From positions 104,537 through 168,536 of the IMG/VR virus record IMGVR_UViG_3300010430_000004: DNA of 64,000 bases; one strand, written 5' to 3'. Positions 1 to 64,000 of the stretch are shown here, piece by piece (the first letter of the stretch is position 1; each line of letters opens with the position of its first letter). Made by a program: the position numbers and the translations under genes. Below the pieces are notes generated by a model, which worked only from the letters and a program-made list of their open reading frames with translations, did no database searches and was not told the origin of the DNA. Origin of the DNA: a virus.

Positions 1-336
1 GAAGACGTTCTTCGTGACCTTAAAGAGGCACTGAATGACGCTGAAGATTTACCCAGAGAATATAGAGCTGAGAGAATTATGCAAGTTTTTGACAAGCACT
101 TGTTACTAAACAAAATACCACTACAGATCAATCATTATGATATTACAGCTATGGTGTCCAATGCTAAAGGCAACATGATTAATATGCCTAGTTATGTAGA
201 AATCTCTAAAAAACAAGTAGGACTTCATGAAGTTAGATTTGTTGCTATTTTACAGTCACTTATAGGATATTTAAATAGAAAAGACGCATTGAAGAGAATG
301 CCAGAAATTGAATTTACTAAAAGAAGGCAAAAATGA
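1..336 (+). CDS. Hypothetical protein, 3' part only
   Basis: The reading frame is open from base 1, and the first in-frame ATG (79) has no good ribosome site, so this is the C-terminal 111 residues of a gene that starts before the window. The fragment begins EDVLRDLKEALND, is mixed helical and ends in a basic tail (KRRQK). No family is recognised. The next gene starts inside its stop codon (ATGA), so the two are probably translationally coupled. Confidence 0.7.
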   Translation, partial: EDVLRDLKEALNDAEDLPREYRAERIMQVFDKHLLLNKIPLQINHYDITAMVSNAKGNMINMPSYVEISKKQVGLHEVRFVAILQSLIGYLNRKDALKRMPEIEFTKRRQK

Positions 337-671
337 ATTTTATTCATATTTATTTTTATGTTTCTTGCGTAATAAGTGGAAATGATATAAATCACACAGA
401 TGCTTTTAGAAATATTAAAAGTGAGCATTTAAATATGTCACTTGAAAAACATGTGTGCTCTAGAAGAGAAGGTGTTTCTATATATATACCACCATCGAAT
501 GTCAAGCATTTAACTCCAGTTCTTATAAGAACTGCAAAGTTTACTGCTGCAAATTCGTATACTGATCTCAATAAGGGAAGCAAATTAGAAACAGGCGCAT
601 CAGAAGGGTGCAAAATAACAACAAAAGAAAGAGTATACATTTCAGCAGTTAGCTGTAAAAGTTACAATTAA
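333..671 (+). CDS. Hypothetical protein, possibly exported
   Basis: 112 residues starting at an ATGA overlap with the gene before. The N-terminus (FIHIYFYVSCVISG) is hydrophobic and could be a weak signal peptide. Four cysteines follow (including HVCSRR, EGCKI and SCKS), which would suit a disulfide-bonded secreted protein. No family is recognised and the signal is not strong enough to be sure. Confidence 0.6.
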   Translation: MNFIHIYFYVSCVISGNDINHTDAFRNIKSEHLNMSLEKHVCSRREGVSIYIPPSNVKHLTPVLIRTAKFTAANSYTDLNKGSKLETGASEGCKITTKERVYISAVSCKSYN

Positions 672-681
672 GGAGAATATA

Positions 682-1002
682 ATGGGTAGAGGAAGAAGTG
701 CAAAAAGTATTGAAGAAAAAATCAGTGAAGAATTGCCTGAGTTTTATGATAGTGTTCAATCAATGAGCATTGAGCAATTAAAGGATCAGTTGGCTCGTGA
801 CGCTGGATATCGCGTAGAAAACCAAATAGCCAAAAAAGAAGATACTGAACTTAAAGCTGCTCGTGATCACGCCTCATTTCTGGCTGGCCCTTATAATGAT
901 GCTGAGAAAATGCTTAAACTTAAGGCTGAATTTGTTAAATCTCTTCTTGACGCTAAAGGTGGATCAGTTGAGCAAAAAGACACAACCGAAAACGCATCTT
1001 AA
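682..1002 (+). CDS. Hypothetical helical protein
   Basis: 106 residues, with a strong ribosome site (AAGGAG, 7 bases before ATG). The protein is charged and almost entirely helix-forming (SIEEKISEELPEFYDSVQ, then IEQLKDQLARDAGYR). No domain is recognised. Its 3' end overlaps the next gene in another frame. Confidence 0.75.
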   Translation: MGRGRSAKSIEEKISEELPEFYDSVQSMSIEQLKDQLARDAGYRVENQIAKKEDTELKAARDHASFLAGPYNDAEKMLKLKAEFVKSLLDAKGGSVEQKDTTENAS

Positions 1003-1195
1003 TAAAGGTCTTCAGGAAAACATCAAAAAGAGTGGTGCTTTACCTGAAGATTTTGCTATGGTTAACATAGCTGTTCGCTATGATCAGATGAGGTGCTTTA
1101 TTGCTCACCTTAGAATGATTAATATTGACGTTGAGCTTCCTCCAAAAGTAGAAGCTCTTGTTAAGTTTTATGAAAACAAGGGAAAATCGGAATGA
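968..1195 (+). CDS. Small hypothetical protein, TTG start
   Basis: The open frame runs back to an ATG at 863, but the upstream part lies antiphase over the previous gene and gives an unlikely peptide. A TTG at 968 preceded by AAAGGTGG gives a 75-residue protein beginning MSKKTQPKTHLNK and overlapping the previous gene by only 35 bases. The core (SGALPEDFAMVNIAVRYDQ) looks like real protein. Function unknown; the start is an inference. Confidence 0.6.
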   Translation: MSKKTQPKTHLNKGLQENIKKSGALPEDFAMVNIAVRYDQMRCFIAHLRMINIDVELPPKVEALVKFYENKGKSE

Positions 1196-1677
1196 CTACT
1201 CTACAAAAACTAGATTATTGTATAGCAAAAACTGAGTATTCAGATTCTATGTTCGCTTGCCATTGGCTTAGTGTTACTGAAAGAACTATTAAAGCTTTTA
1301 GGGCTCTTTCTACTGAAGAACAAGAAAATCCAGAATTAAAAATAACAAAAAGAATAGGCCCTATTTACAATTTTCTAAAACTGGCCGAAAAAGCAAATTT
1401 ATTTAGAGACTATCATCCAGCCAATATTATGGGCGCTGATTTAGACGAATATACCAGAGATCCTGAAGATGATGACTGCTATCTTTCTCCATCTTTATTT
1501 GTAAAATATTTCGGAGAGTACCCTGGAGAATATTCTGAAGAAAGCTTGATGAACTATATACATATTATTATTGTAAATTTTTGCAAAAAAGAGATAGAAA
1601 TAGAAAAGCTTGAGTCAAAGATTAAGCTCATGGAAAATGAAAAAGAAATTAAAAGACTTAGAGAAGAAAACTCTTAA
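1192..1677 (+). CDS. Hypothetical protein with C-terminal coiled coil
   Basis: 161 residues, ATGA overlap with the gene before. It has a mixed N-terminal region, an acidic stretch (YTRDPEDDDCYLS), and a last ~40 residues rich in K, E, I and L with heptad spacing (KEIEIEKLESKIKLMENE) that suggest a coiled coil. No family is recognised. It precedes the RuvC-like nuclease gene. Confidence 0.7.
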   Translation: MTTLQKLDYCIAKTEYSDSMFACHWLSVTERTIKAFRALSTEEQENPELKITKRIGPIYNFLKLAEKANLFRDYHPANIMGADLDEYTRDPEDDDCYLSPSLFVKYFGEYPGEYSEESLMNYIHIIIVNFCKKEIEIEKLESKIKLMENEKEIKRLREENS

Positions 1678-1691
1678 TTGAAGGGCTATTC

Positions 1692-2318
1692 GTGAGGGTT
1701 CTTGCTCTAGATATGTCAACTAAAACTGGATGGGCTATTCTAGAAATGGAAAAAGGCAAATGCGAGCTCATTGATTGTGGAGTTCTTAAACAAACTCCAG
1801 AACCTGAAGGCTATGAGTATCCCTTTAGTTATCTTAAATGGTCAAATATGTGCTTTGATCAGATAGCTAAGATCTGGGACACTAAAGCAAACCCTGAAGT
1901 AGTCGTTATAGAAGAAACCGCTAAAGGTTCTAGAAACTCTTTTACTCAGAAAATTTTAGAATTCATCCATTTCAGAATGGCGCTTTGGCTTCAAGACGAA
2001 TGTGAGCAAAACCCTGAATTAAAATATAGATACTATTTAACTGAAGAATGGCGTAGAATAGCAGGGTGCCAACAAAACGCTGCTGAAAAGAAAAACAATG
2101 CTAAACGTAGCAGAGAAAAAGCCAAAGCCAAGAAAAAAGGAGAAGCTACTACAGTTATAAAAGATAAAGAAGGCAACCGTTTAGGTAGGGTGACTAAAAA
2201 ACACGTTAATGTTAGAAGATGTAACGAGGTTTTTGGCACAGAGTTCATACTCAAGGATGAAGACAAGGCCGATGCTTGTTTGTTAGGGTATGCTTATTAT
2301 AAGGAGAATTTTGAATGA
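1692..2318 (+). CDS. RuvC-like (RNase H fold) Holliday junction nuclease
   Basis: 208 residues from a GTG start. The RNase H-fold acidic positions are in order: D7 in the first strand (VLALDMSTKTGWA), the E74/E75 pair after a hydrophobic strand (VVVIEE), and C-terminal acidic residues before a helix (DEDKADACLLGYAY). This is the pattern of RuvC-type junction resolvases, which cleave four-way DNA to resolve recombination or packaging intermediates in the cytoplasm. A Lys/Arg-rich insertion (about residues 130-165) may bind DNA. The fold is well supported; the exact substrate is inferred. Confidence 0.8.
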   Translation: MRVLALDMSTKTGWAILEMEKGKCELIDCGVLKQTPEPEGYEYPFSYLKWSNMCFDQIAKIWDTKANPEVVVIEETAKGSRNSFTQKILEFIHFRMALWLQDECEQNPELKYRYYLTEEWRRIAGCQQNAAEKKNNAKRSREKAKAKKKGEATTVIKDKEGNRLGRVTKKHVNVRRCNEVFGTEFILKDEDKADACLLGYAYYKENFE

Positions 2319-2413
2319 CAATAACAATACCTGATTGGATGGGTTACGCATTTGTGGCTTATTTAGTTATTAGATGTTTTCTAACATATATGGATATAAA
2401 GAGTTATAAATAA
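2315..2413 (+). CDS. Small single-pass membrane protein
   Basis: 32 residues, starting in the stop codon of the nuclease gene (ATGA). One hydrophobic segment (MGYAFVAYLVIRCFLTYM) is followed by a short basic tail. Coupled start position and a TM-like segment make it a plausible microprotein. Function unknown. Confidence 0.5.
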   Translation: MTITIPDWMGYAFVAYLVIRCFLTYMDIKSYK

Positions 2414-2426
2414 TATAAGGTAAAGC

Positions 2427-3221
2427 ATGGATAAAGACAAAGTACTGCAAGCAGTAAATGACATTAAGAAAAAGTTTGCGACTGAAAGTGTAGATGAAGA
2501 ACAGGTGAAGGAAAGCTTCGTAGATAAGCTTAATGCCTTGCTACAATCTATTTTCGGAGATGATGTTGATGCTGCCTATGAGCTTCTTGAAAAAGGCGAC
2601 CTTTCTAATTATAGGAAGAGCTATATTAAACGATTAAGAAAATTTGTATATTCTAATCTGAAAAATTTCTTCTACGCAGCGTTTATGTTCAGTATTGTAG
2701 CATTTCTAGTATCTGAAGCTGTTACTTTTTATGCCGTTGATGGAGTGGTAGAATCTAAGACGTATATAAAGGCTATACTGACTGAAGTCAGTTTCATCTT
2801 TCTTTCCGGCTATGTAGCAACGACCAAATGGACCCAGGTAATAAGCAAATTACTCCTGGCTGGAGTATTTGGGCTTATGCTGTTTGTAATCTCTGCTGAA
2901 ACTCTTAAACAGGGAGAAGCAGGAAGTCAAGAGTCTGCTATTATTGCCCAACAGATTATCACACTAGAGACACAGATAAAAGAAAAAGAAGAATTGATTA
3001 AATACTATGTATCTATTGGTTGGCCAAGAAATGCCACAACTACTAGATTAGAGAAACAAAAATTAGTAGATAAGCTGCTATTACTAAAAGAAAAACAAGC
3101 AGCTGGAAAAAATGAAAGCGTTACTGACATTGAGCGTTATAAAAGTTATGGTAAGGCTTTCTTTAGAGTGATATTATTAATGATCAACTTACTTATTTCT
3201 AGAAGAGTGTTTAAGTTTTGA
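2427..3221 (+). CDS. Multi-pass membrane protein
   Basis: 264 residues. A charged N-terminal ~85 residues precede about three membrane segments (AAFMFSIVAFLVSEAV, EVSFIFLSGYVA, LLLAGVFGLMLFVI). A charged coiled-coil stretch (ITLETQIKEKEELIKYY, continuing to about residue 235) follows, then a last hydrophobic segment (VILLMINLLI). It is probably an inner-membrane protein of infected cells. No family is recognised; it is much larger than a typical holin. Confidence 0.7.
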   Translation: MDKDKVLQAVNDIKKKFATESVDEEQVKESFVDKLNALLQSIFGDDVDAAYELLEKGDLSNYRKSYIKRLRKFVYSNLKNFFYAAFMFSIVAFLVSEAVTFYAVDGVVESKTYIKAILTEVSFIFLSGYVATTKWTQVISKLLLAGVFGLMLFVISAETLKQGEAGSQESAIIAQQIITLETQIKEKEELIKYYVSIGWPRNATTTRLEKQKLVDKLLLLKEKQAAGKNESVTDIERYKSYGKAFFRVILLMINLLISRRVFKF

Positions 3222-3499
3222 GAAATAGAAGTAGAATCAGGGGCTATTGTTTTTGTTGCGGTACAGAAACTGCAAAATGGACCAATATGAAGGGTATGTC
3301 TTTTAGATGGAGGCATACTAGAAAAATACTAAGACATGATTTTTGGAATTATGTCTGTACTGTTTGTGGAGAATATGGTATGTGGAGTTGTGACATTGCA
3401 AAATTTGCCCAACTCATTAACATGGGCACTGGTGATCTTTCAGGAAATGATGACTCTCAGGGTATGGACTACAAATATTTTAATAAGGGTGGAATATGA
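3218..3499 (+). CDS. Zinc-ribbon-like small protein
   Basis: 93 residues from a TTG start overlapping the preceding TGA. Two Cys pairs, CFCC near residue 11 and CTVC near residue 47, are spaced as in a zinc ribbon. The segment between them is rich in aromatic and basic residues. A nucleic-acid or protein-binding role is possible but unproved. Confidence 0.65.
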   Translation: MRNRSRIRGYCFCCGTETAKWTNMKGMSFRWRHTRKILRHDFWNYVCTVCGEYGMWSCDIAKFAQLINMGTGDLSGNDDSQGMDYKYFNKGGI

Positions 3500-3807
3500 G
3501 CATCAAAGACAAAGAAGTCACTATTGAAGAATTTGCTAAATGGGCAAGTAATAATAAAAACTATACATGGTATCATGGAAAAGGCGGTGGCTTTGATTTT
3601 GGCGGCACTAATTGTCCCTTTATTAAATATATGCGCCCTGCATTGGATACTCGTGACATGAAGGTTTATAGAATAGAGTGTGACCGTAAAGAATATACTA
3701 CAGATTTTAGAGACGAAGGCGAAGGTACTATCCTTGATATTTTATCCGCTAAACTAGAAAAAGCTATGAAAAACCACAACAAAGAAATGGAGAAAGAAAA
3801 TGAGTAA
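3496..3807 (+). CDS. Hypothetical protein
   Basis: 103 residues, ATGA overlap. It contains a Gly/aromatic-rich stretch (TWYHGKGGGFDFGGTNCPF) and a charged helical C-terminus. No family is recognised. Its end overlaps the phosphoesterase gene by 8 bases, so the two are co-translated. Confidence 0.7.
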   Translation: MSIKDKEVTIEEFAKWASNNKNYTWYHGKGGGFDFGGTNCPFIKYMRPALDTRDMKVYRIECDRKEYTTDFRDEGEGTILDILSAKLEKAMKNHNKEMEKENE

Positions 3808-4432
3808 TGGAATAGTCAAACAATTCGCCACTTCTGATTGGCACGTTGGACATCATAATGTTATTGATTTCTCTAACAGGCCCTTCAAGGATACTCGTGA
3901 TATGCACAGAGTATTGATTAATAATTATAACTCTACCGTACCTGAAGATGGCATTTGCTATTTTGTAGGCGACATGGGCATGGGAAATCCACTTACTCTT
4001 AAACACGTTATTAAAGAGCTAAACGGTACTAAAATTTTAGTACTAGGAAATCACGACAAAGGATTAAACAAGATGTACAGTCTAGGCTTTGACGTAGTAA
4101 CGTTTGGAGCGATCTTTGATATTTGTGGTGAGCAAGTAACAATGACCCATTGCCCTCTAAGAGACACATACAGAGAAGATACAAGCAAAATGAAAGAAGG
4201 CGAGCTTTGTCCTAACTGGCATGGTGAGCATAGAAAAAAATATAAAAAATATACCATTCCTAATTGGGGCCAATATCATCTTCACGGCCATATCCACTCT
4301 CCAAACTCTGGTCAATCAAAAAAGATTGAAGGTAGACAAATGGATGTTGGAGTAGATGCTAACGGATATCGCCCAGTAAGTTGGAGTGCCATTGAATCAT
4401 GGATAGCAAAGACTAAAAATGTCAAAGGGTAA
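3800..4432 (+). CDS. Calcineurin-like metallophosphoesterase
   Basis: 210 residues with the metallophosphoesterase signature in order: SDWHVGHHN (D13, H15), a GDM motif near residue 52, GNHD near residue 79, and GHIH near residue 158. These residues hold two metal ions that hydrolyse phosphomono- or phosphodiesters. The architecture is a lone catalytic domain. The substrate (nucleotide, RNA end or protein) cannot be told from sequence. It is one of four such genes in the window. Confidence 0.9.
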   Translation: MSNGIVKQFATSDWHVGHHNVIDFSNRPFKDTRDMHRVLINNYNSTVPEDGICYFVGDMGMGNPLTLKHVIKELNGTKILVLGNHDKGLNKMYSLGFDVVTFGAIFDICGEQVTMTHCPLRDTYREDTSKMKEGELCPNWHGEHRKKYKKYTIPNWGQYHLHGHIHSPNSGQSKKIEGRQMDVGVDANGYRPVSWSAIESWIAKTKNVKG

Positions 4433-4655
4433 TTTAAGCGTTTTTGCTGCCAATAAAACAAACTATAATGATGGAATTAATAAAAGAGAAGATTTTATTA
4501 CTAGAAGATGGTCAGCATATAGATTAGAAAAATTTGTAGGATTGAGAAGCTTTACTGATGCAGACTCCTACAATGATATGAGAAGTAATGGGTTCGCTTA
4601 TCCTCTTGATGAACACAATCATATAGAAGCTAGAAATAAGAAAGACAAAAAATGA
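4419..4655 (+). CDS. Small tandem paralogue A
   Basis: 78 residues, overlapping the phosphoesterase gene by 14 bases. It shares with the next two genes a core of the form W-x2-Y-x2-E-x-F/Y-V/I-G-x4-F-x2-A/T-D/E-N/S-Y (here WSAYRLEKFVG then SFTDADSYND). It is a member of a three-gene tandem family. No known family is recognised. Confidence 0.75.
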   Translation: MSKGNLSVFAANKTNYNDGINKREDFITRRWSAYRLEKFVGLRSFTDADSYNDMRSNGFAYPLDEHNHIEARNKKDKK

Positions 4656-4870
4656 GTAGGACTATAGTTAATTTTGGAAAAAAAGCAAACTATAATCCTA
4701 AAGTAAACACTTCAAGCCTTAGCATTAGAGAAAAATGGCACAAGTTTAGACACGAAACATACATAGGAATTGGCAATTTTTCTAATACTGATAATTATAA
4801 TAGTGGAGTTTCAGAAAATACGAATATAAAAGAAAACAAAAGTTCAGAAATGGTAAACTTAAATGAATGA
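4652..4870 (+). CDS. Small tandem paralogue B
   Basis: 72 residues, ATGA overlap. The core reads WHKFRHETYIGIG then NFSNTDNYNSG, aligning residue by residue with its neighbours. The N-terminal NFGKKANYNP also resembles paralogue A's VFAANKTNYND. Function unknown. Confidence 0.75.
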   Translation: MSRTIVNFGKKANYNPKVNTSSLSIREKWHKFRHETYIGIGNFSNTDNYNSGVSENTNIKENKSSEMVNLNE

Positions 4871-5078
4871 TGATTACATAAACAATATAATAGTAAAGAC
4901 TAAATATTCTTATTCTCTTAATGATAGAAGTTTTCACATGGAAACCCACTGGTCTAATTATTGTATGGAAGATTTCGTAAGTGTAGCTGGATTTACTAAT
5001 ACTGAAAATTACGATGAAATTGAAACAGAAGATATAGCCACGGATATAGAAGACCATGATCATTATAGCGACGAGTGA
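4863..5078 (+). CDS. Small tandem paralogue C
   Basis: 71 residues, 8-base overlap with paralogue B. The core reads WSNYCMEDFVSVA then GFTNTENYDE. The tail is acidic and His-rich (DIEDHDHYSDE), unlike the basic tails of A. Its 3' end overlaps the next phosphoesterase by 23 bases in another frame. Function unknown. Confidence 0.75.
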   Translation: MNDDYINNIIVKTKYSYSLNDRSFHMETHWSNYCMEDFVSVAGFTNTENYDEIETEDIATDIEDHDHYSDE

Positions 5079-5754
5079 TACTCATTATAGGCACGAAAAA
5101 GTGGAGCTAGCTCCAGGTGATGTGTTTATTCATGCCGGAGACAACAACGCTGGTGGACCAAGCTGTGCTCGTGATTTTATTGAATGGGTTGGCGAACTTA
5201 ATTACAAACATAAAATAATTATTGCAGGCAACCATGATAATGCCTTTGCCGATGATCCCAAGTATATTGAGCAATTATGTAAAGATAATGGGGTCATATA
5301 CCTAAACGATTCTGGAGTAGAGATTGATGGGGTTAAGTTCTGGGGAAGCCCATGGACACCTAAGTATGGATTAGACATTTATGTATTTAACGCTGCACGT
5401 TCAGTAACCGAACAAGCATTCTTAGGTTTTAAATATCCATTAATAGAAGAAAAGTGGGCTCTTATCCCTGAAGATACTGACGTATTGATTACCCACGGCC
5501 CAGCTTATGATGTTCTTGACGTAAACAAAAAAGGCATACCTTGTGGGTGCGTAGAGTTGAGAAAAGCCATAGAAAAAATAAAACCACAGGTTCATATCTT
5601 TGGTCACATTCACGAAGGCGCTGGAGATACTAAAATAAATGAGACTGAATACTATAACGTGGCTTACTTTGGTAAGATTACAAGGCACTCTCGTAACGAA
5701 TACACTATTGAAAAAAATCCAGCAAGCATGATTTATATTGACGATAATAAATAA
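5056..5754 (+). CDS. Metallophosphoesterase (MPPED-like)
   Basis: 232 residues with compact motifs: SDTHYRH (D and H for the first metal), HAGDNN, AGNHD and GHIHEGAG. The spacing and the ITHGP motif match the MPPED1/MPPED2-type branch of calcineurin-like phosphoesterases, which hydrolyse cyclic nucleotides or other phosphodiesters in studied members. A cytoplasmic enzyme is likely. It ends the first operon; the noncoding RNA region follows immediately. The substrate is unknown. Confidence 0.9.
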   Translation: MIIIATSDTHYRHEKVELAPGDVFIHAGDNNAGGPSCARDFIEWVGELNYKHKIIIAGNHDNAFADDPKYIEQLCKDNGVIYLNDSGVEIDGVKFWGSPWTPKYGLDIYVFNAARSVTEQAFLGFKYPLIEEKWALIPEDTDVLITHGPAYDVLDVNKKGIPCGCVELRKAIEKIKPQVHIFGHIHEGAGDTKINETEYYNVAYFGKITRHSRNEYTIEKNPASMIYIDDNK

Positions 5755-5759
5755 TTGAA

Positions 5760-6103
5760 TCTCCAGTCTGGACGGTGCGGTGTCGAAAGCCCACGTTCTT
5801 CCTGGACCGAGGGTTATGTGCGAGGCATATTAAAATGGTTGCTAAGATCTGCCCTTTACTTGTGGTATAGTCCATGAACTTACCACAGCCCCTAGAGATA
5901 GGTAGCTCCTTGATCTAGTAGAGGCTCTGCAAGCCTACACTGTTACTAGACGCGTCTAGACAGTTGTTTTTAAGCCCTATTATGGGCAGAACAAGCAGCG
6001 CATGGTGGATGTAGGAAACGCCACTAGGAGTCACAATCCTCTCAGCAGCTCAATGATACGGGGCAACAGCTGGAAAACTGTGAGGTTGCGGCTCGCTTTT
6101 TTT
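5760..6103 (+). ncRNA. Unidentified large structured RNA
   Basis: About 344 bases with no convincing reading frame and visibly higher G+C than flanking genes. Seen helices: TCTGCCC (~5848-5854) pairs with GGGCAGA (~5984-5990), extended by TGCT/AGCA, and encloses three hairpins (GTGGTA/TACCAC at ~5862-5886; AGGCT/AGCCT at ~5920-5938; CTGT plus the palindrome CTAGACGCGTCTAG at ~5940-5963). Further 3' are GTGG/CCAC and CAATCCTCTCAG with CTGTGAGGTTG, capped by CAGCT/AGCTG. It ends at an intrinsic terminator. No known family (RNase P, tmRNA, 6S) was matched by eye. Confidence 0.7.
6080..6103 (+). terminator. Intrinsic terminator of the structured RNA
   Basis: The stem GTGAG/CTCGC (one T-G pair) with a 7-base loop is followed by seven T. 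A second hairpin, GCTCA-AATC-TGAGC (6109-6122), lies just downstream. The stem is short, but GCGAG at ~5819 could also pair with the same CTCGC. Confidence 0.6.
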
Positions 6104-6171
6104 ATTCAGCTCAAATCTGAGCCGAGCAAAATCTTCAATAATTTCAATGACTTTATTCTCTAAAAATTTAC

Positions 6172-6200
6172 TAGCATTTTTTAATAATCCATGTTATATT
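6172..6200 (+). promoter_or_regulatory. Phage promoter, class TAGCAT-17-TATATT
   Basis: TAGCAT, 17 bases, TATATT with the extended element CATGT directly before the -10. Nine sites in the window share this layout. It serves the gene at 6222 and follows the RNA terminator. Confidence 0.85.
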
Positions 6201-6221
6201 TAACTCAACAAAGGAAATAAA

Positions 6222-6437
6222 ATGGTTTATTTAATAGTTGTAGGCTTAATATGTACCACAGGCACTATTGATTGTTATTCAAAAATAAATAACAAAGCCG
6301 AGAAAATAAACGTTACTAGAGAAATGACCAAAAAAGAGTGTGTAGAGAAGACAATGATTCTTAGAAAATATATAACAGACAATAAATTAGGAAAACCTAT
6401 AGTTGTTTGTAGAATAAACTGGGAGAAGGTACAATGA
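6222..6437 (+). CDS. Small protein with hydrophobic N-terminus
   Basis: 71 residues, first gene behind a promoter. The N-terminus (MVYLIVVGLICTTGTIDC) could be a signal peptide or anchor. Cysteines later in the chain (KKECVEKT, VVCRINW) would suit a periplasmic fold. No family is recognised. Confidence 0.7.
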   Translation: MVYLIVVGLICTTGTIDCYSKINNKAEKINVTREMTKKECVEKTMILRKYITDNKLGKPIVVCRINWEKVQ

Positions 6438-6850
6438 ATCCAAGAACGCCTAAATTTTTTAACAATGGAATTGAAGTCAAACACATTTCTGAGAAAAAAG
6501 GCAGAGGTGTATTTGCTACTCGTACTATTAAAAAAGGTGAAGTATTTGAAATAGCGCCCTGCCTAATAGTGCCCCATGATGAGAGTGAACTAGTAAACGA
6601 CACTTTTTTAGGTTTTTATACCTATTCTCCTCCAGGGCCAACTAAGGATGAGGATGAAGAAACATACGATGAGTGCTCAATTATTGCTCTTGGTTATGGA
6701 TCTTTATATAATACTAACAAGAACCCAAACGCTGACTATGCTGTTTATTATAACCATGCTAAATACTTTGCGCTAAGAACTATTAAAAAGGGCGAAGAAA
6801 TATTAATAAACTATGGTTGGGATGAGTCTTATACAAAGGATTTTGAATGA
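6434..6850 (+). CDS. SET-domain protein 1
   Basis: 138 residues, essentially a bare SET domain. It has the opening KGRGVFATRTIKKGE (S-adenosylmethionine-binding turn), a central GYGSLYN region matching the GxGSLxNH-type motif, and a closing IKKGEEILINYG strand. SET domains transfer methyl groups to lysine. The usual Asn-His pair is shifted here (YNTNKNPNADY), so activity is less certain than in the second copy at 52569. The target could be host or phage protein. Confidence 0.8.
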   Translation: MNPRTPKFFNNGIEVKHISEKKGRGVFATRTIKKGEVFEIAPCLIVPHDESELVNDTFLGFYTYSPPGPTKDEDEETYDECSIIALGYGSLYNTNKNPNADYAVYYNHAKYFALRTIKKGEEILINYGWDESYTKDFE

Positions 6851-6930
6851 AAAAGCTAAGCCATTGGTGGCGTTGTAGTTGGTGTGGATTTGCCACAAAT
6901 GATTCGGTGCATATTTGCAAGGGGAAATGA
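6847..6930 (+). CDS. Zinc-knuckle microprotein
   Basis: 27 residues, ATGA start in the stop of the SET gene. It holds a compact C-x2-C-x7-H-x2-C pattern (CSWCGF then VHICKG) able to bind one zinc. Short, but the coupled start and motif support it. Confidence 0.5.
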   Translation: MKKLSHWWRCSWCGFATNDSVHICKGK

Positions 6931-6931
6931 T

Positions 6932-7180
6932 ATGGATGTTTATGTGGTTACTTATGGATATGACTATGAAAGCACTTCTGTTCTTGGAGTATACTCTACT
7001 GAACAAAAAGCCCAAGCAGCAGTAGAAGATATGGTTGGTAATTATTATGATGAAGTGAAATGGTACACAGACTATATGGCTAAAGAGTATAGCAGTGAAT
7101 CAGACAGCACTGGTAGAAGATTTGAAATTGAACAATGTCAGTTAGATGACCAATATGAAGATGATTTATTCGAGGACTAA
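6932..7180 (+). CDS. Hypothetical protein with repeat-like YVVTYGYDYE fold
   Basis: 82 residues. The open frame extends upstream to 6884, but AAGGGG just before the ATG at 6932 marks this start. It begins DVYVVTYGYDYESTSVLGVY, then TEQKAQAAVEDM. This strand-turn-strand-helix layout resembles small proteins common in phages and plasmids, of unknown role. The C-terminus is acidic. Confidence 0.7.
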   Translation: MDVYVVTYGYDYESTSVLGVYSTEQKAQAAVEDMVGNYYDEVKWYTDYMAKEYSSESDSTGRRFEIEQCQLDDQYEDDLFED

Positions 7181-7182
7181 TT

Positions 7183-7557
7183 ATGTTATACGGACTATAT
7201 ATGGAAAAAGAAACAGATAATATTGCTATAAAGCGCACAGCAAACTCTATTGAAGCTTTCAATCACACCCACTATCATAAGGTTTGGAAGGCTAGAAGAG
7301 AAATTGGTGATAATCTAGGAAATCTTGATCAACCAAACCATTCGCTTGTGGGTAAAAAGCTCAGAAATCGCAAAACAGGAGATATTTATAATGTGGAGTC
7401 TGTTAAGAAACAGTTCTATGCTGGATGGTATTTTGGAGCGCTGCTTGAGTGTAACAACAGTCATTGTTTTGCATGGTTCCACAACGAAAGCAGTATAGAT
7501 AGTATTGTTGAAAAGCATTGTATAGAATTTTGGGAAGATTTTGAGGAAGTGAAATGA
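7183..7557 (+). CDS. Hypothetical protein
   Basis: 124 residues behind a GAGGA ribosome site. The middle (GKKLRNRKTGDIYNVESVKK) looks like a small beta domain as found in many phage-encoded accessory proteins. Cys/His residues near the end (CNNSHCFAWFH) could bind metal. No family is recognised. Confidence 0.65.
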   Translation: MLYGLYMEKETDNIAIKRTANSIEAFNHTHYHKVWKARREIGDNLGNLDQPNHSLVGKKLRNRKTGDIYNVESVKKQFYAGWYFGALLECNNSHCFAWFHNESSIDSIVEKHCIEFWEDFEEVK

Positions 7558-7838
7558 AAACACTGAAAAAAATTAAACTAACTTCAGATTGTGGAACAAT
7601 GGCATGGACCGTTGATTTGCATGAAGTCGCCCACGATAGGGCCTGTTACTATTCCAAAAAAGACAGCGACAATGCCACTTATGAAGATGAATATGAATTT
7701 ACCTGTGAAGACGACTACGAAGCTGTTGATTGGTTACAAAACAATATGGACTGGTATAATTGTAGATCATTAAAGATGATTATGAATTTTGAAAAACCTT
7801 TAAACGAAGTAGATATTGACGATTGGGAGATAGTATAA
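7554..7838 (+). CDS. Acidic hypothetical protein
   Basis: 94 residues, ATGA overlap. Strongly acidic in the second half (EDEYEFTCEDDYEAVDWL), with a lysine-rich first strand. Unknown; acidic small phage proteins are sometimes DNA mimics or inhibitors, but nothing here proves that. Confidence 0.7.
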   Translation: MKTLKKIKLTSDCGTMAWTVDLHEVAHDRACYYSKKDSDNATYEDEYEFTCEDDYEAVDWLQNNMDWYNCRSLKMIMNFEKPLNEVDIDDWEIV

Positions 7839-8323
7839 TGGGCTTAGATATAGATGGAATAAAAATTATCAGAGAAGGAAAAACCGATGACACTGTTTTT
7901 GTATACGAAGGTTTTGAACGGTCCCTTAAAGATGAAGAAATAGTAAGTCTTGATTATGATGACGAAAATTGGGAATGCGTAGCTGACGGAATCTCTATGT
8001 CTTATGGATCATATAATGGATTTAGAAGAGTGCTGGCTGAAGCAGCCCTAAACACAAGTGTAGAAAATGTATGGAAATTGGCTGGAAATCTCAAAGATAG
8101 TGAACCTTATCCTTCTCCAATTTTTCATATACTTAATTTTGCAGACAATGAAGGTTTTATAGGCCCATCGGCTGTAAAAGAATTAGATAGTTATTTTGAT
8201 GAAAGACTTGAATATCTTAAGGAAGAGCTTTCGGATGATGAATACTATATGCACAAGGTTATTAGTTTAGCTGAATGTATTAAAGAAACTGCCAAAGAAA
8301 ATGGCTACTTGAGGTTTGGATAA
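7838..8323 (+). CDS. Hypothetical protein
   Basis: 161 residues. A TTG 15 bases upstream is also open, but the ATG in a TAATG overlap with the previous stop has GGGAGA at good spacing and is preferred. Acidic, mixed alpha/beta (IDGIKIIREGKTDDTVFVYE). No family is recognised. Confidence 0.7.
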   Translation: MGLDIDGIKIIREGKTDDTVFVYEGFERSLKDEEIVSLDYDDENWECVADGISMSYGSYNGFRRVLAEAALNTSVENVWKLAGNLKDSEPYPSPIFHILNFADNEGFIGPSAVKELDSYFDERLEYLKEELSDDEYYMHKVISLAECIKETAKENGYLRFG

Positions 8324-8898
8324 TGGGTAGAAAATTATCAAGGGCCTTGAACCCTAAACATGGTTGGCGAGAAGCTTTAGAAGATCTTAAGGATTTTTTA
8401 TGGTACGACCCAGCTAGTTGGTGTCGATCAAAAATTGAAATGCTTCAGAGAATGGTATATTGGGGCTGGCACATGAGATGGAGTTGGGACTTTGACGCTA
8501 GTACTATTTATGAAATGCTTTACAGAAAATTAGACAGAATTTACTGCTGTATGAGAGATCATTCCCATTGTGTATGGAACAGCAGCATCGAACAGCCTAG
8601 AATGAGAGAACTAAGAGAAGCTAGAGAAATCGCTAAAAGACTATGGGAAGATGACTATGATATGGCAGCTTTCTATGAGACTGAGGAAAAATACGGCAAG
8701 CTTAAATCATGGACTGAAAAAATTCCAAACAAACCTCTCTATAGATATCATTCTTTATGGGGAAATGACGAAGAAGTTGATAAGAAAGCTATAGTGTTTA
8801 ATCGTAGAAGAGATAAGCATTGGAGAGAAGTAAAAAAGCTTCATAAAGATCGTTTATTTTATTTGCTAAACAAAAACGTAGAGTATTGGTGGGACTGA
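8323..8898 (+). CDS. Trp-rich hypothetical protein
   Basis: 191 residues, TAATG start. Unusually rich in Trp, Arg and Tyr (YWGWHMRWSWDFDAS), largely helical, with the pattern W..D...IYEMLYRKLDRIY. Similar Trp-rich helical proteins are frequent hypothetical genes of large phages. Role unknown. Confidence 0.75.
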   Translation: MGRKLSRALNPKHGWREALEDLKDFLWYDPASWCRSKIEMLQRMVYWGWHMRWSWDFDASTIYEMLYRKLDRIYCCMRDHSHCVWNSSIEQPRMRELREAREIAKRLWEDDYDMAAFYETEEKYGKLKSWTEKIPNKPLYRYHSLWGNDEEVDKKAIVFNRRRDKHWREVKKLHKDRLFYLLNKNVEYWWD

Positions 8899-9128
8899 TG
8901 ATTCATCATTATCTTTATAAAAGCTTTTCAAATAAGACAAAAATAGCATACGTTAAGTTGACTTGTACTGGAGAAAAATATGTCTATGACGCTAAGGCCA
9001 GAAATGGTTGGTCGAATACCCCAAGTAGGGTTGCTCCAGTAACTACTAGTGCTAAATTAACTACTTGCCCATTGTGCAAGAAAAAACTAGTAGACAAGTT
9101 AGAAAGCCAATTAAAGGAGTTGAGATAA
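8898..9128 (+). CDS. Small protein with C-terminal CxxC
   Basis: 76 residues from the ATG in a TGATG overlap; an upstream TTG is less likely. Basic, with a CPLCKKK knuckle near residue 60 that alone could only half-coordinate a zinc. Cys27 (TCTG) may contribute. Unknown. Confidence 0.65.
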   Translation: MIHHYLYKSFSNKTKIAYVKLTCTGEKYVYDAKARNGWSNTPSRVAPVTTSAKLTTCPLCKKKLVDKLESQLKELR

Positions 9129-9388
9129 TGGAAATTTTATTTTTCATCATTCCAGTGTGGATTCTTATATTTGTAATGCTTGTTGTTTACAGCATTAGCA
9201 AGAAAAGATTAAAAGCATTCTTATTGCAGTTCTTAATATATGAGGTATTTTTTGCATTATTAGCCACGGTAGCTTTTCCAGTTTTTGGGACATTCTTTGG
9301 ATTTACTTCTTATACTGCTGCTGCAATGTTTTGTGCTTCTGACTTATTAGATTGGGTCAAAAAAATAGGAGAGAAAAATGAAAAGTAA
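9128..9388 (+). CDS. Membrane protein
   Basis: 86 residues, TAATG start. Two or three hydrophobic segments (LFFIIPVWILIFVMLVVY, FLIYEVFFALLATVAF) with a basic loop between. The C-terminus is charged. It opens a run of membrane and exported proteins (9128-10328). Confidence 0.7.
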   Translation: MEILFFIIPVWILIFVMLVVYSISKKRLKAFLLQFLIYEVFFALLATVAFPVFGTFFGFTSYTAAAMFCASDLLDWVKKIGEKNEK

Positions 9389-9650
9389 AACTACAATACT
9401 ATTATCTATACTGCCTTTAGTATTTGGATACTTGATTCTTATAGGGGTCAGCAATTCAGATGGGATGGAAGCTTTTAAAAAATCTGAACAAAAAACAGCA
9501 ACTTGTAGCCTCAAAGGATTTAAAGGTTTTCCAGAAAACGTAACCGGACCAGTTACCCTAGAGTTGGCCAAATTAATCACGGTTATGGTATCCAACGATG
9601 ATGAAAGTTTAGAAATTACCGTAGCAAAGAAAAGGTGCGAAATCAAATGA
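9378..9650 (+). CDS. Signal-anchored small protein
   Basis: 90 residues, 11-base overlap. The N-terminus KSKTTILLSILPLVFGYLIL is a typical signal anchor. The rest is soluble with two cysteines (ATCSLK, KRCEIK) that could form a disulfide outside the cytoplasm. Unknown role in the cell envelope. Confidence 0.65.
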   Translation: MKSKTTILLSILPLVFGYLILIGVSNSDGMEAFKKSEQKTATCSLKGFKGFPENVTGPVTLELAKLITVMVSNDDESLEITVAKKRCEIK

Positions 9651-9988
9651 AAATTTTATATATAATTTTATTAACTTTTGCTATACAATCAGCACAAGCT
9701 TTTACAGCAAAAGACGCAAAAACTTTGGCTAATATTAGTAATCTAACCACAGAAGCAGAAAATGACGCTGAAATATGCAAACTTAATATACTAAAAGATG
9801 TTAGAAAAAAAGCAACTAAAGGTTATTCAATCCTTTTCTTAATAATGAATGATAGAGACTCTTGCAGTTGGGGAAATGTCCCAGAACTAGTTTCTAAAAA
9901 ACTCGAAAAGATGGGATATAGTACGCATTTAGTTGAAGCTGGAATTAACGGTAATAAATGGACTAGAATATTGACGGTAGGGTGGTAA
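9647..9988 (+). CDS. Secreted protein with Sec signal peptide
   Basis: 113 residues from the ATG overlapping the previous stop; a GTG at 9635 is also in frame but would bury the signal. It has a classical signal peptide (basic K, hydrophobic ILYIILLTFAI, then QSAQA with AxA-type cleavage before FTAKD). The mature part (~94 residues) has two cysteines. It is probably periplasmic. Function unknown. Confidence 0.75.
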   Translation: MKILYIILLTFAIQSAQAFTAKDAKTLANISNLTTEAENDAEICKLNILKDVRKKATKGYSILFLIMNDRDSCSWGNVPELVSKKLEKMGYSTHLVEAGINGNKWTRILTVGW

Positions 9989-9989
9989 T

Positions 9990-10328
9990 ATGCAAGGCGC
10001 AATACTAAATGAATTATTAAGCACCATGGACGCTAAGATGTTCAATCTGGCTGTTCAGTTGTTGCTTTTCGGAGCTATCGGTTTTTGGCTAAAAGACATG
10101 AATAGTCGTATAGTAAATTATTACAAACTTAAGATGAGTGATTTTGGCCGTGGAACAAAAGTTCTTATACTAGGACACGAAGGATTTATTAGTCGGATCG
10201 GATTCAACGAAGTAGAGATTACTATAGATGTAGACAAGACCCTTTTCATTCCAGTAAATAAGTTTATAAGCACTGACAAGATCATTGTAGCTAAACAAGT
10301 TCACCAAAAAATAAGGGATGAGAAATGA
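9990..10328 (+). CDS. Membrane protein with MscS-like beta domain
   Basis: 112 residues. One membrane segment (FNLAVQLLLFGAIGFWL) is followed by a small beta domain: GTKVLILGHEGFISRIGF, then VEITIDVDKTLFIPVN. That order (G-x-V-x-I-x-G-x-x-G-x-V/I-x-x-I then I-P-N/V-N) resembles the soluble beta domain of mechanosensitive MscS channels. The pore helices of MscS are missing, so this is a domain resemblance only. Confidence 0.6.
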   Translation: MQGAILNELLSTMDAKMFNLAVQLLLFGAIGFWLKDMNSRIVNYYKLKMSDFGRGTKVLILGHEGFISRIGFNEVEITIDVDKTLFIPVNKFISTDKIIVAKQVHQKIRDEK

Positions 10329-10555
10329 GTAAGGTTAGATTTAAGAGATATATGCACTCTAATAAAGAAGACAATTATGACCTTGAAGAAACATTCAAAG
10401 ACAACGAACTGCTGTATTGTGGATATGAAGAAGAGTTGGTATATGAGTATGATACCCTTACTAAAGAATTAAAACTTATAGGAGCTGGTGGATATTTTCT
10501 AGGCGATGAAAAAATTTCAGAAAGTGAATTAACGGAGATAAAGGAATATGACTAA
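10325..10555 (+). CDS. Small acidic hypothetical protein
   Basis: 76 residues, ATGA overlap. A basic beginning (KVRFKRYMH) and an acidic remainder with several Tyr (YCGYEEELVYEYD). No family is recognised. Confidence 0.65.
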   Translation: MSKVRFKRYMHSNKEDNYDLEETFKDNELLYCGYEEELVYEYDTLTKELKLIGAGGYFLGDEKISESELTEIKEYD

Positions 10556-10787
10556 AAAATACGATCCAGATATGCAAAATTTACCATCTATAGAAATAGA
10601 TTATGGTCTAGTTCCTGAAATCTATGATGGAATAGTGCAAGATATGCACAAAGGGTACCTTACAGTTAAAGTAAATGGTCAAGAAATAGAAGATAGAGTT
10701 ACTGCTAACCTTATAGAAAAATTAATAGGTTGTGTAGATCACGAAACTCTTATTGGAATACTTAAAGATATAAGGGATTATAAATGA
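10548..10787 (+). CDS. Small hypothetical protein
   Basis: 79 residues, 8-base overlap. It contains a short beta stretch (GYLTVKVNGQEIEDRV) then helices. No family is recognised. Confidence 0.65.
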   Translation: MTKKYDPDMQNLPSIEIDYGLVPEIYDGIVQDMHKGYLTVKVNGQEIEDRVTANLIEKLIGCVDHETLIGILKDIRDYK

Positions 10788-11359
10788 TTAGTGTTGAAAA
10801 GAAAACTGTAGAGAAGTACACAGTAAGAGGCGATGGCCTTAGCTGGAGCATATTCACCCTAGATGATGAAACTGGCGATATCAGTGTTCAATCTGATTGG
10901 GGCAACTACTCTTATATATGGAATTGCAGAGGGAATGGAAAGTCCCTAAAAGACTTTTTAATCACCGCTGGTGTTGGCTACGTTAAAGACAAATTTAGTT
11001 ACCCATGTAACGGCGGCAAAAAACACGTTTATCGTAAAGAATCCCTTGACAACTTTAAAAGAGATATTATTAATGCTAGAAGAGATCATCAAATTCCTAA
11101 ACATTATGCTAGATCTTTTTACGAAGCTCTTGATCATTTAGATCTACATGGAGATATCAATACTGTATATCATAGCGTTGAAAATATGGTTAGCTATTTG
11201 CAAGACAGCTGTGAGTTAGATTTATTTGACGATGGACCTTGGAGTGATGACTATGATTTTATGGAAAATGTAGTGGTTGGTTGTTCTCCACAGCTTAACA
11301 CTTTTATGGAAAAAGTTTGGCCAGTATTTATAGACGCTTTGAAAAAGGAAAGAAAATGA
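10784..11359 (+). CDS. Hypothetical protein
   Basis: 191 residues, ATGA overlap. N-terminal beta-rich half (GDGLSWSIFTLDDETGDISV), C-terminal helical acidic half. The N-terminus resembles small beta domains of other phage hypothetical proteins, but no family is recognised. Confidence 0.7.
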   Translation: MISVEKKTVEKYTVRGDGLSWSIFTLDDETGDISVQSDWGNYSYIWNCRGNGKSLKDFLITAGVGYVKDKFSYPCNGGKKHVYRKESLDNFKRDIINARRDHQIPKHYARSFYEALDHLDLHGDINTVYHSVENMVSYLQDSCELDLFDDGPWSDDYDFMENVVVGCSPQLNTFMEKVWPVFIDALKKERK

Positions 11360-11625
11360 CTGAAGAAAAACTAGACTACTATATGAATAGAAAAGAACAA
11401 ATTACCCTAGCTGAATCTAAGACTTTAAGGGCCAACTCTGCTCAGTGGAGGAAATTGTATTCTAAAATGGACGACAAAGCTTTGTTGAGTGTAGTCGATA
11501 ATTTTCTTAACAATATATTCATAGAAGATACTGGAACTTATGATAGTCAACTGGTTCACACTATTGTACCGTTACTTGTTAAACGTATAGATCCCAATCA
11601 TAAAAGAAGCAATGACAGATACTAA
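11356..11625 (+). CDS. Small hypothetical protein
   Basis: 89 residues from the ATG overlapping the previous stop (an upstream ATG in frame would overlap much more). Helical, with a basic end. No family is recognised. Confidence 0.65.
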   Translation: MTEEKLDYYMNRKEQITLAESKTLRANSAQWRKLYSKMDDKALLSVVDNFLNNIFIEDTGTYDSQLVHTIVPLLVKRIDPNHKRSNDRY

Positions 11626-11866
11626 TTGGAGTGCTTGCTATATATGTCAGGGAGATTTGCCCGATGACTACGAGTATGCCACCTGTTGTTCAGGAAGGGA
11701 GTGTGGTTGTATGGGAATGCCTATAGAAGTTCCTATATGCTCTTATGATTGTGAAAGATTGAACGGTAGAATGTTTATGGATTATTCTATAGAAGTAAAT
11801 ATTAAAAGCTGGTATCCTGCTTGGCTGGTTAAATTAATAGTAAAATATAAGATTTGGAGAAATTAA
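11612..11866 (+). CDS. Cys-rich zinc-binding protein
   Basis: 84 residues. The first half carries ten cysteines (CYICQG, CCSGRECGC, PICSYDCE), enough for two zinc sites. An amphipathic helical tail (WYPAWLVKLIVKYKIW) could touch membrane. It sits directly before nrdB and overlaps it by one base. Redox or scaffold roles are possible; not assigned. Confidence 0.65.
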   Translation: MTDTNWSACYICQGDLPDDYEYATCCSGRECGCMGMPIEVPICSYDCERLNGRMFMDYSIEVNIKSWYPAWLVKLIVKYKIWRN

Positions 11867-12828
11867 TGAGTATATTTAAACCTAGAGTAGTTTATAAGCC
11901 TTTCGAATACCCATGGGCTGAAGAGTATACTGAGAAACAACAAATGGCTCACTGGCTTAAATCTGAAGTGCCCATGAGTAGTGACATTAATGATTGGAAA
12001 ACCAAACTGTCTGAGTCTGAAAAGAATCTTATAGGAAATATATTAAAAGGCTTTACCCAAGTAGAGGTTATTGTGGGAGATTATTGGACAACCAAGGTTC
12101 CTTACTGGTTTCCTAAACCTGAGATTATTGCTGCTGCCATTACTCTAGGAAGCTTTGAAGTCATTCACCAACAAGCCTATAGTCATCTCAACGATAGCCT
12201 TGGGTTAGATAACTACTCAGAATTTTTAGATGATGAGGCTACTAAAAATAAGCTAGACCTTTTAGTGGCTACTAAGAACAAAAACAAAGAAGAAATAGCT
12301 AGGAGTCTTGCCATATTTAGTGCATTTGGAGAAGGCGTACAATTATTCAGTAGCTTTGCTATTCTTATGAGCTTTAGCCTAAGAAACCTTATGAAAGGCG
12401 TAGGCCAAATAGTGAGTTGGAGCGTTAGAGACGAATCTCTACATTCTAATTTTGGCTGTAAACTATTCAGAGAAGTTATTAGAGAGAACCCTGAGATCTG
12501 GACAGATGATTTTAAAAAGACTATTTATGACGCTGCACGACTAGTTGTTGAGTTAGAAGATGCTTTCATTGACAAGGCTTTTGAATTAGGTAATATTCCA
12601 GGGCTAACTAAAGAAGACATGAAAGCATTTATCAGACATAGAGCCAGCACCAAGCTAGGCGATCTTGGGCTAAAAATGAATTGGAAAAATATAGACCAAG
12701 CTGCATTAGACAGAATGGATTGGTTCGATAACTTAACGGCTGGAGTAAATCATCAAGACTTTTTTGCAGGTCGCGTAACAGATTACTCAAAAGGGCACGT
12801 AGACTTTAGTGGGATATTTACAAAATGA
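11866..12828 (+). CDS. nrdB: Ribonucleotide reductase class I, beta subunit
   Basis: 320 residues, TAATG start. Di-iron ligands are visible: D72 (VGDYW), E98 and H101 (FEVIHQQAY), E156 (FGEGVQLF), E190 and H193 (DESLH). The radical tyrosine is Y105, four residues after H101 as in E. coli NrdB. With NrdA (16346) it makes dNTPs from host NDPs for phage DNA synthesis. The two subunit genes are about 3.5 kb apart with 14 small genes between, unlike the usual adjacent nrdAB. Confidence 0.95.
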   Translation: MSIFKPRVVYKPFEYPWAEEYTEKQQMAHWLKSEVPMSSDINDWKTKLSESEKNLIGNILKGFTQVEVIVGDYWTTKVPYWFPKPEIIAAAITLGSFEVIHQQAYSHLNDSLGLDNYSEFLDDEATKNKLDLLVATKNKNKEEIARSLAIFSAFGEGVQLFSSFAILMSFSLRNLMKGVGQIVSWSVRDESLHSNFGCKLFREVIRENPEIWTDDFKKTIYDAARLVVELEDAFIDKAFELGNIPGLTKEDMKAFIRHRASTKLGDLGLKMNWKNIDQAALDRMDWFDNLTAGVNHQDFFAGRVTDYSKGHVDFSGIFTK

Positions 12829-13121
12829 TAGATTTTTATGAAAAAGTTCTCAATACTAAAATTGAAAGCCATGACTTTAACGACCCTATTACTCTTAAGA
12901 GGTATCTTCAAAAATTACTAACTACTCTTATAGATGAGGAAGAAAGCTTTAGTGGCAAGAGACCTTTCGGAAACTCTGGATGGCTATGGGACGTATATCT
13001 AGCTTTAATAAAAGCCGGACATATTCCAGGCAAATTAGATGAAGATGGATATATTGAAGAAATTGAAACCAAAGACGCTGATAATTTAATCAATAATTGT
13101 ATAGAGCACTTATTCAAATGA
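12825..13121 (+). CDS. Conserved phage hypothetical protein
   Basis: 98 residues, ATGA overlap with nrdB. The segment FSGKRPFGNSGWLWDVYLAL followed by AGHIPGKLDEDGY matches a layout seen in small proteins of many unrelated phages and prophages (from memory of the family; no name known). Function unknown. Confidence 0.75.
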   Translation: MIDFYEKVLNTKIESHDFNDPITLKRYLQKLLTTLIDEEESFSGKRPFGNSGWLWDVYLALIKAGHIPGKLDEDGYIEEIETKDADNLINNCIEHLFK

Positions 13122-13309
13122 GTATATTCTATACTAAATATTTTCAAATATTTGAAGGCGAAAACAGAGAAAGCTTATTGTTTGGAATTGGAATAGGCAC
13201 TTGTTATGTATGTTCTGATGATGATGATTTTAAGGCTATTTCAATAGATATCATTTTTATAAAACATTTCAATATTTTAATTAGATATAAAACTGTAAAA
13301 AAATACTAG
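13118..13309 (+). CDS. Small hypothetical protein
   Basis: 63 residues from the ATG overlapping the previous stop. Hydrophobic with alternating beta pattern (LLFGIGIGTCYVC), acidic loop and basic tail. The downstream promoter overlaps its last codons. Unknown. Confidence 0.6.
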   Translation: MSIFYTKYFQIFEGENRESLLFGIGIGTCYVCSDDDDFKAISIDIIFIKHFNILIRYKTVKKY

Positions 13310-13335
13310 CATTTTGTTTGCTTTCATGTTATGAT
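13307..13335 (+). promoter_or_regulatory. Phage promoter, class TAGCAT-17-TATGAT
   Basis: TAGCAT, 17 bases, TATGAT with CATGT before the -10. The leader reads AAATCTAACTGGAGG before the ATG at 13355, nearly identical to the leader at 50818. Confidence 0.85.
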
Positions 13336-13354
13336 AAATCTAACTGGAGGAATT

Positions 13355-13747
13355 ATGGAAAACAATAAATTAGAAAAAATGTTAACATCATTTTTAGAGC
13401 GTCTTGATAAAATTGAAGACTTTGCTATTGAACACGCTCCTGATTTTGTTAAAGATATAGTTAAGGTAGAGTACGTTAAGCTTCAAAATCAAATAATTCA
13501 TAGTACAATTATCTTTGTTATAGCTGCCACTTATATTGCTGGTTTCTTTTATTTCATAGGAATTGAAGATTCTGATAATTTTGGAAAACAGTTAGTTTTT
13601 GGCATTCCAGCTATTATAGCATTTCTAGGGGTTATTGGTTCTATTTTTGACGGAATCAATGAAATTCTCGAATATAGAGAAATGAAAGCTTCTGAAAGAT
13701 TGGTAGCCATTAATGGAATAAGCAAACTTCTTAAGGGAAAATTCTAA
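13355..13747 (+). CDS. Two-pass membrane protein
   Basis: 130 residues, first gene after a promoter with GGAGG. A charged amphipathic N-terminal ~55 residues, then two membrane segments (STIIFVIAATYIAGFFYFI, LVFGIPAIIAFLGVIGSIF) and a charged C-terminus. The topology suits a small envelope protein; no holin family is recognised. Confidence 0.75.
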   Translation: MENNKLEKMLTSFLERLDKIEDFAIEHAPDFVKDIVKVEYVKLQNQIIHSTIIFVIAATYIAGFFYFIGIEDSDNFGKQLVFGIPAIIAFLGVIGSIFDGINEILEYREMKASERLVAINGISKLLKGKF

Positions 13748-13944
13748 TGAAATACTCAAAAACAGCTACTATTTTAGCAATGTATGGAGCAGCTTTTTAC
13801 CTTATAATGGATCCTTTCATTTTTACTGGAGTGCTTTTGTTGTTTATTGGAACAGACCTAGAAAGTAGATGGCTTAGTGGGCCTGTATTAAAGAAACCTA
13901 AAAAAGGTGGCCTTGATCGCTGGCTGAATAGGCATAAAAAATGA
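13747..13944 (+). CDS. Small membrane protein
   Basis: 65 residues, TAATG start. A hydrophobic N-terminal half (ILAMYGAAFYLIMDPFIF, TGVLLLFIG) and a basic tail (KKPKKGGLDRWLNRHKK). Probably one or two membrane passes. Unknown. Confidence 0.7.
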   Translation: MKYSKTATILAMYGAAFYLIMDPFIFTGVLLLFIGTDLESRWLSGPVLKKPKKGGLDRWLNRHKK

Positions 13945-14246
13945 TTTATTTATTTGAAGACTATAGCGGAGAAGATTGGTCTGCCAATGATTATATGAAA
14001 TATATTGACTGCTTTGGCAGCATTGAAGATCTTGAAAAACGCTTAATGATGGGTGATCTTAGCGCATACGAAGATTACAGAATTATGGAAAACGGTAATT
14101 GGAGAGACGTTAAATTAAAGCAGCATTATAAAAAAGTAACATCAATAAAAGATAAAATTATCACTGATGCTTATGGAAATGAACACACTATTCCAACAGA
14201 AGTGACAAATAATGAAAAAGACTATATAACTGTGGAGTACTCGTGA
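13941..14246 (+). CDS. Hypothetical protein
   Basis: 101 residues, ATGA overlap. Acidic N-terminus (YLFEDYSGEDWSANDY), beta-rich C-terminus. No family is recognised. Confidence 0.65.
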   Translation: MIYLFEDYSGEDWSANDYMKYIDCFGSIEDLEKRLMMGDLSAYEDYRIMENGNWRDVKLKQHYKKVTSIKDKIITDAYGNEHTIPTEVTNNEKDYITVEYS

Positions 14247-14314
14247 CTATTGGAATGTGGTTCTTTTTAATAATGATTCTGTGGTGTGGACACGTACCAA
14301 AAAATAGGAAGTGA
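14243..14314 (+). CDS. Possible membrane microprotein
   Basis: 23 residues from a GTG overlapping the previous TGA: one hydrophobic stretch (IGMWFFLIMILWC) and a basic tail. The otherwise unexplained 69-base gap and the coupled start are the only support. Confidence 0.35.
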   Translation: MTIGMWFFLIMILWCGHVPKNRK

Positions 14315-14315
14315 T

Positions 14316-14615
14316 GTGGATAGCCTTAAAAATATGCTTAAAAAATATTACAAATTCTATAGAGCGCCACTTAACGAAGATCTTGAGCTTGATCTTGAAA
14401 AAATAGTAAACGATGTTGGCACTCATTTTTATAATATGGGCAGAATAACCGAACTAGATAAAATGAAAAGAATCAAAAGAGAAGTTATGAGCACTATGAT
14501 ACTTTGTGATGCTTGTGATCTTCAGGTTCCAGAGATGGCTTGTACTTGTTATGAAGTCGATATTATAGACGTATTGGACAATATTAAAAAAATACTAGGA
14601 GAAAACGATGGATAA
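14316..14615 (+). CDS. Small helical protein with Cys cluster
   Basis: 99 residues from GTG 14316, which has AGGAAG at good spacing; the frame stays open to 14286. Helical, with a cluster CDACDLQVPEMACTCYE near the C-terminus that could hold zinc. Unknown. Confidence 0.6.
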   Translation: MDSLKNMLKKYYKFYRAPLNEDLELDLEKIVNDVGTHFYNMGRITELDKMKRIKREVMSTMILCDACDLQVPEMACTCYEVDIIDVLDNIKKILGENDG

Positions 14616-14775
14616 AACTGAAGTTGTTGAAAGGCTTAAAGAAATGGCAGCTGATCTTCAAGAGCTGGGGTTTATACTAACCAACCATGAAGAACAAGAT
14701 GCTTATGAGATTTTAAACGATGCTGCTGATCTAGTAAATGAAGCCGCCGATACCATAGACGTAGGTGAAGAATGA
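14608..14775 (+). CDS. Small acidic helical protein
   Basis: 55 residues with AGGAG before the ATG, overlapping both neighbours by 4-8 bases. Acidic and fully helix-forming (VVERLKEMAADLQELGF, then AYEILNDAADLVNEAADTI), with heptad-like repeats of Ala and Leu. It probably forms a coiled coil or helical bundle. Confidence 0.65.
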   Translation: MDKTEVVERLKEMAADLQELGFILTNHEEQDAYEILNDAADLVNEAADTIDVGEE

Positions 14776-14972
14776 GTAATAAAATGATGAGCACTCACGA
14801 TTTGCATTGCCCTAACTGTCACACAGAGGTTGATCCAGATACTTTGCAGCAACTATGTTTTGAACCTTATAATGGAATCTACTTTGAATGTGACGATTGT
14901 AAGCATGGATATTCTCTCAATATATATGTAGAAGCCCAATTAATCAGTGAACCAGAGACAGATGATGAGTAG
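14772..14972 (+). CDS. Zinc-ribbon protein
   Basis: 66 residues, ATGA overlap. Two knuckles, CPNC and CDDC, about 25 residues apart make a classic zinc ribbon; the tail is acidic. Such small ribbons in phages often bind nucleic acid or RNA polymerase, but this one is unassigned. Confidence 0.7.
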   Translation: MSNKMMSTHDLHCPNCHTEVDPDTLQQLCFEPYNGIYFECDDCKHGYSLNIYVEAQLISEPETDDE

Positions 14973-15195
14973 TGCTTATATAACTTTAAAAGGCAGGTAT
15001 AAGTTTTTTCAAGACTTTTCAACAGTAATTATAGATTTTAAAAGAGCCAAAAAATTTGAAGTGGTAGATGAAGTAAACGGCCTTTTAAGACTAAGAGCCA
15101 AAAACTTTGGTATTCTTGGCAAGAAAAATCAGTATGGAAATGGCTGCTTATATTTAAGCCCTAAAAATATAAAAGGAATACAAGATGAGCGATAA
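14962..15195 (+). CDS. Small hypothetical protein
   Basis: 77 residues; two adjacent ATGs (14962, 14965) are possible starts and both beat the in-frame upstream codon at 14947. Basic, beta-rich (YITLKGRYKFF, TVIIDFKRAKKFEVVDEV). Unknown. Confidence 0.6.
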   Translation: MMSSAYITLKGRYKFFQDFSTVIIDFKRAKKFEVVDEVNGLLRLRAKNFGILGKKNQYGNGCLYLSPKNIKGIQDER

Positions 15196-15463
15196 AATGA
15201 GCGAAGAATACGGAAAAAGTAAGAGTTTTTTACAAGCATTAGATGAATTTTCTACAGAGCTTATGAAAGATTGGATGGAAGTAGAAGAGATTGTTCTAAA
15301 AAAGCACAGCTTTATCAAAGCAGTAATGCAAACAATGCCAACTGAAATTGAATACAGAAAACCTTCAGAAAAAGACTTTCTAGCAAGAGCCCTTGAAGAG
15401 GGGTGTTTTGAAATTTATACCCATGCAAATAGAGTCACTATTAGATTGAAGGATGAGGAGTAA
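15185..15463 (+). CDS. Small hypothetical protein
   Basis: 92 residues, 11-base overlap. Helical acidic N-terminal half, then a short beta segment (CFEIYTHANRVTIRLKDEE). No family is recognised. Confidence 0.65.
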   Translation: MSDKMSEEYGKSKSFLQALDEFSTELMKDWMEVEEIVLKKHSFIKAVMQTMPTEIEYRKPSEKDFLARALEEGCFEIYTHANRVTIRLKDEE

Positions 15464-15726
15464 TGGAATTTTTTAGGAAATGTTTAAGCAAAACCACCAG
15501 TTCAGATTGGGCGTTTTTATTGGTTCAATTTGGTCTTTTGATTTATGGTGTTTATGAAGAAAAACCTGATCTTTTATTTATAATAATTGTAGCTATTAGT
15601 TTAGGCTTTTTGTCCAGTCAACTAATATTTAGTGCTTTGCATGACGTAGTAATGGATGAAGCAAATGATCTTATAGATATTCAAAAAAAATATATAAAAA
15701 TACTTAAGGAAAAAGATGAAAGTTGA
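15463..15726 (+). CDS. Two-pass membrane protein
   Basis: 87 residues, TAATG start. Two hydrophobic segments (FLLVQFGLLIYGVY, LLFIIIVAISLGFLSSQL) and a charged C-terminal helix. It lies immediately before the Tat-signal gene with an 11-base overlap. Confidence 0.7.
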   Translation: MEFFRKCLSKTTSSDWAFLLVQFGLLIYGVYEEKPDLLFIIIVAISLGFLSSQLIFSALHDVVMDEANDLIDIQKKYIKILKEKDES

Positions 15727-16078
15727 TCGTAGAAAGTTCCTAAAAGCCCTCGGTGGAGTGGCTGGTGCTGCTGCATTGGGAATTACTCTAATACCTGAAA
15801 GAAAAAGCAAACTAAATATTGATTGGTCCTCAGTGGAAACAAAACCTCCAGGGGCTATAGCAGATGTTCAGGTTATAAATACTGAAGGTGGAGTTCTTAC
15901 TCGTGAAATTGTTGAAGAAGCAGCAGAAAGAGCTGTACAAAGCTTTGGTCAACCCTATAAGTATATTATGCCCTATGACGTAGCAAAGGCTTGGATGGAA
16001 GTGGACGACAAGACTTTGAAAAAAATTCTAAAAAACAATTCAAATATTATCATTTCTGACTTTGCTTGGGGATATTAA
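15716..16078 (+). CDS. Protein with twin-arginine (Tat) signal peptide
   Basis: 120 residues. The N-terminus reads VDRRKFLKALGGVAGAAALG: the twin-arginine motif (S/T/D-R-R-x-F-L-K) with a mildly hydrophobic Ala/Gly-rich segment. This is the signal for export of folded proteins by the host Tat system. The mature ~90 residues match no known family and lack obvious cofactor motifs. Tat signals usually come with redox cofactors or fast-folding proteins, so either this small protein folds early or it travels with a partner. Confidence 0.7.
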   Translation: MKVDRRKFLKALGGVAGAAALGITLIPERKSKLNIDWSSVETKPPGAIADVQVINTEGGVLTREIVEEAAERAVQSFGQPYKYIMPYDVAKAWMEVDDKTLKKILKNNSNIIISDFAWGY

Positions 16079-16083
16079 AAAAT

Positions 16084-16344
16084 ATGAGTCAAACACTTGC
16101 AGAAAAATTAAGAAATAAAATTCAAAAAGACCTTTCTATTTTTCTAAAACAGAAAGTTTGGTCTCCTGAAACAGAAGAGGGCAAACTACAGCGAGAAAAT
16201 ATACAAAAAACTGTAAGCAAAGCTGTTGAGTGCTTTTTAGAAGGAAACGTAACAGAAATACAACCAATAATAGAAGACGTTAAAATAGTTGGCAGCTCTA
16301 TAGAACTAAAGCTATCAATACCAATAAGCTACATAGAGGAATAA
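16084..16344 (+). CDS. Small hypothetical protein
   Basis: 86 residues from the ATG at 16084; a TTG at 16066 is in frame but overlaps the previous gene. Helical and charged, with a beta C-terminus (SSIELKLSIPISYIEE). Unknown; directly upstream of nrdA. Confidence 0.6.
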   Translation: MSQTLAEKLRNKIQKDLSIFLKQKVWSPETEEGKLQRENIQKTVSKAVECFLEGNVTEIQPIIEDVKIVGSSIELKLSIPISYIEE

Positions 16345-16345
16345 T

Positions 16346-18061
16346 ATGAAAAAAGGCATCGATTATCCTAATTGGATGAACGAAGTTTCTGTTCAGACAA
16401 TGAACAAGGGACAATTACTTCCAGGTGAAAACGTATATCAAGCCTTTGAAAGGGTAGCTAACTCTGCTGCTTGTCGATTGCTTATTCCAGACATGAAGAA
16501 ATATTTCTATGAAGCTATGGAAAAGGGTTGGCTATGTCCAGCCACTCCAGTACTTACTAATATGGGCACTTCTCGTGGTTTACCTATTAGCTGTTTTGGA
16601 ATAGACGTAGACGATAACCTGTACGATATCTATGACAAGGTTACTGAACAAGCCGTACTCACTGCTCAAGGTGGAGGGGTTGGAGTAGGCATGAACCGAA
16701 TCAGAGGCCGTGGAGCACCGATTAAACAGCGTGGTGAATCTGAAGGTATTATTCCATGGGCACACGTCTATGATAGCGCCATTATTGCTACTTCTCAGGG
16801 AAATATTAGGCGTGGAGCATCATCAATTAACCTTAATATTAGACATAAAGACATTCACGAATTTCTTAGAATGAGAAGACCAGAAGGTGACACTAATCGT
16901 CAGAACCTCAACTTGCACCATTGCGTACAAATCACTGATGAATTTATGGAAAGCATCGCTAATGGAAATAAAGCCGATCAAGACTTGATGATTGAGATTC
17001 TAAAGACTAGATTTGAAACAGGCGAGCCTTATATTCACTTCATCGACACTACTAACTATGATAATCCTGCTGGATATAAAAGACTAGACCTAGACGTTTC
17101 TATGACTAATATATGTTCAGAGATTGTTCTTCATACCGATCCAACTCACAGTTTTGTTTGTTGTTTATCTAGTCTTAACTTATTAAAATATGATGATTGG
17201 AAAGACTATGTTTTCGATAATGGTATGACTCTCCCAGAACTAACTGCTTGGTTTCTTGAAGGAGTTTTAAACGAATTTATTGAAAAAGGAAAATCTATAA
17301 AAGGCATGGAAAACGCCATCAGGTCTGCTGTAAAGGGTAGGGCTATTGGAATAGGCGTTCTTGGCTGGCATGGGTTTTTACAATCAAAAAATATTCCATT
17401 CGTTTCTCTAATGAGCACTTCCTATACTCATGGAATATTTAAATTCATTGATTCTGAATCATTAAAAGCTTCTAAACAAATGGCTGAAATATTTGGCGTA
17501 CCTAAATGGTGCGTAGATACTCGACACTCTCACAGAATAGCCTTAGCTCCCACAGTAAGTAATAGTGCTAGGGCGAATACTAGTGCTTCTATTGAGCCAT
17601 ATAGGGCCAATGCGTGGAACTATAAAGGCGCTCAGGGAGTTTACTTAATGAAGAACCCTCAATTAGAAACTTTGCTTAAAGATCTTGGAAAAAACACCAA
17701 AGATGTTTGGAAAAGCATAGTAGTTAACGGTGGATCTGTTCAACATCTTGAATTCTTATCAGCTGACCAAAAAGAAGTATATTTGACTTTTCCAGAAATA
17801 GACCAAGTAGAGCTGGTACGTTTGGCTGGACATAGACAAAAATATATAGACCAGGCTCAAAGCGTTAATTTATGTTTTCCAGCAAATGCTGACGCTGATT
17901 ATATATGGGATGCTCATTTTGAGGCTTGGAAAAAGGGCCTAAAGACTCTTTATTATTGCAGAAGTGAAAGCGTAATTAAAGGTGACACTGGAAGTAGAAG
18001 CTTTGTACGCAAAAATGTCGATAATAATGAGGAAGAAGATTGCAGTTTTTGCGAAGGATGA
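16346..18061 (+). CDS. nrdA: Ribonucleotide reductase class I, alpha subunit
   Basis: 571 residues. Active-site residues are present: C83 (ISCFG) and C272/C273 for the redox pair, N255-C257-E259 (NICSEI) for radical chemistry, the Tyr pair in LYYCRS near residue 545, and a C-terminal C-x2-C (566, 569) that receives electrons from thioredoxin or glutaredoxin. It is shorter than E. coli NrdA because the N-terminal ATP-cone is missing, so dATP feedback inhibition is probably absent. That would let dNTP pools stay high during infection. Confidence 0.95.
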   Translation: MKKGIDYPNWMNEVSVQTMNKGQLLPGENVYQAFERVANSAACRLLIPDMKKYFYEAMEKGWLCPATPVLTNMGTSRGLPISCFGIDVDDNLYDIYDKVTEQAVLTAQGGGVGVGMNRIRGRGAPIKQRGESEGIIPWAHVYDSAIIATSQGNIRRGASSINLNIRHKDIHEFLRMRRPEGDTNRQNLNLHHCVQITDEFMESIANGNKADQDLMIEILKTRFETGEPYIHFIDTTNYDNPAGYKRLDLDVSMTNICSEIVLHTDPTHSFVCCLSSLNLLKYDDWKDYVFDNGMTLPELTAWFLEGVLNEFIEKGKSIKGMENAIRSAVKGRAIGIGVLGWHGFLQSKNIPFVSLMSTSYTHGIFKFIDSESLKASKQMAEIFGVPKWCVDTRHSHRIALAPTVSNSARANTSASIEPYRANAWNYKGAQGVYLMKNPQLETLLKDLGKNTKDVWKSIVVNGGSVQHLEFLSADQKEVYLTFPEIDQVELVRLAGHRQKYIDQAQSVNLCFPANADADYIWDAHFEAWKKGLKTLYYCRSESVIKGDTGSRSFVRKNVDNNEEEDCSFCEG

Positions 18062-18062
18062 T

Positions 18063-18230
18063 ATGAAAGCTTTAACAAATATTTTATTAGCCATTGGCGG
18101 CATTGTGCTTGTAGGTGGATGTATTTATGGTGGTTTTTGGTTAAAGAGAACAATGAATTACAACCTATATTACAAAGATCAAATAGTAAAAGAAATTAAA
18201 GAAAATGTAAAGAAAGAGTGCCTCAAATGA
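18063..18230 (+). CDS. Single-pass membrane protein
   Basis: 55 residues from the ATG two bases after the nrdA stop. One hydrophobic segment (ILLAIGGIVLVGGCIYGGFW) and a charged C-terminal helix. The LVGGC stretch only loosely resembles a lipobox. Unknown. Confidence 0.6.
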   Translation: MKALTNILLAIGGIVLVGGCIYGGFWLKRTMNYNLYYKDQIVKEIKENVKKECLK

Positions 18231-18721
18231 GTTGGAGTGAAAGCGTAGCCAAAGACACTTGGGAAAACAATGAGCTTTTTGAATTCTCTTTAGTTGGGGA
18301 TGACTCTATGATGGCTATTCTTTGTAATGAATTTGAGCCTTACAATGTTGTCACAAATAAGCAATTAAGTAAAGGCGATTTATTTTACGATGGAGCCGGA
18401 CAAGCAGCAGTTATTATATCTCAAATTATAACAGGACCATATAAGGTTTATGAATACGAAGCTGTTTCTGAAGAAAATCCAACTTACGCTGTTTACGAAG
18501 ATCCTATAGTAAGGGCCAGAAACCTTAGATTTCTTAAAACCTCAAACACCTTTATTGATTTATTAGAAGTTTCTGGATATACTGGTCATGTAGTTGATGG
18601 AGATGTAGAGATTCATTTTAAAGGTAGTGATCATTATTGTGTGCTTGCTAGGGAACTTTTTGAACCACAGTATTTAGAATTTATTGAACTTTGGCATGGA
18701 GTTAAAATTGAAAGTAACTGA
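18227..18721 (+). CDS. Hypothetical protein
   Basis: 164 residues from the ATG overlapping the previous stop. Acidic, mixed alpha/beta with a repeated-strand core (GPYKVYEYEAVSEENPTYAV). No family is recognised. It overlaps the NADAR gene by 26 bases. Confidence 0.65.
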   Translation: MSWSESVAKDTWENNELFEFSLVGDDSMMAILCNEFEPYNVVTNKQLSKGDLFYDGAGQAAVIISQIITGPYKVYEYEAVSEENPTYAVYEDPIVRARNLRFLKTSNTFIDLLEVSGYTGHVVDGDVEIHFKGSDHYCVLARELFEPQYLEFIELWHGVKIESN

Positions 18722-19190
18722 TACACATATTTATTTTTGGGGAGGGATATACTCTCAATGGGCTAAGGTAAAGTTTAATGATGGAGAGAAAGAATTTTCA
18801 TCTGCTGAACAATACATGATGTATAGAAAAGCAGTAACTTTTAATGATTTAGAAGCTGCTGAAAAAATTATGAAAACCAACGACCCTAAGAAACAAAAAG
18901 CTATTGGAAGAACTGTAAAAAACTTTGACCCTGATGTTTGGTCTAATATGAGCCTAGCAGTGGTTACTCTAGGAAACTTTTTTAAATTTAGCCAAAACCC
19001 TAAATTGTATAAAGAATTGTTAGCTACTGGTGATAAGACTATAGTAGAGGGCTCTCCCTATGATAAGATTTGGGGAGTTGGGTTAGCATGGGATGATCCT
19101 AAGATTTTAGACGAAGCTAACTGGGATGGCCAAAATTTACTAGGCATAGCTATTATGGAAACTAGGTTCCTTTTAAGAGAGGTTGCATGA
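18696..19190 (+). CDS. NADAR (YbiA-like) family protein
   Basis: 164 residues; an in-frame TTG at 18684 is the alternative start. It shows the YbiA/NADAR layout: YFWGGIYSQW, then EFSSAEQYMMYRKA with conserved E38, IGRTVKNFD, WSNMSLAVVTLGNFFKF and GSPYDKIWGVGL. Known members cleave N-glycosidic bonds in riboflavin intermediates or remove ADP-ribose from guanine, some acting as antitoxins to DarT-type DNA ADP-ribosyltransferases. Here it could reverse host ADP-ribosylation of phage DNA. The family call is firm; the substrate is inferred. Confidence 0.88.
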   Translation: MELKLKVTDTHIYFWGGIYSQWAKVKFNDGEKEFSSAEQYMMYRKAVTFNDLEAAEKIMKTNDPKKQKAIGRTVKNFDPDVWSNMSLAVVTLGNFFKFSQNPKLYKELLATGDKTIVEGSPYDKIWGVGLAWDDPKILDEANWDGQNLLGIAIMETRFLLREVA

Positions 19191-19477
19191 GAAATTTAAT
19201 AGCTGTTCTTAGACTGTGCATTACAGTAGCCTTAGCAATGTCTGCTTACAAGTATGGAAAAATTGAAGGACGTAGAGAAGGAAGAGCCCAGGGCGCATAC
19301 GATGGTATGAAATGGGGCAATGAAATGCTTAAGAAAGAAAAAAGAATCAAAGAAAATGAAATCGAAATCCTTGAAAAGGTTATAGAAAAATGCGACCTAC
19401 CAGAGTCCCATGGTCTTGGTCCGGTAGAAACTGCGAGCCTTGATATTTATAAGAATATAGGAGAATATAATGAGTGA
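19187..19477 (+). CDS. Membrane-anchored coiled-coil protein
   Basis: 96 residues, ATGA overlap. An N-terminal hydrophobic segment (LIAVLRLCITVALAMSAY) is followed by a highly charged helix (KKEKRIKENEIEILEKVIEK). The layout resembles Rz-like spanin or tail-anchor proteins, but there is no lysis neighbour to support that. Confidence 0.65.
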   Translation: MRNLIAVLRLCITVALAMSAYKYGKIEGRREGRAQGAYDGMKWGNEMLKKEKRIKENEIEILEKVIEKCDLPESHGLGPVETASLDIYKNIGEYNE

Positions 19478-20396
19478 TCCAAATGATATCTGGGAAGACG
19501 AAGGTTCTGACAGAGAATATATGACTGAAGAAGAATACGAAGCCGTAGCAAACGGTCAGTATATTGATGAGGGTTATCAAGAAGTTTACGAAGATGATCC
19601 TAACAATTTCATGGATGTATATGAAGAAGAATACGAAGATATGGAAGATGAAGAGCTTCAAGCAAAAACTGATGAAGTTCTTGATGGTGCTCTTATACGT
19701 CTTGAGCAAGGCCGCTTATATAAAATGATTATGGAAACCATAGACGGTGGAATGTTTGAAGATACTGGATGCGATGAGCGTTCTATCAAAAATGTTGAGC
19801 GTGAGATGAAAGCGTTTATTATGAGTCGCCTAGAAGTTCTTCTTGGCATTCGTAAGAAAGCTGCAAAGAAAGTAAAAGTTGTTCGTGAAAAACAAGAAAA
19901 TCAACTAAGTGACGTTGAAGTAGCTGTTATTAAAAAATTAACAAACACTGCTATCCAAAAGTCTGGCATTAAACCAGTAAGTGGGAATAGCGGATCACTT
20001 AAAAAGGTTGGAGCGCCTAAACAAGCGCCTAAACCTCAACCAAAAGCTGCTGCACCTGCTCCAAAGCCTAAGCCTAAGAGAAGAAAAAAGGCAACTAAAT
20101 CAGCAGCGCCTAAGAAAAAGGTTAGAAGAAAAACTAGAAAATCATCCAAATCCTTTGCTGACATGACAGACGAAGAAAAACTGGCTAGAAATCAGGAAGT
20201 TAGTGATAGACAAGCTAGAAATAAGGTAAAATACGATGGGGTGCCAACAGCACCAGGCTCACCAGCACCACTTCCACCTCCAACAGGAGATGAAATGGCA
20301 ATGTACCATCAACAACAGGCTCAACAAATGCCAAATGGAACCGATCTTAAAGGAAATTTAACCCAACACATACTTAACGCGTTGAATAAGAAATAG
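19470..20396 (+). CDS. Protein with acidic head and histone-like basic tail
   Basis: 308 residues in three zones: a very acidic N-terminus (to ~75, rich in E, D and Y), a helical middle (75-165), and a Lys/Arg/Pro/Ala-rich segment (~170-230) of the kind PKPKPKRRKKATKSAAPKKK, like the tails of histone H1-type proteins. The C-terminus is Pro/Gln-rich. Codons here use more CGT and GCT than neighbours, as for a highly expressed protein. It is probably a nucleic-acid binder or structural protein. No homologous family is recognised. Confidence 0.7.
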   Translation: MSDPNDIWEDEGSDREYMTEEEYEAVANGQYIDEGYQEVYEDDPNNFMDVYEEEYEDMEDEELQAKTDEVLDGALIRLEQGRLYKMIMETIDGGMFEDTGCDERSIKNVEREMKAFIMSRLEVLLGIRKKAAKKVKVVREKQENQLSDVEVAVIKKLTNTAIQKSGIKPVSGNSGSLKKVGAPKQAPKPQPKAAAPAPKPKPKRRKKATKSAAPKKKVRRKTRKSSKSFADMTDEEKLARNQEVSDRQARNKVKYDGVPTAPGSPAPLPPPTGDEMAMYHQQQAQQMPNGTDLKGNLTQHILNALNKK

Positions 20397-20404
20397 GAGA
20401 GACA

Positions 20405-20899
20405 ATGCAAAGCAATAAACCAAAAATATCTGAGAGAGTAGAAGCCCTTGAATTATCTGTAGAAAATTTAAGTGCAGCAAATTTAGGTATGGCGCAAGCT
20501 CTAGAAAATCAAAGAAGAGTAGTTGTTTCTCTGGCTGAAAAGATGGATGCTATTTTTTATCTATCTAGTGCTAACCAGCCCATTACAGAAGAAGCAGTTG
20601 ACGCTAGAGTAATTGATTTAAAAGAAAAAGAGCTTAAAGCTGAAACTGAGCAAGCATTAACTAATGGCGACATTAAACCAGCAAAAGTTGTGGGAAATCA
20701 AAGCTTTGTGGTTGTTCGTGAGTTAGATAAAGATACGAAAAAAGTCATTCAACCTAGAGCACAAATTGCTTTAGCTTATATGCCTGATGAAGTTAAAGAT
20801 GACTTCCTTGGAAAAAAGAAAGGTGACAAAATCGAAAATGGAAACGTAATTATTGAAATTATTGAAGTTTATGATTTTGTTAAACCTGAAGGTAAATAA
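20405..20899 (+). CDS. Hypothetical protein with N-terminal coiled coil
   Basis: 164 residues with AGGAG before the ATG. Residues 5-55 form a clear heptad coiled coil (ISERVEALELSVENLSAANL), followed by a small beta domain (SFVVVRELDKDTKKVI). It is probably oligomeric and may work with the 308-residue protein just upstream. Confidence 0.7.
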   Translation: MQSNKPKISERVEALELSVENLSAANLGMAQALENQRRVVVSLAEKMDAIFYLSSANQPITEEAVDARVIDLKEKELKAETEQALTNGDIKPAKVVGNQSFVVVRELDKDTKKVIQPRAQIALAYMPDEVKDDFLGKKKGDKIENGNVIIEIIEVYDFVKPEGK

Positions 20900-20928
20900 G
20901 GGTAATCTTTACCTTAAAGGGAGCTTAT

Positions 20929-22134
20929 ATGAGTATTAAAAATTATACAGAAAAAGAAATAGCGTATATCATTAATTCTAAAGACACCAAAGACTGGACT
21001 TGGAATGAACTAGCTGAGAAGTACAACAAGAAGTTTAATCAAGATCGTTCACCTGAAACTATTAGAGAGTGTTATAAACGCTACGTTCATCTGTATAATG
21101 ATGATCAGTTTGTGGTCAAACAATTACGAACAGTAGCAAATACTAAGAAAAATTCAGCCCTAAAAGCTAAAGAAAACCGCGTAATTCTCGAAAGGCTTAA
21201 TACTCTTGAAGAAATTCTAGAAGTTACCAAAAATGCTGCTCGTGAAATTATTAAAGATATTCCTAAAAAGTCAAAATTTAAACCTCTTAAATCTAAGAAA
21301 CGTCTAATGACTAAGGAATTATTGCTGTCGGATATTCATTTTGGCAAATTAACTGCTACTTTTAATTTAGAAGTATTGCACAGGCGACTAGATGAAGTTG
21401 TTCGTGCTACTCTACACGAGATTGAAAGAGACAGCAAAGAATATGCTGTAGAAAGACTGATTATCCCTATACTAGGAGACATTATTGAGTCTGATACTAT
21501 GCACGGACCAGAAAGTTCTAAGGGTTGTGAATTTGGCAATTCTAGGCAAATATACGAAGCACAGATTGGCTTGTTCAAGCACGTTGCTAAACCTATTTTA
21601 GACTACTGCCATGATAAGGGTATTTTTGTAGAATTTGTTATGGTTACTGGAAATCACGACCGGACTGAAGAAAAAAGAACCTTTAATGATCCAGGGGAAG
21701 ACAATGTTACTTATATTATTTACAATACCCTTAAAGATTATATTGAACTTGCTGGCTATAATAATGTATCTTTTGACATACCTAGTGGGCCTTGGGCTAT
21801 TACTAGCATTTATGGCTCTACTGTTATGTATGAACATTACGATAACGCCGCTAATGACTCTCGTAAAGCGTTAGAAACATTGATGACCAAAAGAGCAACG
21901 AACAATATTAAGAAAATTATTCATTTTATGAGGGGTGGACATTTTCACAATACTACTTCTTATGACAACAACCGCATCCAAATCAACGGTTCTTTCCCTG
22001 GAAACGATTCTTACTCTAGCATACTAGGTTTTGATTCTCCAGCTGCTCAGACTCTTAATAGTTATGTTAAAACTTCTAGAAGAAGCAACAGCTTTTATAG
22101 AACCTTTGTTATTCAACTAGAAGACGTAAAATGA
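20929..22134 (+). CDS. Metallophosphoesterase with N-terminal HTH/SANT-like domain
   Basis: 401 residues. The N-terminal ~55 residues (YTEKEIAYIINSKDTKDWTW, then LAEKYNKKF and CYKRYVHLY) look like a Myb/SANT or HTH DNA-binding module. A linker helix follows. The catalytic half has LLLSDIHFGK, ILGDIIESD, TGNHDR and GHFHN. Phage proteins of this build are usually placed near SbcD/Mre11-type nucleases. A DNA-directed nuclease is the best guess; the catalytic fold is certain. Confidence 0.85.
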   Translation: MSIKNYTEKEIAYIINSKDTKDWTWNELAEKYNKKFNQDRSPETIRECYKRYVHLYNDDQFVVKQLRTVANTKKNSALKAKENRVILERLNTLEEILEVTKNAAREIIKDIPKKSKFKPLKSKKRLMTKELLLSDIHFGKLTATFNLEVLHRRLDEVVRATLHEIERDSKEYAVERLIIPILGDIIESDTMHGPESSKGCEFGNSRQIYEAQIGLFKHVAKPILDYCHDKGIFVEFVMVTGNHDRTEEKRTFNDPGEDNVTYIIYNTLKDYIELAGYNNVSFDIPSGPWAITSIYGSTVMYEHYDNAANDSRKALETLMTKRATNNIKKIIHFMRGGHFHNTTSYDNNRIQINGSFPGNDSYSSILGFDSPAAQTLNSYVKTSRRSNSFYRTFVIQLEDVK

Positions 22135-22385
22135 TAGTAAAGTCCAGTCACCTAGCTCTTAGATTTTATAAAAATGATGGCTGGACTATGGCCCTTTTAT
22201 CTGAGTGTTTAGAGAAAGGCTCTGCTATAGAATTTTGCCCAGGTATTGGTCTGGAATATTACAGATTAGAAGTGGGCTCACGACTAGACCTTGACAAGCT
22301 AATGCCTCATGTAACCAATGTTCAGAATTGGAGAAACGAGTTAATTGGCCCTTCCAGAGAATATATAGACAAAATGATGTGGTAA
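22131..22385 (+). CDS. Small hypothetical protein
   Basis: 84 residues, ATGA overlap with the phosphoesterase. Mixed alpha/beta (SSHLALRFYKNDGWTMALL). No family is recognised. A hairpin begins right after its stop. Confidence 0.65.
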   Translation: MIVKSSHLALRFYKNDGWTMALLSECLEKGSAIEFCPGIGLEYYRLEVGSRLDLDKLMPHVTNVQNWRNELIGPSREYIDKMMW

Positions 22386-22386
22386 T

Positions 22387-22409
22387 CTCCGATACTTAAT
22401 AGTATGGAG
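22387..22409 (+). promoter_or_regulatory. Hairpin that hides a ribosome binding site
   Basis: CTCC-G-ATACT, loop TAAT, AGTAT-GGAG: a 9-bp stem with one bulged base whose 3' arm contains the GGAG of the Shine-Dalgarno sequence for the ATG at 22415. When formed it should block initiation, as in RNA thermometers or protein-controlled leaders. The structure is seen; regulation is inferred. Confidence 0.6.
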
Positions 22410-22414
22410 GTTAT

Positions 22415-22771
22415 ATGTCAGCAAATTCTAAAAGATCAAATAAATTATACAACTATTTAGTCAACACTTTTGGTTTAAACAAAGAGACTATTCTAGAATA
22501 TGTAGACAACCGTGTACAGGATCTATTGCCAAAGCATATAGACAATAAAATAAACTCTTCAAAAATGGAATATATGATACTTGGCACTGTATCTAATATT
22601 ATAAATAAAGGCTTTGGCGAGCATTCTCCCTACTATGATAGGAGAGTGGCTTTTGATAAATATGTTAAAAAATGTATAAGAGAAGAAGTAATTAAAATTG
22701 TCAAAGAAACTAAGGAAATAGAAGTCAAGCTAATAGACAAAGATACTTCAACAATACGTAGGGCGGATTAA
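22415..22771 (+). CDS. Hypothetical protein with occluded ribosome site
   Basis: 118 residues, helical and basic at both ends. N-terminal segment SNKLYNYLVNTFGLNKETIL, C-terminal charged strands. No family is recognised. Its ribosome site lies in a hairpin (22387-22409), so translation is probably regulated, possibly by its own product. Confidence 0.7.
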   Translation: MSANSKRSNKLYNYLVNTFGLNKETILEYVDNRVQDLLPKHIDNKINSSKMEYMILGTVSNIINKGFGEHSPYYDRRVAFDKYVKKCIREEVIKIVKETKEIEVKLIDKDTSTIRRAD

Positions 22772-23055
22772 TGCAACATACCCTTAAAATTAATTTAAGT
22801 TATCTTATATATAATCTAAACGCTGAAATGCTGGATACAGATTATTATATTCCATATACTGAAGAAGATGCTAAAATTGTAGATAATTTTAGTGAAGTTT
22901 TTAATAGAGCAGTTTTTCTTAAAAAGAAGAATGAAAAACGTCACGCTCTTGAGCAAACCTTTATACAAATGAAAGAAATGTTAAAAGAAAATGACAGTAG
23001 AGGAGCTTTTGAGCTTCTTGAAAGGTTTTCAAAATTAGGAGAAGAAAATGATTAA
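22771..23055 (+). CDS. Small helical protein
   Basis: 94 residues, TAATG start. Tyr-rich N-terminus (YLIYNLNAEMLDTDYYI) and a charged helical C-terminal half. No family is recognised. Confidence 0.65.
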   Translation: MQHTLKINLSYLIYNLNAEMLDTDYYIPYTEEDAKIVDNFSEVFNRAVFLKKKNEKRHALEQTFIQMKEMLKENDSRGAFELLERFSKLGEEND

Positions 23056-23281
23056 AGTCGGAATGGTGCTTATGTGCATCCTTAATATAAACTATACAGA
23101 ATACCCACTTAGATTAAAAAACGTACCAGTAAAAGTGTTGCACATCACCAATGACCAGAAGGCCCTTGTTAGATATGACCTTAAAACTGTATCATCGGTA
23201 GAATATAGTGGTGGACCACAGCTAGAAGTTTTTCATGTAGAAGACCTTAAGGGCGATTACATGAAGTGTAAGGGTAAATAA
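23048..23281 (+). CDS. Small beta-rich protein
   Basis: 77 residues, 8-base overlap. Alternating hydrophobic pattern (VPVKVLHITNDQKALVRYDL) suggests a small beta barrel (SH3 or OB size). It directly precedes the nuclease gene. Unknown. Confidence 0.65.
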   Translation: MIKVGMVLMCILNINYTEYPLRLKNVPVKVLHITNDQKALVRYDLKTVSSVEYSGGPQLEVFHVEDLKGDYMKCKGK

Positions 23282-24049
23282 TTGAGTCGGATATGGGACA
23301 ATGAAGCAGCACTAGCAAACGAACTAATCCTATGGTTAACCAAAGAGGGTTGGGTGGTTCATCAAGAAGTCCAACTTACTGGTTCTGGAAGAACAGTAGA
23401 TATTGTTGCTGAAAAGGATAATAAGCTTTGGGCCATTGAATGTAAGAATACCTTTACGGAAAGTGTTCTGGATCAGTGTTATTTACATACGCCTAACTTT
23501 CATTATATCTCTTGTGCAGTTCCTGGATATCGTAGAAGCTATCGCTATTCTAGTTCACAAAAAGAAACATCTTTTGTTAAAGAGCACTTTCTAAGATGCC
23601 ACGGAATAGGTCTGATTAGAGTGGGTGAAAGACAAAGAAAAAATTCACTAAACGTCCATGAAGAAATCAAGCCAGAATATCAGAGGATGTTTAAAAAGAA
23701 CACAACAATGAAGCTTTTTCTTACTCGTATAAAAAAGATAAGAGCTAAGTTTCACGAATTGCACCAGACAGCAACCGCTGGTGCCACAGGTGGACAAGTA
23801 ACGGACTATAAGGTTTCCATGTACAACCTTAGAGAGTACCTTAAAGATCACGACCTCGTAGATCCTCTGGCAGTAGCCAAGATTGTAGAGCATCATTATA
23901 GAAAGCCTCACCTATTTAAGGCCGCGATATTAAGAGGCATAGACAACGGCTGGATTCCTGGCGTAGTAAAAGAAATAGTTGGTCGAAAAGCTCATATAAA
24001 ATTCTTAAAAGAAGAATACAATACAGATGGTTCTCCCATAAATCCATAA
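23282..24049 (+). CDS. PD-(D/E)XK nuclease
   Basis: 255 residues from a TTG right after the previous stop. The restriction-endonuclease-fold core is clear: a helix with E (NEAALANELILWL), then a strand pair with D40 (GRTVDIVAEK) and E53-C-K55 (LWAIECKNT), which bind metal and cleave DNA or RNA. The 12-residue gap between D and ExK is typical. The ~150-residue C-terminal part is helical and basic and probably gives specificity. DNA repair or host DNA breakdown are both possible. Confidence 0.8.
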   Translation: MSRIWDNEAALANELILWLTKEGWVVHQEVQLTGSGRTVDIVAEKDNKLWAIECKNTFTESVLDQCYLHTPNFHYISCAVPGYRRSYRYSSSQKETSFVKEHFLRCHGIGLIRVGERQRKNSLNVHEEIKPEYQRMFKKNTTMKLFLTRIKKIRAKFHELHQTATAGATGGQVTDYKVSMYNLREYLKDHDLVDPLAVAKIVEHHYRKPHLFKAAILRGIDNGWIPGVVKEIVGRKAHIKFLKEEYNTDGSPINP

Positions 24050-24083
24050 AATACCTATAAAATTTCCAAAAACATGATCAGTT

Positions 24084-24092
24084 TGTGATATT
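24084..24092 (+). promoter_or_regulatory. Possible -10 element for a leaderless transcript
   Basis: TGT-GATATT differs in one base from the extended TGT-TATATT of the phage promoter class. Its expected start site (~24099-24101) coincides with the ATG at 24101, which has no ribosome site. No good -35 is seen. Confidence 0.35.
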
Positions 24093-24100
24093 ATAATACA

Positions 24101-24484
24101 ATGGATCATCTTATAACACGATCAGACAGACTTAAGAAAAAGTTAGAAGACTTAGATTTTGAAATGTATGCTGCTAAAGCTAAAATGGATAGAGCTAGAA
24201 TTAATAAAAATTACTATAAATATATGGTGATTTCTTCTGAAAAAAATCTTGCAGAATTGTCTAGGGATAACATTACAGTTAATATGAGAGAGTTTGCTAA
24301 GATACGCAAAGAGTTAGCAATGGCTCGCGAAAGGCTTGCTCACTTTCTCATGGAGTATAGTAATCATGTACGATTTCTAGAAGCTGCTATACCTCGTTAT
24401 GAAGCCATGAAAATGGAATACGACGATATTATTAACCAGTTACAGAATAGAAAAGTAATATTACTGTTCAAGAGGAAAACGTGA
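24101..24484 (+). CDS. Coiled-coil protein, possibly leaderless
   Basis: 127 residues, almost wholly charged helix with heptads (RSDRLKKKLEDLDFEMYAAK, later MARERLAHFLMEYSNHVRFL). No Shine-Dalgarno lies before the ATG, and a -10-like element ends eight bases upstream. It is probably an elongated oligomer. Function unknown. Confidence 0.65.
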   Translation: MDHLITRSDRLKKKLEDLDFEMYAAKAKMDRARINKNYYKYMVISSEKNLAELSRDNITVNMREFAKIRKELAMARERLAHFLMEYSNHVRFLEAAIPRYEAMKMEYDDIINQLQNRKVILLFKRKT

Positions 24485-24699
24485 AAGACGAAGAGATTAG
24501 GAAAAAAATTGAAAATGACCCTGATTACATCTATAATCCTAAGATGGGTAATTCTCTTAAAAAAATGGTAGACAGATATCCAGATGGCATTGAGGATGAA
24601 AAGATAGCCAAAGTCCTTTGCATGGATATTGAAGAAATGAACAACATCTACGAATCTATTCTGGTTAAATTAAGAAAAGTATTAAAGGTGGAGGGCTAA
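24481..24699 (+). CDS. Small sigma-region-4-like HTH protein
   Basis: 72 residues from a GTG overlapping the previous TGA. Residues ~35-69 (DGIEDEKIAKVLCMDIEEMN, then NIYESILVKLRKVL) follow the sigma-70 region 4 helix-turn-helix: an 'IA..L.M' helix, a turn, then an E-x-x-x-I-Y-E-x-x-L-x-K-L-R helix. Region 4 binds the -35 element and the RNA polymerase flap, so this could redirect host polymerase. Resemblance only; there is no region 2 here. Confidence 0.55.
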   Translation: MKDEEIRKKIENDPDYIYNPKMGNSLKKMVDRYPDGIEDEKIAKVLCMDIEEMNNIYESILVKLRKVLKVEG

Positions 24700-25206
24700 A
24701 TGGCTGGTGCAATCGCAGGAATAGCTTTGGTATTGTTTTTATTTTTAGGATTACCATTAGCTTTATATAGAGATACTATAGATTCTCAAAGAAAAGCATT
24801 AAGAGATTTAATGAATGAGAGAAATAAAATCATTGAAAGCTCAAAGGTAGATATTCTAGTTGAGCTAAAAAAAGGAAACGATTTAACTGAATCTGTAGAA
24901 TCTTATAGAGATATTTCGTACAATATATATAGCAGAAGAAGATATACAGTCTCTGCTATAGAAAGAGCTAAAAGAATTGTTAGTGGCTGGAGTGAAGCCC
25001 AGGCAGTAACTATAACTTCTAGTAATGACAGAAAAATATTCCCAATGCACAGAGTATCAAAAATTATTATTTGTGAATCCAATGTTCTTAAATGGGAAGA
25101 TGCTTACAAAGATACTGATGAATTTAAGGAAAGATTAGAAGAAATTCTAGAGAAAAAACACGCAAAGAAACTTTTCGACAAGGTATATAAAGGAAAAGTT
25201 ATATGA
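24700..25206 (+). CDS. Membrane-anchored hypothetical protein
   Basis: 168 residues. An N-terminal anchor (AGIALVLFLFLGLPLALY) is followed by a soluble charged domain of about 140 residues (DSQRKALRDLMNERNKII). The domain would face the cytoplasm or periplasm depending on orientation. No family is recognised. Confidence 0.7.
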   Translation: MAGAIAGIALVLFLFLGLPLALYRDTIDSQRKALRDLMNERNKIIESSKVDILVELKKGNDLTESVESYRDISYNIYSRRRYTVSAIERAKRIVSGWSEAQAVTITSSNDRKIFPMHRVSKIIICESNVLKWEDAYKDTDEFKERLEEILEKKHAKKLFDKVYKGKVI

Positions 25207-25832
25207 ATATATTAGTATGGGATACTGAGACTGGTGGATTAGACGCTGGAGTGCATAGTCTGCTTACTGCCTATTTTGCTATTATTGACTCTAAAACTTT
25301 TGAGGTTAAGGCCGAGCTTAATTTAAAACTAAAGCCAAATGATGGTAAGTATAATCTTACTCCAAAGGCTATGGAAATTAATGGAATTGACATTGATAAG
25401 CACGACAAGGAAGCCATCACTTATGCTGAAGGCAATAAGATTTTGGTTAAGTTTTTAAATGATAACAAGATTAAAGGCAAACGAATTCACTATTACCCTA
25501 TGGGGCAAAACATTGGCTTTGATATTGATATGATTCAGGCGTATATCCTTTCAAAAGAAGAATACAAGAAGTGTGGAATCCATTATATTGAAATGGACAC
25601 AGCAGGAATAGCCCACTTTCTAAAAGTCATTGGTATATTCCCTGATCATCTCCAGCTTAATCTGGGTAAATTAGTAGATCACCTTAACCTTCCAAAGCGT
25701 AATGCCCACGAAGCCAAAGATGACGTTTTGATGACTATTGACGTTTTTAAAGGTTTAGTAAATATGTTCAGAGATAAAAAAGATTCTGCTTCTTCTCTAA
25801 AAACTAAGCTTATTTTAGGAAGCATTGAATAG
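25203..25832 (+). CDS. DnaQ/RNase T-type 3'-5' exonuclease
   Basis: 209 residues, ATGA overlap. DEDDh motifs: D7 and E9 (VWDTETGG), a middle D in GQNIGFDIDM, and H plus D in AHEAKDDVLMT. These bind two metals to remove 3' nucleotides. Lying close to the DnaE gene (26670), which has no exonuclease domain of its own, it is well placed to act as the replicase proofreader, like DnaQ. RNA 3' trimming is the alternative. Confidence 0.88.
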   Translation: MNILVWDTETGGLDAGVHSLLTAYFAIIDSKTFEVKAELNLKLKPNDGKYNLTPKAMEINGIDIDKHDKEAITYAEGNKILVKFLNDNKIKGKRIHYYPMGQNIGFDIDMIQAYILSKEEYKKCGIHYIEMDTAGIAHFLKVIGIFPDHLQLNLGKLVDHLNLPKRNAHEAKDDVLMTIDVFKGLVNMFRDKKDSASSLKTKLILGSIE

Positions 25833-25842
25833 TAAAAAAGAC

Positions 25843-25871
25843 TAGCTTTCTTCGATAATTCATGTTATATT
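25843..25871 (+). promoter_or_regulatory. Phage promoter, class TAGCTT-17-TATATT
   Basis: TAGCTT, 17 bases, TATATT with CATGT before the -10, in the gap after the exonuclease stop. It drives the Fis-type regulator at 25889 and probably dnaE. Confidence 0.85.
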
Positions 25872-25888
25872 AAAACAAAGGAGAAATT

Positions 25889-26236
25889 ATGACACTATTC
25901 GATCTTGAACGCGAACATATATTAAATACCCTAGTTACTACTGGGTGGAGAATGGAAGAAACTGCCAATTCTTTAGGCGTAAGTACTTCAACTCTAAAAG
26001 CAAAATTAAAAATACACAATATTCCATATACAGATGAAGAAAAATGCAAGACAATTATAGCTGGCATTAATAGAATGAAATTGAGTGCCATTCGAGTATT
26101 TTTAAGTTCTATGAATACTAAAACTCTCAGAGAAGTTTTGGAATTTGCTGAGTCAAATTATGACAACAGAACGTATTGTACCTTTTTTAAACACAAACCA
26201 TTTTTATTGTTAGTAGATGAGTTGAAGGCTAGATAA
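25889..26236 (+). CDS. Fis-type HTH DNA-binding protein
   Basis: 115 residues, first gene after a promoter with AAGGAG. Residues 5-42 (LEREHILNTLVTTGWRMEET, then ANSLGVSTSTLKAKLKIHNI) match the Fis/NtrC C-terminal HTH: 'A..LGVS.STLK.KLK'. The C-terminal 70 residues are helical and unassigned. A transcription regulator of the following replication operon, or a nucleoid-type protein, is likely. Confidence 0.75.
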   Translation: MTLFDLEREHILNTLVTTGWRMEETANSLGVSTSTLKAKLKIHNIPYTDEEKCKTIIAGINRMKLSAIRVFLSSMNTKTLREVLEFAESNYDNRTYCTFFKHKPFLLLVDELKAR

Positions 26237-26673
26237 TGTTTTTAGTATATTTAGTGTTTCTTCATTTTATTGCAGACTTTATTCTTCAAAGCAGAGAAAT
26301 GGGTCAAAAGAAAAGCAAAGAGCTTAAATGGTGGAGCTTGCACGTAGGTATCCAATTTTTAGTTTTTCTTTTCGGAATATGGATATTTAAAGGCCCAGAT
26401 TATGCTCTAGTATTTGCTCTATGGAACGCTCTCTTTCATGGAATGGTAGACGCTGTTATTTGGAATCTGTATGGCATTTCTGTATTTTATAGAGAATATA
26501 AAGGAAATATTCATCCTTCAGGAAGTGTAGCAGATGAAATACATAAAGAAGAGTATAAAAATAAATTAAAGAAAAATTGGAAATACTGGGAAGATCATTT
26601 ATTCTATACTACCATAGGCTTTGATCAGCTTCTTCATATCGCAACGATATTATTATTGGTGGAGAACCTATGA
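26236..26673 (+). CDS. DUF3307-type membrane protein
   Basis: 145 residues, TAATG start. The start matches the DUF3307 pattern (LVFLHFIADFILQSREMGQK), with further membrane segments (FLVFLFGIWIF, YALVFALWNALFHGMVDAVI) and a conserved-looking H-D-Q ending (GFDQLLHIATILLL). The family occurs in bacteria and large phages and has no established function. Confidence 0.75.
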   Translation: MFLVYLVFLHFIADFILQSREMGQKKSKELKWWSLHVGIQFLVFLFGIWIFKGPDYALVFALWNALFHGMVDAVIWNLYGISVFYREYKGNIHPSGSVADEIHKEEYKNKLKKNWKYWEDHLFYTTIGFDQLLHIATILLLVENL

Positions 26674-29600
26674 GCCCTATGAAATCTTTTATTAGCCCTC
26701 ACACTCATTGTGAAACATCAATGACTGGCTCTACTATTGCCAAAATGGTTAAGCGAGCAGTTGAGCTAGAGCGTAGTCATTTCTCATATACAGATCACAA
26801 TACTTTTTCTGGACTATATAAGGCTTACAATGCCTCTAAAGAAAGCGGTCTAGGCTTTGTTCCAGGAGTAGAGTTGTATTTCATGGACAATCAATGTGAA
26901 ACTATAGCCAATACAGATTCTCAATTTTTTAAGTACTTCAAAACTACTGTTTATTTTAAAGATCAAGAGGCTTTCCAAGCAGTAGCAAATATTACCAGAA
27001 GAGAACGTCCAACTTCAGACATTCGTGGTGAACAGCAAAAACTATATAACTGGCAGGATCTAAAAGATATTGCTGAATTGAATACAGTTTTTGCCACCTC
27101 TGATATGCAGGATCTGATTTCTAAAAATTTAATAGTTGGAAATACAAAATCTGCCCTAAATACTTACAAAAAATTAGTAAACATAGTAGGTAAGGACAGG
27201 CTATATGTTTCAATCATTGCCCACAAAGTAGATCGTACTTGGTTGCGTAAAGTCAAAGTTACTCTATTTAATGGTACTGAACTAATGCTAGATGACAATG
27301 ACAAGGTAGACTCTAATAGCTTTAAAAACGTAAACCCTATGGAACTACACACCCACTCTAATAAACACCATACCATTAAATCTATGACAATTAATGGTGT
27401 TTTTTATAACGTAAATCAAAGAGTGGAAAAGACAGAGCCAACTGAAGATTTTTATCCCATTGATGGCGATCTTGACCTCCAGAAAAGATCAAATAAGTTT
27501 ATGTATATGCTTGCTAAAAAGTTTGACCTTAAATGCTTAGTCAGTGATTATGCTTATTTTGCTGAAAAAGACGATAAAGTTGTTCAAAATATGAAGCTTG
27601 AGACTACAAAATTTGCCGCTGATTATTGTATGTTAAACAATGAAGAGGTTATTGATTACATGACTAATGTATTAGGCATTACGATAAAAGATGCTGAAGA
27701 AATGATGGCAAATACATTATCTTTTGCTAATCAGTTTAATGATTTCAAATTAGAATATGATTATCGATTACCTGAAGTGGGTGGAGATGCTTACCAAAAG
27801 ACTCTGGAAATCATTAAGTCTACTGGTCGAGCACACTTATTAAAAGACCCAGTGTATCGTGACCGTTTAAAACATGAATTTAAAATTTTAAAAGACAATG
27901 GCATACTTGATCTTTTGCCATACTTCTTGCCTATCAGAGACGTATTAAACTATTACAAAGATCAGGGAGAATTGACTGGCCCTAGCCGTGGAAGTGCTGG
28001 TGGATGCCTTCTTATGTATCTTATGGGTATTACTCAGTTAGATCCCATTCCCTATGATTTACCGTTTGAGCGTTTCTTTTCAATGGACCGTATAGAAAAC
28101 AACAACTTACCCGATGTAGATGTGGATTTGCCCCATAGAGAATTGCTGGTTGGAGATGATGGATATCTCACAAGGGTATATGGCAACAAATGGGCTCAAG
28201 TATCTACTAGATCTTTGCTTAAAATTAAAAGTGCGATTAAAGACGTTTCTCGTTACGTTAATGGTGGAAAAGTTACTGAAGAAGCTGAAAAAATTTCCAA
28301 AGCTTTGCCAGCTCCACCACAAGGGGTGAGTGGCCCAGACGCTGTTTTTGGTTTTGAAGATTCATCTGGAGCACACGTTCCAGGTTTATTGGAACAATCA
28401 GATACCCTTCAAGAATACGCACTAGCAAATCCTAGAGATTGGAATATTATAACCCATGCTCTTGGGGTACCTCGTCAGATATCTCGTCACGCTTCAGCTT
28501 TTATTATAGCTGATCAAGACCTAAACGAATTAGTACCTATGATGAGCATTAAAGAAGCTAATCGAGTAACCCAATGGGAAGCTGGAGAAGTAGAAGCCGC
28601 TGGTTTAATCAAATACGACTTTCTTTGTGTATCTCAATTAAAAGATATTGGAGATTGTCTTAAATATGTAAATGAAAAAAATAAAGACGCTTTTACTGCT
28701 GGAACTTTCACTCACAAAGATGTTGAAACTTATATATGGAACTTGCCAGTAGACCTTGAAGCCTATGCTGCTTTTTATGAAGGCAATACCGAAACCGTTT
28801 TCCAGTGTAACACCAAGAGTATGCTTCCTTTCGTTAAGCGTATTAAGCCTAAAAATATAATGGACCTAGCAACTATTCTAGCCCTTGTTCGTCCAGGGCC
28901 TCTAGATTTTATTGATCCTAAAACTAATAGATCAATGGCTGAAGAATATATGTGGAGAAGAGAAGGTAGATCACAACCAGACATTAAAGAGCTAGCTGAA
29001 TTGTTACCAGACACTTACGGTATTATTGTATTTCAGGAAGATATTACCAAAATCGCATCTAAGCTTGCCGGATTTTCTGGACCTGACGCTGAGAATCTTA
29101 GAAAATTTATGTGTAAGAAGAAAAAGAAAGCTATGATGATGATGAAACCTGCCTTTGTTGAAGGTGCCGTTAATAACGGACATACTGAAGAAGTAGCTAA
29201 CGCTATTTGGGATCAGATGGAAACTTTTGCAGCATACGGATTTTCTATCATTCACAGTGTTGGCTATGCTATGATAACCTATGCTTGCGTCTTTCTTAAG
29301 CACAACTATCCACTAGAATGGTGGGCTTCTGTTCTTTCCAATGCCAAGGATAAAGAGATCAATGAAGAACTTTGGAAGTATGTTAAAGATATGGTTGCTT
29401 CTCCTGACATTAACTTATCTAAAGAACATATAGTTATCGATTATAAAAATAACAAACTGCGTTCTAAATTATCAATGATTACTGGCCTTGGCGAAAAAGC
29501 TATCCAGCCAATTATGGAAGGTAGGCCCTACAAAGATATTAGAGACTTTGTTGATAAAGAAGTATGTGGAATGAGCATGACAAATAAATTAGCCTATATT

Positions 29601-30320
29601 GGTGTGTTGGATTCTTTGTTTGATCCTAATACTCAGCCATTAGATAAGCTACAAATAATTGCTGACTTGTTTGAAGAGAGAAAGTTTTATAAAAAGGTTC
29701 AGGACAAGGCTGATTCTCTTAATATAAAACTAACAAGAGAAGCTTTAAATTCTGCTGATCAACTTTATGAATTTGCTCAAGGAACTGAAGGACTTCACAG
29801 ATTAGCACCTGTTAAAAAAGGCACTCTTGATCAGAAGTATTCCTTCTTATCCAGCCTAGAGGACTTTAAACTTAAAAAGAGTATTCTGCCAAGTATGCCT
29901 ATTAGTCTGATGGATGCTTTGCTTGAAATGAAAAATGACAAGATTCACGACACTAAGGATTCAAGAACAGGGTCTAGATATTGCGGCATAAACAGCAGGG
30001 GCAGAGAAACCCCAATCATAAATGGCAAACGAATGAGAATGCTTGATGAGAGAATAATAAAGAAAGACTTTTACTTTGCTGTACCTGTGTATATACATGA
30101 AGCAAAGACTTTCGATTATTCTGGTGGAAGAAAAAAAGCACTAAAAATTATAGTTGATGCTGATGGCTATATTTCAGAAAAAGTACTCTGGCCAAACTAC
30201 GAGTCTCAGGAACTGGAATATCCAGAAAATTTGAAAAAGGGAGCAACAGCTCTTATGTTCTTTTCAAAAAAAGAAGACTCGCCCTACACAAACATCAATG
30301 ATATCTATGTGATAGAGTAA
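26670..30320 (+). CDS. dnaE: DNA polymerase III alpha subunit (C-family replicase)
   Basis: 1216 residues, ATGA start. An N-terminal PHP domain (PHTHCETSMTG, YTDHNTFSGL) keeps several metal-binding residues. The polymerase active site is in LPDVDVDLPH (about 480-488) with the third Asp in GLIKYDFL (~647), as in DnaE. Fingers (VPRQISRHASAFI, YGIIVFQEDI) and the HhH/OB-like C-terminus are present; there is no exonuclease domain. It is the main replicase. No clamp, clamp loader or helicase was recognised in this window. Confidence 0.95.
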   Translation: MSPMKSFISPHTHCETSMTGSTIAKMVKRAVELERSHFSYTDHNTFSGLYKAYNASKESGLGFVPGVELYFMDNQCETIANTDSQFFKYFKTTVYFKDQEAFQAVANITRRERPTSDIRGEQQKLYNWQDLKDIAELNTVFATSDMQDLISKNLIVGNTKSALNTYKKLVNIVGKDRLYVSIIAHKVDRTWLRKVKVTLFNGTELMLDDNDKVDSNSFKNVNPMELHTHSNKHHTIKSMTINGVFYNVNQRVEKTEPTEDFYPIDGDLDLQKRSNKFMYMLAKKFDLKCLVSDYAYFAEKDDKVVQNMKLETTKFAADYCMLNNEEVIDYMTNVLGITIKDAEEMMANTLSFANQFNDFKLEYDYRLPEVGGDAYQKTLEIIKSTGRAHLLKDPVYRDRLKHEFKILKDNGILDLLPYFLPIRDVLNYYKDQGELTGPSRGSAGGCLLMYLMGITQLDPIPYDLPFERFFSMDRIENNNLPDVDVDLPHRELLVGDDGYLTRVYGNKWAQVSTRSLLKIKSAIKDVSRYVNGGKVTEEAEKISKALPAPPQGVSGPDAVFGFEDSSGAHVPGLLEQSDTLQEYALANPRDWNIITHALGVPRQISRHASAFIIADQDLNELVPMMSIKEANRVTQWEAGEVEAAGLIKYDFLCVSQLKDIGDCLKYVNEKNKDAFTAGTFTHKDVETYIWNLPVDLEAYAAFYEGNTETVFQCNTKSMLPFVKRIKPKNIMDLATILALVRPGPLDFIDPKTNRSMAEEYMWRREGRSQPDIKELAELLPDTYGIIVFQEDITKIASKLAGFSGPDAENLRKFMCKKKKKAMMMMKPAFVEGAVNNGHTEEVANAIWDQMETFAAYGFSIIHSVGYAMITYACVFLKHNYPLEWWASVLSNAKDKEINEELWKYVKDMVASPDINLSKEHIVIDYKNNKLRSKLSMITGLGEKAIQPIMEGRPYKDIRDFVDKEVCGMSMTNKLAYIGVLDSLFDPNTQPLDKLQIIADLFEERKFYKKVQDKADSLNIKLTREALNSADQLYEFAQGTEGLHRLAPVKKGTLDQKYSFLSSLEDFKLKKSILPSMPISLMDALLEMKNDKIHDTKDSRTGSRYCGINSRGRETPIINGKRMRMLDERIIKKDFYFAVPVYIHEAKTFDYSGGRKKALKIIVDADGYISEKVLWPNYESQELEYPENLKKGATALMFFSKKEDSPYTNINDIYVIE

Positions 30321-30340
30321 ATTTTACTTAAAAATTTTAT

Positions 30341-30369
30341 TAGCATTTTTCAACAATCTATGTTATATT
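30341..30369 (+). promoter_or_regulatory. Phage promoter, class TAGCAT-17-TATATT
   Basis: TAGCAT, 17 bases, TATATT with TATGT before the -10 (the C of CATGT is T here). It lies between dnaE and the microprotein gene at 30389. Confidence 0.85.
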
Positions 30370-30388
30370 AAAAGAAATAGGAGGCTTT

Positions 30389-30553
30389 ATGCCAACACTA
30401 ATTGCTAGTATTATTAATTTTTTTAAAGTACCTGTAGTATTGGGTGCTGCTATTTATCTTAAATATGGAATGCCCATGTTTGCTGATTACTTATTTGTAG
30501 TAGCTGGCGTTTGGATGGTTCTTGGTTTAATTAAATGGATTAGAGGAGAGTAA
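30389..30553 (+). CDS. Two-segment membrane microprotein
   Basis: 54 residues right behind a promoter and GGAGG. Hydrophobic segments IINFFKVPVVLGAAIY and YLFVVAGVWMVLGLI, short basic end. The size and topology suit a small inner-membrane protein; the strong expression signals make it a real gene. Confidence 0.7.
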   Translation: MPTLIASIINFFKVPVVLGAAIYLKYGMPMFADYLFVVAGVWMVLGLIKWIRGE

Positions 30554-30554
30554 G

Positions 30555-30824
30555 ATGAAATATAATAAAGTAAAAATGAATGAATACTGTAGCTACCACA
30601 GCAAGACTATTACCTATACTAACGATAAAGGTCGTAGAATACAAGAAGAAAGCGTGGTAATTAAATGTGACCCTTGCAAACACGCTGATGCGATTGTTAG
30701 AGCTAACGGACAAGAGTATGGCCTTAGAATGATTGCTTCTGCTGCCCATAATGCTCCAAAGGGTTCTTTTTGGAAAAACTGCCACGGCTATGCCAAGAGA
30801 AAGTATTCGGCAAAGGCTTCATAA
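30555..30824 (+). CDS. Small basic Cys/His protein
   Basis: 89 residues. CSYHSK near the start and CDPCKHADA in the middle give a C-x2-H ... C-x2-C pattern suited to one zinc. Basic C-terminus (CHGYAKRKYSAKAS). Unknown. Confidence 0.65.
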   Translation: MKYNKVKMNEYCSYHSKTITYTNDKGRRIQEESVVIKCDPCKHADAIVRANGQEYGLRMIASAAHNAPKGSFWKNCHGYAKRKYSAKAS

Positions 30825-31642
30825 TGATTGAAACACGCCGCCACAAAAAGATAGCTTTTATAACAGATATTCATGGTTCTCAAGCAACTCTTGAAGCTTT
30901 GTTAAAAAAGATCCCAAAGGACTATACCATCGTTGGCGGTGGAGATCTTATTGATCGTGGAAAACGTTCAAGAGAAGTTGTTCAAATGTTTATAGATAAT
31001 GATTGGCCCTGTGTTATGGGCAATCACGATTTTTTTATGACTGATGAGCGTAATCCAAGATTTTGGAAAGCTCGCCATTCCTTGTGGTGGGCCAATGGTG
31101 GAAAATCTACTATCAGAAGTTATGGTGGAAAGTGGAAGATTCAAAACGATACAGATCATAGGCAAATCTTCCAAGAACACAGAGCTTGGATGAGGGCGCT
31201 TCCCATAGTGATAAAATTTCCAAATATAAAGATCAATGGTAGAGAAGTGTGGGTTTCCCATTCTCCTCTAGATAGGTCTATGGAAATAGCCATGACTTCT
31301 GAAATTCTTGAAAAAGTTTTAAAGACTTGTGACAGAGAGTACGCGCTTACTCAACCAAATTCCCCTGAAGGTTTAATTGTTCAAAATGCTTTTTGGAGAC
31401 ACTGGGATGATGGAATAGTAACCAAAGAAAATAAAAGACCCAAGGGTTATCCCAAGGATAATTTTCCATTCTTTAACGTAACAGGCCATACTACTCTGTT
31501 TGATGTTCATATAGATGAACACTTTGCTTGCGTAGATACTGGCTCTTATTATCCAGACGGCAAAATGTCTGCTTTACTGTTGCCTGAAATGACGGTAATT
31601 GAGCAGGAACCTATTGAAGATACTTATCTTTACAAAAAATAA
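30824..31642 (+). CDS. PP1/lambda-type protein phosphatase
   Basis: 272 residues from the ATG in a TAATG overlap; the open frame reaches further upstream inside the previous gene. Motifs: TDIHGS, GGDLIDRGKRS (the GDxxDRG signature of PPP-family serine/threonine phosphatases), MGNHDF, SHSPL and a late TGHT histidine. Phage lambda and other phages carry such phosphatases. It could dephosphorylate host proteins, or nucleotides as in the related ApaH branch. Confidence 0.85.
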   Translation: MIETRRHKKIAFITDIHGSQATLEALLKKIPKDYTIVGGGDLIDRGKRSREVVQMFIDNDWPCVMGNHDFFMTDERNPRFWKARHSLWWANGGKSTIRSYGGKWKIQNDTDHRQIFQEHRAWMRALPIVIKFPNIKINGREVWVSHSPLDRSMEIAMTSEILEKVLKTCDREYALTQPNSPEGLIVQNAFWRHWDDGIVTKENKRPKGYPKDNFPFFNVTGHTTLFDVHIDEHFACVDTGSYYPDGKMSALLLPEMTVIEQEPIEDTYLYKK

Positions 31643-31652
31643 TAAAAAATAC

Positions 31653-31681
31653 TAGCATTTTTTTATTTTTCATGTTATATT
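31653..31681 (+). promoter_or_regulatory. Phage promoter, class TAGCAT-17-TATATT
   Basis: TAGCAT, 17 bases, TATATT with CATGT before the -10, and a leader ending AATAACTGGAGG. It drives the secreted subtilase. Confidence 0.88.
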
Positions 31682-31699
31682 AAAATAACTGGAGGATTT

Positions 31700-32629
31700 A
31701 TGAAAAATATACTGATTCTACTTTTTATGGTTTTTATGTTGAGTCATTTCGCCAAAGCTGAGACTATTAAAATAGCAGTCATTGACACTGGCTTTGATTT
31801 TAAATCTGAATGGGGTCCAAATAAACATGGGCTTGTTAAGCCTAAATTTTGTGTAGCAGATTCTAAAAAGGGAATTTACACTCATAGAGATTTTGTTCTA
31901 GAAGAATTAATGAGACCTGAATTTGAAGAATTGAAAGCACTGCTTAAATCTCCTAACCCAGATGGAGATAGGGTAATGGCCCTTTCTGTTGGTCACAATA
32001 TCAGGAGAAGATCATTGGCTCAAGATAATCATGGACATGGCACCCACGTTGCTGGTATTATAGCTAAAGAACTAAAAGACGTAGACTATTGCATGATCAT
32101 TCTTAAATATTTTGATCCCAATTCTGCTACTAACAATTTGAAAAATACCATAAAGGCTTTTAAATATGCTGTATCTTTAAATGTAGACTATATTAATTAC
32201 AGTGGTGGAGGTTTAGAATACTCTCAAGAAGAAAAAAATATTGTCATGGAGGCACTTAAAAAGGGCATAAAAGTTGTCACTGCTGCTGGTAACGAAAGAA
32301 CAAATAGTGACGTTAATAAGTATTACCCTGCTCAATATGACCCTAGAATAATAAATGTGGGAAACAGATGCATTGAGTGCGATGGTGGATATATTGAAGG
32401 AAAAGACAGATTTGGTAAGACTATAAAAATTTCAAGTAGTAGCAATTATGGAAACTCTATAGACTATTATGAAATTGGTGAAAAAGTTATTAGCTTGTAT
32501 CCAAACAATGGATACGGCCCAATGACTGGTACAAGTCAAGCAACACCCAAGGCTTTGGCTAAAGAAGTAAAAAGAGACATTCTTCGTAAAAAGATTGAAT
32601 TTTACGAAAAGACAAAAAACATAATCTAA
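31700..32629 (+). CDS. Secreted subtilisin-like serine protease (S8)
   Basis: 309 residues. Signal peptide: K, then ILILLFMVFMLSHFAKA with cleavage before E21. The catalytic triad is complete: D29 (AVIDTGFDF), H113 (HGHGTHVAGI) and S279 (GTSQATP). The oxyanion Asn is in TAAGNER. There is no room for a propeptide, as the catalytic Asp lies only 9 residues after the cleavage site. It probably acts in the periplasm or outside the cell. A role in lysis, envelope remodelling or superinfection exclusion is inference. Confidence 0.9.
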   Translation: MKNILILLFMVFMLSHFAKAETIKIAVIDTGFDFKSEWGPNKHGLVKPKFCVADSKKGIYTHRDFVLEELMRPEFEELKALLKSPNPDGDRVMALSVGHNIRRRSLAQDNHGHGTHVAGIIAKELKDVDYCMIILKYFDPNSATNNLKNTIKAFKYAVSLNVDYINYSGGGLEYSQEEKNIVMEALKKGIKVVTAAGNERTNSDVNKYYPAQYDPRIINVGNRCIECDGGYIEGKDRFGKTIKISSSSNYGNSIDYYEIGEKVISLYPNNGYGPMTGTSQATPKALAKEVKRDILRKKIEFYEKTKNII

Positions 32630-32655
32630 CGATATTATGTAATGAAGGAGTTTTT

Positions 32656-32892
32656 ATGAGAAAACAATTATTGGATACTATAGAACACTCTGAACACCTT
32701 AAAGTGAAAATGTTGATTAGCACCGATGAAACTACTCTTTTTGCTCATATTAATTATGACGATGGAAAACAAAAAGCCACCATTGAAAAGGGCTTTAGAA
32801 ACAACATACTAGGTGTAAAGGCTATGGATAGCTTTATCGACAAGATGGTAGATAACGATGGAATACTTGATTATTTTAATTTGAGGAAATAA
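32656..32892 (+). CDS. Small hypothetical protein
   Basis: 78 residues with GAAGGAG before the ATG. Mixed alpha/beta (LFAHINYDDGKQKATIEKGF). An upstream ACGATATTAT stretch may be promoter-like. Unknown. Confidence 0.65.
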   Translation: MRKQLLDTIEHSEHLKVKMLISTDETTLFAHINYDDGKQKATIEKGFRNNILGVKAMDSFIDKMVDNDGILDYFNLRK

Positions 32893-32907
32893 ACTAAAGG
32901 GGCAATA

Positions 32908-33678
32908 ATGCTTAAGCAAATATTAGAAGAAATTAAATCAAATAAAGAAATGGCTGCTCGTGATCCAGAAAGCGTACCGCAAGAGATTGCTGCCGCTGCT
33001 CGTGGAGACATTCGTAGAGCTAAAGAAAACCTTAAAGGTCTTTATTTTAAATATAAAAACGAACTTCAAAAAAGAATCATCTTTATTATGGTTAATGGTA
33101 AGTCTTCAAAAAAGTTTGCTCAAACCATGACTAAAAATTATCCAGGGGTAGATTTTAATGCTGAAGATTTTTACCAAAAGATAGTAGATCAAATTGACCC
33201 TCAGAACTATACAAATAGAACGTTAAGCAATTCTGTTGTTGACATTCTTAACGCTGTAGTAGATAACAGATGTCTTGAAATCGGAGTAAGTGGTCGTCCA
33301 GCTTTGCTATATAAAGAAGAATACAACACCTTGTTAGAAACTAAGGAAGACCTAGTTAACGTTTTTTCTAGAATGTTAAACGATCAAGTTGGTGGAGAAT
33401 TTGTTGGAATTGACTACCTTGATCAAGCAACAACTAAAGCAGTGACTGAAGGTTTTTCAGGTAAAGTTTTACCAATCGTTGTTCATTCTCAAAACGTAGA
33501 ACTTTTAGAGTCTTTGGGCAAAGACTTTTATGAAAAACTTACACCAAATGTTTTTACAATAACCGCTGGAATTGCTTCTAAAGAAGTTTCCGAAAAATCA
33601 ACCCTAACTGTAACAGGCAAAATAACTAAAACCAGTATCGAAAAAGCGATCAAACAAATTAAAGCCGAATTGCGATAA
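32908..33678 (+). CDS. Hypothetical protein upstream of SSB
   Basis: 256 residues with AAGGGG before the ATG. N-terminal helical region (AARDPESVPQEIAAAARGDI), then a mixed alpha/beta domain. Codon choice (CGT, GCT) resembles the neighbouring SSB gene and suggests high expression. Its place next to SSB and RecA hints at a DNA-metabolism role; no family is recognised. Confidence 0.7.
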   Translation: MLKQILEEIKSNKEMAARDPESVPQEIAAAARGDIRRAKENLKGLYFKYKNELQKRIIFIMVNGKSSKKFAQTMTKNYPGVDFNAEDFYQKIVDQIDPQNYTNRTLSNSVVDILNAVVDNRCLEIGVSGRPALLYKEEYNTLLETKEDLVNVFSRMLNDQVGGEFVGIDYLDQATTKAVTEGFSGKVLPIVVHSQNVELLESLGKDFYEKLTPNVFTITAGIASKEVSEKSTLTVTGKITKTSIEKAIKQIKAELR

Positions 33679-33699
33679 TTAAAATAAAAGGAGAATATA

Positions 33700-34776
33700 A
33701 TGAGTAGACCAGCTATTGGAAAATCAAACCTAAGTGGTGAGTATGTAAGAAAGAAATACTTTTCTTGCAAAGATGGAAATAACATTTACCGAATCCTACC
33801 AGCAATGTTTAATCTTGCTACTACTGGAGAGTGGAGTAAATTTTACAGAGTAGAGTTTGGATATAAAAATTCAGATAATCGAATGAAACCTTTTCTTTCG
33901 CCTCGTAGAGTAAACAAAGATAAGATGGTTGAAGTTGAATCAGCTGCTCATGTTTACCGTCAAGAGCTTAAGGCAGAGACTGAAGCTTTAAAAGCCTCTA
34001 TCAAAGAAGGTTTAGAAAACAAAACAATCACTAAGGAAGAAGCTAAAGAAGCTTATGATAACCAAAAAGCAATCAACAAGCGATTTAACCTAGATAGCAA
34101 GCACTACATGAATGTAATCAACGAAGCTGGCGAAATTGGTCAACTTAAAATTCCAAACAGAGCTATGCAAGGTCTTCGTCCACTTCTTAAAGAACTTGAG
34201 CAAAAAGGAATCGATCCACTTAGCGTAGACAATGGTCGTTGGTTTAATTTCCATAGATCTGGTTCTAGTCTAGATACAGTATATACTGTTAGTGTGGTTA
34301 AAGAACAAGTTGAAGTAGAAGGTCACGGTACCCTTGAAAAAGATAAAGTACACGTTCTAAGTGACAGCGTTCTTGATCGTCTAGAAAAAGAAGCTTTCAA
34401 ACTAGATCAACTATTTCCTGCTCCAAGTGCTGAAGAAGTTGAGCGCATTGTAAAAGAAGGACCTAGTGCAGTTGATGAGATTCTTTCTCCTAAAAAGCCT
34501 GCTGCTTCTGAGACTGCTCCTGTAGCTAAACAAGAGCCTGAAGTTCCAGCTGCTCAAAGTGCCGCTGCTACTGTAGAAGCACCAGCTCCTACCCCAAAAG
34601 TAGAAGCAGTTGCTGAAGCTCAAGAACCAGTTATTGAAACTAAGAAACCAGATCTTAACGCTTTAAAAGCTGCTGCTGGTGTTGCACCAACCCCAAAAGC
34701 CGCCGTTGCTCCTACTCCAGCGCCTGCTGCTTCTAATGAAGAGGACGATGACGCATGGATGGACGAGTTTCAGTAA
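33700..34776 (+). CDS. Single-stranded DNA-binding protein, gp32-like
   Basis: 358 residues with AAGGAG before the ATG. The core (YRILPAMFN, GEWSKFYRVEFGYK, then DNGRWFNFHRSGSSLDTVYT) follows the OB-fold layout of T4 gp32-type proteins. A long Ala/Pro/Glu-rich linker (~255-345) leads to an acidic tail (NEEDDDAWMDEF), the usual docking tail of SSBs. It coats ssDNA and recruits RecA, primase and polymerase. The linker is unusually long. Confidence 0.75.
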   Translation: MSRPAIGKSNLSGEYVRKKYFSCKDGNNIYRILPAMFNLATTGEWSKFYRVEFGYKNSDNRMKPFLSPRRVNKDKMVEVESAAHVYRQELKAETEALKASIKEGLENKTITKEEAKEAYDNQKAINKRFNLDSKHYMNVINEAGEIGQLKIPNRAMQGLRPLLKELEQKGIDPLSVDNGRWFNFHRSGSSLDTVYTVSVVKEQVEVEGHGTLEKDKVHVLSDSVLDRLEKEAFKLDQLFPAPSAEEVERIVKEGPSAVDEILSPKKPAASETAPVAKQEPEVPAAQSAAATVEAPAPTPKVEAVAEAQEPVIETKKPDLNALKAAAGVAPTPKAAVAPTPAPAASNEEDDDAWMDEFQ

Positions 34777-35153
34777 AACAAGTAATAGTTGTCCGTAAGG
34801 ATCTTAAAATGCCTAGTGGTAAGTTAGCTGCGCAAGTAGCTCATGCGTCACTAGGCGCTTTTCTTTGTGGAGTGCCTAAAGATAGAAAAGTTCTTCAAAT
34901 GCCTATAGATGAGTGCAAGCGCATTTGGCTAAATGATGAATTTACCAAGGTTTGCTTAATGGTAAACTCTGAAGAAGAATTACTTGAAATACATAAAATA
35001 ATCAAAGCCAACCTAACTGGTATACCCCATGCACTAATTAAGGATGCTGGACATACAGTATTTAAAGAGCCAACCATCACTTGCCTTGGGATTGGCCCAT
35101 GGTATTCTGATGTTATAGACTCTGTTACTGGGAAACTTAAATTATATAGGTAA
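34755..35153 (+). CDS. pth2: Peptidyl-tRNA hydrolase, Pth2 type
   Basis: 132 residues, overlapping the SSB gene by 22 bases. Signature VVRKDLKMPSGKLAAQVAHA at the N-terminus and IKDAGHTVF then PTITCLGIGP near the end are diagnostic for Pth2. This is the archaeal/eukaryotic type, unrelated to bacterial PthA. It releases tRNA from stalled peptidyl-tRNA, which would help a phage that pushes translation hard. Confidence 0.9.
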   Translation: MDGRVSVKQVIVVRKDLKMPSGKLAAQVAHASLGAFLCGVPKDRKVLQMPIDECKRIWLNDEFTKVCLMVNSEEELLEIHKIIKANLTGIPHALIKDAGHTVFKEPTITCLGIGPWYSDVIDSVTGKLKLYR

Positions 35154-35155
35154 TT

Positions 35156-35719
35156 ATGTACGAATTTAATGATAGAATTTATGATAAGAAGTGGCAAACC
35201 AAGGAAAATAAGGAATACGCTAAAAAGGCCAAATCTTTTCTAGAACTAAGGGCACCACTTTATTCTCGCGTACCTGATTCTTGGGCTAAGGAAGTTTATG
35301 AATTGCTTATGCTTTGGGAAAAGCAACACGGCATTACCATAACAGATTCTAAATATTTTAACAGCTACGATCATTCTTTTAGTTTTAAAGGTTTAAAAAT
35401 AGCAGTTCTTGCTTATTTTCGATATCTTAAAAAGAAACCTACAAAATTTGATCCAGATAAAAAGCAGGCATTGTGGGATCTCAAAAGAGACCTAGCTATA
35501 TTTACGGTTCTTTTTAGAAAGACCCTTGGAAAACTCATTAATATTCGTAAAAAGCCAGGTATACATATTACTCAATTAAAAGAGAAATATGGTAGACTGG
35601 TCATTTATTGGGAAGCCACTAATAAGCAGGATGAACTATTTATTAAAGACATGGTTAAGTATGATATTAAAAGAGTAAGCGAAGAGCTTACAGCAAAAGG
35701 TGTATATAATAATGAGTAA
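35156..35719 (+). CDS. Hypothetical basic helical protein
   Basis: 187 residues. Lys-rich and helical, with Trp and Tyr (ALWDLKRDLAIFTVLFRKTL). A late segment ITQLKEKYGRLVIYWEATN resembles a motif that recurs in phage hypothetical proteins. It could bind nucleic acid; unassigned. Confidence 0.7.
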   Translation: MYEFNDRIYDKKWQTKENKEYAKKAKSFLELRAPLYSRVPDSWAKEVYELLMLWEKQHGITITDSKYFNSYDHSFSFKGLKIAVLAYFRYLKKKPTKFDPDKKQALWDLKRDLAIFTVLFRKTLGKLINIRKKPGIHITQLKEKYGRLVIYWEATNKQDELFIKDMVKYDIKRVSEELTAKGVYNNE

Positions 35720-36212
35720 AAAGCTTATAATTCCAGGCCATGGCCACTGTAAACAATTAGAACTGTCTATGGATAAAATTAAAGAAGCACAATCTCGTAC
35801 TCACGAAACTAAAGTAGTTACGCCTGCTACTTATAATGAATTGGAATACGTCTTTAATGAAGCCTACAGAGACGCTATTAAATATATCACTGAAATTAGA
35901 CACGAAAAAACTAAAATTGAAAAAAGTATGCAGGAACGCAAAGCAGATATTATACTGGATATTATACCAAAAATGCTAGCTGACCAACCAAAAAGCAGTA
36001 ACAACGCTGACTTTAGAAACGCCGTTATTGCTCGTGATGAAGAATATCAAAACCATCTAGAGCATCTTAATAAACTTGTTGCCCTTGAAAGCCATTTTGA
36101 AGGCATTGAAGATCACATGACTAGAACTTGTAGGGCCATGAAAAAGTCCATGGATCTAATAATCAGGGCTGGGTATATACCTCCGGTTCAAAATACTGGA
36201 GAAAAACTATGA
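35712..36212 (+). CDS. Helical hypothetical protein
   Basis: 166 residues from the ATG inside the previous gene's last codons; an earlier GTG is less likely. Mostly helix with charged heptads (YITEIRHEKTKIEKSMQERK). A GHGHCKQLE stretch sits near the start. No family is recognised. Confidence 0.65.
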   Translation: MSKKLIIPGHGHCKQLELSMDKIKEAQSRTHETKVVTPATYNELEYVFNEAYRDAIKYITEIRHEKTKIEKSMQERKADIILDIIPKMLADQPKSSNNADFRNAVIARDEEYQNHLEHLNKLVALESHFEGIEDHMTRTCRAMKKSMDLIIRAGYIPPVQNTGEKL

Positions 36213-36553
36213 CTAAAAATTTTGAAAAAGAAGTAGCACTTAGCTACTCAGAATCGGAGTGGAATATTGTTTGTTTAGAACTTACCCATGTACCAACAAA
36301 CACTAAATTTGAAAAGCGTTATGATAAAAAGCTAATAATAGACATGAATATTTACGATGATGCTCTTATGCACTTGTTTAATATAGTACATTCTAAAGGC
36401 GAAGATATCTTAACTTCTGAAGTCTTTCACGAAAGCAACAGATGCGTAAGGCACACTCTTACCTGTGGAACTACAGGCAAGCAAGCAAGTATGGTAGTTA
36501 GTGTGCATGATCTAATCAATATAAAAGAAGCTCTTAGGGAAAAAATTAAATGA
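36209..36553 (+). CDS. Hypothetical protein
   Basis: 114 residues, ATGA overlap. Alpha/beta with a central histidine region (VFHESNRCVRHTLTC). No family is recognised. Confidence 0.65.
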   Translation: MTKNFEKEVALSYSESEWNIVCLELTHVPTNTKFEKRYDKKLIIDMNIYDDALMHLFNIVHSKGEDILTSEVFHESNRCVRHTLTCGTTGKQASMVVSVHDLINIKEALREKIK

Positions 36554-37107
36554 AATACACCTTAGATGATTTGCCTAACATTGAACTTGGAGTTTCTGAG
36601 CGTTTGGAACTTTTTAGAGAAGGTTGTGGCGAAAAAAATAAAATAAAGCTTTTTTGGGAAAAGGGTTGGCTACCTGTTCTTTCTATGTGGGATTATAGAT
36701 GGGAAAAAGATAGAGACTCAGATCTATGTGAATCTATAGCTTTTATAGCAAAGCCTATTAAAATTAAAAAATTAATAAAATCATTCAAGCAAGATCACTG
36801 GGCAGCGATAAACCCAAACTTAGGCGAGCTTCTTAGTGATGTTGAAATAGATTTAAGTAAAGTAACATTTAATCTTAAGAAACACGAAGCTAGCGGTTAC
36901 TACAGTTATACTACGCTTGATCTTTATGAAGAAAGAATGGAAACTGATGAAGAATTTGCTAAAAGAAAAAACCTTCAAGAAGCCTATATAAACAAAACTA
37001 AAAAAGCAGAATTAAAAAGAAAACAAGCAATAGTTGAAGAAGAAAAAGAAAAAGAATTAAAAGAATTAAAAAGGCTTCAAAATAAATACTATGAGGAGAA
37101 TATATGA
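36550..37107 (+). CDS. Hypothetical protein with C-terminal coiled coil
   Basis: 185 residues, ATGA overlap. A globular first ~135 residues, then a very charged helix (KQAIVEEEKEKELKELKRLQ). Directly upstream of recA and overlapping it by 4 bases, so it may be a mediator or partner of recombination; no family match supports this. Confidence 0.65.
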   Translation: MKYTLDDLPNIELGVSERLELFREGCGEKNKIKLFWEKGWLPVLSMWDYRWEKDRDSDLCESIAFIAKPIKIKKLIKSFKQDHWAAINPNLGELLSDVEIDLSKVTFNLKKHEASGYYSYTTLDLYEERMETDEEFAKRKNLQEAYINKTKKAELKRKQAIVEEEKEKELKELKRLQNKYYEENI

Positions 37108-38150
37108 GTACTGGAAAATTTTTAAATCAGCTAAGAAAAATGGAAGGTGCTGTTGACCAAGAATATAATCCGTTTTTAAACGTGATAACTTCTGGTTCAC
37201 CTAGTCTTGATTGGATATATGGCAAAGGCATGGGTCTCCCTCTAGGATATTCTGAGATTCTTTTCGGGCCTCCTAAGTCTGGAAAATCATTATTGACTTA
37301 TATGAAGGCTGGTGCCTTGCATCAATCAGACCCTGAAGCTATTGTTATTAAATTTAATACTGAAATGCGTGAAGGTGGACAGTTAGCTCCTTATTGGGGT
37401 ATTGACCCTGAGCGTTATATAGCCTTTGACGTTAACGAACCTGAACTTATTTTTAACAGGTTAGTAAACGATATCTTGCCAATGGTTCAAGGTGGATTGC
37501 CTGTTAAATATATTATTATTGATTCCATTCAAGGTATTCGTGGATTAAAAGAACTTAACAGCAATGACGTATCTCAGCATCTTATCGGAGATCACGCTCA
37601 AACTGTTCAAAAAGGTTTGAAGATGATTCTTCCAATGCTTCGTAGAAATAAGATTGCATTGACCTGTACTGCTCATGTAAGAGCAAACGTAGATATTGGT
37701 CCAGGTGGAAAAGGGCCATCAACTAAGATGGGTGGAGCGTGGGCTCTTAAGCATTTTGCTGAGTACTTTGTAAGCGTAAATCGTGCAGCTGCTAAGGATG
37801 ATAAGGTAGATATTGCTGGTAAGAAGTTTGAGAAAGATGACACTAAGGATCTTAGAGGAAATAAAGAACAATATGGACATAAGATTTGGGTTAAAATGGA
37901 AGAGTCTTCTGTAGGAGTGGCTGGTCGAGCTGGTCAATTTACTCTTAGCTATGATGAAGGTTTGATCAACACCGATGAGGAAATTTTTAAACTAGGAAAT
38001 GCTTATAACCTTATTGAACAAGCCGGAGCGTATTTTACCATTAATGGCCAAAAATTCCAAGGTAGAGCAAACGCTGCAATGGCTTTAAGAGAAGATAAAG
38101 ATCTTCAAGATTCCATTATGAAGGTTGTTCGTGAAAACAACAAAGGATAA
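37104..38150 (+). CDS. RecA/UvsX-family recombinase
   Basis: 348 residues, ATGA start. Walker A GPPKSGKS (55-62), Walker B YIIIDS ending at D140, and an ATPase-coupled loop after HVRANVDIGPGGKGPSTK that fits DNA-binding loop L2. The length equals RecA/UvsX. It catalyses strand exchange for repair and recombination-dependent replication. The lack of the bacterial RecA C-terminal acidic tail favours a UvsX-like branch. Confidence 0.9.
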   Translation: MSTGKFLNQLRKMEGAVDQEYNPFLNVITSGSPSLDWIYGKGMGLPLGYSEILFGPPKSGKSLLTYMKAGALHQSDPEAIVIKFNTEMREGGQLAPYWGIDPERYIAFDVNEPELIFNRLVNDILPMVQGGLPVKYIIIDSIQGIRGLKELNSNDVSQHLIGDHAQTVQKGLKMILPMLRRNKIALTCTAHVRANVDIGPGGKGPSTKMGGAWALKHFAEYFVSVNRAAAKDDKVDIAGKKFEKDDTKDLRGNKEQYGHKIWVKMEESSVGVAGRAGQFTLSYDEGLINTDEEIFKLGNAYNLIEQAGAYFTINGQKFQGRANAAMALREDKDLQDSIMKVVRENNKG

Positions 38151-38346
38151 TTGGAAAAATTACTGTGCTAAAGAAGACATGGCAGGGGTTTGCTTAACCA
38201 AAGACAAACCTGCAATGTCTAAGGCTTTTAAAAAACTATCAATTTATGAATGGGCTGGACAACTAGTTTGCCCTAACCCTAGAGAAGTAGCAATGAGACA
38301 AATGGTTATTGATCCTTTTTGGTACTCTTTTAGAAAGGATAAATGA
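38131..38346 (+). CDS. Small hypothetical protein
   Basis: 71 residues from a GTG with AAGG six bases upstream; a TTG at 38125 is an alternative. The 3' end of recA overlaps it by 20 bases. Three Cys (NYCAK, GVCLTK, LVCPN) and a basic end. Unknown. Confidence 0.6.
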   Translation: MKTTKDNWKNYCAKEDMAGVCLTKDKPAMSKAFKKLSIYEWAGQLVCPNPREVAMRQMVIDPFWYSFRKDK

Positions 38347-38555
38347 TGTGCATGATGTGTGTTGAAATCATTAACGAGAGAATGAGAATGGAAGAAGCTA
38401 TGCGCAATGTAGGTGAACTTATTCGTTCTGCTAAAGACTATGAAGAATTCGAACACTATACAGAGCTTTCTGAGGCCATTTTAACCGATGATGATGAAAA
38501 ATTAAAAAAAGTACTAGATAAAGGAACAGATAATGGAAATAAAAGAACATCTTGA
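38343..38555 (+). CDS. Small acidic helical protein
   Basis: 70 residues, ATGA overlap. Starts MMCMMC, then a charged helix. Overlaps the following gene by 23 bases. Unknown. Confidence 0.6.
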   Translation: MMCMMCVEIINERMRMEEAMRNVGELIRSAKDYEEFEHYTELSEAILTDDDEKLKKVLDKGTDNGNKRTS

Positions 38556-38829
38556 ACTTCTTGATAAGAAGTTTGAAAAAGTTAGAAAAGCTATTATTGA
38601 ACAACACAGTAGAATAGATCCTATACAAAATGAGCTATTAGGAAATAGGAATGAATATCATATAATGATGGAAGCTCTTAAACAGCAAAATCAGAGAATG
38701 CAAAAAGTAGAAAGTGAAAATAAGCTCATTTTACAAACACTGAAAACTTTATCGACTCAAAACGAGAAAAAAGGACTAGCATATTTTCTAAAATCATGTT
38801 ATACTAAATTTGTGAACATTTTTTCATAA
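38533..38829 (+). CDS. Coiled-coil protein
   Basis: 98 residues, charged helix through most of its length (LELLDKKFEKVRKAIIEQHS, then NQRMQKVESENKLILQTLKT). A phage promoter lies within its last 20 codons, which may constrain the C-terminal sequence. Unknown. Confidence 0.65.
   Translation: MEIKEHLELLDKKFEKVRKAIIEQHSRIDPIQNELLGNRNEYHIMMEALKQQNQRMQKVESENKLILQTLKTLSTQNEKKGLAYFLKSCYTKFVNIFS
38777..38805 (+). promoter_or_regulatory. Phage promoter, class TAGCAT-17-TATACT
   Basis: TAGCAT, 17 bases, TATACT with CATGT before the -10, located inside the end of the preceding gene. It drives 38839 and the primase-like and aminopeptidase genes. Confidence 0.82.
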
Positions 38830-38838
38830 GGAGAGTAT

Positions 38839-39750
38839 ATGGAAGTGAAAAGAGAAGTATCAGAAAACATCGACATCAATGAGCGCATTGATTATAATGA
38901 CAACCTTGAATTAGTGACTATGCGTTGGAAGTACTTGCTTAGATCACCTAATCCAGAAGAAGCTTTGATGAAACAATCCAAACCTATTATTGAAAAGGTT
39001 TCTAAAGAAAATTGGAATAAGTTTAATCATGTATACTATACAGTAGGTTATGATCTGGATGATATTCTAAATATTGCCAGATGCCATACGGTTAGTTTCT
39101 ATGGGATCTTTTCTGTAAGAACTGAAGAGAAGCATAAAGAAAAATTTGTTCAATGGTATAAAAACAAAAATGGAGAAAATACATACCCTACTGAAAAAGA
39201 CTTTTTGTATAAGGATATGTACAATCTTCAAAAGTTTCTTATTCAACGCATGGAAGAGGTAGCTAAGGTTTGTTTTCAAAAAAATAGAAATATTAGAGGC
39301 ACTAAAGAGATCTTTAAAATTTTTAAAGCTACAAATCCTCTACAAGTAGATGATATTGCCCTTATTGAAGATCCTAAAAAATATAACTATATTGAAATTA
39401 CCAAGAAAGAATACAATGCCACTAAAAAGGCCCTTAAACTAAAAGGCGACAATTCTTTTTACAATGGAGACGATTATATCAGAGTGGTAGCTATTGCTGC
39501 TCAAGATATTAAAACTGTAGATTTTTTGGATCATTATTTGACTGAAAACTCTGAATATTACAAAACTCCTGAGCGAAAAATGTTTGACATGGAGACAAAG
39601 GCAGAGTTAATGGAAATGAAAGATAAATATGAAGGCTTTAGTTCTGATAAAAAGAAAAGAACCCTTAAAGAGTTTATTGATCAGAACAAGGGCTGTGATA
39701 GAATGAAGGTAGAAGTTAGCCAAGCCAGAGCTATGCTTAAAGGACTTTAA
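38839..39750 (+). CDS. Hypothetical protein, weakly sigma-factor-like
   Basis: 303 residues with AAGGAG before the ATG, first in its operon. The segment YYTVGYDLDDILNIARCHTV then SFYGIFSV resembles sigma-70 region 2 (D-x-D-D-I/L-x-N-x-A ... F). The later helical part with KNRNIRGTKEIFKIFK is basic. If real it would be a phage transcription factor reading the shared promoters, but there is no clear region 4 and the evidence is thin. Confidence 0.6.
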   Translation: MEVKREVSENIDINERIDYNDNLELVTMRWKYLLRSPNPEEALMKQSKPIIEKVSKENWNKFNHVYYTVGYDLDDILNIARCHTVSFYGIFSVRTEEKHKEKFVQWYKNKNGENTYPTEKDFLYKDMYNLQKFLIQRMEEVAKVCFQKNRNIRGTKEIFKIFKATNPLQVDDIALIEDPKKYNYIEITKKEYNATKKALKLKGDNSFYNGDDYIRVVAIAAQDIKTVDFLDHYLTENSEYYKTPERKMFDMETKAELMEMKDKYEGFSSDKKKRTLKEFIDQNKGCDRMKVEVSQARAMLKGL

Positions 39751-40673
39751 TGACTGAGAAGCAGGAAAAATTCTTAAACTTATTAATGGATGAGGGTGAA
39801 ACTTTTTGTGTCGCCCATAATCCTTACGGCTATCATTCCATTAGTCGTAAAGATCTTAATAAGCCAGAATTCTTACTGACTCCACCTGAGCCTTCTCCTG
39901 AACAACTAGCTGAAGGCAAGTATCTAAAACCAGAAAATATAACCCTGGACATGATAAATATGTTAGCTATCAACCCTATTTCTGGCTGGAGAGATGACCG
40001 CTCTGTAACTTCTCTAAGAAATTTTTTAGTAGAGATTGATGATGGACCACTTAAAGAGCAAAAAGAATACATGGATAAAACCGGATTGCCCTACAGTGCT
40101 TGTGTATTCTCTGGAGGTAAGTCTTTGCATTTTGCTGTTTGTTTAGACGTACCATTGCCAAATATTGAGGCTTATAAAATGATTAGTAGGTGGATACTTG
40201 CTATAGTAACTCGTGCTGATCAGCAGACTATAAACCCTAGTAGAAGTATCCGTTTTCCTGGAAACAAGCGTAGAGTATATGGCAAAAAAGTAGTGCCATT
40301 TGAAGAGCGTAGAGATCAGAAGCTTCTTATATGTCGCGAAAGAATCACCCAAAAAGAGCTATTTAACTGGCTAAGTAAGCATAAAGATAAGAAACCTAAA
40401 ATAAACGTCAGAAAAAAGACCATATCAACCAACGCTTCTCTTAAAAGCCTAAGTAAATGGGCAAAAGGTGAAATAAAAGATGGAGTTCCTGCTAGAGACG
40501 GCAGAAATAAGACATGGTTTGCTCTTGGCTACGACTTTTGTTTGGCAGGATTCGAAATAAACGATACTTATAGTATATTAGAGGCTTACTTCGCTGAAGA
40601 GCACGATTTTACCAGGCGAGAGTGGGAATATACTATTAACCGTGGCTACAAAAAGTGTATTGAGGAAAATTAA
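39750..40673 (+). CDS. AEP primase-like protein
   Basis: 307 residues, TAATG start. The archaeo-eukaryotic primase core is seen: an acidic strand with E95 and D97 (FLVEIDDGP), then SGGKSLHFAV with H127 (the S-x-H motif), and NPSRSIRFPGNKRR, a third conserved stretch of RepB/PrimPol-type proteins. The C-terminal ~90 residues are helical like the PriCT domain. It probably makes primers for the DnaE replicase. Confidence 0.8.
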   Translation: MTEKQEKFLNLLMDEGETFCVAHNPYGYHSISRKDLNKPEFLLTPPEPSPEQLAEGKYLKPENITLDMINMLAINPISGWRDDRSVTSLRNFLVEIDDGPLKEQKEYMDKTGLPYSACVFSGGKSLHFAVCLDVPLPNIEAYKMISRWILAIVTRADQQTINPSRSIRFPGNKRRVYGKKVVPFEERRDQKLLICRERITQKELFNWLSKHKDKKPKINVRKKTISTNASLKSLSKWAKGEIKDGVPARDGRNKTWFALGYDFCLAGFEINDTYSILEAYFAEEHDFTRREWEYTINRGYKKCIEEN

Positions 40674-42157
40674 TGAAAAGAACGACCAATGAGTTTAATG
40701 TCAAGTATCTTAGTCACTTAAAGGATGTAAATTTCCTATTAGAAGGCTCATGCAAGCAATGGAACTCAGTCGCTACTAATCAGCTCAAGAGAAAGCTAAA
40801 ATTAGAAGAAGACTATTTTGAAGATGAGCGCACTAAATGTATTAGTTTTGATGTTAACTTTCAAAACGGTTCTGTAGCTTCTTTTCTATTTGTTCCAGAA
40901 GATATAAAGACCTTTGATCTTCAAGAAGAATTAGTATCTTCCTTTGGTGATACCATTAAAGAATCAAACAACATCTCATTCAACATATTGGGCCTTGATA
41001 AAAAACTTCAAAAATCATTAGTTAGAGATATGACTAGTCTTATCAAGCTATATGAATGGGAAAAGCCTACTTTCGGCAAACGCAAAAATAAGAAAGAGAA
41101 ATATCCCAAGAAAAAGAACTACGGATTTTATAGTGAACTGGAAGACAGTGAAACTTATATCACTGAAGGTATTGAGCTAGCTGAAGCAAATAACCTAGCC
41201 AGAACACTTTGCGTAATGCCTGGAAACTTCATGAAAAGCAAAGACCTACTAAAAGCTGGCATTAAGGTTGCTAAAAACCTTAGATGTAAGTATGAAGTTC
41301 TTAAAAAAAGCAACCTTATGCACTTAAGGGCTGGGGCTTTTTTATCAGTTATGCAAGCAGACCCAGATAGTGAAGGTGGAATTCTTCATATAAAATACCG
41401 CACAAGAAGCAAAGCAAAGTCTGTAAAAAATATAGCCATTGTAGGAAAAGGTATAGTATTTGATACTGGTGGGTACTCAATTAAAGACGATGAGAGTATG
41501 CAAAATATGCACAAAGATATGACTGGAGCTGCCATTGCCTTGGGAGCTTTTAAAGCTTTAGTTAAAACTAAACCTAAGTGCAATATTGATTGTTATCTAG
41601 CAGTAGCTGAGAACCTTATATCTCCTACCGCTTATCGTCCAGAGGATGTTGTTACGGCTATGGATGGTACAAGTATAGAAATAAAAAACACTGACGCTGA
41701 AGGCCGTATGTGTCTCATAGATACTATGATCTACGCCCAACGTCAAGAACTTAAAATTGACTTGATGCTTGACTTTGGTACCCTTACTGGAGCTGCACCG
41801 TATTCTATGGATACTAAGTATGCTTGCGTATTTTCTAATAACTACGAATTAGCACTAAAAGCCGTAGAGGTAGGGCAAGAATGCGGAGAAAGAGTGTGGA
41901 ATTTTCCAGTAGGAGAAGATTACGCTGAACAATTAGAAAGTGAAATAGCTGATATACGTCAGTGTCAAAAATCAGAAAATGCCGATCACATATATAGTGC
42001 TACTTTTCTCAAGCATTTTGTAGGCGACAAGTTAGATTGGGTCCATGTAGACCTTTCAGCTGAAGAAAACGAAGGTGGACTGGGACTAGTAGAAACAGAC
42101 ACTACTGGCCATGGTGTTCGCTGGGCCTACGATTTTATCAAAAAATATACAGAATAA
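40673..42157 (+). CDS. pepA: M17 leucyl aminopeptidase
   Basis: 494 residues. The two-metal site is intact: K259 and D264 (VGKGIVFDTGG), K271, D282 (MHKDMTGAA), and N339-T-D341-A-E343-G-R345 (the NTDAEGR signature). The N-terminal ~150 residues are the usual variable domain. It removes N-terminal residues from peptides. E. coli PepA also binds DNA in plasmid recombination and transcription control, so either peptide recycling or a DNA role is possible. It ends the operon. Confidence 0.93.
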   Translation: MKRTTNEFNVKYLSHLKDVNFLLEGSCKQWNSVATNQLKRKLKLEEDYFEDERTKCISFDVNFQNGSVASFLFVPEDIKTFDLQEELVSSFGDTIKESNNISFNILGLDKKLQKSLVRDMTSLIKLYEWEKPTFGKRKNKKEKYPKKKNYGFYSELEDSETYITEGIELAEANNLARTLCVMPGNFMKSKDLLKAGIKVAKNLRCKYEVLKKSNLMHLRAGAFLSVMQADPDSEGGILHIKYRTRSKAKSVKNIAIVGKGIVFDTGGYSIKDDESMQNMHKDMTGAAIALGAFKALVKTKPKCNIDCYLAVAENLISPTAYRPEDVVTAMDGTSIEIKNTDAEGRMCLIDTMIYAQRQELKIDLMLDFGTLTGAAPYSMDTKYACVFSNNYELALKAVEVGQECGERVWNFPVGEDYAEQLESEIADIRQCQKSENADHIYSATFLKHFVGDKLDWVHVDLSAEENEGGLGLVETDTTGHGVRWAYDFIKKYTE

Positions 42158-42164
42158 AAAATAC

Positions 42165-42193
42165 TAGCATTTTTTAATAATCCATGTTATACT
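42165..42193 (+). promoter_or_regulatory. Phage promoter upstream of the tRNA-like element
   Basis: TAGCAT, 17 bases, TATACT with CATGT before the -10. The predicted start (~42200) lies a few bases before the tRNA-like element. Confidence 0.87.
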
Positions 42194-42205
42194 GTTTTTA
42201 GTACG

Positions 42206-42268
42206 GTAGGCTACGGTGTGGTACCCTCTGTTGGCCAAACACCCAGGTTCGAATCCTGGGTAGCCTGC
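42206..42268 (+). tRNA. tRNA-like element lacking normal D/anticodon arms
   Basis: A canonical T loop (TTCGAAT) is closed by CCAGG/CCTGG, and the flanking AGGCTAC and GTAGCCT make a perfect 7-bp acceptor stem; the pairing extends to GTAGGCTAC/GTAGCCTGC. Between acceptor and T arm there are only 28 bases instead of ~41, so a full D arm plus anticodon arm cannot fit. A GTGTGG/CCAAACAC stem with two bulged A is possible. No CCA end is encoded. It may be a truncated tRNA, or a tRNA mimic in the leader of the 42288 gene. Confidence 0.55.
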
Positions 42269-42287
42269 CCGAATTTTTGGAGGAATT

Positions 42288-42677
42288 ATGGGAATGTTTG
42301 ATAGTTTTTATTTTGCTAAAGATCTATTACCTAAAAATAAAGTAGATGAAAATCACGAATTCCAGACAAAAAGCCTTGGATGTGATCTTGACAAATACTA
42401 TATTGACTCTAATAGAAACGTTACAAGGGTTCCTTTCTTTGAACAAGGCGAAAAAGACCAAGAATTAATCAGGAGATATGAAATTGAGGAAAAAATAAAC
42501 GAAGTAGTTTATGTTCGTTCTCATGTTTTTTACTATGAAAATGAAAACGATCTTTTTGGTAGAAAATATTTAGGAAGTGACGTTCAAGAATATAAAATTG
42601 TAATAAAAGATAATAAATTAGTATATGCTGAAAAAATATTAGACGAAGTTATGGGAGAAGATAATGAAAACCCTTAA
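42288..42677 (+). CDS. Hypothetical protein of the MGMFDS family
   Basis: 129 residues with GGAGG before the ATG. The start MGMFDSFYF, then FQTKSLGC and a Tyr-Ile strand, matches a small protein type seen in phages and bacterial islands (recognised from its opening motif; function unknown). It is the first protein gene after the tRNA-like leader. Confidence 0.72.
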   Translation: MGMFDSFYFAKDLLPKNKVDENHEFQTKSLGCDLDKYYIDSNRNVTRVPFFEQGEKDQELIRRYEIEEKINEVVYVRSHVFYYENENDLFGRKYLGSDVQEYKIVIKDNKLVYAEKILDEVMGEDNENP

Positions 42678-43014
42678 AGAATTATGCGAAGAATCTCTAG
42701 AAAAAAGAACAACAACCCTTTATATGGCTCTTAAAGAAAAGGCTTCCTTTGAAAACAATCAAAGCATTAAAGATCATTTACTCAACCAACTAAATGAGTT
42801 TCAATACAGATTTGAAGTAGGCTATCGAGAAGGTTTTTGGTTTTCTCAGAAATTAAATAAAGAAAAAGATGAAAAAACAGATAAACTTTTAAAGGCTTTA
42901 AATAGCATCGCCCATATTGGTGTGGTAATGGACAATGAAACTGGCCAACAATGGGATTGTGACCCTATTCAAGTAGCACAAGAAGCCCTATCAGAATATG
43001 CGGATATGCCATGA
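42664..43014 (+). CDS. Helical hypothetical protein
   Basis: 116 residues, overlapping by 14 bases. Helical and charged (SLEKRTTTLYMALKEKASF). A central aromatic segment (FRVGY-like: FEVGYREGFWFSQKL). Unknown. Confidence 0.65.
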   Translation: MKTLKELCEESLEKRTTTLYMALKEKASFENNQSIKDHLLNQLNEFQYRFEVGYREGFWFSQKLNKEKDEKTDKLLKALNSIAHIGVVMDNETGQQWDCDPIQVAQEALSEYADMP

Positions 43015-43253
43015 CTTATGAAGAAGCTGTAAAATCAGACAAACCATTTAATAGAAAGAAATATAAAGATGGATGGTATAATATAGATGACAGGGGCTAC
43101 ACCTGCCACATAAGAGATTTATCCATCAGATGTCCAGCCTTTACTGAAGAAGACAAGAAAGCCACTGATTGGCACGTTTGGGATGGAAAAACTTTAACTG
43201 AAATTAGAAAACAACTCAGAGAACAAAGGAAGAAAAATGATAACACTAAATGA
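43011..43253 (+). CDS. Small hypothetical protein
   Basis: 80 residues, ATGA overlap. It reads like the DUF2829-type or Thoeris-anti-like small beta proteins of phages (YEEAVKSDKPFNRKKYKDGW) but without a safe match. It overlaps the Prs-like gene by 17 bases and is therefore part of the NAD operon. Confidence 0.6.
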   Translation: MTYEEAVKSDKPFNRKKYKDGWYNIDDRGYTCHIRDLSIRCPAFTEEDKKATDWHVWDGKTLTEIRKQLREQRKKNDNTK

Positions 43254-44013
43254 GAAGCCAGTAAAAACTGATATGTTTCCAGACAATACTAGCCAGGTAT
43301 GGAAGGTTGAAAATCTTCCACCTAAAGGTTTGGCAGCTAAAGTGGTATGGACTTATTCACATGAAGGTGAATTCATGCAGCTTGCTCAGTTAAGAGCCTT
43401 GCTTCACAAAAATGAAAATCCTGCTTATCTTACTATATGCTATTTACCTTATGGTAGACAAGACAAGGAAATTTCCAATGAAGCTACTTTTGCTTTACAG
43501 CCCTTTGCAGCGTTATTAAACTTTTTAGATTTTAGACACGTTACTATAGTGGACCCTCATTCTACTATTGCCACTGATCTTATATACAACTCTGATGCGT
43601 ATTATCCTATAACCACGATACTTAATCTTATAAGTAAGACAAGTACTGATCTACTTTGTTATCCAGATAAGGGCGCTTTAGGAAAATATGCGTCAATGTT
43701 TGAGATGGACCATGTATATGGTGAAAAAGTAAGAGATCAGTCGAGTGGTTGGATCACGGACTATGCTCTTATCGGCGATGTGAAAGATAAGACGGTTCTA
43801 ATCGTAGATGATATTTGCGATGGTGGAATGACCTTTAAACTTCTAGCAAATGCCTTGATGGAGAATGGCGCAAAGGAGGTAAATCTATATGTATCGCATG
43901 GTCTTTTTTCTAAGGGCCTAAAAACACTTAAAGAAAACAAAATTAATCGGATTTTCACTAAAGAAGGTGAATGTAGTGAGGTCCAAGGAAATATAACTTA
44001 TAGGAGATTATAG
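43237..44013 (+). CDS. prs: Prs-family pyrophosphokinase (possible ADPR-PP synthetase)
   Basis: 258 residues, shorter than bacterial Prs (~315). ATP-binding YGRQDK (72-77), the DPHS strand (107-110) and the phosphoribosyl loop VLIVDDICDGGMT (187-199) are intact. Classical Prs makes PRPP from ribose-5-phosphate. In the phage NARP1 pathway a Prs-family enzyme (Adps) instead pyrophosphorylates ADP-ribose. The gene is two bases upstream of the Nampt-like gene. The family is certain; which substrate it takes is not. Confidence 0.92.
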   Translation: MITLNEKPVKTDMFPDNTSQVWKVENLPPKGLAAKVVWTYSHEGEFMQLAQLRALLHKNENPAYLTICYLPYGRQDKEISNEATFALQPFAALLNFLDFRHVTIVDPHSTIATDLIYNSDAYYPITTILNLISKTSTDLLCYPDKGALGKYASMFEMDHVYGEKVRDQSSGWITDYALIGDVKDKTVLIVDDICDGGMTFKLLANALMENGAKEVNLYVSHGLFSKGLKTLKENKINRIFTKEGECSEVQGNITYRRL

Positions 44014-44015
44014 TT

Positions 44016-45533
44016 ATGAGAGATTTAAATGCAATGTTATTATGTGATTTTTATAAACTGAGCCACAGAGCTCAATACCCAACAGGTACAGAGAAAGTAT
44101 ACTCTACCTGGACCCCAAGAGCCAGCAGAATGAAGGGCGTAGACCATGTAGTCGCTTACGGTTTTCAAGGCTTTATCAAAAAATATCTTATTCAATTTTT
44201 TAACAATGAGTTTTTTAGTAGACCCATTGCAGAAATTACCGAACAATATTCTAGAATTATAAAAGGAACGCTAGGCGTAGAAGAGCCTGATTTTTCTCAT
44301 ATAGTTGCTTTACATAAACTTGGATATTTGCCGATTAAAATTAAAGCCCTTCCAGAAGGTACAAAAACCCCTCTAAGAGTTCCAATGATGACTATTCAAA
44401 ACACTCACAAAGATTTTGCTTGGTTGACAAATTACTTAGAGACTCTTGCCTCTTGTGAATTGTGGCAAGCCTGCACTAGTGCAACTATTGCTGACCAATA
44501 CCGTCAGATATTAGACAAATATGCCAACAAAACTGTAGGAAATACAGAGTTTGTTCAATTTCAAGGTCACGATTTTTCCATGCGTGGAATGAGCAGCTTA
44601 GAATCTGCTATGATCAGTGGTTCTGGACATTTACTAAGCTTTGCTGGTACTGATACCATTCCAGCTGTTAGTTATCTTGAAGAATATTATAATGCTGACG
44701 TAACTAAAGAATTAGTTGGTACAAGCATTCCAGCTACTGAGCACTCTGTTCAATGTGCTTATGGCAATGATGATCTTTACCTTAAAAGAATGATGACTGA
44801 GGTTTATCCTACTGGGCCAGTAAGTATCGTGTCTGACGGATATGATTTTTGGGATGTTATTGGTAGAGTTTTGCCTAGCCTTAAAGAAGATATTCTTGCT
44901 CGTGGTGGAGATCGTGGTCCAGAATTTTTGGATAAAGTAGTTATTCGACCTGATTCTGGTGATCCTGTAAAAATCGTATGTGGAGATCCATCAATAGGGG
45001 CTTTGATTAAAGATTTGGAAATATATTCAAAAGAAGATGAAATGATAGCAAAGGGTGCTGTTGAATGTCTATGGGATATTTTTGGTGGACACGTCAATGA
45101 ACAAGGTTATAAGGTTCTTAACCCTAAAATTGGTCTAATTTATGGAGATGCCATTACACTCAATCGTTGCGAAGAGATTTGTAAACAATTAGAAGCCAAA
45201 GGCTTTGCAAGCACTAACGTAGTGTTTGGTATTGGAAGCTACACTTACCAATATAACACCAGAGATACTTTTGGGTTCGCTCTTAAGAGCACTCTTTGCG
45301 TTATTGACGGAGATGAGAAACAAATTTTTAAAGACCCTAAAACTGATAATGGCATTAAAAAGAGCCAAAAAGGTCGGGTAGTAGTTCTTGAAAAGGATGG
45401 TGAGCTTACTTTTATGGATGGCCTATCTCTTGAAGATAAAATGAGCAAGGATCTTTTAAAGACAGTTTTTTGTGACGGTAAACTTGTAATTGACCAAAAA
45501 TTGGAAGATATTCGAGAAAGAGTAAGAAAGTGA
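44016..45533 (+). CDS. nadV: Nicotinamide phosphoribosyltransferase family (Nampt/Namat)
   Basis: 505 residues, full length for Nampt. Key residues align with human NAMPT: D213 (GTDT), H243 (ATEHS, the catalytic His), R311 and D313 (IRPDSGDP), and the late GIGSYTYQ stretch. Nampt joins nicotinamide to PRPP to make NMN. The NARP1 version (Namat) joins nicotinamide to ADPR-PP to give NAD+ in one step. No NMN adenylyltransferase was recognised in the window, which favours the one-step route, though it could lie outside. Confidence 0.93.
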   Translation: MRDLNAMLLCDFYKLSHRAQYPTGTEKVYSTWTPRASRMKGVDHVVAYGFQGFIKKYLIQFFNNEFFSRPIAEITEQYSRIIKGTLGVEEPDFSHIVALHKLGYLPIKIKALPEGTKTPLRVPMMTIQNTHKDFAWLTNYLETLASCELWQACTSATIADQYRQILDKYANKTVGNTEFVQFQGHDFSMRGMSSLESAMISGSGHLLSFAGTDTIPAVSYLEEYYNADVTKELVGTSIPATEHSVQCAYGNDDLYLKRMMTEVYPTGPVSIVSDGYDFWDVIGRVLPSLKEDILARGGDRGPEFLDKVVIRPDSGDPVKIVCGDPSIGALIKDLEIYSKEDEMIAKGAVECLWDIFGGHVNEQGYKVLNPKIGLIYGDAITLNRCEEICKQLEAKGFASTNVVFGIGSYTYQYNTRDTFGFALKSTLCVIDGDEKQIFKDPKTDNGIKKSQKGRVVVLEKDGELTFMDGLSLEDKMSKDLLKTVFCDGKLVIDQKLEDIRERVRK

Positions 45534-45970
45534 TAGTTGAAGAAATTCAAGGAAATCTTTTAGATACAACCGTGAGCGCAATTGCTCACGGTGTTAATTG
45601 TCAAAATACTATGGGTAGTGGAGTAGCTAAGGCCTTGTTTACCAAATGGCCTGAGATTAAATCTAAATACCATGATTTTTGCAACATGAATGGCCCATCT
45701 CACAGATTAAGCCAAGTTCAGGCCGTGAATACTGATGATAAAACTATATTGAATTGCTTTACTCAAGAGTGGTATGGTTATGATGGCAGAAAATATGTCA
45801 GCTATGATGCTATCTATGAGTGTTTCAATTTTATTTCTCAGTTTTATGACGAAGTAGCTATTCCAAAAATAGGCTGTGGCCTAGCAGGTGGTGATTGGAA
45901 TGTTGTCAAAGAAATAATAAATTCTGCTACTGGCAGCGACTGTAAAGTTTACGTTTATTATTTAAAATAA
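45530..45970 (+). CDS. Macrodomain (ADP-ribose-binding/hydrolase) protein
   Basis: 146 residues from a GTG overlapping the Nampt stop. A lone macrodomain: GNLLDT, HGVNCQNTMGSGVAKAL and IPKIGCGLAGGDW, the layout of Poa1p-type ADP-ribose-1''-phosphate processing and of de-ADP-ribosylating macrodomains. It should bind ADP-ribose. Its place as third gene of the NAD operon suggests it feeds ADP-ribose to the Prs-like enzyme or clears ADP-ribosyl marks. The reaction is inferred. Confidence 0.88.
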   Translation: MIVEEIQGNLLDTTVSAIAHGVNCQNTMGSGVAKALFTKWPEIKSKYHDFCNMNGPSHRLSQVQAVNTDDKTILNCFTQEWYGYDGRKYVSYDAIYECFNFISQFYDEVAIPKIGCGLAGGDWNVVKEIINSATGSDCKVYVYYLK

Positions 45971-45975
45971 AAAAT

Positions 45976-46004
45976 TTGCTTTTCTGTACGTTTCATGTTA
46001 TATT
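45976..46004 (+). promoter_or_regulatory. Phage promoter, class TTGCTT-17-TATATT
   Basis: TTGCTT, 17 bases, TATATT with CATGT before the -10; the leader AAATTTAACTTAGGAG resembles that of other promoters. The -35 is the closest of the set to sigma-70 TTGACA. Confidence 0.85.
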
Positions 46005-46025
46005 AAATTTAACTTAGGAGATTGC

Positions 46026-46283
46026 ATGAAATTCTACCACGTTACAACTAACCACGTTTACCTACAAAAAGTAGGTTTCATGGAAAAAGGCATGATGTTT
46101 ACTACAGACCTTGCCTATGCCAAACAACAATTAAAATCTAAGAGAAAAGGCTTAAACAAAATGCAACCCATGATTGTTTCTATTGAAATGATTGATTCAG
46201 CATTTGAAAGAACTAAAGCTAAAAAAGAAACTTATAAAAATATTGTAATGTTCCTTTCACATATAGAGGTTCTTAATGTTTGA
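46026..46283 (+). CDS. Small protein with weak ADP-ribosyltransferase-like start
   Basis: 85 residues, first after a promoter. KFYHVTTNHVYLQKVGFMEK then GMMFTTDLAYAKQQL resembles the first strands of ART-fold proteins (YHVT ... G ... FTTD ... A). It is shorter than usual ART domains and a catalytic Glu cannot be assigned. It sits beside the NAD operon, which makes the idea worth testing; the family remains unproved. Confidence 0.6.
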   Translation: MKFYHVTTNHVYLQKVGFMEKGMMFTTDLAYAKQQLKSKRKGLNKMQPMIVSIEMIDSAFERTKAKKETYKNIVMFLSHIEVLNV

Positions 46284-46560
46284 TTTATACCCAACAGATT
46301 ATCACATGACTGTTTATAGAAACCCTAAAGGCAGTTCTAGTGGGCTAGATTATTCTTTTTATTTAAGCAACCATGACGGTGCTTCTAGACTTATGAATCT
46401 TACAGACTTGTCGATGGATGAAATCGAAGGTATTGTTGGCCGATTTAGGCAAAACCACGAAAGAGCAGGAAAATTAAAAGGCGAAGTATTTGTTTATATG
46501 GATGGCCTTGTTAGAATCAAACATCACTTTACTAAAAAAATTATATGGGAGAACAGATAA
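46276..46560 (+). CDS. Hypothetical protein
   Basis: 94 residues, 8-base overlap. Mixed alpha/beta (DYSFYLSNHDGASRLMNLTD). No family is recognised. Confidence 0.65.
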   Translation: MFDLYPTDYHMTVYRNPKGSSSGLDYSFYLSNHDGASRLMNLTDLSMDEIEGIVGRFRQNHERAGKLKGEVFVYMDGLVRIKHHFTKKIIWENR

Positions 46561-46724
46561 TGCTATATTTAGGACACGTTTCGGTTTGGTTTTTTATAAT
46601 TCTTTTATTGCTAATCTCAAAAATTGTAAAACTAAAAAAAGGAAATGCTTTAATTGCTTGCTTGGTTTTTGGTATGATTTTTGCTGTACCAAGCTGTACA
46701 ATTCAACTGGTTTTTGGAGGATAA
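46560..46724 (+). CDS. Two-segment membrane microprotein
   Basis: 54 residues in a TAATG overlap. Segments VWFFIILLLLISKIV and LIACLVFGMIFAV joined by a basic loop, much like the microprotein at 30389 in size and topology. Upstream of the ligase gene. Unknown. Confidence 0.65.
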   Translation: MLYLGHVSVWFFIILLLLISKIVKLKKGNALIACLVFGMIFAVPSCTIQLVFGG

Positions 46725-46725
46725 A

Positions 46726-47922
46726 ATGAGAACAATTAATTTAGATCAAAACGACAATGCTGATATTACAAAATTTCCAACCCTATACAAGCAAACCACT
46801 ACTGGAAAAATCCAACAGTGGCAGGTTCAAGTTTTTGGAAACGGAGTGACCTCTACTTATGGTCAAGTAGATGGCAAGCTTCAAGAAACTACTGACATTG
46901 TTAAATCTGGAAAAAATATAGGAAAAGCAAACGAAACTACCCCTGAAGAACAAGCAGGGCTCAAGGCTCAACAGCTTTTTGATAAAAAAGTAAAAGAGGG
47001 ATATGTTACAGATATCACCCTTGCTCAACAAAATGCTAACAACCTTGAAGGTGTCGAGCCTATGCTGGCCTTTGATGCTGAAAAGAAAAAGAAATATATG
47101 ACTTTTCCAGGAACAGGTCAGCCAAAACTAGATGGCTTTAGGTGTATAGCAGTTATTCAAAATGGAAAATGCCAACTATACACTCGTACTCAAAAACCTA
47201 TCAATACGCTTCCTCATATAGTTCAAGAATTAGAACAAGTGTTTGGTACAGCAAAATCTATAGTTTTGGATGGAGAACTTTATAATCACGAATTGAAAAA
47301 TGATTTTGAAAAGATTTGCTCCTATATTAAAAGAGACGAAGTACATGAGAATCACGAAATTATTCAGTACCATATCTATGATCATGTTTCCGAAGGGACT
47401 CACCATCAAAGATATTCCATGGTTAACGCTGCTTTAAATATAAGAATGGTACCTTGTATGTTTTTGAAAACAGTAGAAACAGTTACAGTTAACTCTGAAC
47501 AAGAATTAGAGGCTTTTTTCCACAAATGTTTAGCAGATGGCTATGAAGGCGCAATGTATCGTCATCCTGAAATGGAATATGAACACAAACGATCAGCTGG
47601 TTTACTCAAAATTAAAGTTTTTGAAGACGCTGAGTTCGAAGTTACTGGTGTTCAAGAAGGCACTGGTAAACTCATGGGCCAAGCAGGGGCTATCCTTGTT
47701 AAGGACTCTGACGGAAAAGAATTTAAAGCCAAACTAAAAAGTCTTACGGATAGCAACGGCAAACGTGTAGAAAGCAAAGAAGACTATCAAGCAAGATGCG
47801 CTGATTGGCTAGTCAATATTGAAAACTATATAGGAAAAATGATTACTGTTCAATATCAGGGCAAAACCAAACACGGAATTCCACGGTTTCCTATAGCCCT
47901 TAGAATCAGGGAGGCAGAATGA
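46726..47922 (+). CDS. ATP-dependent DNA ligase with WGR domain
   Basis: 398 residues from the ATG behind GGAGG; the frame extends upstream but that would overlap the microprotein. Residues ~15-95 are WGR-like (TLYKQTTTGKIQQWQVQVFG, then TYGQVDGK), a nucleic-acid-binding module best known from PARPs. The nucleotidyltransferase core has K134 in PKLDGFR, VLDGELY, EGAMYR and LLKIK, followed by an OB domain. It seals nicks during replication and repair. Confidence 0.92.
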   Translation: MRTINLDQNDNADITKFPTLYKQTTTGKIQQWQVQVFGNGVTSTYGQVDGKLQETTDIVKSGKNIGKANETTPEEQAGLKAQQLFDKKVKEGYVTDITLAQQNANNLEGVEPMLAFDAEKKKKYMTFPGTGQPKLDGFRCIAVIQNGKCQLYTRTQKPINTLPHIVQELEQVFGTAKSIVLDGELYNHELKNDFEKICSYIKRDEVHENHEIIQYHIYDHVSEGTHHQRYSMVNAALNIRMVPCMFLKTVETVTVNSEQELEAFFHKCLADGYEGAMYRHPEMEYEHKRSAGLLKIKVFEDAEFEVTGVQEGTGKLMGQAGAILVKDSDGKEFKAKLKSLTDSNGKRVESKEDYQARCADWLVNIENYIGKMITVQYQGKTKHGIPRFPIALRIREAE

Positions 47923-48128
47923 ATGAAATTTTAAAAGCAATCCAAGACAATAAAACTGTTATAAGCTATGTGCCATCTAGATTTGCTGATAAATTTAATA
48001 GTTTAACTTGGGATCGTCATACCTGTCAGAAAATACACATGGCTTATAAAATAGCTGCTGGTGGCGTTATTGTTAAAAATATACCAACAAAAGTTCAACT
48101 ATCTAAATTTGTGGAGTATACTAAATGA
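47919..48128 (+). CDS. Small hypothetical protein
   Basis: 69 residues, ATGA overlap with the ligase. Basic, mixed. No family is recognised. Confidence 0.6.
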   Translation: MNEILKAIQDNKTVISYVPSRFADKFNSLTWDRHTCQKIHMAYKIAAGGVIVKNIPTKVQLSKFVEYTK

Positions 48129-48499
48129 AATTTTTTAATAGATTTTCTTATTATAGAGACAAAAATGAAGACGTTTATGTAAACTTGGGCGTTTCTTGGA
48201 TCTGGGATAGATACGTTAATGTAGTGCCTTCTCAGGAAACTCAAAGTTTCCTATCTAAAGTTGGCTGGGGTGGACCCAAAGGGAAAGGGATCAGTAGAAC
48301 TTTTACTTTTTATTTATATACTAGAAAATATGTCAGAATGTTTACTATTGATTTTAGCACTATTGAAAGGCCGTGGACAACTGAAGAATTAAAAAGCGCA
48401 CCGACTGAAATGGATAAATATAATGAGAGAATGAAAACTGTTAGAGAACTATCCAAAAGACTGGGAAGACACAAAAAAACTTCAAATAATGATATTTAA
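48125..48499 (+). CDS. Hypothetical basic protein
   Basis: 124 residues, ATGA overlap. Beta-rich, aromatic and basic (RTFTFYLYTRKYVRMFTIDF). Unknown; could bind nucleic acid. Confidence 0.65.
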   Translation: MKFFNRFSYYRDKNEDVYVNLGVSWIWDRYVNVVPSQETQSFLSKVGWGGPKGKGISRTFTFYLYTRKYVRMFTIDFSTIERPWTTEELKSAPTEMDKYNERMKTVRELSKRLGRHKKTSNNDI

Positions 48500-48504
48500 T
48501 TATT

Positions 48505-48588
48505 ATGAATAAAGAAAAGATAACAGAATCTAAATGGTGGAAGCGACAATTTGCTTATCACTATAAGAAATTTGGGGTTTGGTACTGA
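48505..48588 (+). CDS. Basic microprotein
   Basis: 27 residues ending in a TGATG overlap with the next gene. Lys/Trp/Tyr-rich (KWWKRQFAYHYKKFGVWY). Support is its fit in the gap and coupled end; the ribosome site is weak. Confidence 0.4.
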   Translation: MNKEKITESKWWKRQFAYHYKKFGVWY

Positions 48589-49406
48589 TGAAATTTAAAA
48601 AAGAAAACAATACTAGGCGTTATGTCTGGGTAGATCAATACGGAATTATTGGACACGCTTACCCTGGAGGGGTAGAAGGTGGAGATTCTGTTTGCTGGAA
48701 TGGACATTATAAGTATTTTTCTGAAATTGATGATGGCGTTTCTATGAGGGAAACCTTTGAAGTAGCCTTTGGAGGCTATGTTCGTCACCCACATCATCAC
48801 CCAATATACAATCGCTTTGGCTCTTATTATGAAAACGCTTATATGGGAGTTATTTCTCGTGACCAAAAGACTGGTGTTTTATTGGGCCTAATTGCCGAAA
48901 AAGATAGAATTGGAATGCTTAGACTAATAGCAAATTGGGCACTAAAGGGCTTTTTATTTAGCAACAATGTCGTCCACAATGGCGTAGAGCCCTCTGAGAC
49001 TAAATTCAATCTTATTAAATTTTTCTATAATCCTGAAGATAAAGAAAAAGGAATAAAAAGGACAAACCATTATCACATTCCAGGCTTTACTGGGCCAAAT
49101 ATGTGGCAGATGGCCCTTAGAGGTTTTGGGGTGTTTTCATGGTTATTTTGGCCAATCTTGTTCTTTCTAGATCTGCATATACTTTTAGATACTGGCTTTG
49201 AAAACGCTGATACTGATGACGATTCTATTAATTATCTTGGAAGATTGCACGTAGCTAAAACTATAGTGCCAACACCTATTAGTTGGTTGGCTGTTAAACT
49301 TCTAGATAAAGAAGAATTAAAACAAGAATTAGCTACATATTGGATTGGCTGGAGAGATAACCCTGGAATGTATGACATTCACGCAAAGGCTATTGATGCA
49401 CTCTAA
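48588..49406 (+). CDS. Hypothetical protein with one membrane-like segment
   Basis: 272 residues. A His/Tyr-rich N-terminal half (YVRHPHHHPIYNRFGSYYEN), then a hydrophobic stretch (FGVFSWLFWPILFFLDLHIL) near residue 190. No family is recognised. Similar unassigned proteins with a HPHHHP-like patch occur in other large phages to my knowledge, but I cannot name one. Confidence 0.7.
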   Translation: MKFKKENNTRRYVWVDQYGIIGHAYPGGVEGGDSVCWNGHYKYFSEIDDGVSMRETFEVAFGGYVRHPHHHPIYNRFGSYYENAYMGVISRDQKTGVLLGLIAEKDRIGMLRLIANWALKGFLFSNNVVHNGVEPSETKFNLIKFFYNPEDKEKGIKRTNHYHIPGFTGPNMWQMALRGFGVFSWLFWPILFFLDLHILLDTGFENADTDDDSINYLGRLHVAKTIVPTPISWLAVKLLDKEELKQELATYWIGWRDNPGMYDIHAKAIDAL

Positions 49407-49731
49407 AACTGTTCTTCTTATTGATGACGCTCGTGATGAAGGCCATAAAAAGATACATAGGCGAGTAGATATTATTGCCAGAAATTATTGGACAGGCATT
49501 GAATGTCTTAAGTTAAGAAAATGGGACTTATTGCTTCTTGATCACGACTTAAATAGCTTTGAAGACATTGCTGATGCTACTACTGAAAAGACTGGCTATG
49601 ATATTATGTGTTTTCTTGAGCAAAATCCAGAATACTTGCCTAAGAAAATAGAACTAGTCACTTCAAACCCTGCTGGAAGAAAAAATATGCAATTAGCTAT
49701 TGATGCTATTAAAAGAAGAGGGCTGTTGTGA
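49396..49731 (+). CDS. Cyclic-phosphate-processing receiver-like (cpREC) protein
   Basis: 111 residues from the ATG overlapping the previous gene by 11 bases. A compact receiver fold: VLLIDDARDE, LLLLDHDLNSFED and a late VTSNPAGRKNMQLAI. The DHDLN and SNP-x-G motifs mark the receiver-like family that is predicted to process cyclic phosphates at RNA ends and is found in phages. There is no partner kinase, so two-component signalling is unlikely. Confidence 0.75.
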   Translation: MHSKTVLLIDDARDEGHKKIHRRVDIIARNYWTGIECLKLRKWDLLLLDHDLNSFEDIADATTEKTGYDIMCFLEQNPEYLPKKIELVTSNPAGRKNMQLAIDAIKRRGLL

Positions 49732-49916
49732 GACTGGGTAGGGTAGAAATTGGCAAAACTGTCTGGGTTGCTAAGAAAATTAAAGAGCCATTTATAGCCC
49801 TATATAAAGGCAGCTGTGGTTGTATATTTCTTGATCTATTTTTTGCTACATTTTATATTACTTGGTTGGGAAATGAGTGTTATGATATTATTAAAAATAA
49901 AGGAGAAAATCAATGA
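49728..49916 (+). CDS. Small membrane-type protein
   Basis: 62 residues from a GTG overlapping the previous TGA. A hydrophobic centre (CIFLDLFFATFYITWLG) between charged ends. Probably one membrane pass. Unknown. Confidence 0.55.
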   Translation: MRLGRVEIGKTVWVAKKIKEPFIALYKGSCGCIFLDLFFATFYITWLGNECYDIIKNKGENQ

Positions 49917-50521
49917 ACCCAAAAGTTAAAAATTATTCTAGAAAGCAACGAAGAAACCCTGCTTATCATGGGGAAATTCTAGACCAACACGCTAATGCGC
50001 TTAAGCAAATGGAAAACGCTGTTGTTCGCAATATTAAAAGTTTAAATGCACTGAATAAAGATTTTACTAGTCTTCTTCGCCTCAATCCAGCTGATACGAT
50101 TACTGAAGGTGACATGGTTGTTGTCGATTTTGTTGGTCGTTTAGTTAATGAAGATCGTTCATTAGGCGATGGCTTTCAAGGAAATTCTGCTAAAGGCATG
50201 ACAATTAAAACTCTTGGAAATGGTGAATTGGTTGAAGGTTTTGAAGACCAGCTAGTTGGTTTGAAGGTTGGAGATACTGTAGAAGTTGATTTAACTTTTC
50301 CAGAAGACTATCACCCTCACCTTGCTAAAAAAGATGTTAAATTTTTCGTAGCAATTATGGAAGTTCTTCGTGAGCCAGCCAATGGTGGTTACGTTGATCA
50401 AAAGTTAGCAGACCTTGATAAGTATAATGCTGAAAAAATTAAAAAAAGTGAAGACTCTATGAAAGCCGCTCAAAAGCTTGCTGGAGTTTCGGAAGATACA
50501 GAAGTTGAAGTGAAATCGTAA
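49913..50521 (+). CDS. FKBP-type peptidyl-prolyl isomerase, trigger-factor-like
   Basis: 202 residues, ATGA start. A charged helical N-terminus, then an FKBP domain (~65-155): GDMVVVDFVGRLV, LGNGELVEGFEDQLVGLKVG and DLTFPEDYHPHLAKKDVKF, which match the PPIase domain of trigger factor. The ribosome-binding and chaperone arms are absent. A charged tail follows. It speeds prolyl isomerisation of nascent or phage proteins, fitting with the chaperonin encoded later. Confidence 0.85.
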   Translation: MNPKVKNYSRKQRRNPAYHGEILDQHANALKQMENAVVRNIKSLNALNKDFTSLLRLNPADTITEGDMVVVDFVGRLVNEDRSLGDGFQGNSAKGMTIKTLGNGELVEGFEDQLVGLKVGDTVEVDLTFPEDYHPHLAKKDVKFFVAIMEVLREPANGGYVDQKLADLDKYNAEKIKKSEDSMKAAQKLAGVSEDTEVEVKS

Positions 50522-50730
50522 TGATTTCAATAAAAGCAGTCAGTAATTCTGGTTCTAGCTTACAAAAACTGTTCGAAAATGAACAAGCAGATGAAGCTAT
50601 GGAATATTATAGAGAATTGAGCAAAGAAGGATATTCTGTTCAATACACTTCTCTCCCAGATATGACTGTTGAACAATATATCACAGATTTAAATAATAGG
50701 GTTAAGAAAATTCTAGACCCTAATGCCTAA
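50521..50730 (+). CDS. Small hypothetical protein
   Basis: 69 residues, TAATG start. Acidic, helical (LFENEQADEAMEYYRELSKE). Last gene before a strong terminator. Unknown. Confidence 0.65.
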   Translation: MISIKAVSNSGSSLQKLFENEQADEAMEYYRELSKEGYSVQYTSLPDMTVEQYITDLNNRVKKILDPNA

Positions 50731-50746
50731 GGGCTCCTTTGTTTTG

Positions 50747-50773
50747 GTCTCACCTCTCCGGTGGGACTTTTTT
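50747..50773 (+). terminator. Strong intrinsic terminator
   Basis: GTCTCACC, loop TCTCC, GGTGGGAC (8 bp with one T-G pair), then six T. It closes the operon that begins at 45976. Confidence 0.9.
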
Positions 50774-50788
50774 ATTTCAAAAAAATAG

Positions 50789-50817
50789 TAGCTTTTTTCA
50801 GAAAACCATGTTATGAT
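50789..50817 (+). promoter_or_regulatory. Phage promoter, class TAGCTT-17-TATGAT
   Basis: TAGCTT, 17 bases, TATGAT with CATGT before the -10, immediately after the terminator. The leader AAATTTAACTGGAGG almost repeats that at 13336. Confidence 0.88.
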
Positions 50818-50837
50818 AAATTTAACTGGAGGTTTTT

Positions 50838-51149
50838 ATGAAAAAAGAATATTTAAAATATTTAATTTCTGGAATAGATGGCAAAATTCTATTTGCTATT
50901 GAAGTCTGTGGTCATAAAAAACAAGTCGAAGGTTGGCCAAAATATTTGAAATATTATGGTGGTCCGGTTTATGCCGTTGATCAAGATGGAATTGTTTATA
51001 ATTGCAAAAGAAACGATATACATGAAAATGGAAATTTAATCCCAATGAAAGATAGGAAGGCTAAGGCTTTTACTATAGTTGAGCCTTCTTGTGATAAAAA
51101 GGCCATTAACTTTGGCAAGGAAATGTTGGAATGGTACAAAGCAATTTAG
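50838..51149 (+). CDS. Hypothetical protein
   Basis: 103 residues, first in the last plus-strand operon, with GGAGG. Beta-rich N-terminus (YLISGIDGKILFAIEVCG), basic. No family is recognised. Confidence 0.7.
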   Translation: MKKEYLKYLISGIDGKILFAIEVCGHKKQVEGWPKYLKYYGGPVYAVDQDGIVYNCKRNDIHENGNLIPMKDRKAKAFTIVEPSCDKKAINFGKEMLEWYKAI

Positions 51150-51322
51150 TAGAAAATCCAATAACAAAATTGGAAAAAGAAATTGAAAAATATGAAAAAG
51201 TGGTAGACAATATGCCAGCTTGCAGCTTTAGGGATACTTTTGTTGATAAGGTATATTTGCTCAAGAAACAATTAAAAGCTGCTAAAAAGAAAGCAGAAAA
51301 GAAGGTACAAAATGAAATCTAA
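51131..51322 (+). CDS. Small coiled-coil protein
   Basis: 63 residues, overlapping the previous gene by 19 bases. Lys/Glu-rich heptads (ITKLEKEIEKYEKVVDNM) around a short CSFRDTF loop, like a two-helix hairpin. Unknown. Confidence 0.6.
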   Translation: MVQSNLVENPITKLEKEIEKYEKVVDNMPACSFRDTFVDKVYLLKKQLKAAKKKAEKKVQNEI

Positions 51323-51590
51323 AAACGGACAATTTTGGATGGAAGCTAGTATAGCAACCAACGATGATGATAAAATACTTGAAGTCACTGCTGGACCCTA
51401 TGATTATAACGCCAATACAGATGGGTTTAAGGTAACTATAAAAAGCTGTGATATAAAAGATCCAAAAATATATACAGAGCTTTGGCTAACCCCTAGAGAA
51501 CTTGATAGTGTTGCCAAAATGTTTGCTGCTGTTAGAAAGCATCACAATACTATGGCTAAATATGAAAAAGGAGATAAGGATGAGAATTGA
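51312..51590 (+). CDS. Hypothetical protein
   Basis: 92 residues, 11-base overlap. Beta-rich first half, helical second half (LTPRELDSVAKMFAAVRKHH). Unknown. Confidence 0.65.
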   Translation: MKSKNGQFWMEASIATNDDDKILEVTAGPYDYNANTDGFKVTIKSCDIKDPKIYTELWLTPRELDSVAKMFAAVRKHHNTMAKYEKGDKDEN

Positions 51591-51774
51591 TATTTGTGTA
51601 GTTTTAATTAGTGCCTTTATCGAAAAGAACCAAATCTGGCTTGCTGGCTCACCTGGATGCCAATTTGCTGAGGTTTATAGTGTTGCCCAAGATAATGGCG
51701 ATGAAGAAATTATGGCTTGCCTAGACAGGGTAGATGAGCTTGGAATGGTTGAACACTGCTTTAGCGAGCTATAG
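51580..51774 (+). CDS. Small acidic protein
   Basis: 64 residues from the ATG behind AAGGAG; the longer frame from 51502 lies over the previous gene. Begins RIDICVVLISAFIEKNQIWL, acidic end. Unknown. Confidence 0.6.
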   Translation: MRIDICVVLISAFIEKNQIWLAGSPGCQFAEVYSVAQDNGDEEIMACLDRVDELGMVEHCFSEL

Positions 51775-51782
51775 GAGAGGTT

Positions 51783-52169
51783 ATGAAGGTTTTAATTAAC
51801 GACTGTTTTGGTGGGTTTGGAATAAGCACTGAAGGTTTTGAATGGCTTATTAAAAATAAGAACTGGAAAGTTACAGAGTTTAAAGATAGAGGATATAAAG
51901 ATGAAACTGCCCAAATAGTTTTATCTAATAGTGGAAAGATAGACATGAGCCCAATGGGTATTGAGTACTATTTCACTCAAAGTAGAAGTGATAATAGTCT
52001 TAGGACAAATGCTGATCTTATCGAAATGGTAGAAACTTTAGGGTCAGAAAAAGCCTCTGGGAGATTTTCCGAGCTTAAAATTTTAGAAATACCAGATAAT
52101 GTGGATTTTACCATTGAAGACTACGATGGCAGTGAACATATCGCTGAAGTGCATAGGACTTGGAGATAG
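51783..52169 (+). CDS. Conserved phage hypothetical protein (CFGGFGIS type)
   Basis: 128 residues with AGGAG before the ATG. It starts KVLINDCFGGFGISTEGFEW and ends LKILEIPDNVDFTIEDYDG followed by a His-Arg-Thr-Trp tail. This start-and-end layout is shared by many phage and mobile-element proteins I know of, none with a known role. Confidence 0.75.
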   Translation: MKVLINDCFGGFGISTEGFEWLIKNKNWKVTEFKDRGYKDETAQIVLSNSGKIDMSPMGIEYYFTQSRSDNSLRTNADLIEMVETLGSEKASGRFSELKILEIPDNVDFTIEDYDGSEHIAEVHRTWR

Positions 52170-52170
52170 T

Positions 52171-52470
52171 ATGTTTGGGTTTTTAAAGAAGAGAAAAATA
52201 ACATTAACAAAAGATATAGTTGAAGATATTAAAAATCTACCAAAAGAAGAGGAGGCTTATATAACTAGTATTTTGGATATAATCACGCCTGAATATTTAG
52301 AAAATAAGGCCGTAAAAACTATGGATTTTTATTATACCTTTATAAGTGACAGTATTGTTTATTTTATTAAGGTAAAAAAAGATATTTGCATTTTTGAATG
52401 GAAAATACCATCAAGCTATACTACGTTAAAAGAACTTGGAGAAACAAACAAGGATGAAAAAGAAGGATAA
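52171..52470 (+). CDS. Hypothetical protein
   Basis: 99 residues starting just after the previous TAG; the longer frame from 52099 overlaps that gene. Alpha/beta (FYYTFISDSIVYFIKVKKDI). Unknown. Confidence 0.6.
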   Translation: MFGFLKKRKITLTKDIVEDIKNLPKEEEAYITSILDIITPEYLENKAVKTMDFYYTFISDSIVYFIKVKKDICIFEWKIPSSYTTLKELGETNKDEKEG

Positions 52471-52606
52471 AATTTTATTAGCAATAGCAATATTTGCACC
52501 ATTTGGTATTTCGATAGCATTGTCTATTAAAGCACACGATTTATATAAAGCTAAAAAGGAAAAGGAAAATGAAGACAGAAGTAAAAATGACAGAAAAGAT
52601 GGGTAG
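52454..52606 (+). CDS. Membrane microprotein
   Basis: 50 residues with AAGG before the ATG. One hydrophobic segment (ILLAIAIFAPFGISIALSI) then a very charged tail that runs 38 bases into the next gene in another frame. Unknown. Confidence 0.5.
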   Translation: MKKKDKILLAIAIFAPFGISIALSIKAHDLYKAKKEKENEDRSKNDRKDG

Positions 52607-53069
52607 AGGCGTATTTGCCACTGCTGATATTAAAATGGGCGAATTAATTATGGAAGACCATATTCTTCTTGTTCCCCATGATGAAACTACTTTTGCACTT
52701 TCCAGAACCATAGTCAATTTGTATGTTTTTGGCTTTGGAACAAAAGGAGTGGCAATTTCTCTAGGTCATGGAAGTTTGATCAATCACGACCCTAGCCCTA
52801 GTGTAGAAGTTCACCAACAACATGATAAAGACACTATTCAGTTTGTAGCTAACCAAGATATCAAGGCTGGTGATGAGATTTTTATAGATTATATGTATAC
52901 TATAGAAAAAGCTCACGGTATTTATGAAAGAACAAGAGCGTCATATAAAGATGGCACTGCCCAAGCAGCAATGAAGGGCACTGAAACTAAATATTCTAGA
53001 GATGATATGATCAAGGCTCTTGACCTTGCTGAAAAAGATCTAAAAGAATTAAACCAAAGGTCATTATGA
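52569..53069 (+). CDS. SET-domain protein 2
   Basis: 166 residues with AAGGAAA before the ATG. SET motifs are complete: MGRGVFATADIKMGE, then GHGSLINHDPSPSVE including the Asn-His pair that binds S-adenosylmethionine, and IKAGDEIFIDY. It is a better candidate for an active lysine methyltransferase than the copy at 6434, which shares the VPHDE stretch after the first motif, so the two are paralogues. A ~45-residue helical tail is extra. Confidence 0.85.
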   Translation: MKTEVKMTEKMGRGVFATADIKMGELIMEDHILLVPHDETTFALSRTIVNLYVFGFGTKGVAISLGHGSLINHDPSPSVEVHQQHDKDTIQFVANQDIKAGDEIFIDYMYTIEKAHGIYERTRASYKDGTAQAAMKGTETKYSRDDMIKALDLAEKDLKELNQRSL

Positions 53070-53308
53070 AACATTTAAGAGAAATTCACAACGCTTCATT
53101 AAAGCAAACAAAAATGGAAATACGCAAGGCAAGGACCGTATTGGTTTTTGCCAGTGCTTTAGATAGTGTGGTTAAAATTTCTAAAAAAGAGGCACTGGCC
53201 TCTTTAAGTAACTTTGCTGATTATGGTACTTTTGATTTGTTTATAGACGACAATCTTAAAGAGATTCAGGTGGAATACCCTTCACACGATTACCCAGCTT
53301 CTTTTTGA
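53066..53308 (+). CDS. Small hypothetical protein, last plus-strand gene
   Basis: 80 residues, ATGA overlap. Basic helix then an acidic strand (FDLFIDDNLKEIQVEYPSHD). Its last 53 bases overlap the end of the opposing gene, so the two strands converge here with no visible terminator. Confidence 0.65.
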   Translation: MKHLREIHNASLKQTKMEIRKARTVLVFASALDSVVKISKKEALASLSNFADYGTFDLFIDDNLKEIQVEYPSHDYPASF

Positions 53309-53480
53309 GCTTTTTAATACGTCTTTCAATTACTCTTCTTTGTTTTCTGTTTAGTTTTAGTTTATGCTTTTTTTCTTCAATTTTTATAGAATGAACAGTT
53401 GTACACTCGCACCTTGTAGTGTTGTATTTGGTTTCCTTACAATAATCACAATAAAAGTCAGTATAGGTAGTTGAGTACAT
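53256..53480 (-). CDS. Small basic zinc-knuckle protein
   Basis: 74 residues in a TAATG overlap with the MuF-like gene upstream. CDYC near residue 10 and a C at 28-30 (TRCECTT) could bind zinc; the second half is strongly basic (RKQRRVIERRIKKLKKKLGN). It looks like a nucleic-acid binder. Last gene of the head operon. Confidence 0.65.
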   Translation of the reverse strand: MYSTTYTDFYCDYCKETKYNTTRCECTTVHSIKIEEKKHKLKLNRKQRRVIERRIKKLKKKLGNRVKGIPPESL

Positions 53481-54226
53481 TATAACATCTTCTTCTGTGC
53501 TTCATATTGATCGTGTTTGCGACCAATATAGGTGACCCTACCCTTGTCATCAAAACCATAGCCAGGTGCCAGAAACGTCAACACACAGCGACAGTTAGGG
53601 TGTCCACCATATATACTTGGCGCATTCATTCCTTTTTTCCAAAACTCATGTTTTATTTCTGAAAGCTTCCACACTCTAGGAATAGTGGTACCTTCTATAA
53701 GGTGAAGGGTTTTTTCTGGTTCTTTAGCTGTTTTATCATCTAAAGTAACAACCCAAAACACATCAGGGTCTTCTACTCCTCTTTGACTGCTCATCTTTTC
53801 AATCTTCATTGCAGTAGACAAGTTTCTAATCTTAGTAGCTTCACTAGAAATGGCAGTTTTAAAATTAGAACCAGCAACAGATAATTCTTTACCTATTATG
53901 CTCCTGACTTTGTTAAAGTCTATAGGGTTGTCAGAATCAGCAGCTGAAACAGATTCACTAACTACTTTATCTAGTATTCTAGATTTGGTTCTGGCTTGAA
54001 GCCCTTCAATATAAGCGTTAGTGATTTGAAGAGAAGTCTTGAGTATATCTCTTTCTTCAGGGCCAGGATTTTCACCAAGACCAGATAAAAATATAGATAT
54101 GAGATTATTTTGGCGAGTAGATATCTTGCCACTTTTAGGATTAAAACCCATAAAGTCGTATGCCATAGACTGAAATAAATTGTCTATGATATTTGCTATC
54201 TTTGTCGTTGCTTTATTGCTTATCAC
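53480..54226 (-). CDS. MuF-like head morphogenesis protein
   Basis: 248 residues. The C-terminal GGHPNCRCVLTFL is the hallmark of the phage Mu gpF/SPP1 gp7 family, minor head proteins that bind portal and help DNA ejection. The preceding segment (DKTAKEPEKTLHLIEGTT, then VWKLSEIKHEFW) fits the family's degenerate ART-like or protein-fold region. It is downstream of portal and scaffold-like genes, the usual order. Confidence 0.8.
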   Translation of the reverse strand: MISNKATTKIANIIDNLFQSMAYDFMGFNPKSGKISTRQNNLISIFLSGLGENPGPEERDILKTSLQITNAYIEGLQARTKSRILDKVVSESVSAADSDNPIDFNKVRSIIGKELSVAGSNFKTAISSEATKIRNLSTAMKIEKMSSQRGVEDPDVFWVVTLDDKTAKEPEKTLHLIEGTTIPRVWKLSEIKHEFWKKGMNAPSIYGGHPNCRCVLTFLAPGYGFDDKGRVTYIGRKHDQYEAQKKML

Positions 54227-54788
54227 TCTTAATTGCCTTTTCTATTGCACTAGAAGCATCAGAACTTCCAGTATCCCAGTTGGCAATCATAGACTTTACT
54301 ACTTTATGCTGTTCAGTAAGTACTTTAGGAGCTGGTTTGCCTGTGGTAATATTTACTGCTTTTTTAGTTTCGTCAAGTTTACTAACTTTCCATAAACTTT
54401 TGTTTAGTTTCTCAGCATCGGCTTTAATCTTGTCTAAAGACTTTTGAAGTTCTTGTTTGTTTTTTCCACGAGACTTAGCAACTAAAGCTTCCATTTCCTG
54501 AAGAGATTGATCAAGTTCAGTAGCATTAGGATCACCCTGTTCAGCAGCTATATCTGCTTGTTCAGCGTTTAGTGCAGCAGGATCTTGTCCAGTAGGATCT
54601 TCTTGTCCAGGCAAACCTGCTTGGGCAGCAGCTTCAGCTTGAGCTTGGGCTTCTTTTTCAGCTGCCATTTGCTCTTTCTCAGCGTCATCTAGACCTTTTT
54701 GATAACCTTTTTGAAAAGCTAAATCAACTCCGTTCATATACTTACTGAGTAAGGTTTTATATTTAACTTCCCAATCAGTTTTCTTCAT
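54213..54788 (-). CDS. Scaffold-like acidic protein
   Basis: 191 residues. Three consecutive ATGs occur; the third has AGGAG six bases upstream. It overlaps the portal gene's stop. Ala/Gln/Glu/Asp-rich low-complexity helix (~40-110, for example AQAQAEAAAQAGLPGQEDP) followed by a charged helical C-terminus. This composition suits a capsid scaffold or portal-associated protein, but there is no motif to prove it. Confidence 0.65.
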   Translation of the reverse strand: MKKTDWEVKYKTLLSKYMNGVDLAFQKGYQKGLDDAEKEQMAAEKEAQAQAEAAAQAGLPGQEDPTGQDPAALNAEQADIAAEQGDPNATELDQSLQEMEALVAKSRGKNKQELQKSLDKIKADAEKLNKSLWKVSKLDETKKAVNITTGKPAPKVLTEQHKVVKSMIANWDTGSSDASSAIEKAIKSDKQ

Positions 54789-56649
54789 CATCATCTCCTA
54801 AATCAGCCATTTCTTGATCGATCATTTCTTGAATAAGCATTTTATAATTTTCAAAAGCAAACTCTGGATCTTCAGCGTAAAAAGCCCTAACAGCATTTGG
54901 ATTAGTATCCATCATAAGCTGTAGGTTTTGCTGCCAAAAGGCATCTCTTTTATATTTTAATATCGTATTGAAAAAGTGGGCAGGATCTTCTAATTTTTCG
55001 CCCATAAACTTGTTAACATCTATATATTTATCAACTATGAGGCCGTGATATTCGTTAAATAAAACGTCTCCACCAAGATGGGGTCCAACTTTTTGTTTGT
55101 CAACTTCTTCAAGGATTTCATCCATACTCATATGAATTGGTTGATCCTGCTGAAGTCTGAGGGACTCTTCTTGTCTAGACTGTGCATCAAGACCAGAAAG
55201 TTTGATTTCTACTATTTGAGCAAGCTCAGGGTCAACAATGGGTAACAACTTTCTATTAAGAAAATCTTGCCATTTTAGTATAAGTGGACGCAAGCCAGTA
55301 TCACGAGCAGCAGTTAATTTAAATTCGTTATTACTCTCAGATAGGGTTTTTTGATTAGTTCCACGGCTAAGGTGAGTATATCCAGGCAATTCATCTGGAC
55401 TCATATTAAAAGCTGCTAGGATATTTCTAGAAACTTCTTCATAAAGGAATTCAAATTCTCCATCTTTCTTTTGAGGAGATGTAGAAATCCATTCAACTTT
55501 ATCGTCTTGCCCAACACCAAAGATAGGTGTTCTAAAGGCGTTTTCAACAGAGTTAATGTTGGCCATATATTCTTGTTTAACCTGATCAATAACTGCTTGG
55601 TCAGCTTCATCGCTTTGGAATACTAAAATTCCCTTGGAAGCTTTACCATTCATAAAGTATAATTTTCTATAAGACTCAATACTTAGATGAGTGGTTATAC
55701 TTGAAAGAATGTTATCCATAGGGGTAACAGGATAGTCATTGTGTTCAACATCAGTAGATGGGTATAAGTTTTGTACAAGAAGCTCTTCAGATGAAAATGC
55801 CTGTCTAGGAATTCCATCTATTTCTTGAATCCATTCGTACTGATCTCTTTTAAGCATTTCAATGTTAATGTCTATAGTTTCGCCTGAAATTTGCTCTAAT
55901 AATCTAATTGATTGTTCACGAACACCTTTAGCATACTCACCATGGCGAACTGCACGTTTAATAGTACCAATATCTATTGGTCTAAAGTATTGAAATTTTC
56001 CATCTTCATCATAAGTAACATCTGTACCATGACGACCAAAAGAAATACCGTTTTTAGTCTGAACAAAGAAATAGTCAGATAAGGATAGTTTTTCCTCTTC
56101 CTGCATATCGTCAGGCTCATAACCGCAAGTAACTAGTATATTCTTGATGTCATTCATTCTGGCTTCAATTTTAACTACTTCTTGATCAGTGAAAACACCT
56201 TCAAATTCAGATTTAATGTCAATCTCAAGACCAATGTCAAACCTGTCAGCTTTAAAGCTTCCGAACATAGATAATGTATTACCACGAGCGTTGATAATGG
56301 CAGCAATTAGGTGATCCTGTACGCGTATATCCTTGATATAGCTATCAGGTATCAGTTTTCCTTTGTTCTTATAAATACCAGCATAATTGTCGTGGTTGTT
56401 AGGTTTTTCAGTAATAGCTAGACGTGGAAGTACGATTGAGCCTCTTTTAGACTCACCTTGCAATCTTTTTGCAACAAATTCAAGGCTTTGGCCATTTTCA
56501 TCTTTATTAAGTGGCTCATATCCCATTTCTTGCATCATTTCAGATGCAGCAGGGGCAGCAGCAAAAATTATGTCTCTTTTTTCACTCTTTTTGACAGGAG
56601 CTTTTTTAGCTCTAGGAGTGGGTTTTTTAGGTTTTTTGTCTTCAGCCAT
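54775..56649 (-). CDS. Portal protein
   Basis: 624 residues with AGAGGA before the ATG. It lies between the terminase and MuF-like genes, the standard portal place. It has a long helical/beta body with portal-like landmarks (DNYAGIYKNKGKLIPDSYI, PDELPGYTHLSRGTNQKTLS, then RDTGLRPLILKWQDFLN) and an acidic tail. A Lys/Pro-rich N-terminus is extra. Twelve copies would form the DNA channel at one capsid vertex. The assignment rests on context and size as much as motifs. Confidence 0.85.
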   Translation of the reverse strand: MAEDKKPKKPTPRAKKAPVKKSEKRDIIFAAAPAASEMMQEMGYEPLNKDENGQSLEFVAKRLQGESKRGSIVLPRLAITEKPNNHDNYAGIYKNKGKLIPDSYIKDIRVQDHLIAAIINARGNTLSMFGSFKADRFDIGLEIDIKSEFEGVFTDQEVVKIEARMNDIKNILVTCGYEPDDMQEEEKLSLSDYFFVQTKNGISFGRHGTDVTYDEDGKFQYFRPIDIGTIKRAVRHGEYAKGVREQSIRLLEQISGETIDINIEMLKRDQYEWIQEIDGIPRQAFSSEELLVQNLYPSTDVEHNDYPVTPMDNILSSITTHLSIESYRKLYFMNGKASKGILVFQSDEADQAVIDQVKQEYMANINSVENAFRTPIFGVGQDDKVEWISTSPQKKDGEFEFLYEEVSRNILAAFNMSPDELPGYTHLSRGTNQKTLSESNNEFKLTAARDTGLRPLILKWQDFLNRKLLPIVDPELAQIVEIKLSGLDAQSRQEESLRLQQDQPIHMSMDEILEEVDKQKVGPHLGGDVLFNEYHGLIVDKYIDVNKFMGEKLEDPAHFFNTILKYKRDAFWQQNLQLMMDTNPNAVRAFYAEDPEFAFENYKMLIQEMIDQEMADLGDDDEEN

Positions 56650-56681
56650 TAAATATCCTCTAAATATTAAAGATTACTTCT

Positions 56682-58553
56682 TTAAAAGGTAAATCCGATC
56701 TTGCCTTTTTTCTTGATAGTTGGGTTTTTTCCCTTATCTCTTACAGCTAAATCTTTAACTTTTTTCTTAAGCAAATTGTCGTTATAGCTCTGAGCCTTCT
56801 CTTGCCAAGTATCTCCTTTGGGTTTGTCGTTTCTTCCAGCAAAATTGAAAGAACCTCTCTTCCCTAAATAAGTAAATATCAAGTAACGTATAGCATCCAT
56901 GATATCTGACGTACCATCTTTACCATGCTCAGGTACTCCATCAATAGGATCACCCTTACCGTCAGTTTTCCACTTATACACTTCAAAACAATCAAGAATT
57001 CTTTCAGTATTTCCAGAAACTAGTACTTTTAGCTTTCTAACGTTATTAGAGTCAGTTATTACTGATTGAACACAGTTAATTCCATCAACTACAAAATCTT
57101 TAGTCTTTTTAACGCCTTTTGCAGTACCCTTGACAGCCCTGTTCAGTTTTCTGATACTTCCTGGTTGAGCAGAATCACAATACCACTTCTTAGGTCTGTA
57201 TATCTCATCGAATTCTTTGGCATATTTGTCGATAAGATCAGAATCTTCTAATCCAGAAGCAGACACTATATCCATAATCCACATATCGTTATTTGGTAAA
57301 ACTGCCGCTATAACTATGGTAGATTCATCTGTAAAACCCCAATCCACTCCAGCAAAGAATGGAATACCCATATCGTGCATATAGTCTATTAAAAATCCTA
57401 AAGTTAGGTTTTTCTTGTCAGGTTCACCAGTAAGATATTCCCAAGCTTCTTGTAATTGTATAGAATTTTCGTGCCTGCTAAATCTAGGATAAACTAGACC
57501 AAAACTGGAAGGTTTATTACACAAAAGCTGGGCATTGGCCCAATCAGGAGCGGTTTGTTTAAAGTTGTTATGAACAGCAGTCAAAGGCTTGTAGAGTCCA
57601 CCGATATTGCTCTGTGGTCGATCTACTAGCCTATTTCGAATAACGGATAACATGGGGTGTTTCGCTATGCCTGCGTATGCCTCAAAGGGCTCGTATTTGA
57701 CTTTTTCTTCATCATTAAGTTTATTAAACTCTTCAGGGCTCATGTTTCTCATTGGTAAATTTATAGAGACGTATCTCAAAACTTTAGGTTTGTCTACCTG
57801 AGCAACTTCTTCTGGTATTCTTTCAGTAATGTCTATAATATTCCATCTAAGAATTTCTCCACCAGCAGCAACTGTCTCTTTTAGAGTCTTTTCCATCAAT
57901 CCACCAGCAAATTTACGAGTAGAAAGATAGACAGTTAATGGATAATAACCCTTATAAGTACATGGAATCATTTTAGCTTCTTCTAGGGCTCGTGGATCTT
58001 GAACAACGTCAACCTCATCCATAAAAAGCAGAGGAGTATGCTCACTATTCATACCAGCAACAGTAGCAACAACAACTCTGAGATAAACGTCATCACCATC
58101 ATCAGTAATATATTGAATTTTACCCTTATTGTCTGACTCTTTTGTCCAGCCTTGAACCTCTAAATACTTGTGAATTTTACGAAAAAATGAGTTAACGTAT
58201 TGAATAGCCTTTTCAGACTGAGGCTTAATTGCCGCTCCATGGGCAACTGCAATTTTAAAATGTATCATACACAGAACTTCAATGGCAGCTGCTGATAGTG
58301 TCTTGTATGAGTCACGAGAAGCCAGCATAGCAACCTGTGGAACATTCATAGATTCTTTGGTCTTGATTAGCTCATATATGCGCCACATAGCTTCAGCTGG
58401 CGAATGCGTACTTTCTGGATAAACCACTCCTAATGGAAAATCCAAATCAAGATAAGTAATCATCCAATTCCTGAGTTCTTCAGCAGAATTCAAGGGCTTT
58501 AGGATCATTTCACCTTTTAATTGTTCAATTTGCGCTTTTTGCTCTTCTGTCAT
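56682..58553 (-). CDS. terL: Terminase large subunit
   Basis: 623 residues. ATPase: a Walker A variant ASRDSYKT (78-85) and Walker B LLFMDEVD (174-181), with the catalytic Glu at 180. RNase H-fold nuclease: D404 (GVDWGFTDE), D460 (WYCDSAQPGS) and a late D in DIMDAIRYLI. It cuts concatemers and pumps DNA into proheads. The Walker A lacks the usual GxxxxGKT glycine, as in some large phages. A separate small subunit was not identified. Confidence 0.95.
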   Translation of the reverse strand: MTEEQKAQIEQLKGEMILKPLNSAEELRNWMITYLDLDFPLGVVYPESTHSPAEAMWRIYELIKTKESMNVPQVAMLASRDSYKTLSAAAIEVLCMIHFKIAVAHGAAIKPQSEKAIQYVNSFFRKIHKYLEVQGWTKESDNKGKIQYITDDGDDVYLRVVVATVAGMNSEHTPLLFMDEVDVVQDPRALEEAKMIPCTYKGYYPLTVYLSTRKFAGGLMEKTLKETVAAGGEILRWNIIDITERIPEEVAQVDKPKVLRYVSINLPMRNMSPEEFNKLNDEEKVKYEPFEAYAGIAKHPMLSVIRNRLVDRPQSNIGGLYKPLTAVHNNFKQTAPDWANAQLLCNKPSSFGLVYPRFSRHENSIQLQEAWEYLTGEPDKKNLTLGFLIDYMHDMGIPFFAGVDWGFTDESTIVIAAVLPNNDMWIMDIVSASGLEDSDLIDKYAKEFDEIYRPKKWYCDSAQPGSIRKLNRAVKGTAKGVKKTKDFVVDGINCVQSVITDSNNVRKLKVLVSGNTERILDCFEVYKWKTDGKGDPIDGVPEHGKDGTSDIMDAIRYLIFTYLGKRGSFNFAGRNDKPKGDTWQEKAQSYNDNLLKKKVKDLAVRDKGKNPTIKKKGKIGFTF

Positions 58554-58557
58554 ATAT

Positions 58558-59049
58558 TTAAGATTTCCCTATCTTCACTTTATTCCAGTTAAATTTGCAA
58601 ATTTCCTTGATTCTATGCGCTATATTGTGGCTAGCTGGCACCTTAAATATGCCATTATCTATATTTTCTTGAAACCAAAGCAACAGGTTCTGGACCTTAT
58701 CATAACTAATATCTGAGTAAATCCTTGAAAATCTTGTCCTTTTGAATACAAATCTGGGTTTTGGGTAATTTCTAGGTCTTATTTGTGTCTGATCTTGCTT
58801 TTCTATATACTTCCATACAAAGTTTAATGCGCTATAAGGTAACAAAAAAGTATCTTTATCTAGCGAAGTTGCTATTAAATGTACATATTTGTTACAATAA
58901 GCATCAGCAACGCTACATTTTGTAGCATTTCCATTTTTAAGAACCAAGATTTCAGCTTCTCCATCAATTTTACCGATTTTGCCAGTAGATTTGAAGGTGA
59001 TTTTGTATTTAGGGTCTTTCGTTTGCTTCGTTGGTGTATTTGTCGGCAT
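58558..59049 (-). CDS. Hypothetical protein upstream of terminase
   Basis: 163 residues. Starts inside the end of the chaperonin gene (41-base overlap) and stops four bases before the terminase start. Basic, with a beta N-terminal half and a helical C-terminal half (SYDKVQNLLLWFQENIDNGI). The position would suit a small terminase, but no HTH is evident. Unassigned. Confidence 0.7.
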   Translation of the reverse strand: MPTNTPTKQTKDPKYKITFKSTGKIGKIDGEAEILVLKNGNATKCSVADAYCNKYVHLIATSLDKDTFLLPYSALNFVWKYIEKQDQTQIRPRNYPKPRFVFKRTRFSRIYSDISYDKVQNLLLWFQENIDNGIFKVPASHNIAHRIKEICKFNWNKVKIGKS

Positions 59050-60781
59050 TACCTGTAACTCTCCTAAATTCAGTTTCGGCTTGAGCTTCAGCTAATTCTA
59101 GAGCGTTATCTCTAGGGTAAACAACCATTCCACTCATAGTACCCATGACACTGGCAATACCTATAGCATTTACCACTGCTTCTTCTACTGCTTTTCTAGC
59201 ATCGTACAGTCCTAGTTGTTTAGCGGTTCCAAATTTGTGAATATTAACGTCATAACAATGTTTGGATTTTGGACCCATGAGTTTACTAAGTATACCCTCA
59301 ATCTCATCATCAGAGTAACCAGCATTTGTCAACAGCCTTTCAGCTGGTTTAATAAGTGCTGGAACAAGTACATCAAAAATAACGCTTCCTGGCTTATTTT
59401 TGCCAGCCAACATTAGAGAGATGTCGATTAATGTTCTACACCCTCCAGGAAGGGCACCATCAGTAATAGCAGCTCTAACAGCACAAACAGCGTCTTCTGC
59501 TCTATCATGCTTTTCCTTAAGTTCGCCTTGACTGCCAGCAAATACTTTTAACTTTGCTATACCTTGGGTAAGTTTACCTAAACGTTCTTGCAATAGTATT
59601 CTTTCAATTTTAGATTCAGCGTTTTCGATCATTTGATCAAGCTGCTCAGATCTTTCTTCAATGAGGGCAGGGTCAGAATCACCAACAACTGTACTTCTGA
59701 AGCGATACATTTCAAATCGCTCCATACCATGACCAAGATCATCCATTTCGGCATTAGAAACGTTATTATCCATTCCAAAAACTTTAGCTCCAGTAAATGC
59801 TGCTAAGTCTTCTAAGAATTCTGTCTGAGAATTAATGATCTGATCCATTGGAGTCTTGATAGGTACGATATTCAAAGCACTAGGGTTGGCAAAGTTCATT
59901 GCAAGCTCTGTAAGGATACCTTCACTAAAGCCATGAGCAACGAATACTAGATTTTTATAGTCACTTTCCCCTGCATGAAAAAGTTCACCAGCCAACTTTA
60001 GGATTGGTAGAAATTGTACAAGGTCATTAACCATACCATTATATAATAAGAAAATAGGACTTTCAAGATCACATCTCTGATTTCCACGATCGTTAATAAA
60101 AGCATTTCCAAATTTACCAATGCTTTCCTCATAGCCTATTGGAATGGGCAAACCTTCAATAAGTTCCACTTCATAACCTTCAGGTCCAGAAAGTTCTTGG
60201 ATCGTTACGTGGGCACTGCTTCCAAACTCTAACTTTTTAAAACATTCAATAACGGCTTTGGCCATTTCGATATCGCCATTAGCTGAAATAGTAGCTACTT
60301 GTTCCAGTAATTTACGATTCTTTGGAGTAATTTTGATAGTGTTTTCTTCAATAAAGGGAAGAATTTCTTCTTTAAGGCATTTCTTAATTTCACGAGCAAC
60401 ACGTTGTGGAGAAGCTTTTTTGTTAGCCTTAGTATAGGCAAAAAGGGCATTAATAAAAGCATTAGAAAGAATAGTAGCAGTGGTAGTGCCATCTCCAGCT
60501 TCAGCGGCGGTTTTTCCAGCAACATCTCTAGTCTGTTCAACAATAACGTGTTTAAAAGGATCAACATATCCTAGACTTTTAAAAACTGTAACCCCATCTT
60601 TGGTATTTTTAGATGGAATACCGTGAAGGTCGCTTTCAATAAGAACGTTTTCTCCTCCAGGACCCAAGGTAGACCCTACAATTTCAGCTACTTCGTTCAT
60701 AGTCGAAAGAACATAATCTCGGATTTTTTGCTTGTCTGAAATAAATAGTTTAGAACTGGACTTAACTTTTTTTGATGACAT
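59009..60781 (-). CDS. groEL: GroEL/Hsp60-family chaperonin
   Basis: 590 residues with GGGAG before the ATG. Equatorial ATP motifs are intact: GSTLGPGGENV, KDGVTVFKSL and AGDGTTTATIL (catalytic Asp), with ALPGGCRTLID near the C-terminal equatorial part. It is about 40 residues longer than E. coli GroEL, with a more divergent apical domain, and lacks the GGM tail. No GroES partner was recognised here. It probably folds head proteins, as its place among head genes suggests. Confidence 0.93.
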   Translation of the reverse strand: MSSKKVKSSSKLFISDKQKIRDYVLSTMNEVAEIVGSTLGPGGENVLIESDLHGIPSKNTKDGVTVFKSLGYVDPFKHVIVEQTRDVAGKTAAEAGDGTTTATILSNAFINALFAYTKANKKASPQRVAREIKKCLKEEILPFIEENTIKITPKNRKLLEQVATISANGDIEMAKAVIECFKKLEFGSSAHVTIQELSGPEGYEVELIEGLPIPIGYEESIGKFGNAFINDRGNQRCDLESPIFLLYNGMVNDLVQFLPILKLAGELFHAGESDYKNLVFVAHGFSEGILTELAMNFANPSALNIVPIKTPMDQIINSQTEFLEDLAAFTGAKVFGMDNNVSNAEMDDLGHGMERFEMYRFRSTVVGDSDPALIEERSEQLDQMIENAESKIERILLQERLGKLTQGIAKLKVFAGSQGELKEKHDRAEDAVCAVRAAITDGALPGGCRTLIDISLMLAGKNKPGSVIFDVLVPALIKPAERLLTNAGYSDDEIEGILSKLMGPKSKHCYDVNIHKFGTAKQLGLYDARKAVEEAVVNAIGIASVMGTMSGMVVYPRDNALELAEAQAETEFRRVTGNADKYTNEANERP

Positions 60782-60804
60782 TTATTCTCCCATAACGTTA
60801 CTAT

Positions 60805-60815
60805 TATAAATATCG
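60805..60815 (-). promoter_or_regulatory. Possible head-module promoter motif
   Basis: CGATATTTATA on the minus strand, 24 bases upstream of the chaperonin ATG. The same 11 bases recur at 61670. Two copies only, so tentative. Confidence 0.35.
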
Positions 60816-60816
60816 C

Positions 60817-61074
60817 TTAATTGTCTATATTATTAAGGAAATCTATAATATCATCTTTGAGTTCAAAATCTGATTTTTCTAAATATCCTTTTTTCATGGC
60901 ACTTAAAGCACCAGTATATGAGATCTTGCCTTGTTCAGCCATTTTAATAAGATCTTCTTCCATCATTGCTTGAATTACTTTTTTAGTCTTTAAACAACTA
61001 GAACATTTTCTACCATAATTTGGAGTTTTAAGCCATGTATGTGACCCGAAAAAACATTTAATTTTCTGTATCAT
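60817..61074 (-). CDS. Small zinc-binding protein
   Basis: 85 residues. CFFGSHTW then CSSCLKTKK forms a C-x4-H ... C-x2-C pattern of a small zinc domain seen in other phage proteins; the rest is an acidic helix. It ends 36 bases before the chaperonin start. Unknown. Confidence 0.65.
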   Translation of the reverse strand: MIQKIKCFFGSHTWLKTPNYGRKCSSCLKTKKVIQAMMEEDLIKMAEQGKISYTGALSAMKKGYLEKSDFELKDDIIDFLNNIDN

Positions 61075-61086
61075 CTTCTGATTCCA

Positions 61087-61665
61087 TTATCTTTCTTCTC
61101 CAAATCTTTCCTTAACTTTATCAAAGATAGATCTGCAATGAGCATCTAATCTAGACATAGAATCTTCTCCCATTGCACTCAACAAAAGCCTGTCTTCTGG
61201 CCTTTCTTTCAGATAGCCTTCAATGTATTCCAGTGGATTTGCCCAATCTAATTCGTCAGATTTATTTATATTGATTCTATCTTTAATTACTTGTTCAGCA
61301 ATATCGGCATGGTAGGTAAGAAGAAAAGCCCCAAATACAGTTACACTTCTATGGGTGCCGCCATCACAATTTATACTTATCTTTGGTGTTTTTCTATAGT
61401 AAACGTGCCATCTTAATACTCTGTTTATAGCGTAAAAAAGTTCAGGAGTAGGTTTTCTATCTTCATTCCAAGGATACCAAACTAAAGGTCTGTCTAGTGG
61501 AGGCTCCATCCAGGTGTCAGTTACCGATATATAAACGTCTGCCTTGTCATCCTCATCTAGTTTATCAAAATTCATTGACAATTTGTTTGGACGATTTCTA
61601 ACAAAAATTTCACTTTCGTTTATTTTATAGATATACCCAGAGGCATCTCTTTTTGGATCATTCAT
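61087..61665 (-). CDS. Dual-specificity/tyrosine phosphatase-like protein
   Basis: 192 residues. The PTP loop C-x5-R is present: INCDGGTHRSVTV with C100 and R106. A candidate general-acid Asp lies upstream (TDTWMEPPLDRP region). These enzymes use the Cys to attack phosphate on Tyr, Ser/Thr or RNA 5' ends. No Shine-Dalgarno is seen; a CGATATTTATA motif lies five bases before the ATG. Unusual inside a head operon. Confidence 0.78.
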   Translation of the reverse strand: MNDPKRDASGYIYKINESEIFVRNRPNKLSMNFDKLDEDDKADVYISVTDTWMEPPLDRPLVWYPWNEDRKPTPELFYAINRVLRWHVYYRKTPKISINCDGGTHRSVTVFGAFLLTYHADIAEQVIKDRININKSDELDWANPLEYIEGYLKERPEDRLLLSAMGEDSMSRLDAHCRSIFDKVKERFGEER

Positions 61666-61669
61666 AATG

Positions 61670-61680
61670 TATAAATATCG
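61670..61680 (-). promoter_or_regulatory. Possible head-module promoter motif, second copy
   Basis: CGATATTTATA on the minus strand, ending five bases before the phosphatase ATG. Identical to the copy before the chaperonin. Confidence 0.35.
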
Positions 61681-61682
61681 TA

Positions 61683-62072
61683 TTAGTTATTGAACCAATA
61701 TTTTAGGGCTATGTTGTGTTCGGCTGGAACGTGAAGTTCGTTGCAAACTTCAATGGGATCTTTGAATACCCAATCATCACACTCATTGTCTGGATCATTA
61801 GAGGTATCTACTTCGCCTGTGGTGGATACTTTAAATAAATAAATAAGCATATCTTTACCATTGCGATCTTGAGAAAACTTGGCACAAATTAGTTCAATTT
61901 TTGAAGCATTCAGTCCGGTTTCTTCCTTAACTTCACGAGCAATAGCTGCTACAGGGCACTCATTCTTCTCAACGTGTCCACCTGGCTGTGTCCATTTATC
62001 ATTATCATTACGCTTGCCCATAAGCAATTCGTCATAATCATTACAAATGTAAGCCACAGCTACTCTACGCAT
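61683..62072 (-). CDS. Nudix hydrolase
   Basis: 129 residues from the ATG that overlaps the zinc gene's stop by eight bases; a TTG at 62090 is also open. The Nudix box is complete: G32-x5-E38-x7-R46-E47-x2-E50-E51-x-G53 (GGHVEKNECPVAAIAREVKE). It hydrolyses nucleoside diphosphates linked to another group: ADP-ribose, NADH, oxidised dNTPs or RNA caps. Given the NAD genes in this phage, ADP-ribose derivatives are a reasonable substrate, but the box alone does not decide. Confidence 0.88.
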   Translation of the reverse strand: MRRVAVAYICNDYDELLMGKRNDNDKWTQPGGHVEKNECPVAAIAREVKEETGLNASKIELICAKFSQDRNGKDMLIYLFKVSTTGEVDTSNDPDNECDDWVFKDPIEVCNELHVPAEHNIALKYWFNN

Positions 62073-62220
62073 CTTGTATTTGCCTATCAATTATTTTTTT
62101 GTTTTCTTGTCTAGCAGATGAACGTTGGCTTTTTCTGACCTTACGTTTATTTTTAGGAGAGGGGTTTCCTATACAATAATGACACTGGCAACCAGTTTTA
62201 TATTGGGCAAGAAATTTCAT
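62065..62220 (-). CDS. Basic zinc-knuckle microprotein
   Basis: 51 residues behind AGAGGA, starting two bases after the protease stop. GCQCHYCIG near the start can bind zinc with few residues; the rest is very basic (KNKRKVRKSQRSSARQENKK). It is likely to bind nucleic acid. Both ends are tightly packed with neighbours, which supports it. Confidence 0.6.
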   Translation of the reverse strand: MKFLAQYKTGCQCHYCIGNPSPKNKRKVRKSQRSSARQENKKIIDRQIQDA

Positions 62221-62221
62221 A

Positions 62222-63979
62222 TTATCCTCTAATTTTCTTTACTACTAAGTTTTTATCTTTAAAACTAGCAACATGAGTGCCAGACTCATTGTGCCAATTA
62301 CACTTGCCAGTCTTCTCGTCGTGACTGTGCTTAAGATTAGTGTGCCCTTTGCTTCCCAGTATTTGTTCAGCATGACCTTTATCTTTAGCACCATAATGAG
62401 TGCCATGTTCATCTTTCTTCTTGAAAGTACTTTCCATTTTCATCATCCCTGATAAACGTTTTTCATTTTTTTCAAAATGTCTAAGAGCAACAAGTTTGGT
62501 AATAGCTTCAACTTCTTTTTTACTAAGGTGAGGCATTCTTGTTTGAAAAAACTTAACAAAAGCTTGTTGATCACCCCAAGAACGATACGCTTCTTCCATC
62601 TTTTTAAACCTAGTTGGTTTTGGCCCAACACCTATGATTCCCTTTGCTGCTTCTTGGGCATCTGAGTTTTCTTGAGAGTTTGAGTCCTTAACTTTATCAT
62701 CGGCGATAGGTTTTAATGTTATTTTCTTTTTGCTTGGTTTTTTCTTTTTGTTTTTCTTAGGTGGATTTTCTTTAGAAAGAACCTGCAAACCTTCGTCTAC
62801 GCATTCTTTAGCTAAAGCTGCTCCACCAGTAAGCTGTGAAGGTGCCGAGGCTCCAGAACCAGCAGTCATTGTTTTGTTTAGTTCTTCCATTTTTTTCATA
62901 GGCGCTATAAAACGATCAAATAAACGTCTAGCTTCGCCTCGATTGCCAGATTTAAGCGTTTCACCTATATGGGCAACCATAGATTTTCTATCAGCATGAC
63001 CTTCAGGAATATGAGAAGCATGAGTAGCTGACATTGTTTCGTGAAATGCTGGTTTTTTAGGTTCAGGTTTTGTAGATAGTGGTTTTTCTTTAGAGTTACC
63101 TAAGCTTTTATCCCATTGAGGGGGTTGAGCTTTTATATTTTTCTTCTCGGAGTTTGGTAAAGCGTTTCCAGCATCATCTCTACGTTTAATGCTTCCAAAT
63201 TTTTGGTTAGTAGAATTCATTGGCTTATCATCTTTAACTGTAACTTTTCCAAACTCTCCAGGTTTACTTTTAGGTTTGTCATCTAATACTTTAACGCTTC
63301 CAAATTTAGCACGAGCTTCTGGTTTAGTCATTGCTGGTTTTTTAGGGGAAGGATACATAGAATCTTCTTTTTTAAGAGCCTCTACATCAACTTCTTCTCT
63401 TTTTAATAATGACTCAACATTGTCGTCACTATTAATTTCTTGAAAACTTGTTTCAGTTTTAAATAATGAATACTCTTCAGCATCTTCTAATATTTCACAA
63501 TGAGCAGTTTTGTTACAAGGTTTTACAGTAATGGCTATATCCCTAGCTAAAGAATCTTGGATATTGATCCCATCACGCTTCATTGTTCCACCTTCAATAG
63601 ACCAAGCAACTAGGCTTCTGGATTTTGCTCCGTGATGTCTGTTATCATATCTTAGAATAGCAGCGGCATCTTTAGCTCCACTATGGCCAACAGCATCGAA
63701 CAGCTCACCTTTGGCATAAATAAATGGAACCTTGATTTTGTTCCACCAATATTCTTGTCTTTCATTAGAGCAATCAGATTTTTTGAAAATTTTCTTAGCA
63801 AATGTGATCTTGCCAATAACCTGGACTGGACTATCTTTAGACTTATGCTCCCAGTTAAATACAGAATCATCAGCACCAAGACTGGAAATGTCCATTCTGG
63901 ATATGTCTATCTTTTCAGCAGAGCTATCCATCACTTCTGACGCTGCAATTCCATCAATTATTGTACCACGTTTGCTCAT
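62222..63979 (-). CDS. Prohead protease with scaffold-like C-terminus
   Basis: 585 residues with CGAGG before the ATG. The first ~190 residues fit the T4 gp21-like prohead protease fold: FNWEHKSKDSPVQVIGKI (His), YAKGELFD, and LVAWSIEGGTMKRDG (Ser), then ITVKPCNK. The long remainder is Lys/Pro/Ser-rich low complexity with three SVKVLDDK/TVKDDK-type repeats (~225-270), then a helical part and a C-terminal beta segment. It probably makes, then cleaves, its own scaffold. The catalytic assignment is by motif only. Confidence 0.75.
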   Translation of the reverse strand: MSKRGTIIDGIAASEVMDSSAEKIDISRMDISSLGADDSVFNWEHKSKDSPVQVIGKITFAKKIFKKSDCSNERQEYWWNKIKVPFIYAKGELFDAVGHSGAKDAAAILRYDNRHHGAKSRSLVAWSIEGGTMKRDGINIQDSLARDIAITVKPCNKTAHCEILEDAEEYSLFKTETSFQEINSDDNVESLLKREEVDVEALKKEDSMYPSPKKPAMTKPEARAKFGSVKVLDDKPKSKPGEFGKVTVKDDKPMNSTNQKFGSIKRRDDAGNALPNSEKKNIKAQPPQWDKSLGNSKEKPLSTKPEPKKPAFHETMSATHASHIPEGHADRKSMVAHIGETLKSGNRGEARRLFDRFIAPMKKMEELNKTMTAGSGASAPSQLTGGAALAKECVDEGLQVLSKENPPKKNKKKKPSKKKITLKPIADDKVKDSNSQENSDAQEAAKGIIGVGPKPTRFKKMEEAYRSWGDQQAFVKFFQTRMPHLSKKEVEAITKLVALRHFEKNEKRLSGMMKMESTFKKKDEHGTHYGAKDKGHAEQILGSKGHTNLKHSHDEKTGKCNWHNESGTHVASFKDKNLVVKKIRG

Positions 63980-64000
63980 TATTACCTCGTAAAGTATATA

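What the first reader, a model, noticed from the sequence alone, without database searches (positions are those of the whole stretch)
5760..6103. Large structured noncoding RNA of unknown family
A 344-base gene-free stretch in a genome with almost no gaps. A closing helix TCTGCCC/GGGCAGA, flanked by TGCT/AGCA, encloses three strong hairpins, one a 14-base palindrome. A second domain has an 11-bp interrupted stem. An intrinsic terminator ends it. It matches neither RNase P, tmRNA, 6S nor a group I/II intron core by eye. Large phages carry several poorly understood structured RNAs, and this could be a new one.
Basis: seen in the sequence. Interest (0 to 1): 0.82.

Follow-up and report, generated by a model that had tools for sequence, protein, structure and literature searches.

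The report
Orphan GC-rich phage noncoding RNA candidate
A 350-base gene-free, unusually GC-rich stretch at the end of a phage operon is a fair candidate for a noncoding RNA gene, but no relative of it was found anywhere searched and its hairpins are no stronger than chance, so a new RNA family is not shown.

Summary
The stretch is real. 5755-6103 lies between a phosphoesterase gene and an AT-rich promoter, has no coding signal and matches no Rfam family. In the full-length ensemble the TCTGCCC/GGGCAGA 'closing helix' does not reach 25% probability.

What does stand out is composition. At 49% G+C in a 36% genome, only 0.06% of equal-sized windows are as GC-rich, and other intergenic gaps average 32%. 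A long GC-rich gap in an AT-rich genome is a published signature of bacterial ncRNA genes (GC-IGR). The same phage's other GC-rich gaps include a tRNA, a tRNA-like element and a hammerhead-like core.

A 67-nt interrupted stem ending in T7 gives an intrinsic-type terminator. One of 16 phage promoters sits just downstream and none close upstream, so it reads as an operon-3'-end RNA rather than a leader. It lies in an 8.6-kb accessory insertion absent from seven relatives.

BLAST, single-sequence covariance models and exact-pattern scans found no homologue, so covariation is untestable. Verdict: plausible orphan ncRNA, new family unproven.

The parts
5755..6103 (+). Candidate noncoding RNA (5' end not known; placed after the stop codon of the upstream gene)
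   Evidence: No ORF with coding signal, no PHROG match in six read-through frames, G+C 49% vs 36% genome, no Rfam match
5755..5836 (+). 5' part, no stable fold of its own
   Evidence: z +0.18
5837..6000 (+). Central multibranch domain if it folds alone: GTTGCT 5838-5843/AGCAGC 5994-5999, TCTGCCC 5848-5854/GGGCAGA 5984-5990, hairpin 5860-5888, palindrome 5946-5959
   Evidence: Fold -54 kcal/mol, z -2.74 uncorrected; not significant after scan correction
6003..6026 (+). Hairpin TGGTGG/CCACTA
   Evidence: Pair probability 0.92
6028..6103 (+). Long interrupted stem (GAGTC/GGCTC, CAA/TTG, CCTC/GAGG, CAG/CTG, CAGCT/AGCTG) followed by T7 at 6097-6103: intrinsic-type terminator
   Evidence: Pair probabilities 0.90-0.96; terminator scan hit 6080-6096 (shuffles give 0.8 on average)
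6170..6203 (+). Phage promoter (consensus ACTAGC.TTTTT....AA.CCATGTTATA.TAAA) of the next operon; marks the downstream limit
   Evidence: One of 16 sites in the genome, 43.5 bits; nothing above -9 bits between 3000 and 6170
5056..5754 (+). Upstream gene: calcineurin-like phosphoesterase
   Evidence: Pfam PF00149 E 1.4e-12
6434..6850 (+). Downstream gene: SET-domain protein
   Evidence: Pfam PF00856 E 1.6e-15

Best explanation
The stretch encodes a noncoding RNA of about 350 nt on the + strand. It is made as the 3' tail of the operon ending with the phosphoesterase gene (read-through from upstream; no phage promoter of its own found), ends at a long intrinsic-type terminator at 6097-6103, and is probably released or stabilised by that 3' stem as a trans-acting accessory RNA of the phage. 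Shown: no coding signal, high G+C, terminator-like end, downstream promoter, position in an accessory insertion. Inferred: that it is transcribed, accumulates as a separate RNA and has a function. What it acts on is unknown; a role in host takeover or counter-defence is a guess from its place among accessory genes.
For: G+C 49% against 36%, only 0.06% of 344-nt windows as high, while other gaps average 32%. Length plus G+C of intergenic regions in AT-rich genomes is the published GC-IGR criterion for ncRNA genes (PMC6429828). Other GC-rich gaps in this phage include a tRNA, a tRNA-like element behind a phage promoter and a hammerhead-like core. No coding homology. Terminator stem with pair probability 0.9 or more. 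Promoter of the next unit starts 67 nt downstream. The flanking conserved genes (window 2427-3221 and RNR beta 11854) are adjacent (14-56 nt) in seven relatives, so the RNA sits in an 8.6-kb accessory insertion.
Against: Folding energy and helix counts are at chance. No homologue in the phages or plasmids collections, in whole records of relatives, or by pattern scans, so no sign of conservation. No upstream promoter of the phage's recognised class. High G+C could also mark foreign or decayed DNA.
Confidence: 0.5

Rival explanations
1. It is only an operon end: an intrinsic terminator (6028-6103) preceded by about 270 nt of foreign or decayed DNA left by gene turnover in a variable region, with no RNA function beyond termination.
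For: Helices at chance level, whole-fold z -0.88, 5' part unstructured, no conservation found, location in an accessory insertion with high gene turnover.
Against: No trace of a former protein in six frames. G+C is far above gene and gap averages. Phages usually remove dead DNA (general knowledge).
Confidence: 0.35
2. It is a long regulatory leader (riboswitch or attenuator) whose terminator controls the downstream 6222-6850 genes.
For: A structured stretch followed by a terminator upstream of a co-oriented gene is the layout of an attenuator.
Against: A strong phage promoter (43.5 bits) lies at 6170-6203, between the terminator and the next gene, so that gene has its own start. The terminator stem has no convincing antiterminator partner in the ensemble. 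No riboswitch family matches.
Confidence: 0.08
3. It is a very diverged member of a known RNA family (RNase P, tmRNA, 6S, group I/II intron, GOLLD/ROOL) that Rfam models miss.
For: Phage RNAs diverge fast. A hammerhead-like element elsewhere in this phage scores only 15 bits against an Rfam gathering score of 56, so Rfam may miss such elements here.
Against: Nothing credible even at E<=5 with relaxed filters on 651 bases. GOLLD members often exceed 800 nt (PMC12286853). No group I/II core and no interrupted gene.
Confidence: 0.07

Closest known systems
GC-IGR ncRNA candidates (Breaker laboratory pipeline, PMC6429828)
   Same: Long intergenic region with G+C far above the other intergenic regions of an AT-rich genome, no protein homology, no Rfam match
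   Different: That pipeline goes on to homologues and consensus structures; here no homologue was found
GOLLD and ROOL RNAs of phages and prophages
   Same: Phage-encoded large noncoding RNA of unknown function
   Different: GOLLD often exceeds 800 nt, both are often near tRNA islands (PMC12286853), and both are in Rfam; no match here and the only tRNA called is some 59 kb away
T4 stable RNAs C and D (from memory, not tested)
   Same: Small noncoding RNAs of a large myovirus with unknown role
   Different: Shorter and in the tRNA cluster; no sequence comparison was made
Operon-end 3' UTR RNAs with an intrinsic terminator
   Same: Co-directional with the upstream gene, ends at a terminator stem with a T run, no own promoter found
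   Different: Longer and much more GC-rich than other gaps of this phage

Membership tests
GOLLD / ROOL | Match to the Rfam covariance model | tested here: not met
   No hit at gathering score or at E<=5
RNase P RNA / tmRNA / 6S RNA | Match to the Rfam covariance model; tmRNA called by ARAGORN | tested here: not met
Group I or group II intron | Conserved catalytic core (Rfam model) and an interrupted gene | tested here: not met
   No model hit; the upstream phosphoesterase is complete against Pfam
Structured ncRNA class in general | Covarying base pairs across homologues | not testable with these tools
   No homologue found
Structured ncRNA class in general | Folding more stable than composition-matched sequence | tested here: not met
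   z -0.88 whole; scan-corrected domain not significant
GC-IGR ncRNA candidate | Long, GC-rich outlier among intergenic regions, no protein match | tested here: met
   criterion from PMC6429828
Intrinsic terminator | GC-containing stem directly followed by a T run | tested here: met
   Stem 6028-6094 with T7 at 6097-6103
Riboswitch / attenuator leader | Same transcript as the gene downstream | tested here: inconclusive
   A separate strong promoter lies between terminator and gene, which speaks against it; transcripts not measured

The most novel reading that the evidence does not exclude
A new class of phage noncoding RNA of about 350 nt, with a central multibranch domain and a terminator-capped 3' domain, acting in trans as an accessory (for example counter-defence or host-takeover) RNA.
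Probability: 0.15. Interest if true: 0.6.

Novelty: new member of a known kind. Interest (0 to 1): 0.3.

Why it matters
If real, it would add one more orphan RNA to the poorly charted noncoding repertoire of large phages, and this phage appears to carry several such elements. As it stands it suggests that GC-rich-gap analysis can pick out RNA candidates in a single AT-rich phage genome, while by-eye helix spotting does not separate them from chance.

Tried and rejected
Homologue searches that led nowhere: blastn against phages and plasmids; tblastn and synteny with Mx1, the closest cultured relative; whole records of 35 pol III-alpha relatives and 18 phosphoesterase relatives, whose weak short hits (under 45 nt) were discarded; single-sequence covariance models R1 and R2 on 49 records (one hit at E 0.28 judged chance) and 73 loci; four exact 16-18-mers in viral and genome contigs, all in unrelated context. 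All 8 viral scans and the single genome scan are spent. One viral scan with the 1692-2318 protein confirmed no relative. TROVE/Y-RNA idea: no TROVE protein in the record. Paralogues inside the genome: none. Antisense targets: longest complement 13 nt, as in shuffles. Decayed protein: no PHROG hit in six frames. Gaps of relatives G007 and G012 near the orthologous phosphoesterase looked promising but read as missed coding sequence by eye. A sliding z-score run over the whole genome timed out and was replaced by a 160-window sample. A literature search for Mx1 found nothing.

Full report
SETTING. The window is bases 104537-168536 of a 168,536-base IMG/VR virus record, G000. It is a tailed phage with DnaE-type polymerase, class I ribonucleotide reductase, GroEL and terminase genes. 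The closest cultured relative is Myxococcus phage Mx1 (DNA polymerase 32% identical, terminase 31%). Uncultured relatives reach 43% in the polymerase and about 60% in some proteins.

OBSERVATION. Between the stop codon of a calcineurin-like phosphoesterase (5056-5754; Pfam) and the next start at 6222 there is no ORF with coding signal, and six-frame read-through has no PHROG relative (one hit at E 0.48). Rfam 15 has no match at gathering score in the window and nothing credible at E<=5 around the stretch.

IS IT MORE THAN CHANCE? By structure, no. Perfect helices of 7 bp or more number 3 against 2.83 in dinucleotide shuffles. The whole stretch folds with z -0.88, and the opposite strand with z -1.62. 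The hand-cut central domain gives z -2.74 with 0 of 150 shuffles as good, but repeating the domain scan on shuffled sequences shows this is not exceptional. By composition, yes: 49% G+C against 36% for the genome, reached by 0.06% of windows, while gaps of 60 nt or more average 32%. This length-plus-GC signal is the published GC-IGR criterion for bacterial ncRNA genes (PMC6429828). The gene calls behind the gap statistics are a simple codon-usage scheme that leaves some small genes uncalled (for example window 51591-51782), so gap counts are approximate.

SURROUNDINGS. Sixteen copies of a phage promoter (ACTAGC.TTTTT....AA.CCATGTTATA.TAAA) were found; one sits at 6170-6203, directly downstream, and the nearest + strand copy upstream is at record position 100414, about 10 kb away. 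The RNA therefore appears to lie at the end of one transcription unit, closed by the stem 6028-6094 with T7, and the SET-domain operon downstream starts afresh. That makes a riboswitch-like leader unlikely. The membrane-protein-like gene at 2427-3221 and the RNR beta gene at 11854 are neighbours (14-56 nt apart) in G002, G012, G003, G018, G005, G009 and G006. In this phage 8.6 kb of small accessory genes plus the RNA lie between them.

RELATIVES. None was found: blastn against 50,697 phage records and 72,556 plasmids; whole records of relatives by DNA and by single-sequence covariance models, plus 73 further loci; exact-pattern scans (with contexts). Single-sequence models are weak, so distant homologues could be missed. 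Covariation, the decisive test, cannot be run.

MECHANISM. Best supported is an operon-3'-end noncoding RNA of about 350 nt ending at the intrinsic-type terminator, with an unknown trans role (0.5). The main rival is a plain operon end with foreign or decayed DNA in front of the terminator (0.35). A leader or attenuator (0.08) and a diverged known family (0.07) are less likely. Transcription and function are inferred, not shown.

VERDICT. A fair ncRNA candidate for reasons of composition and context; a new structured family is not demonstrated. More striking RNA-like elements elsewhere in the same phage are listed under Noticed in passing.

Noticed in passing
L095:11530-11600 (record G000 51530-51600, outside the window): A good tRNA by Rfam (48 bits) whose anticodon loop reads as only 5 nt (CCCCT-CGTTG-AGGGG); ARAGORN gives a two-base anticodon. 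It looks like a tRNA that cannot decode, possibly a decoy.
   Followed up: partly
window 42205-42269: tRNA-like element directly behind a phage promoter (42163-42196): long acceptor helix GGTAGGCTA/TAGCCTGCC, a T-arm with TTCGAAT, one small arm and no anticodon arm. Not called by ARAGORN; weak match to the tRNA-like mascRNA model, 15.8 bits.
   Followed up: partly
L095:7165-7215 (record G000 ~47165-47215, outside the window): Hammerhead-like core ACGC-CTGATGA-GGATTACC-GAA-ACATAGAAATATGT-C-GCGT in a GC-rich noncoding gap. Rfam RAGATH-1 hammerhead gives 15 bits (gathering 56); my motif scan finds it, with few hits in shuffles but also other, looser hits in phage sequence.
   Followed up: partly
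L095:4216-5197, 5582-5785 and 8137-8337 (record G000 44216-45197, 45582-45785, 48137-48337): Further long GC-rich gaps with no coding signal; the last has a tRNA-like outline (AAGTAG...GGTGCGAGTCCGGCCTACTT), though it does not fold as one by MFE. Together they suggest a cluster of noncoding RNAs in this phage.
   Followed up: partly
window 6170-6203 and 15 other sites in record G000: Phage promoter family with consensus ACTAGC.TTTTT....AA.CCATGTTATA.TAAA (extended -10 type), usually a short distance before a ribosome-binding site.
   Followed up: yes
window 4419-5078: Three consecutive small ORFs (78, 72, 71 aa) look by eye like tandem paralogues (FVGLRSFTDADSYN / YIGIGNFSNTDNYN / FVSVAGFTNTENYD), just upstream of the phosphoesterase.
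   Followed up: no
L082: An 8.5-kb contig from another record carries a terminase 100% identical to this phage's, so the species recurs and could supply near relatives.
   Followed up: no
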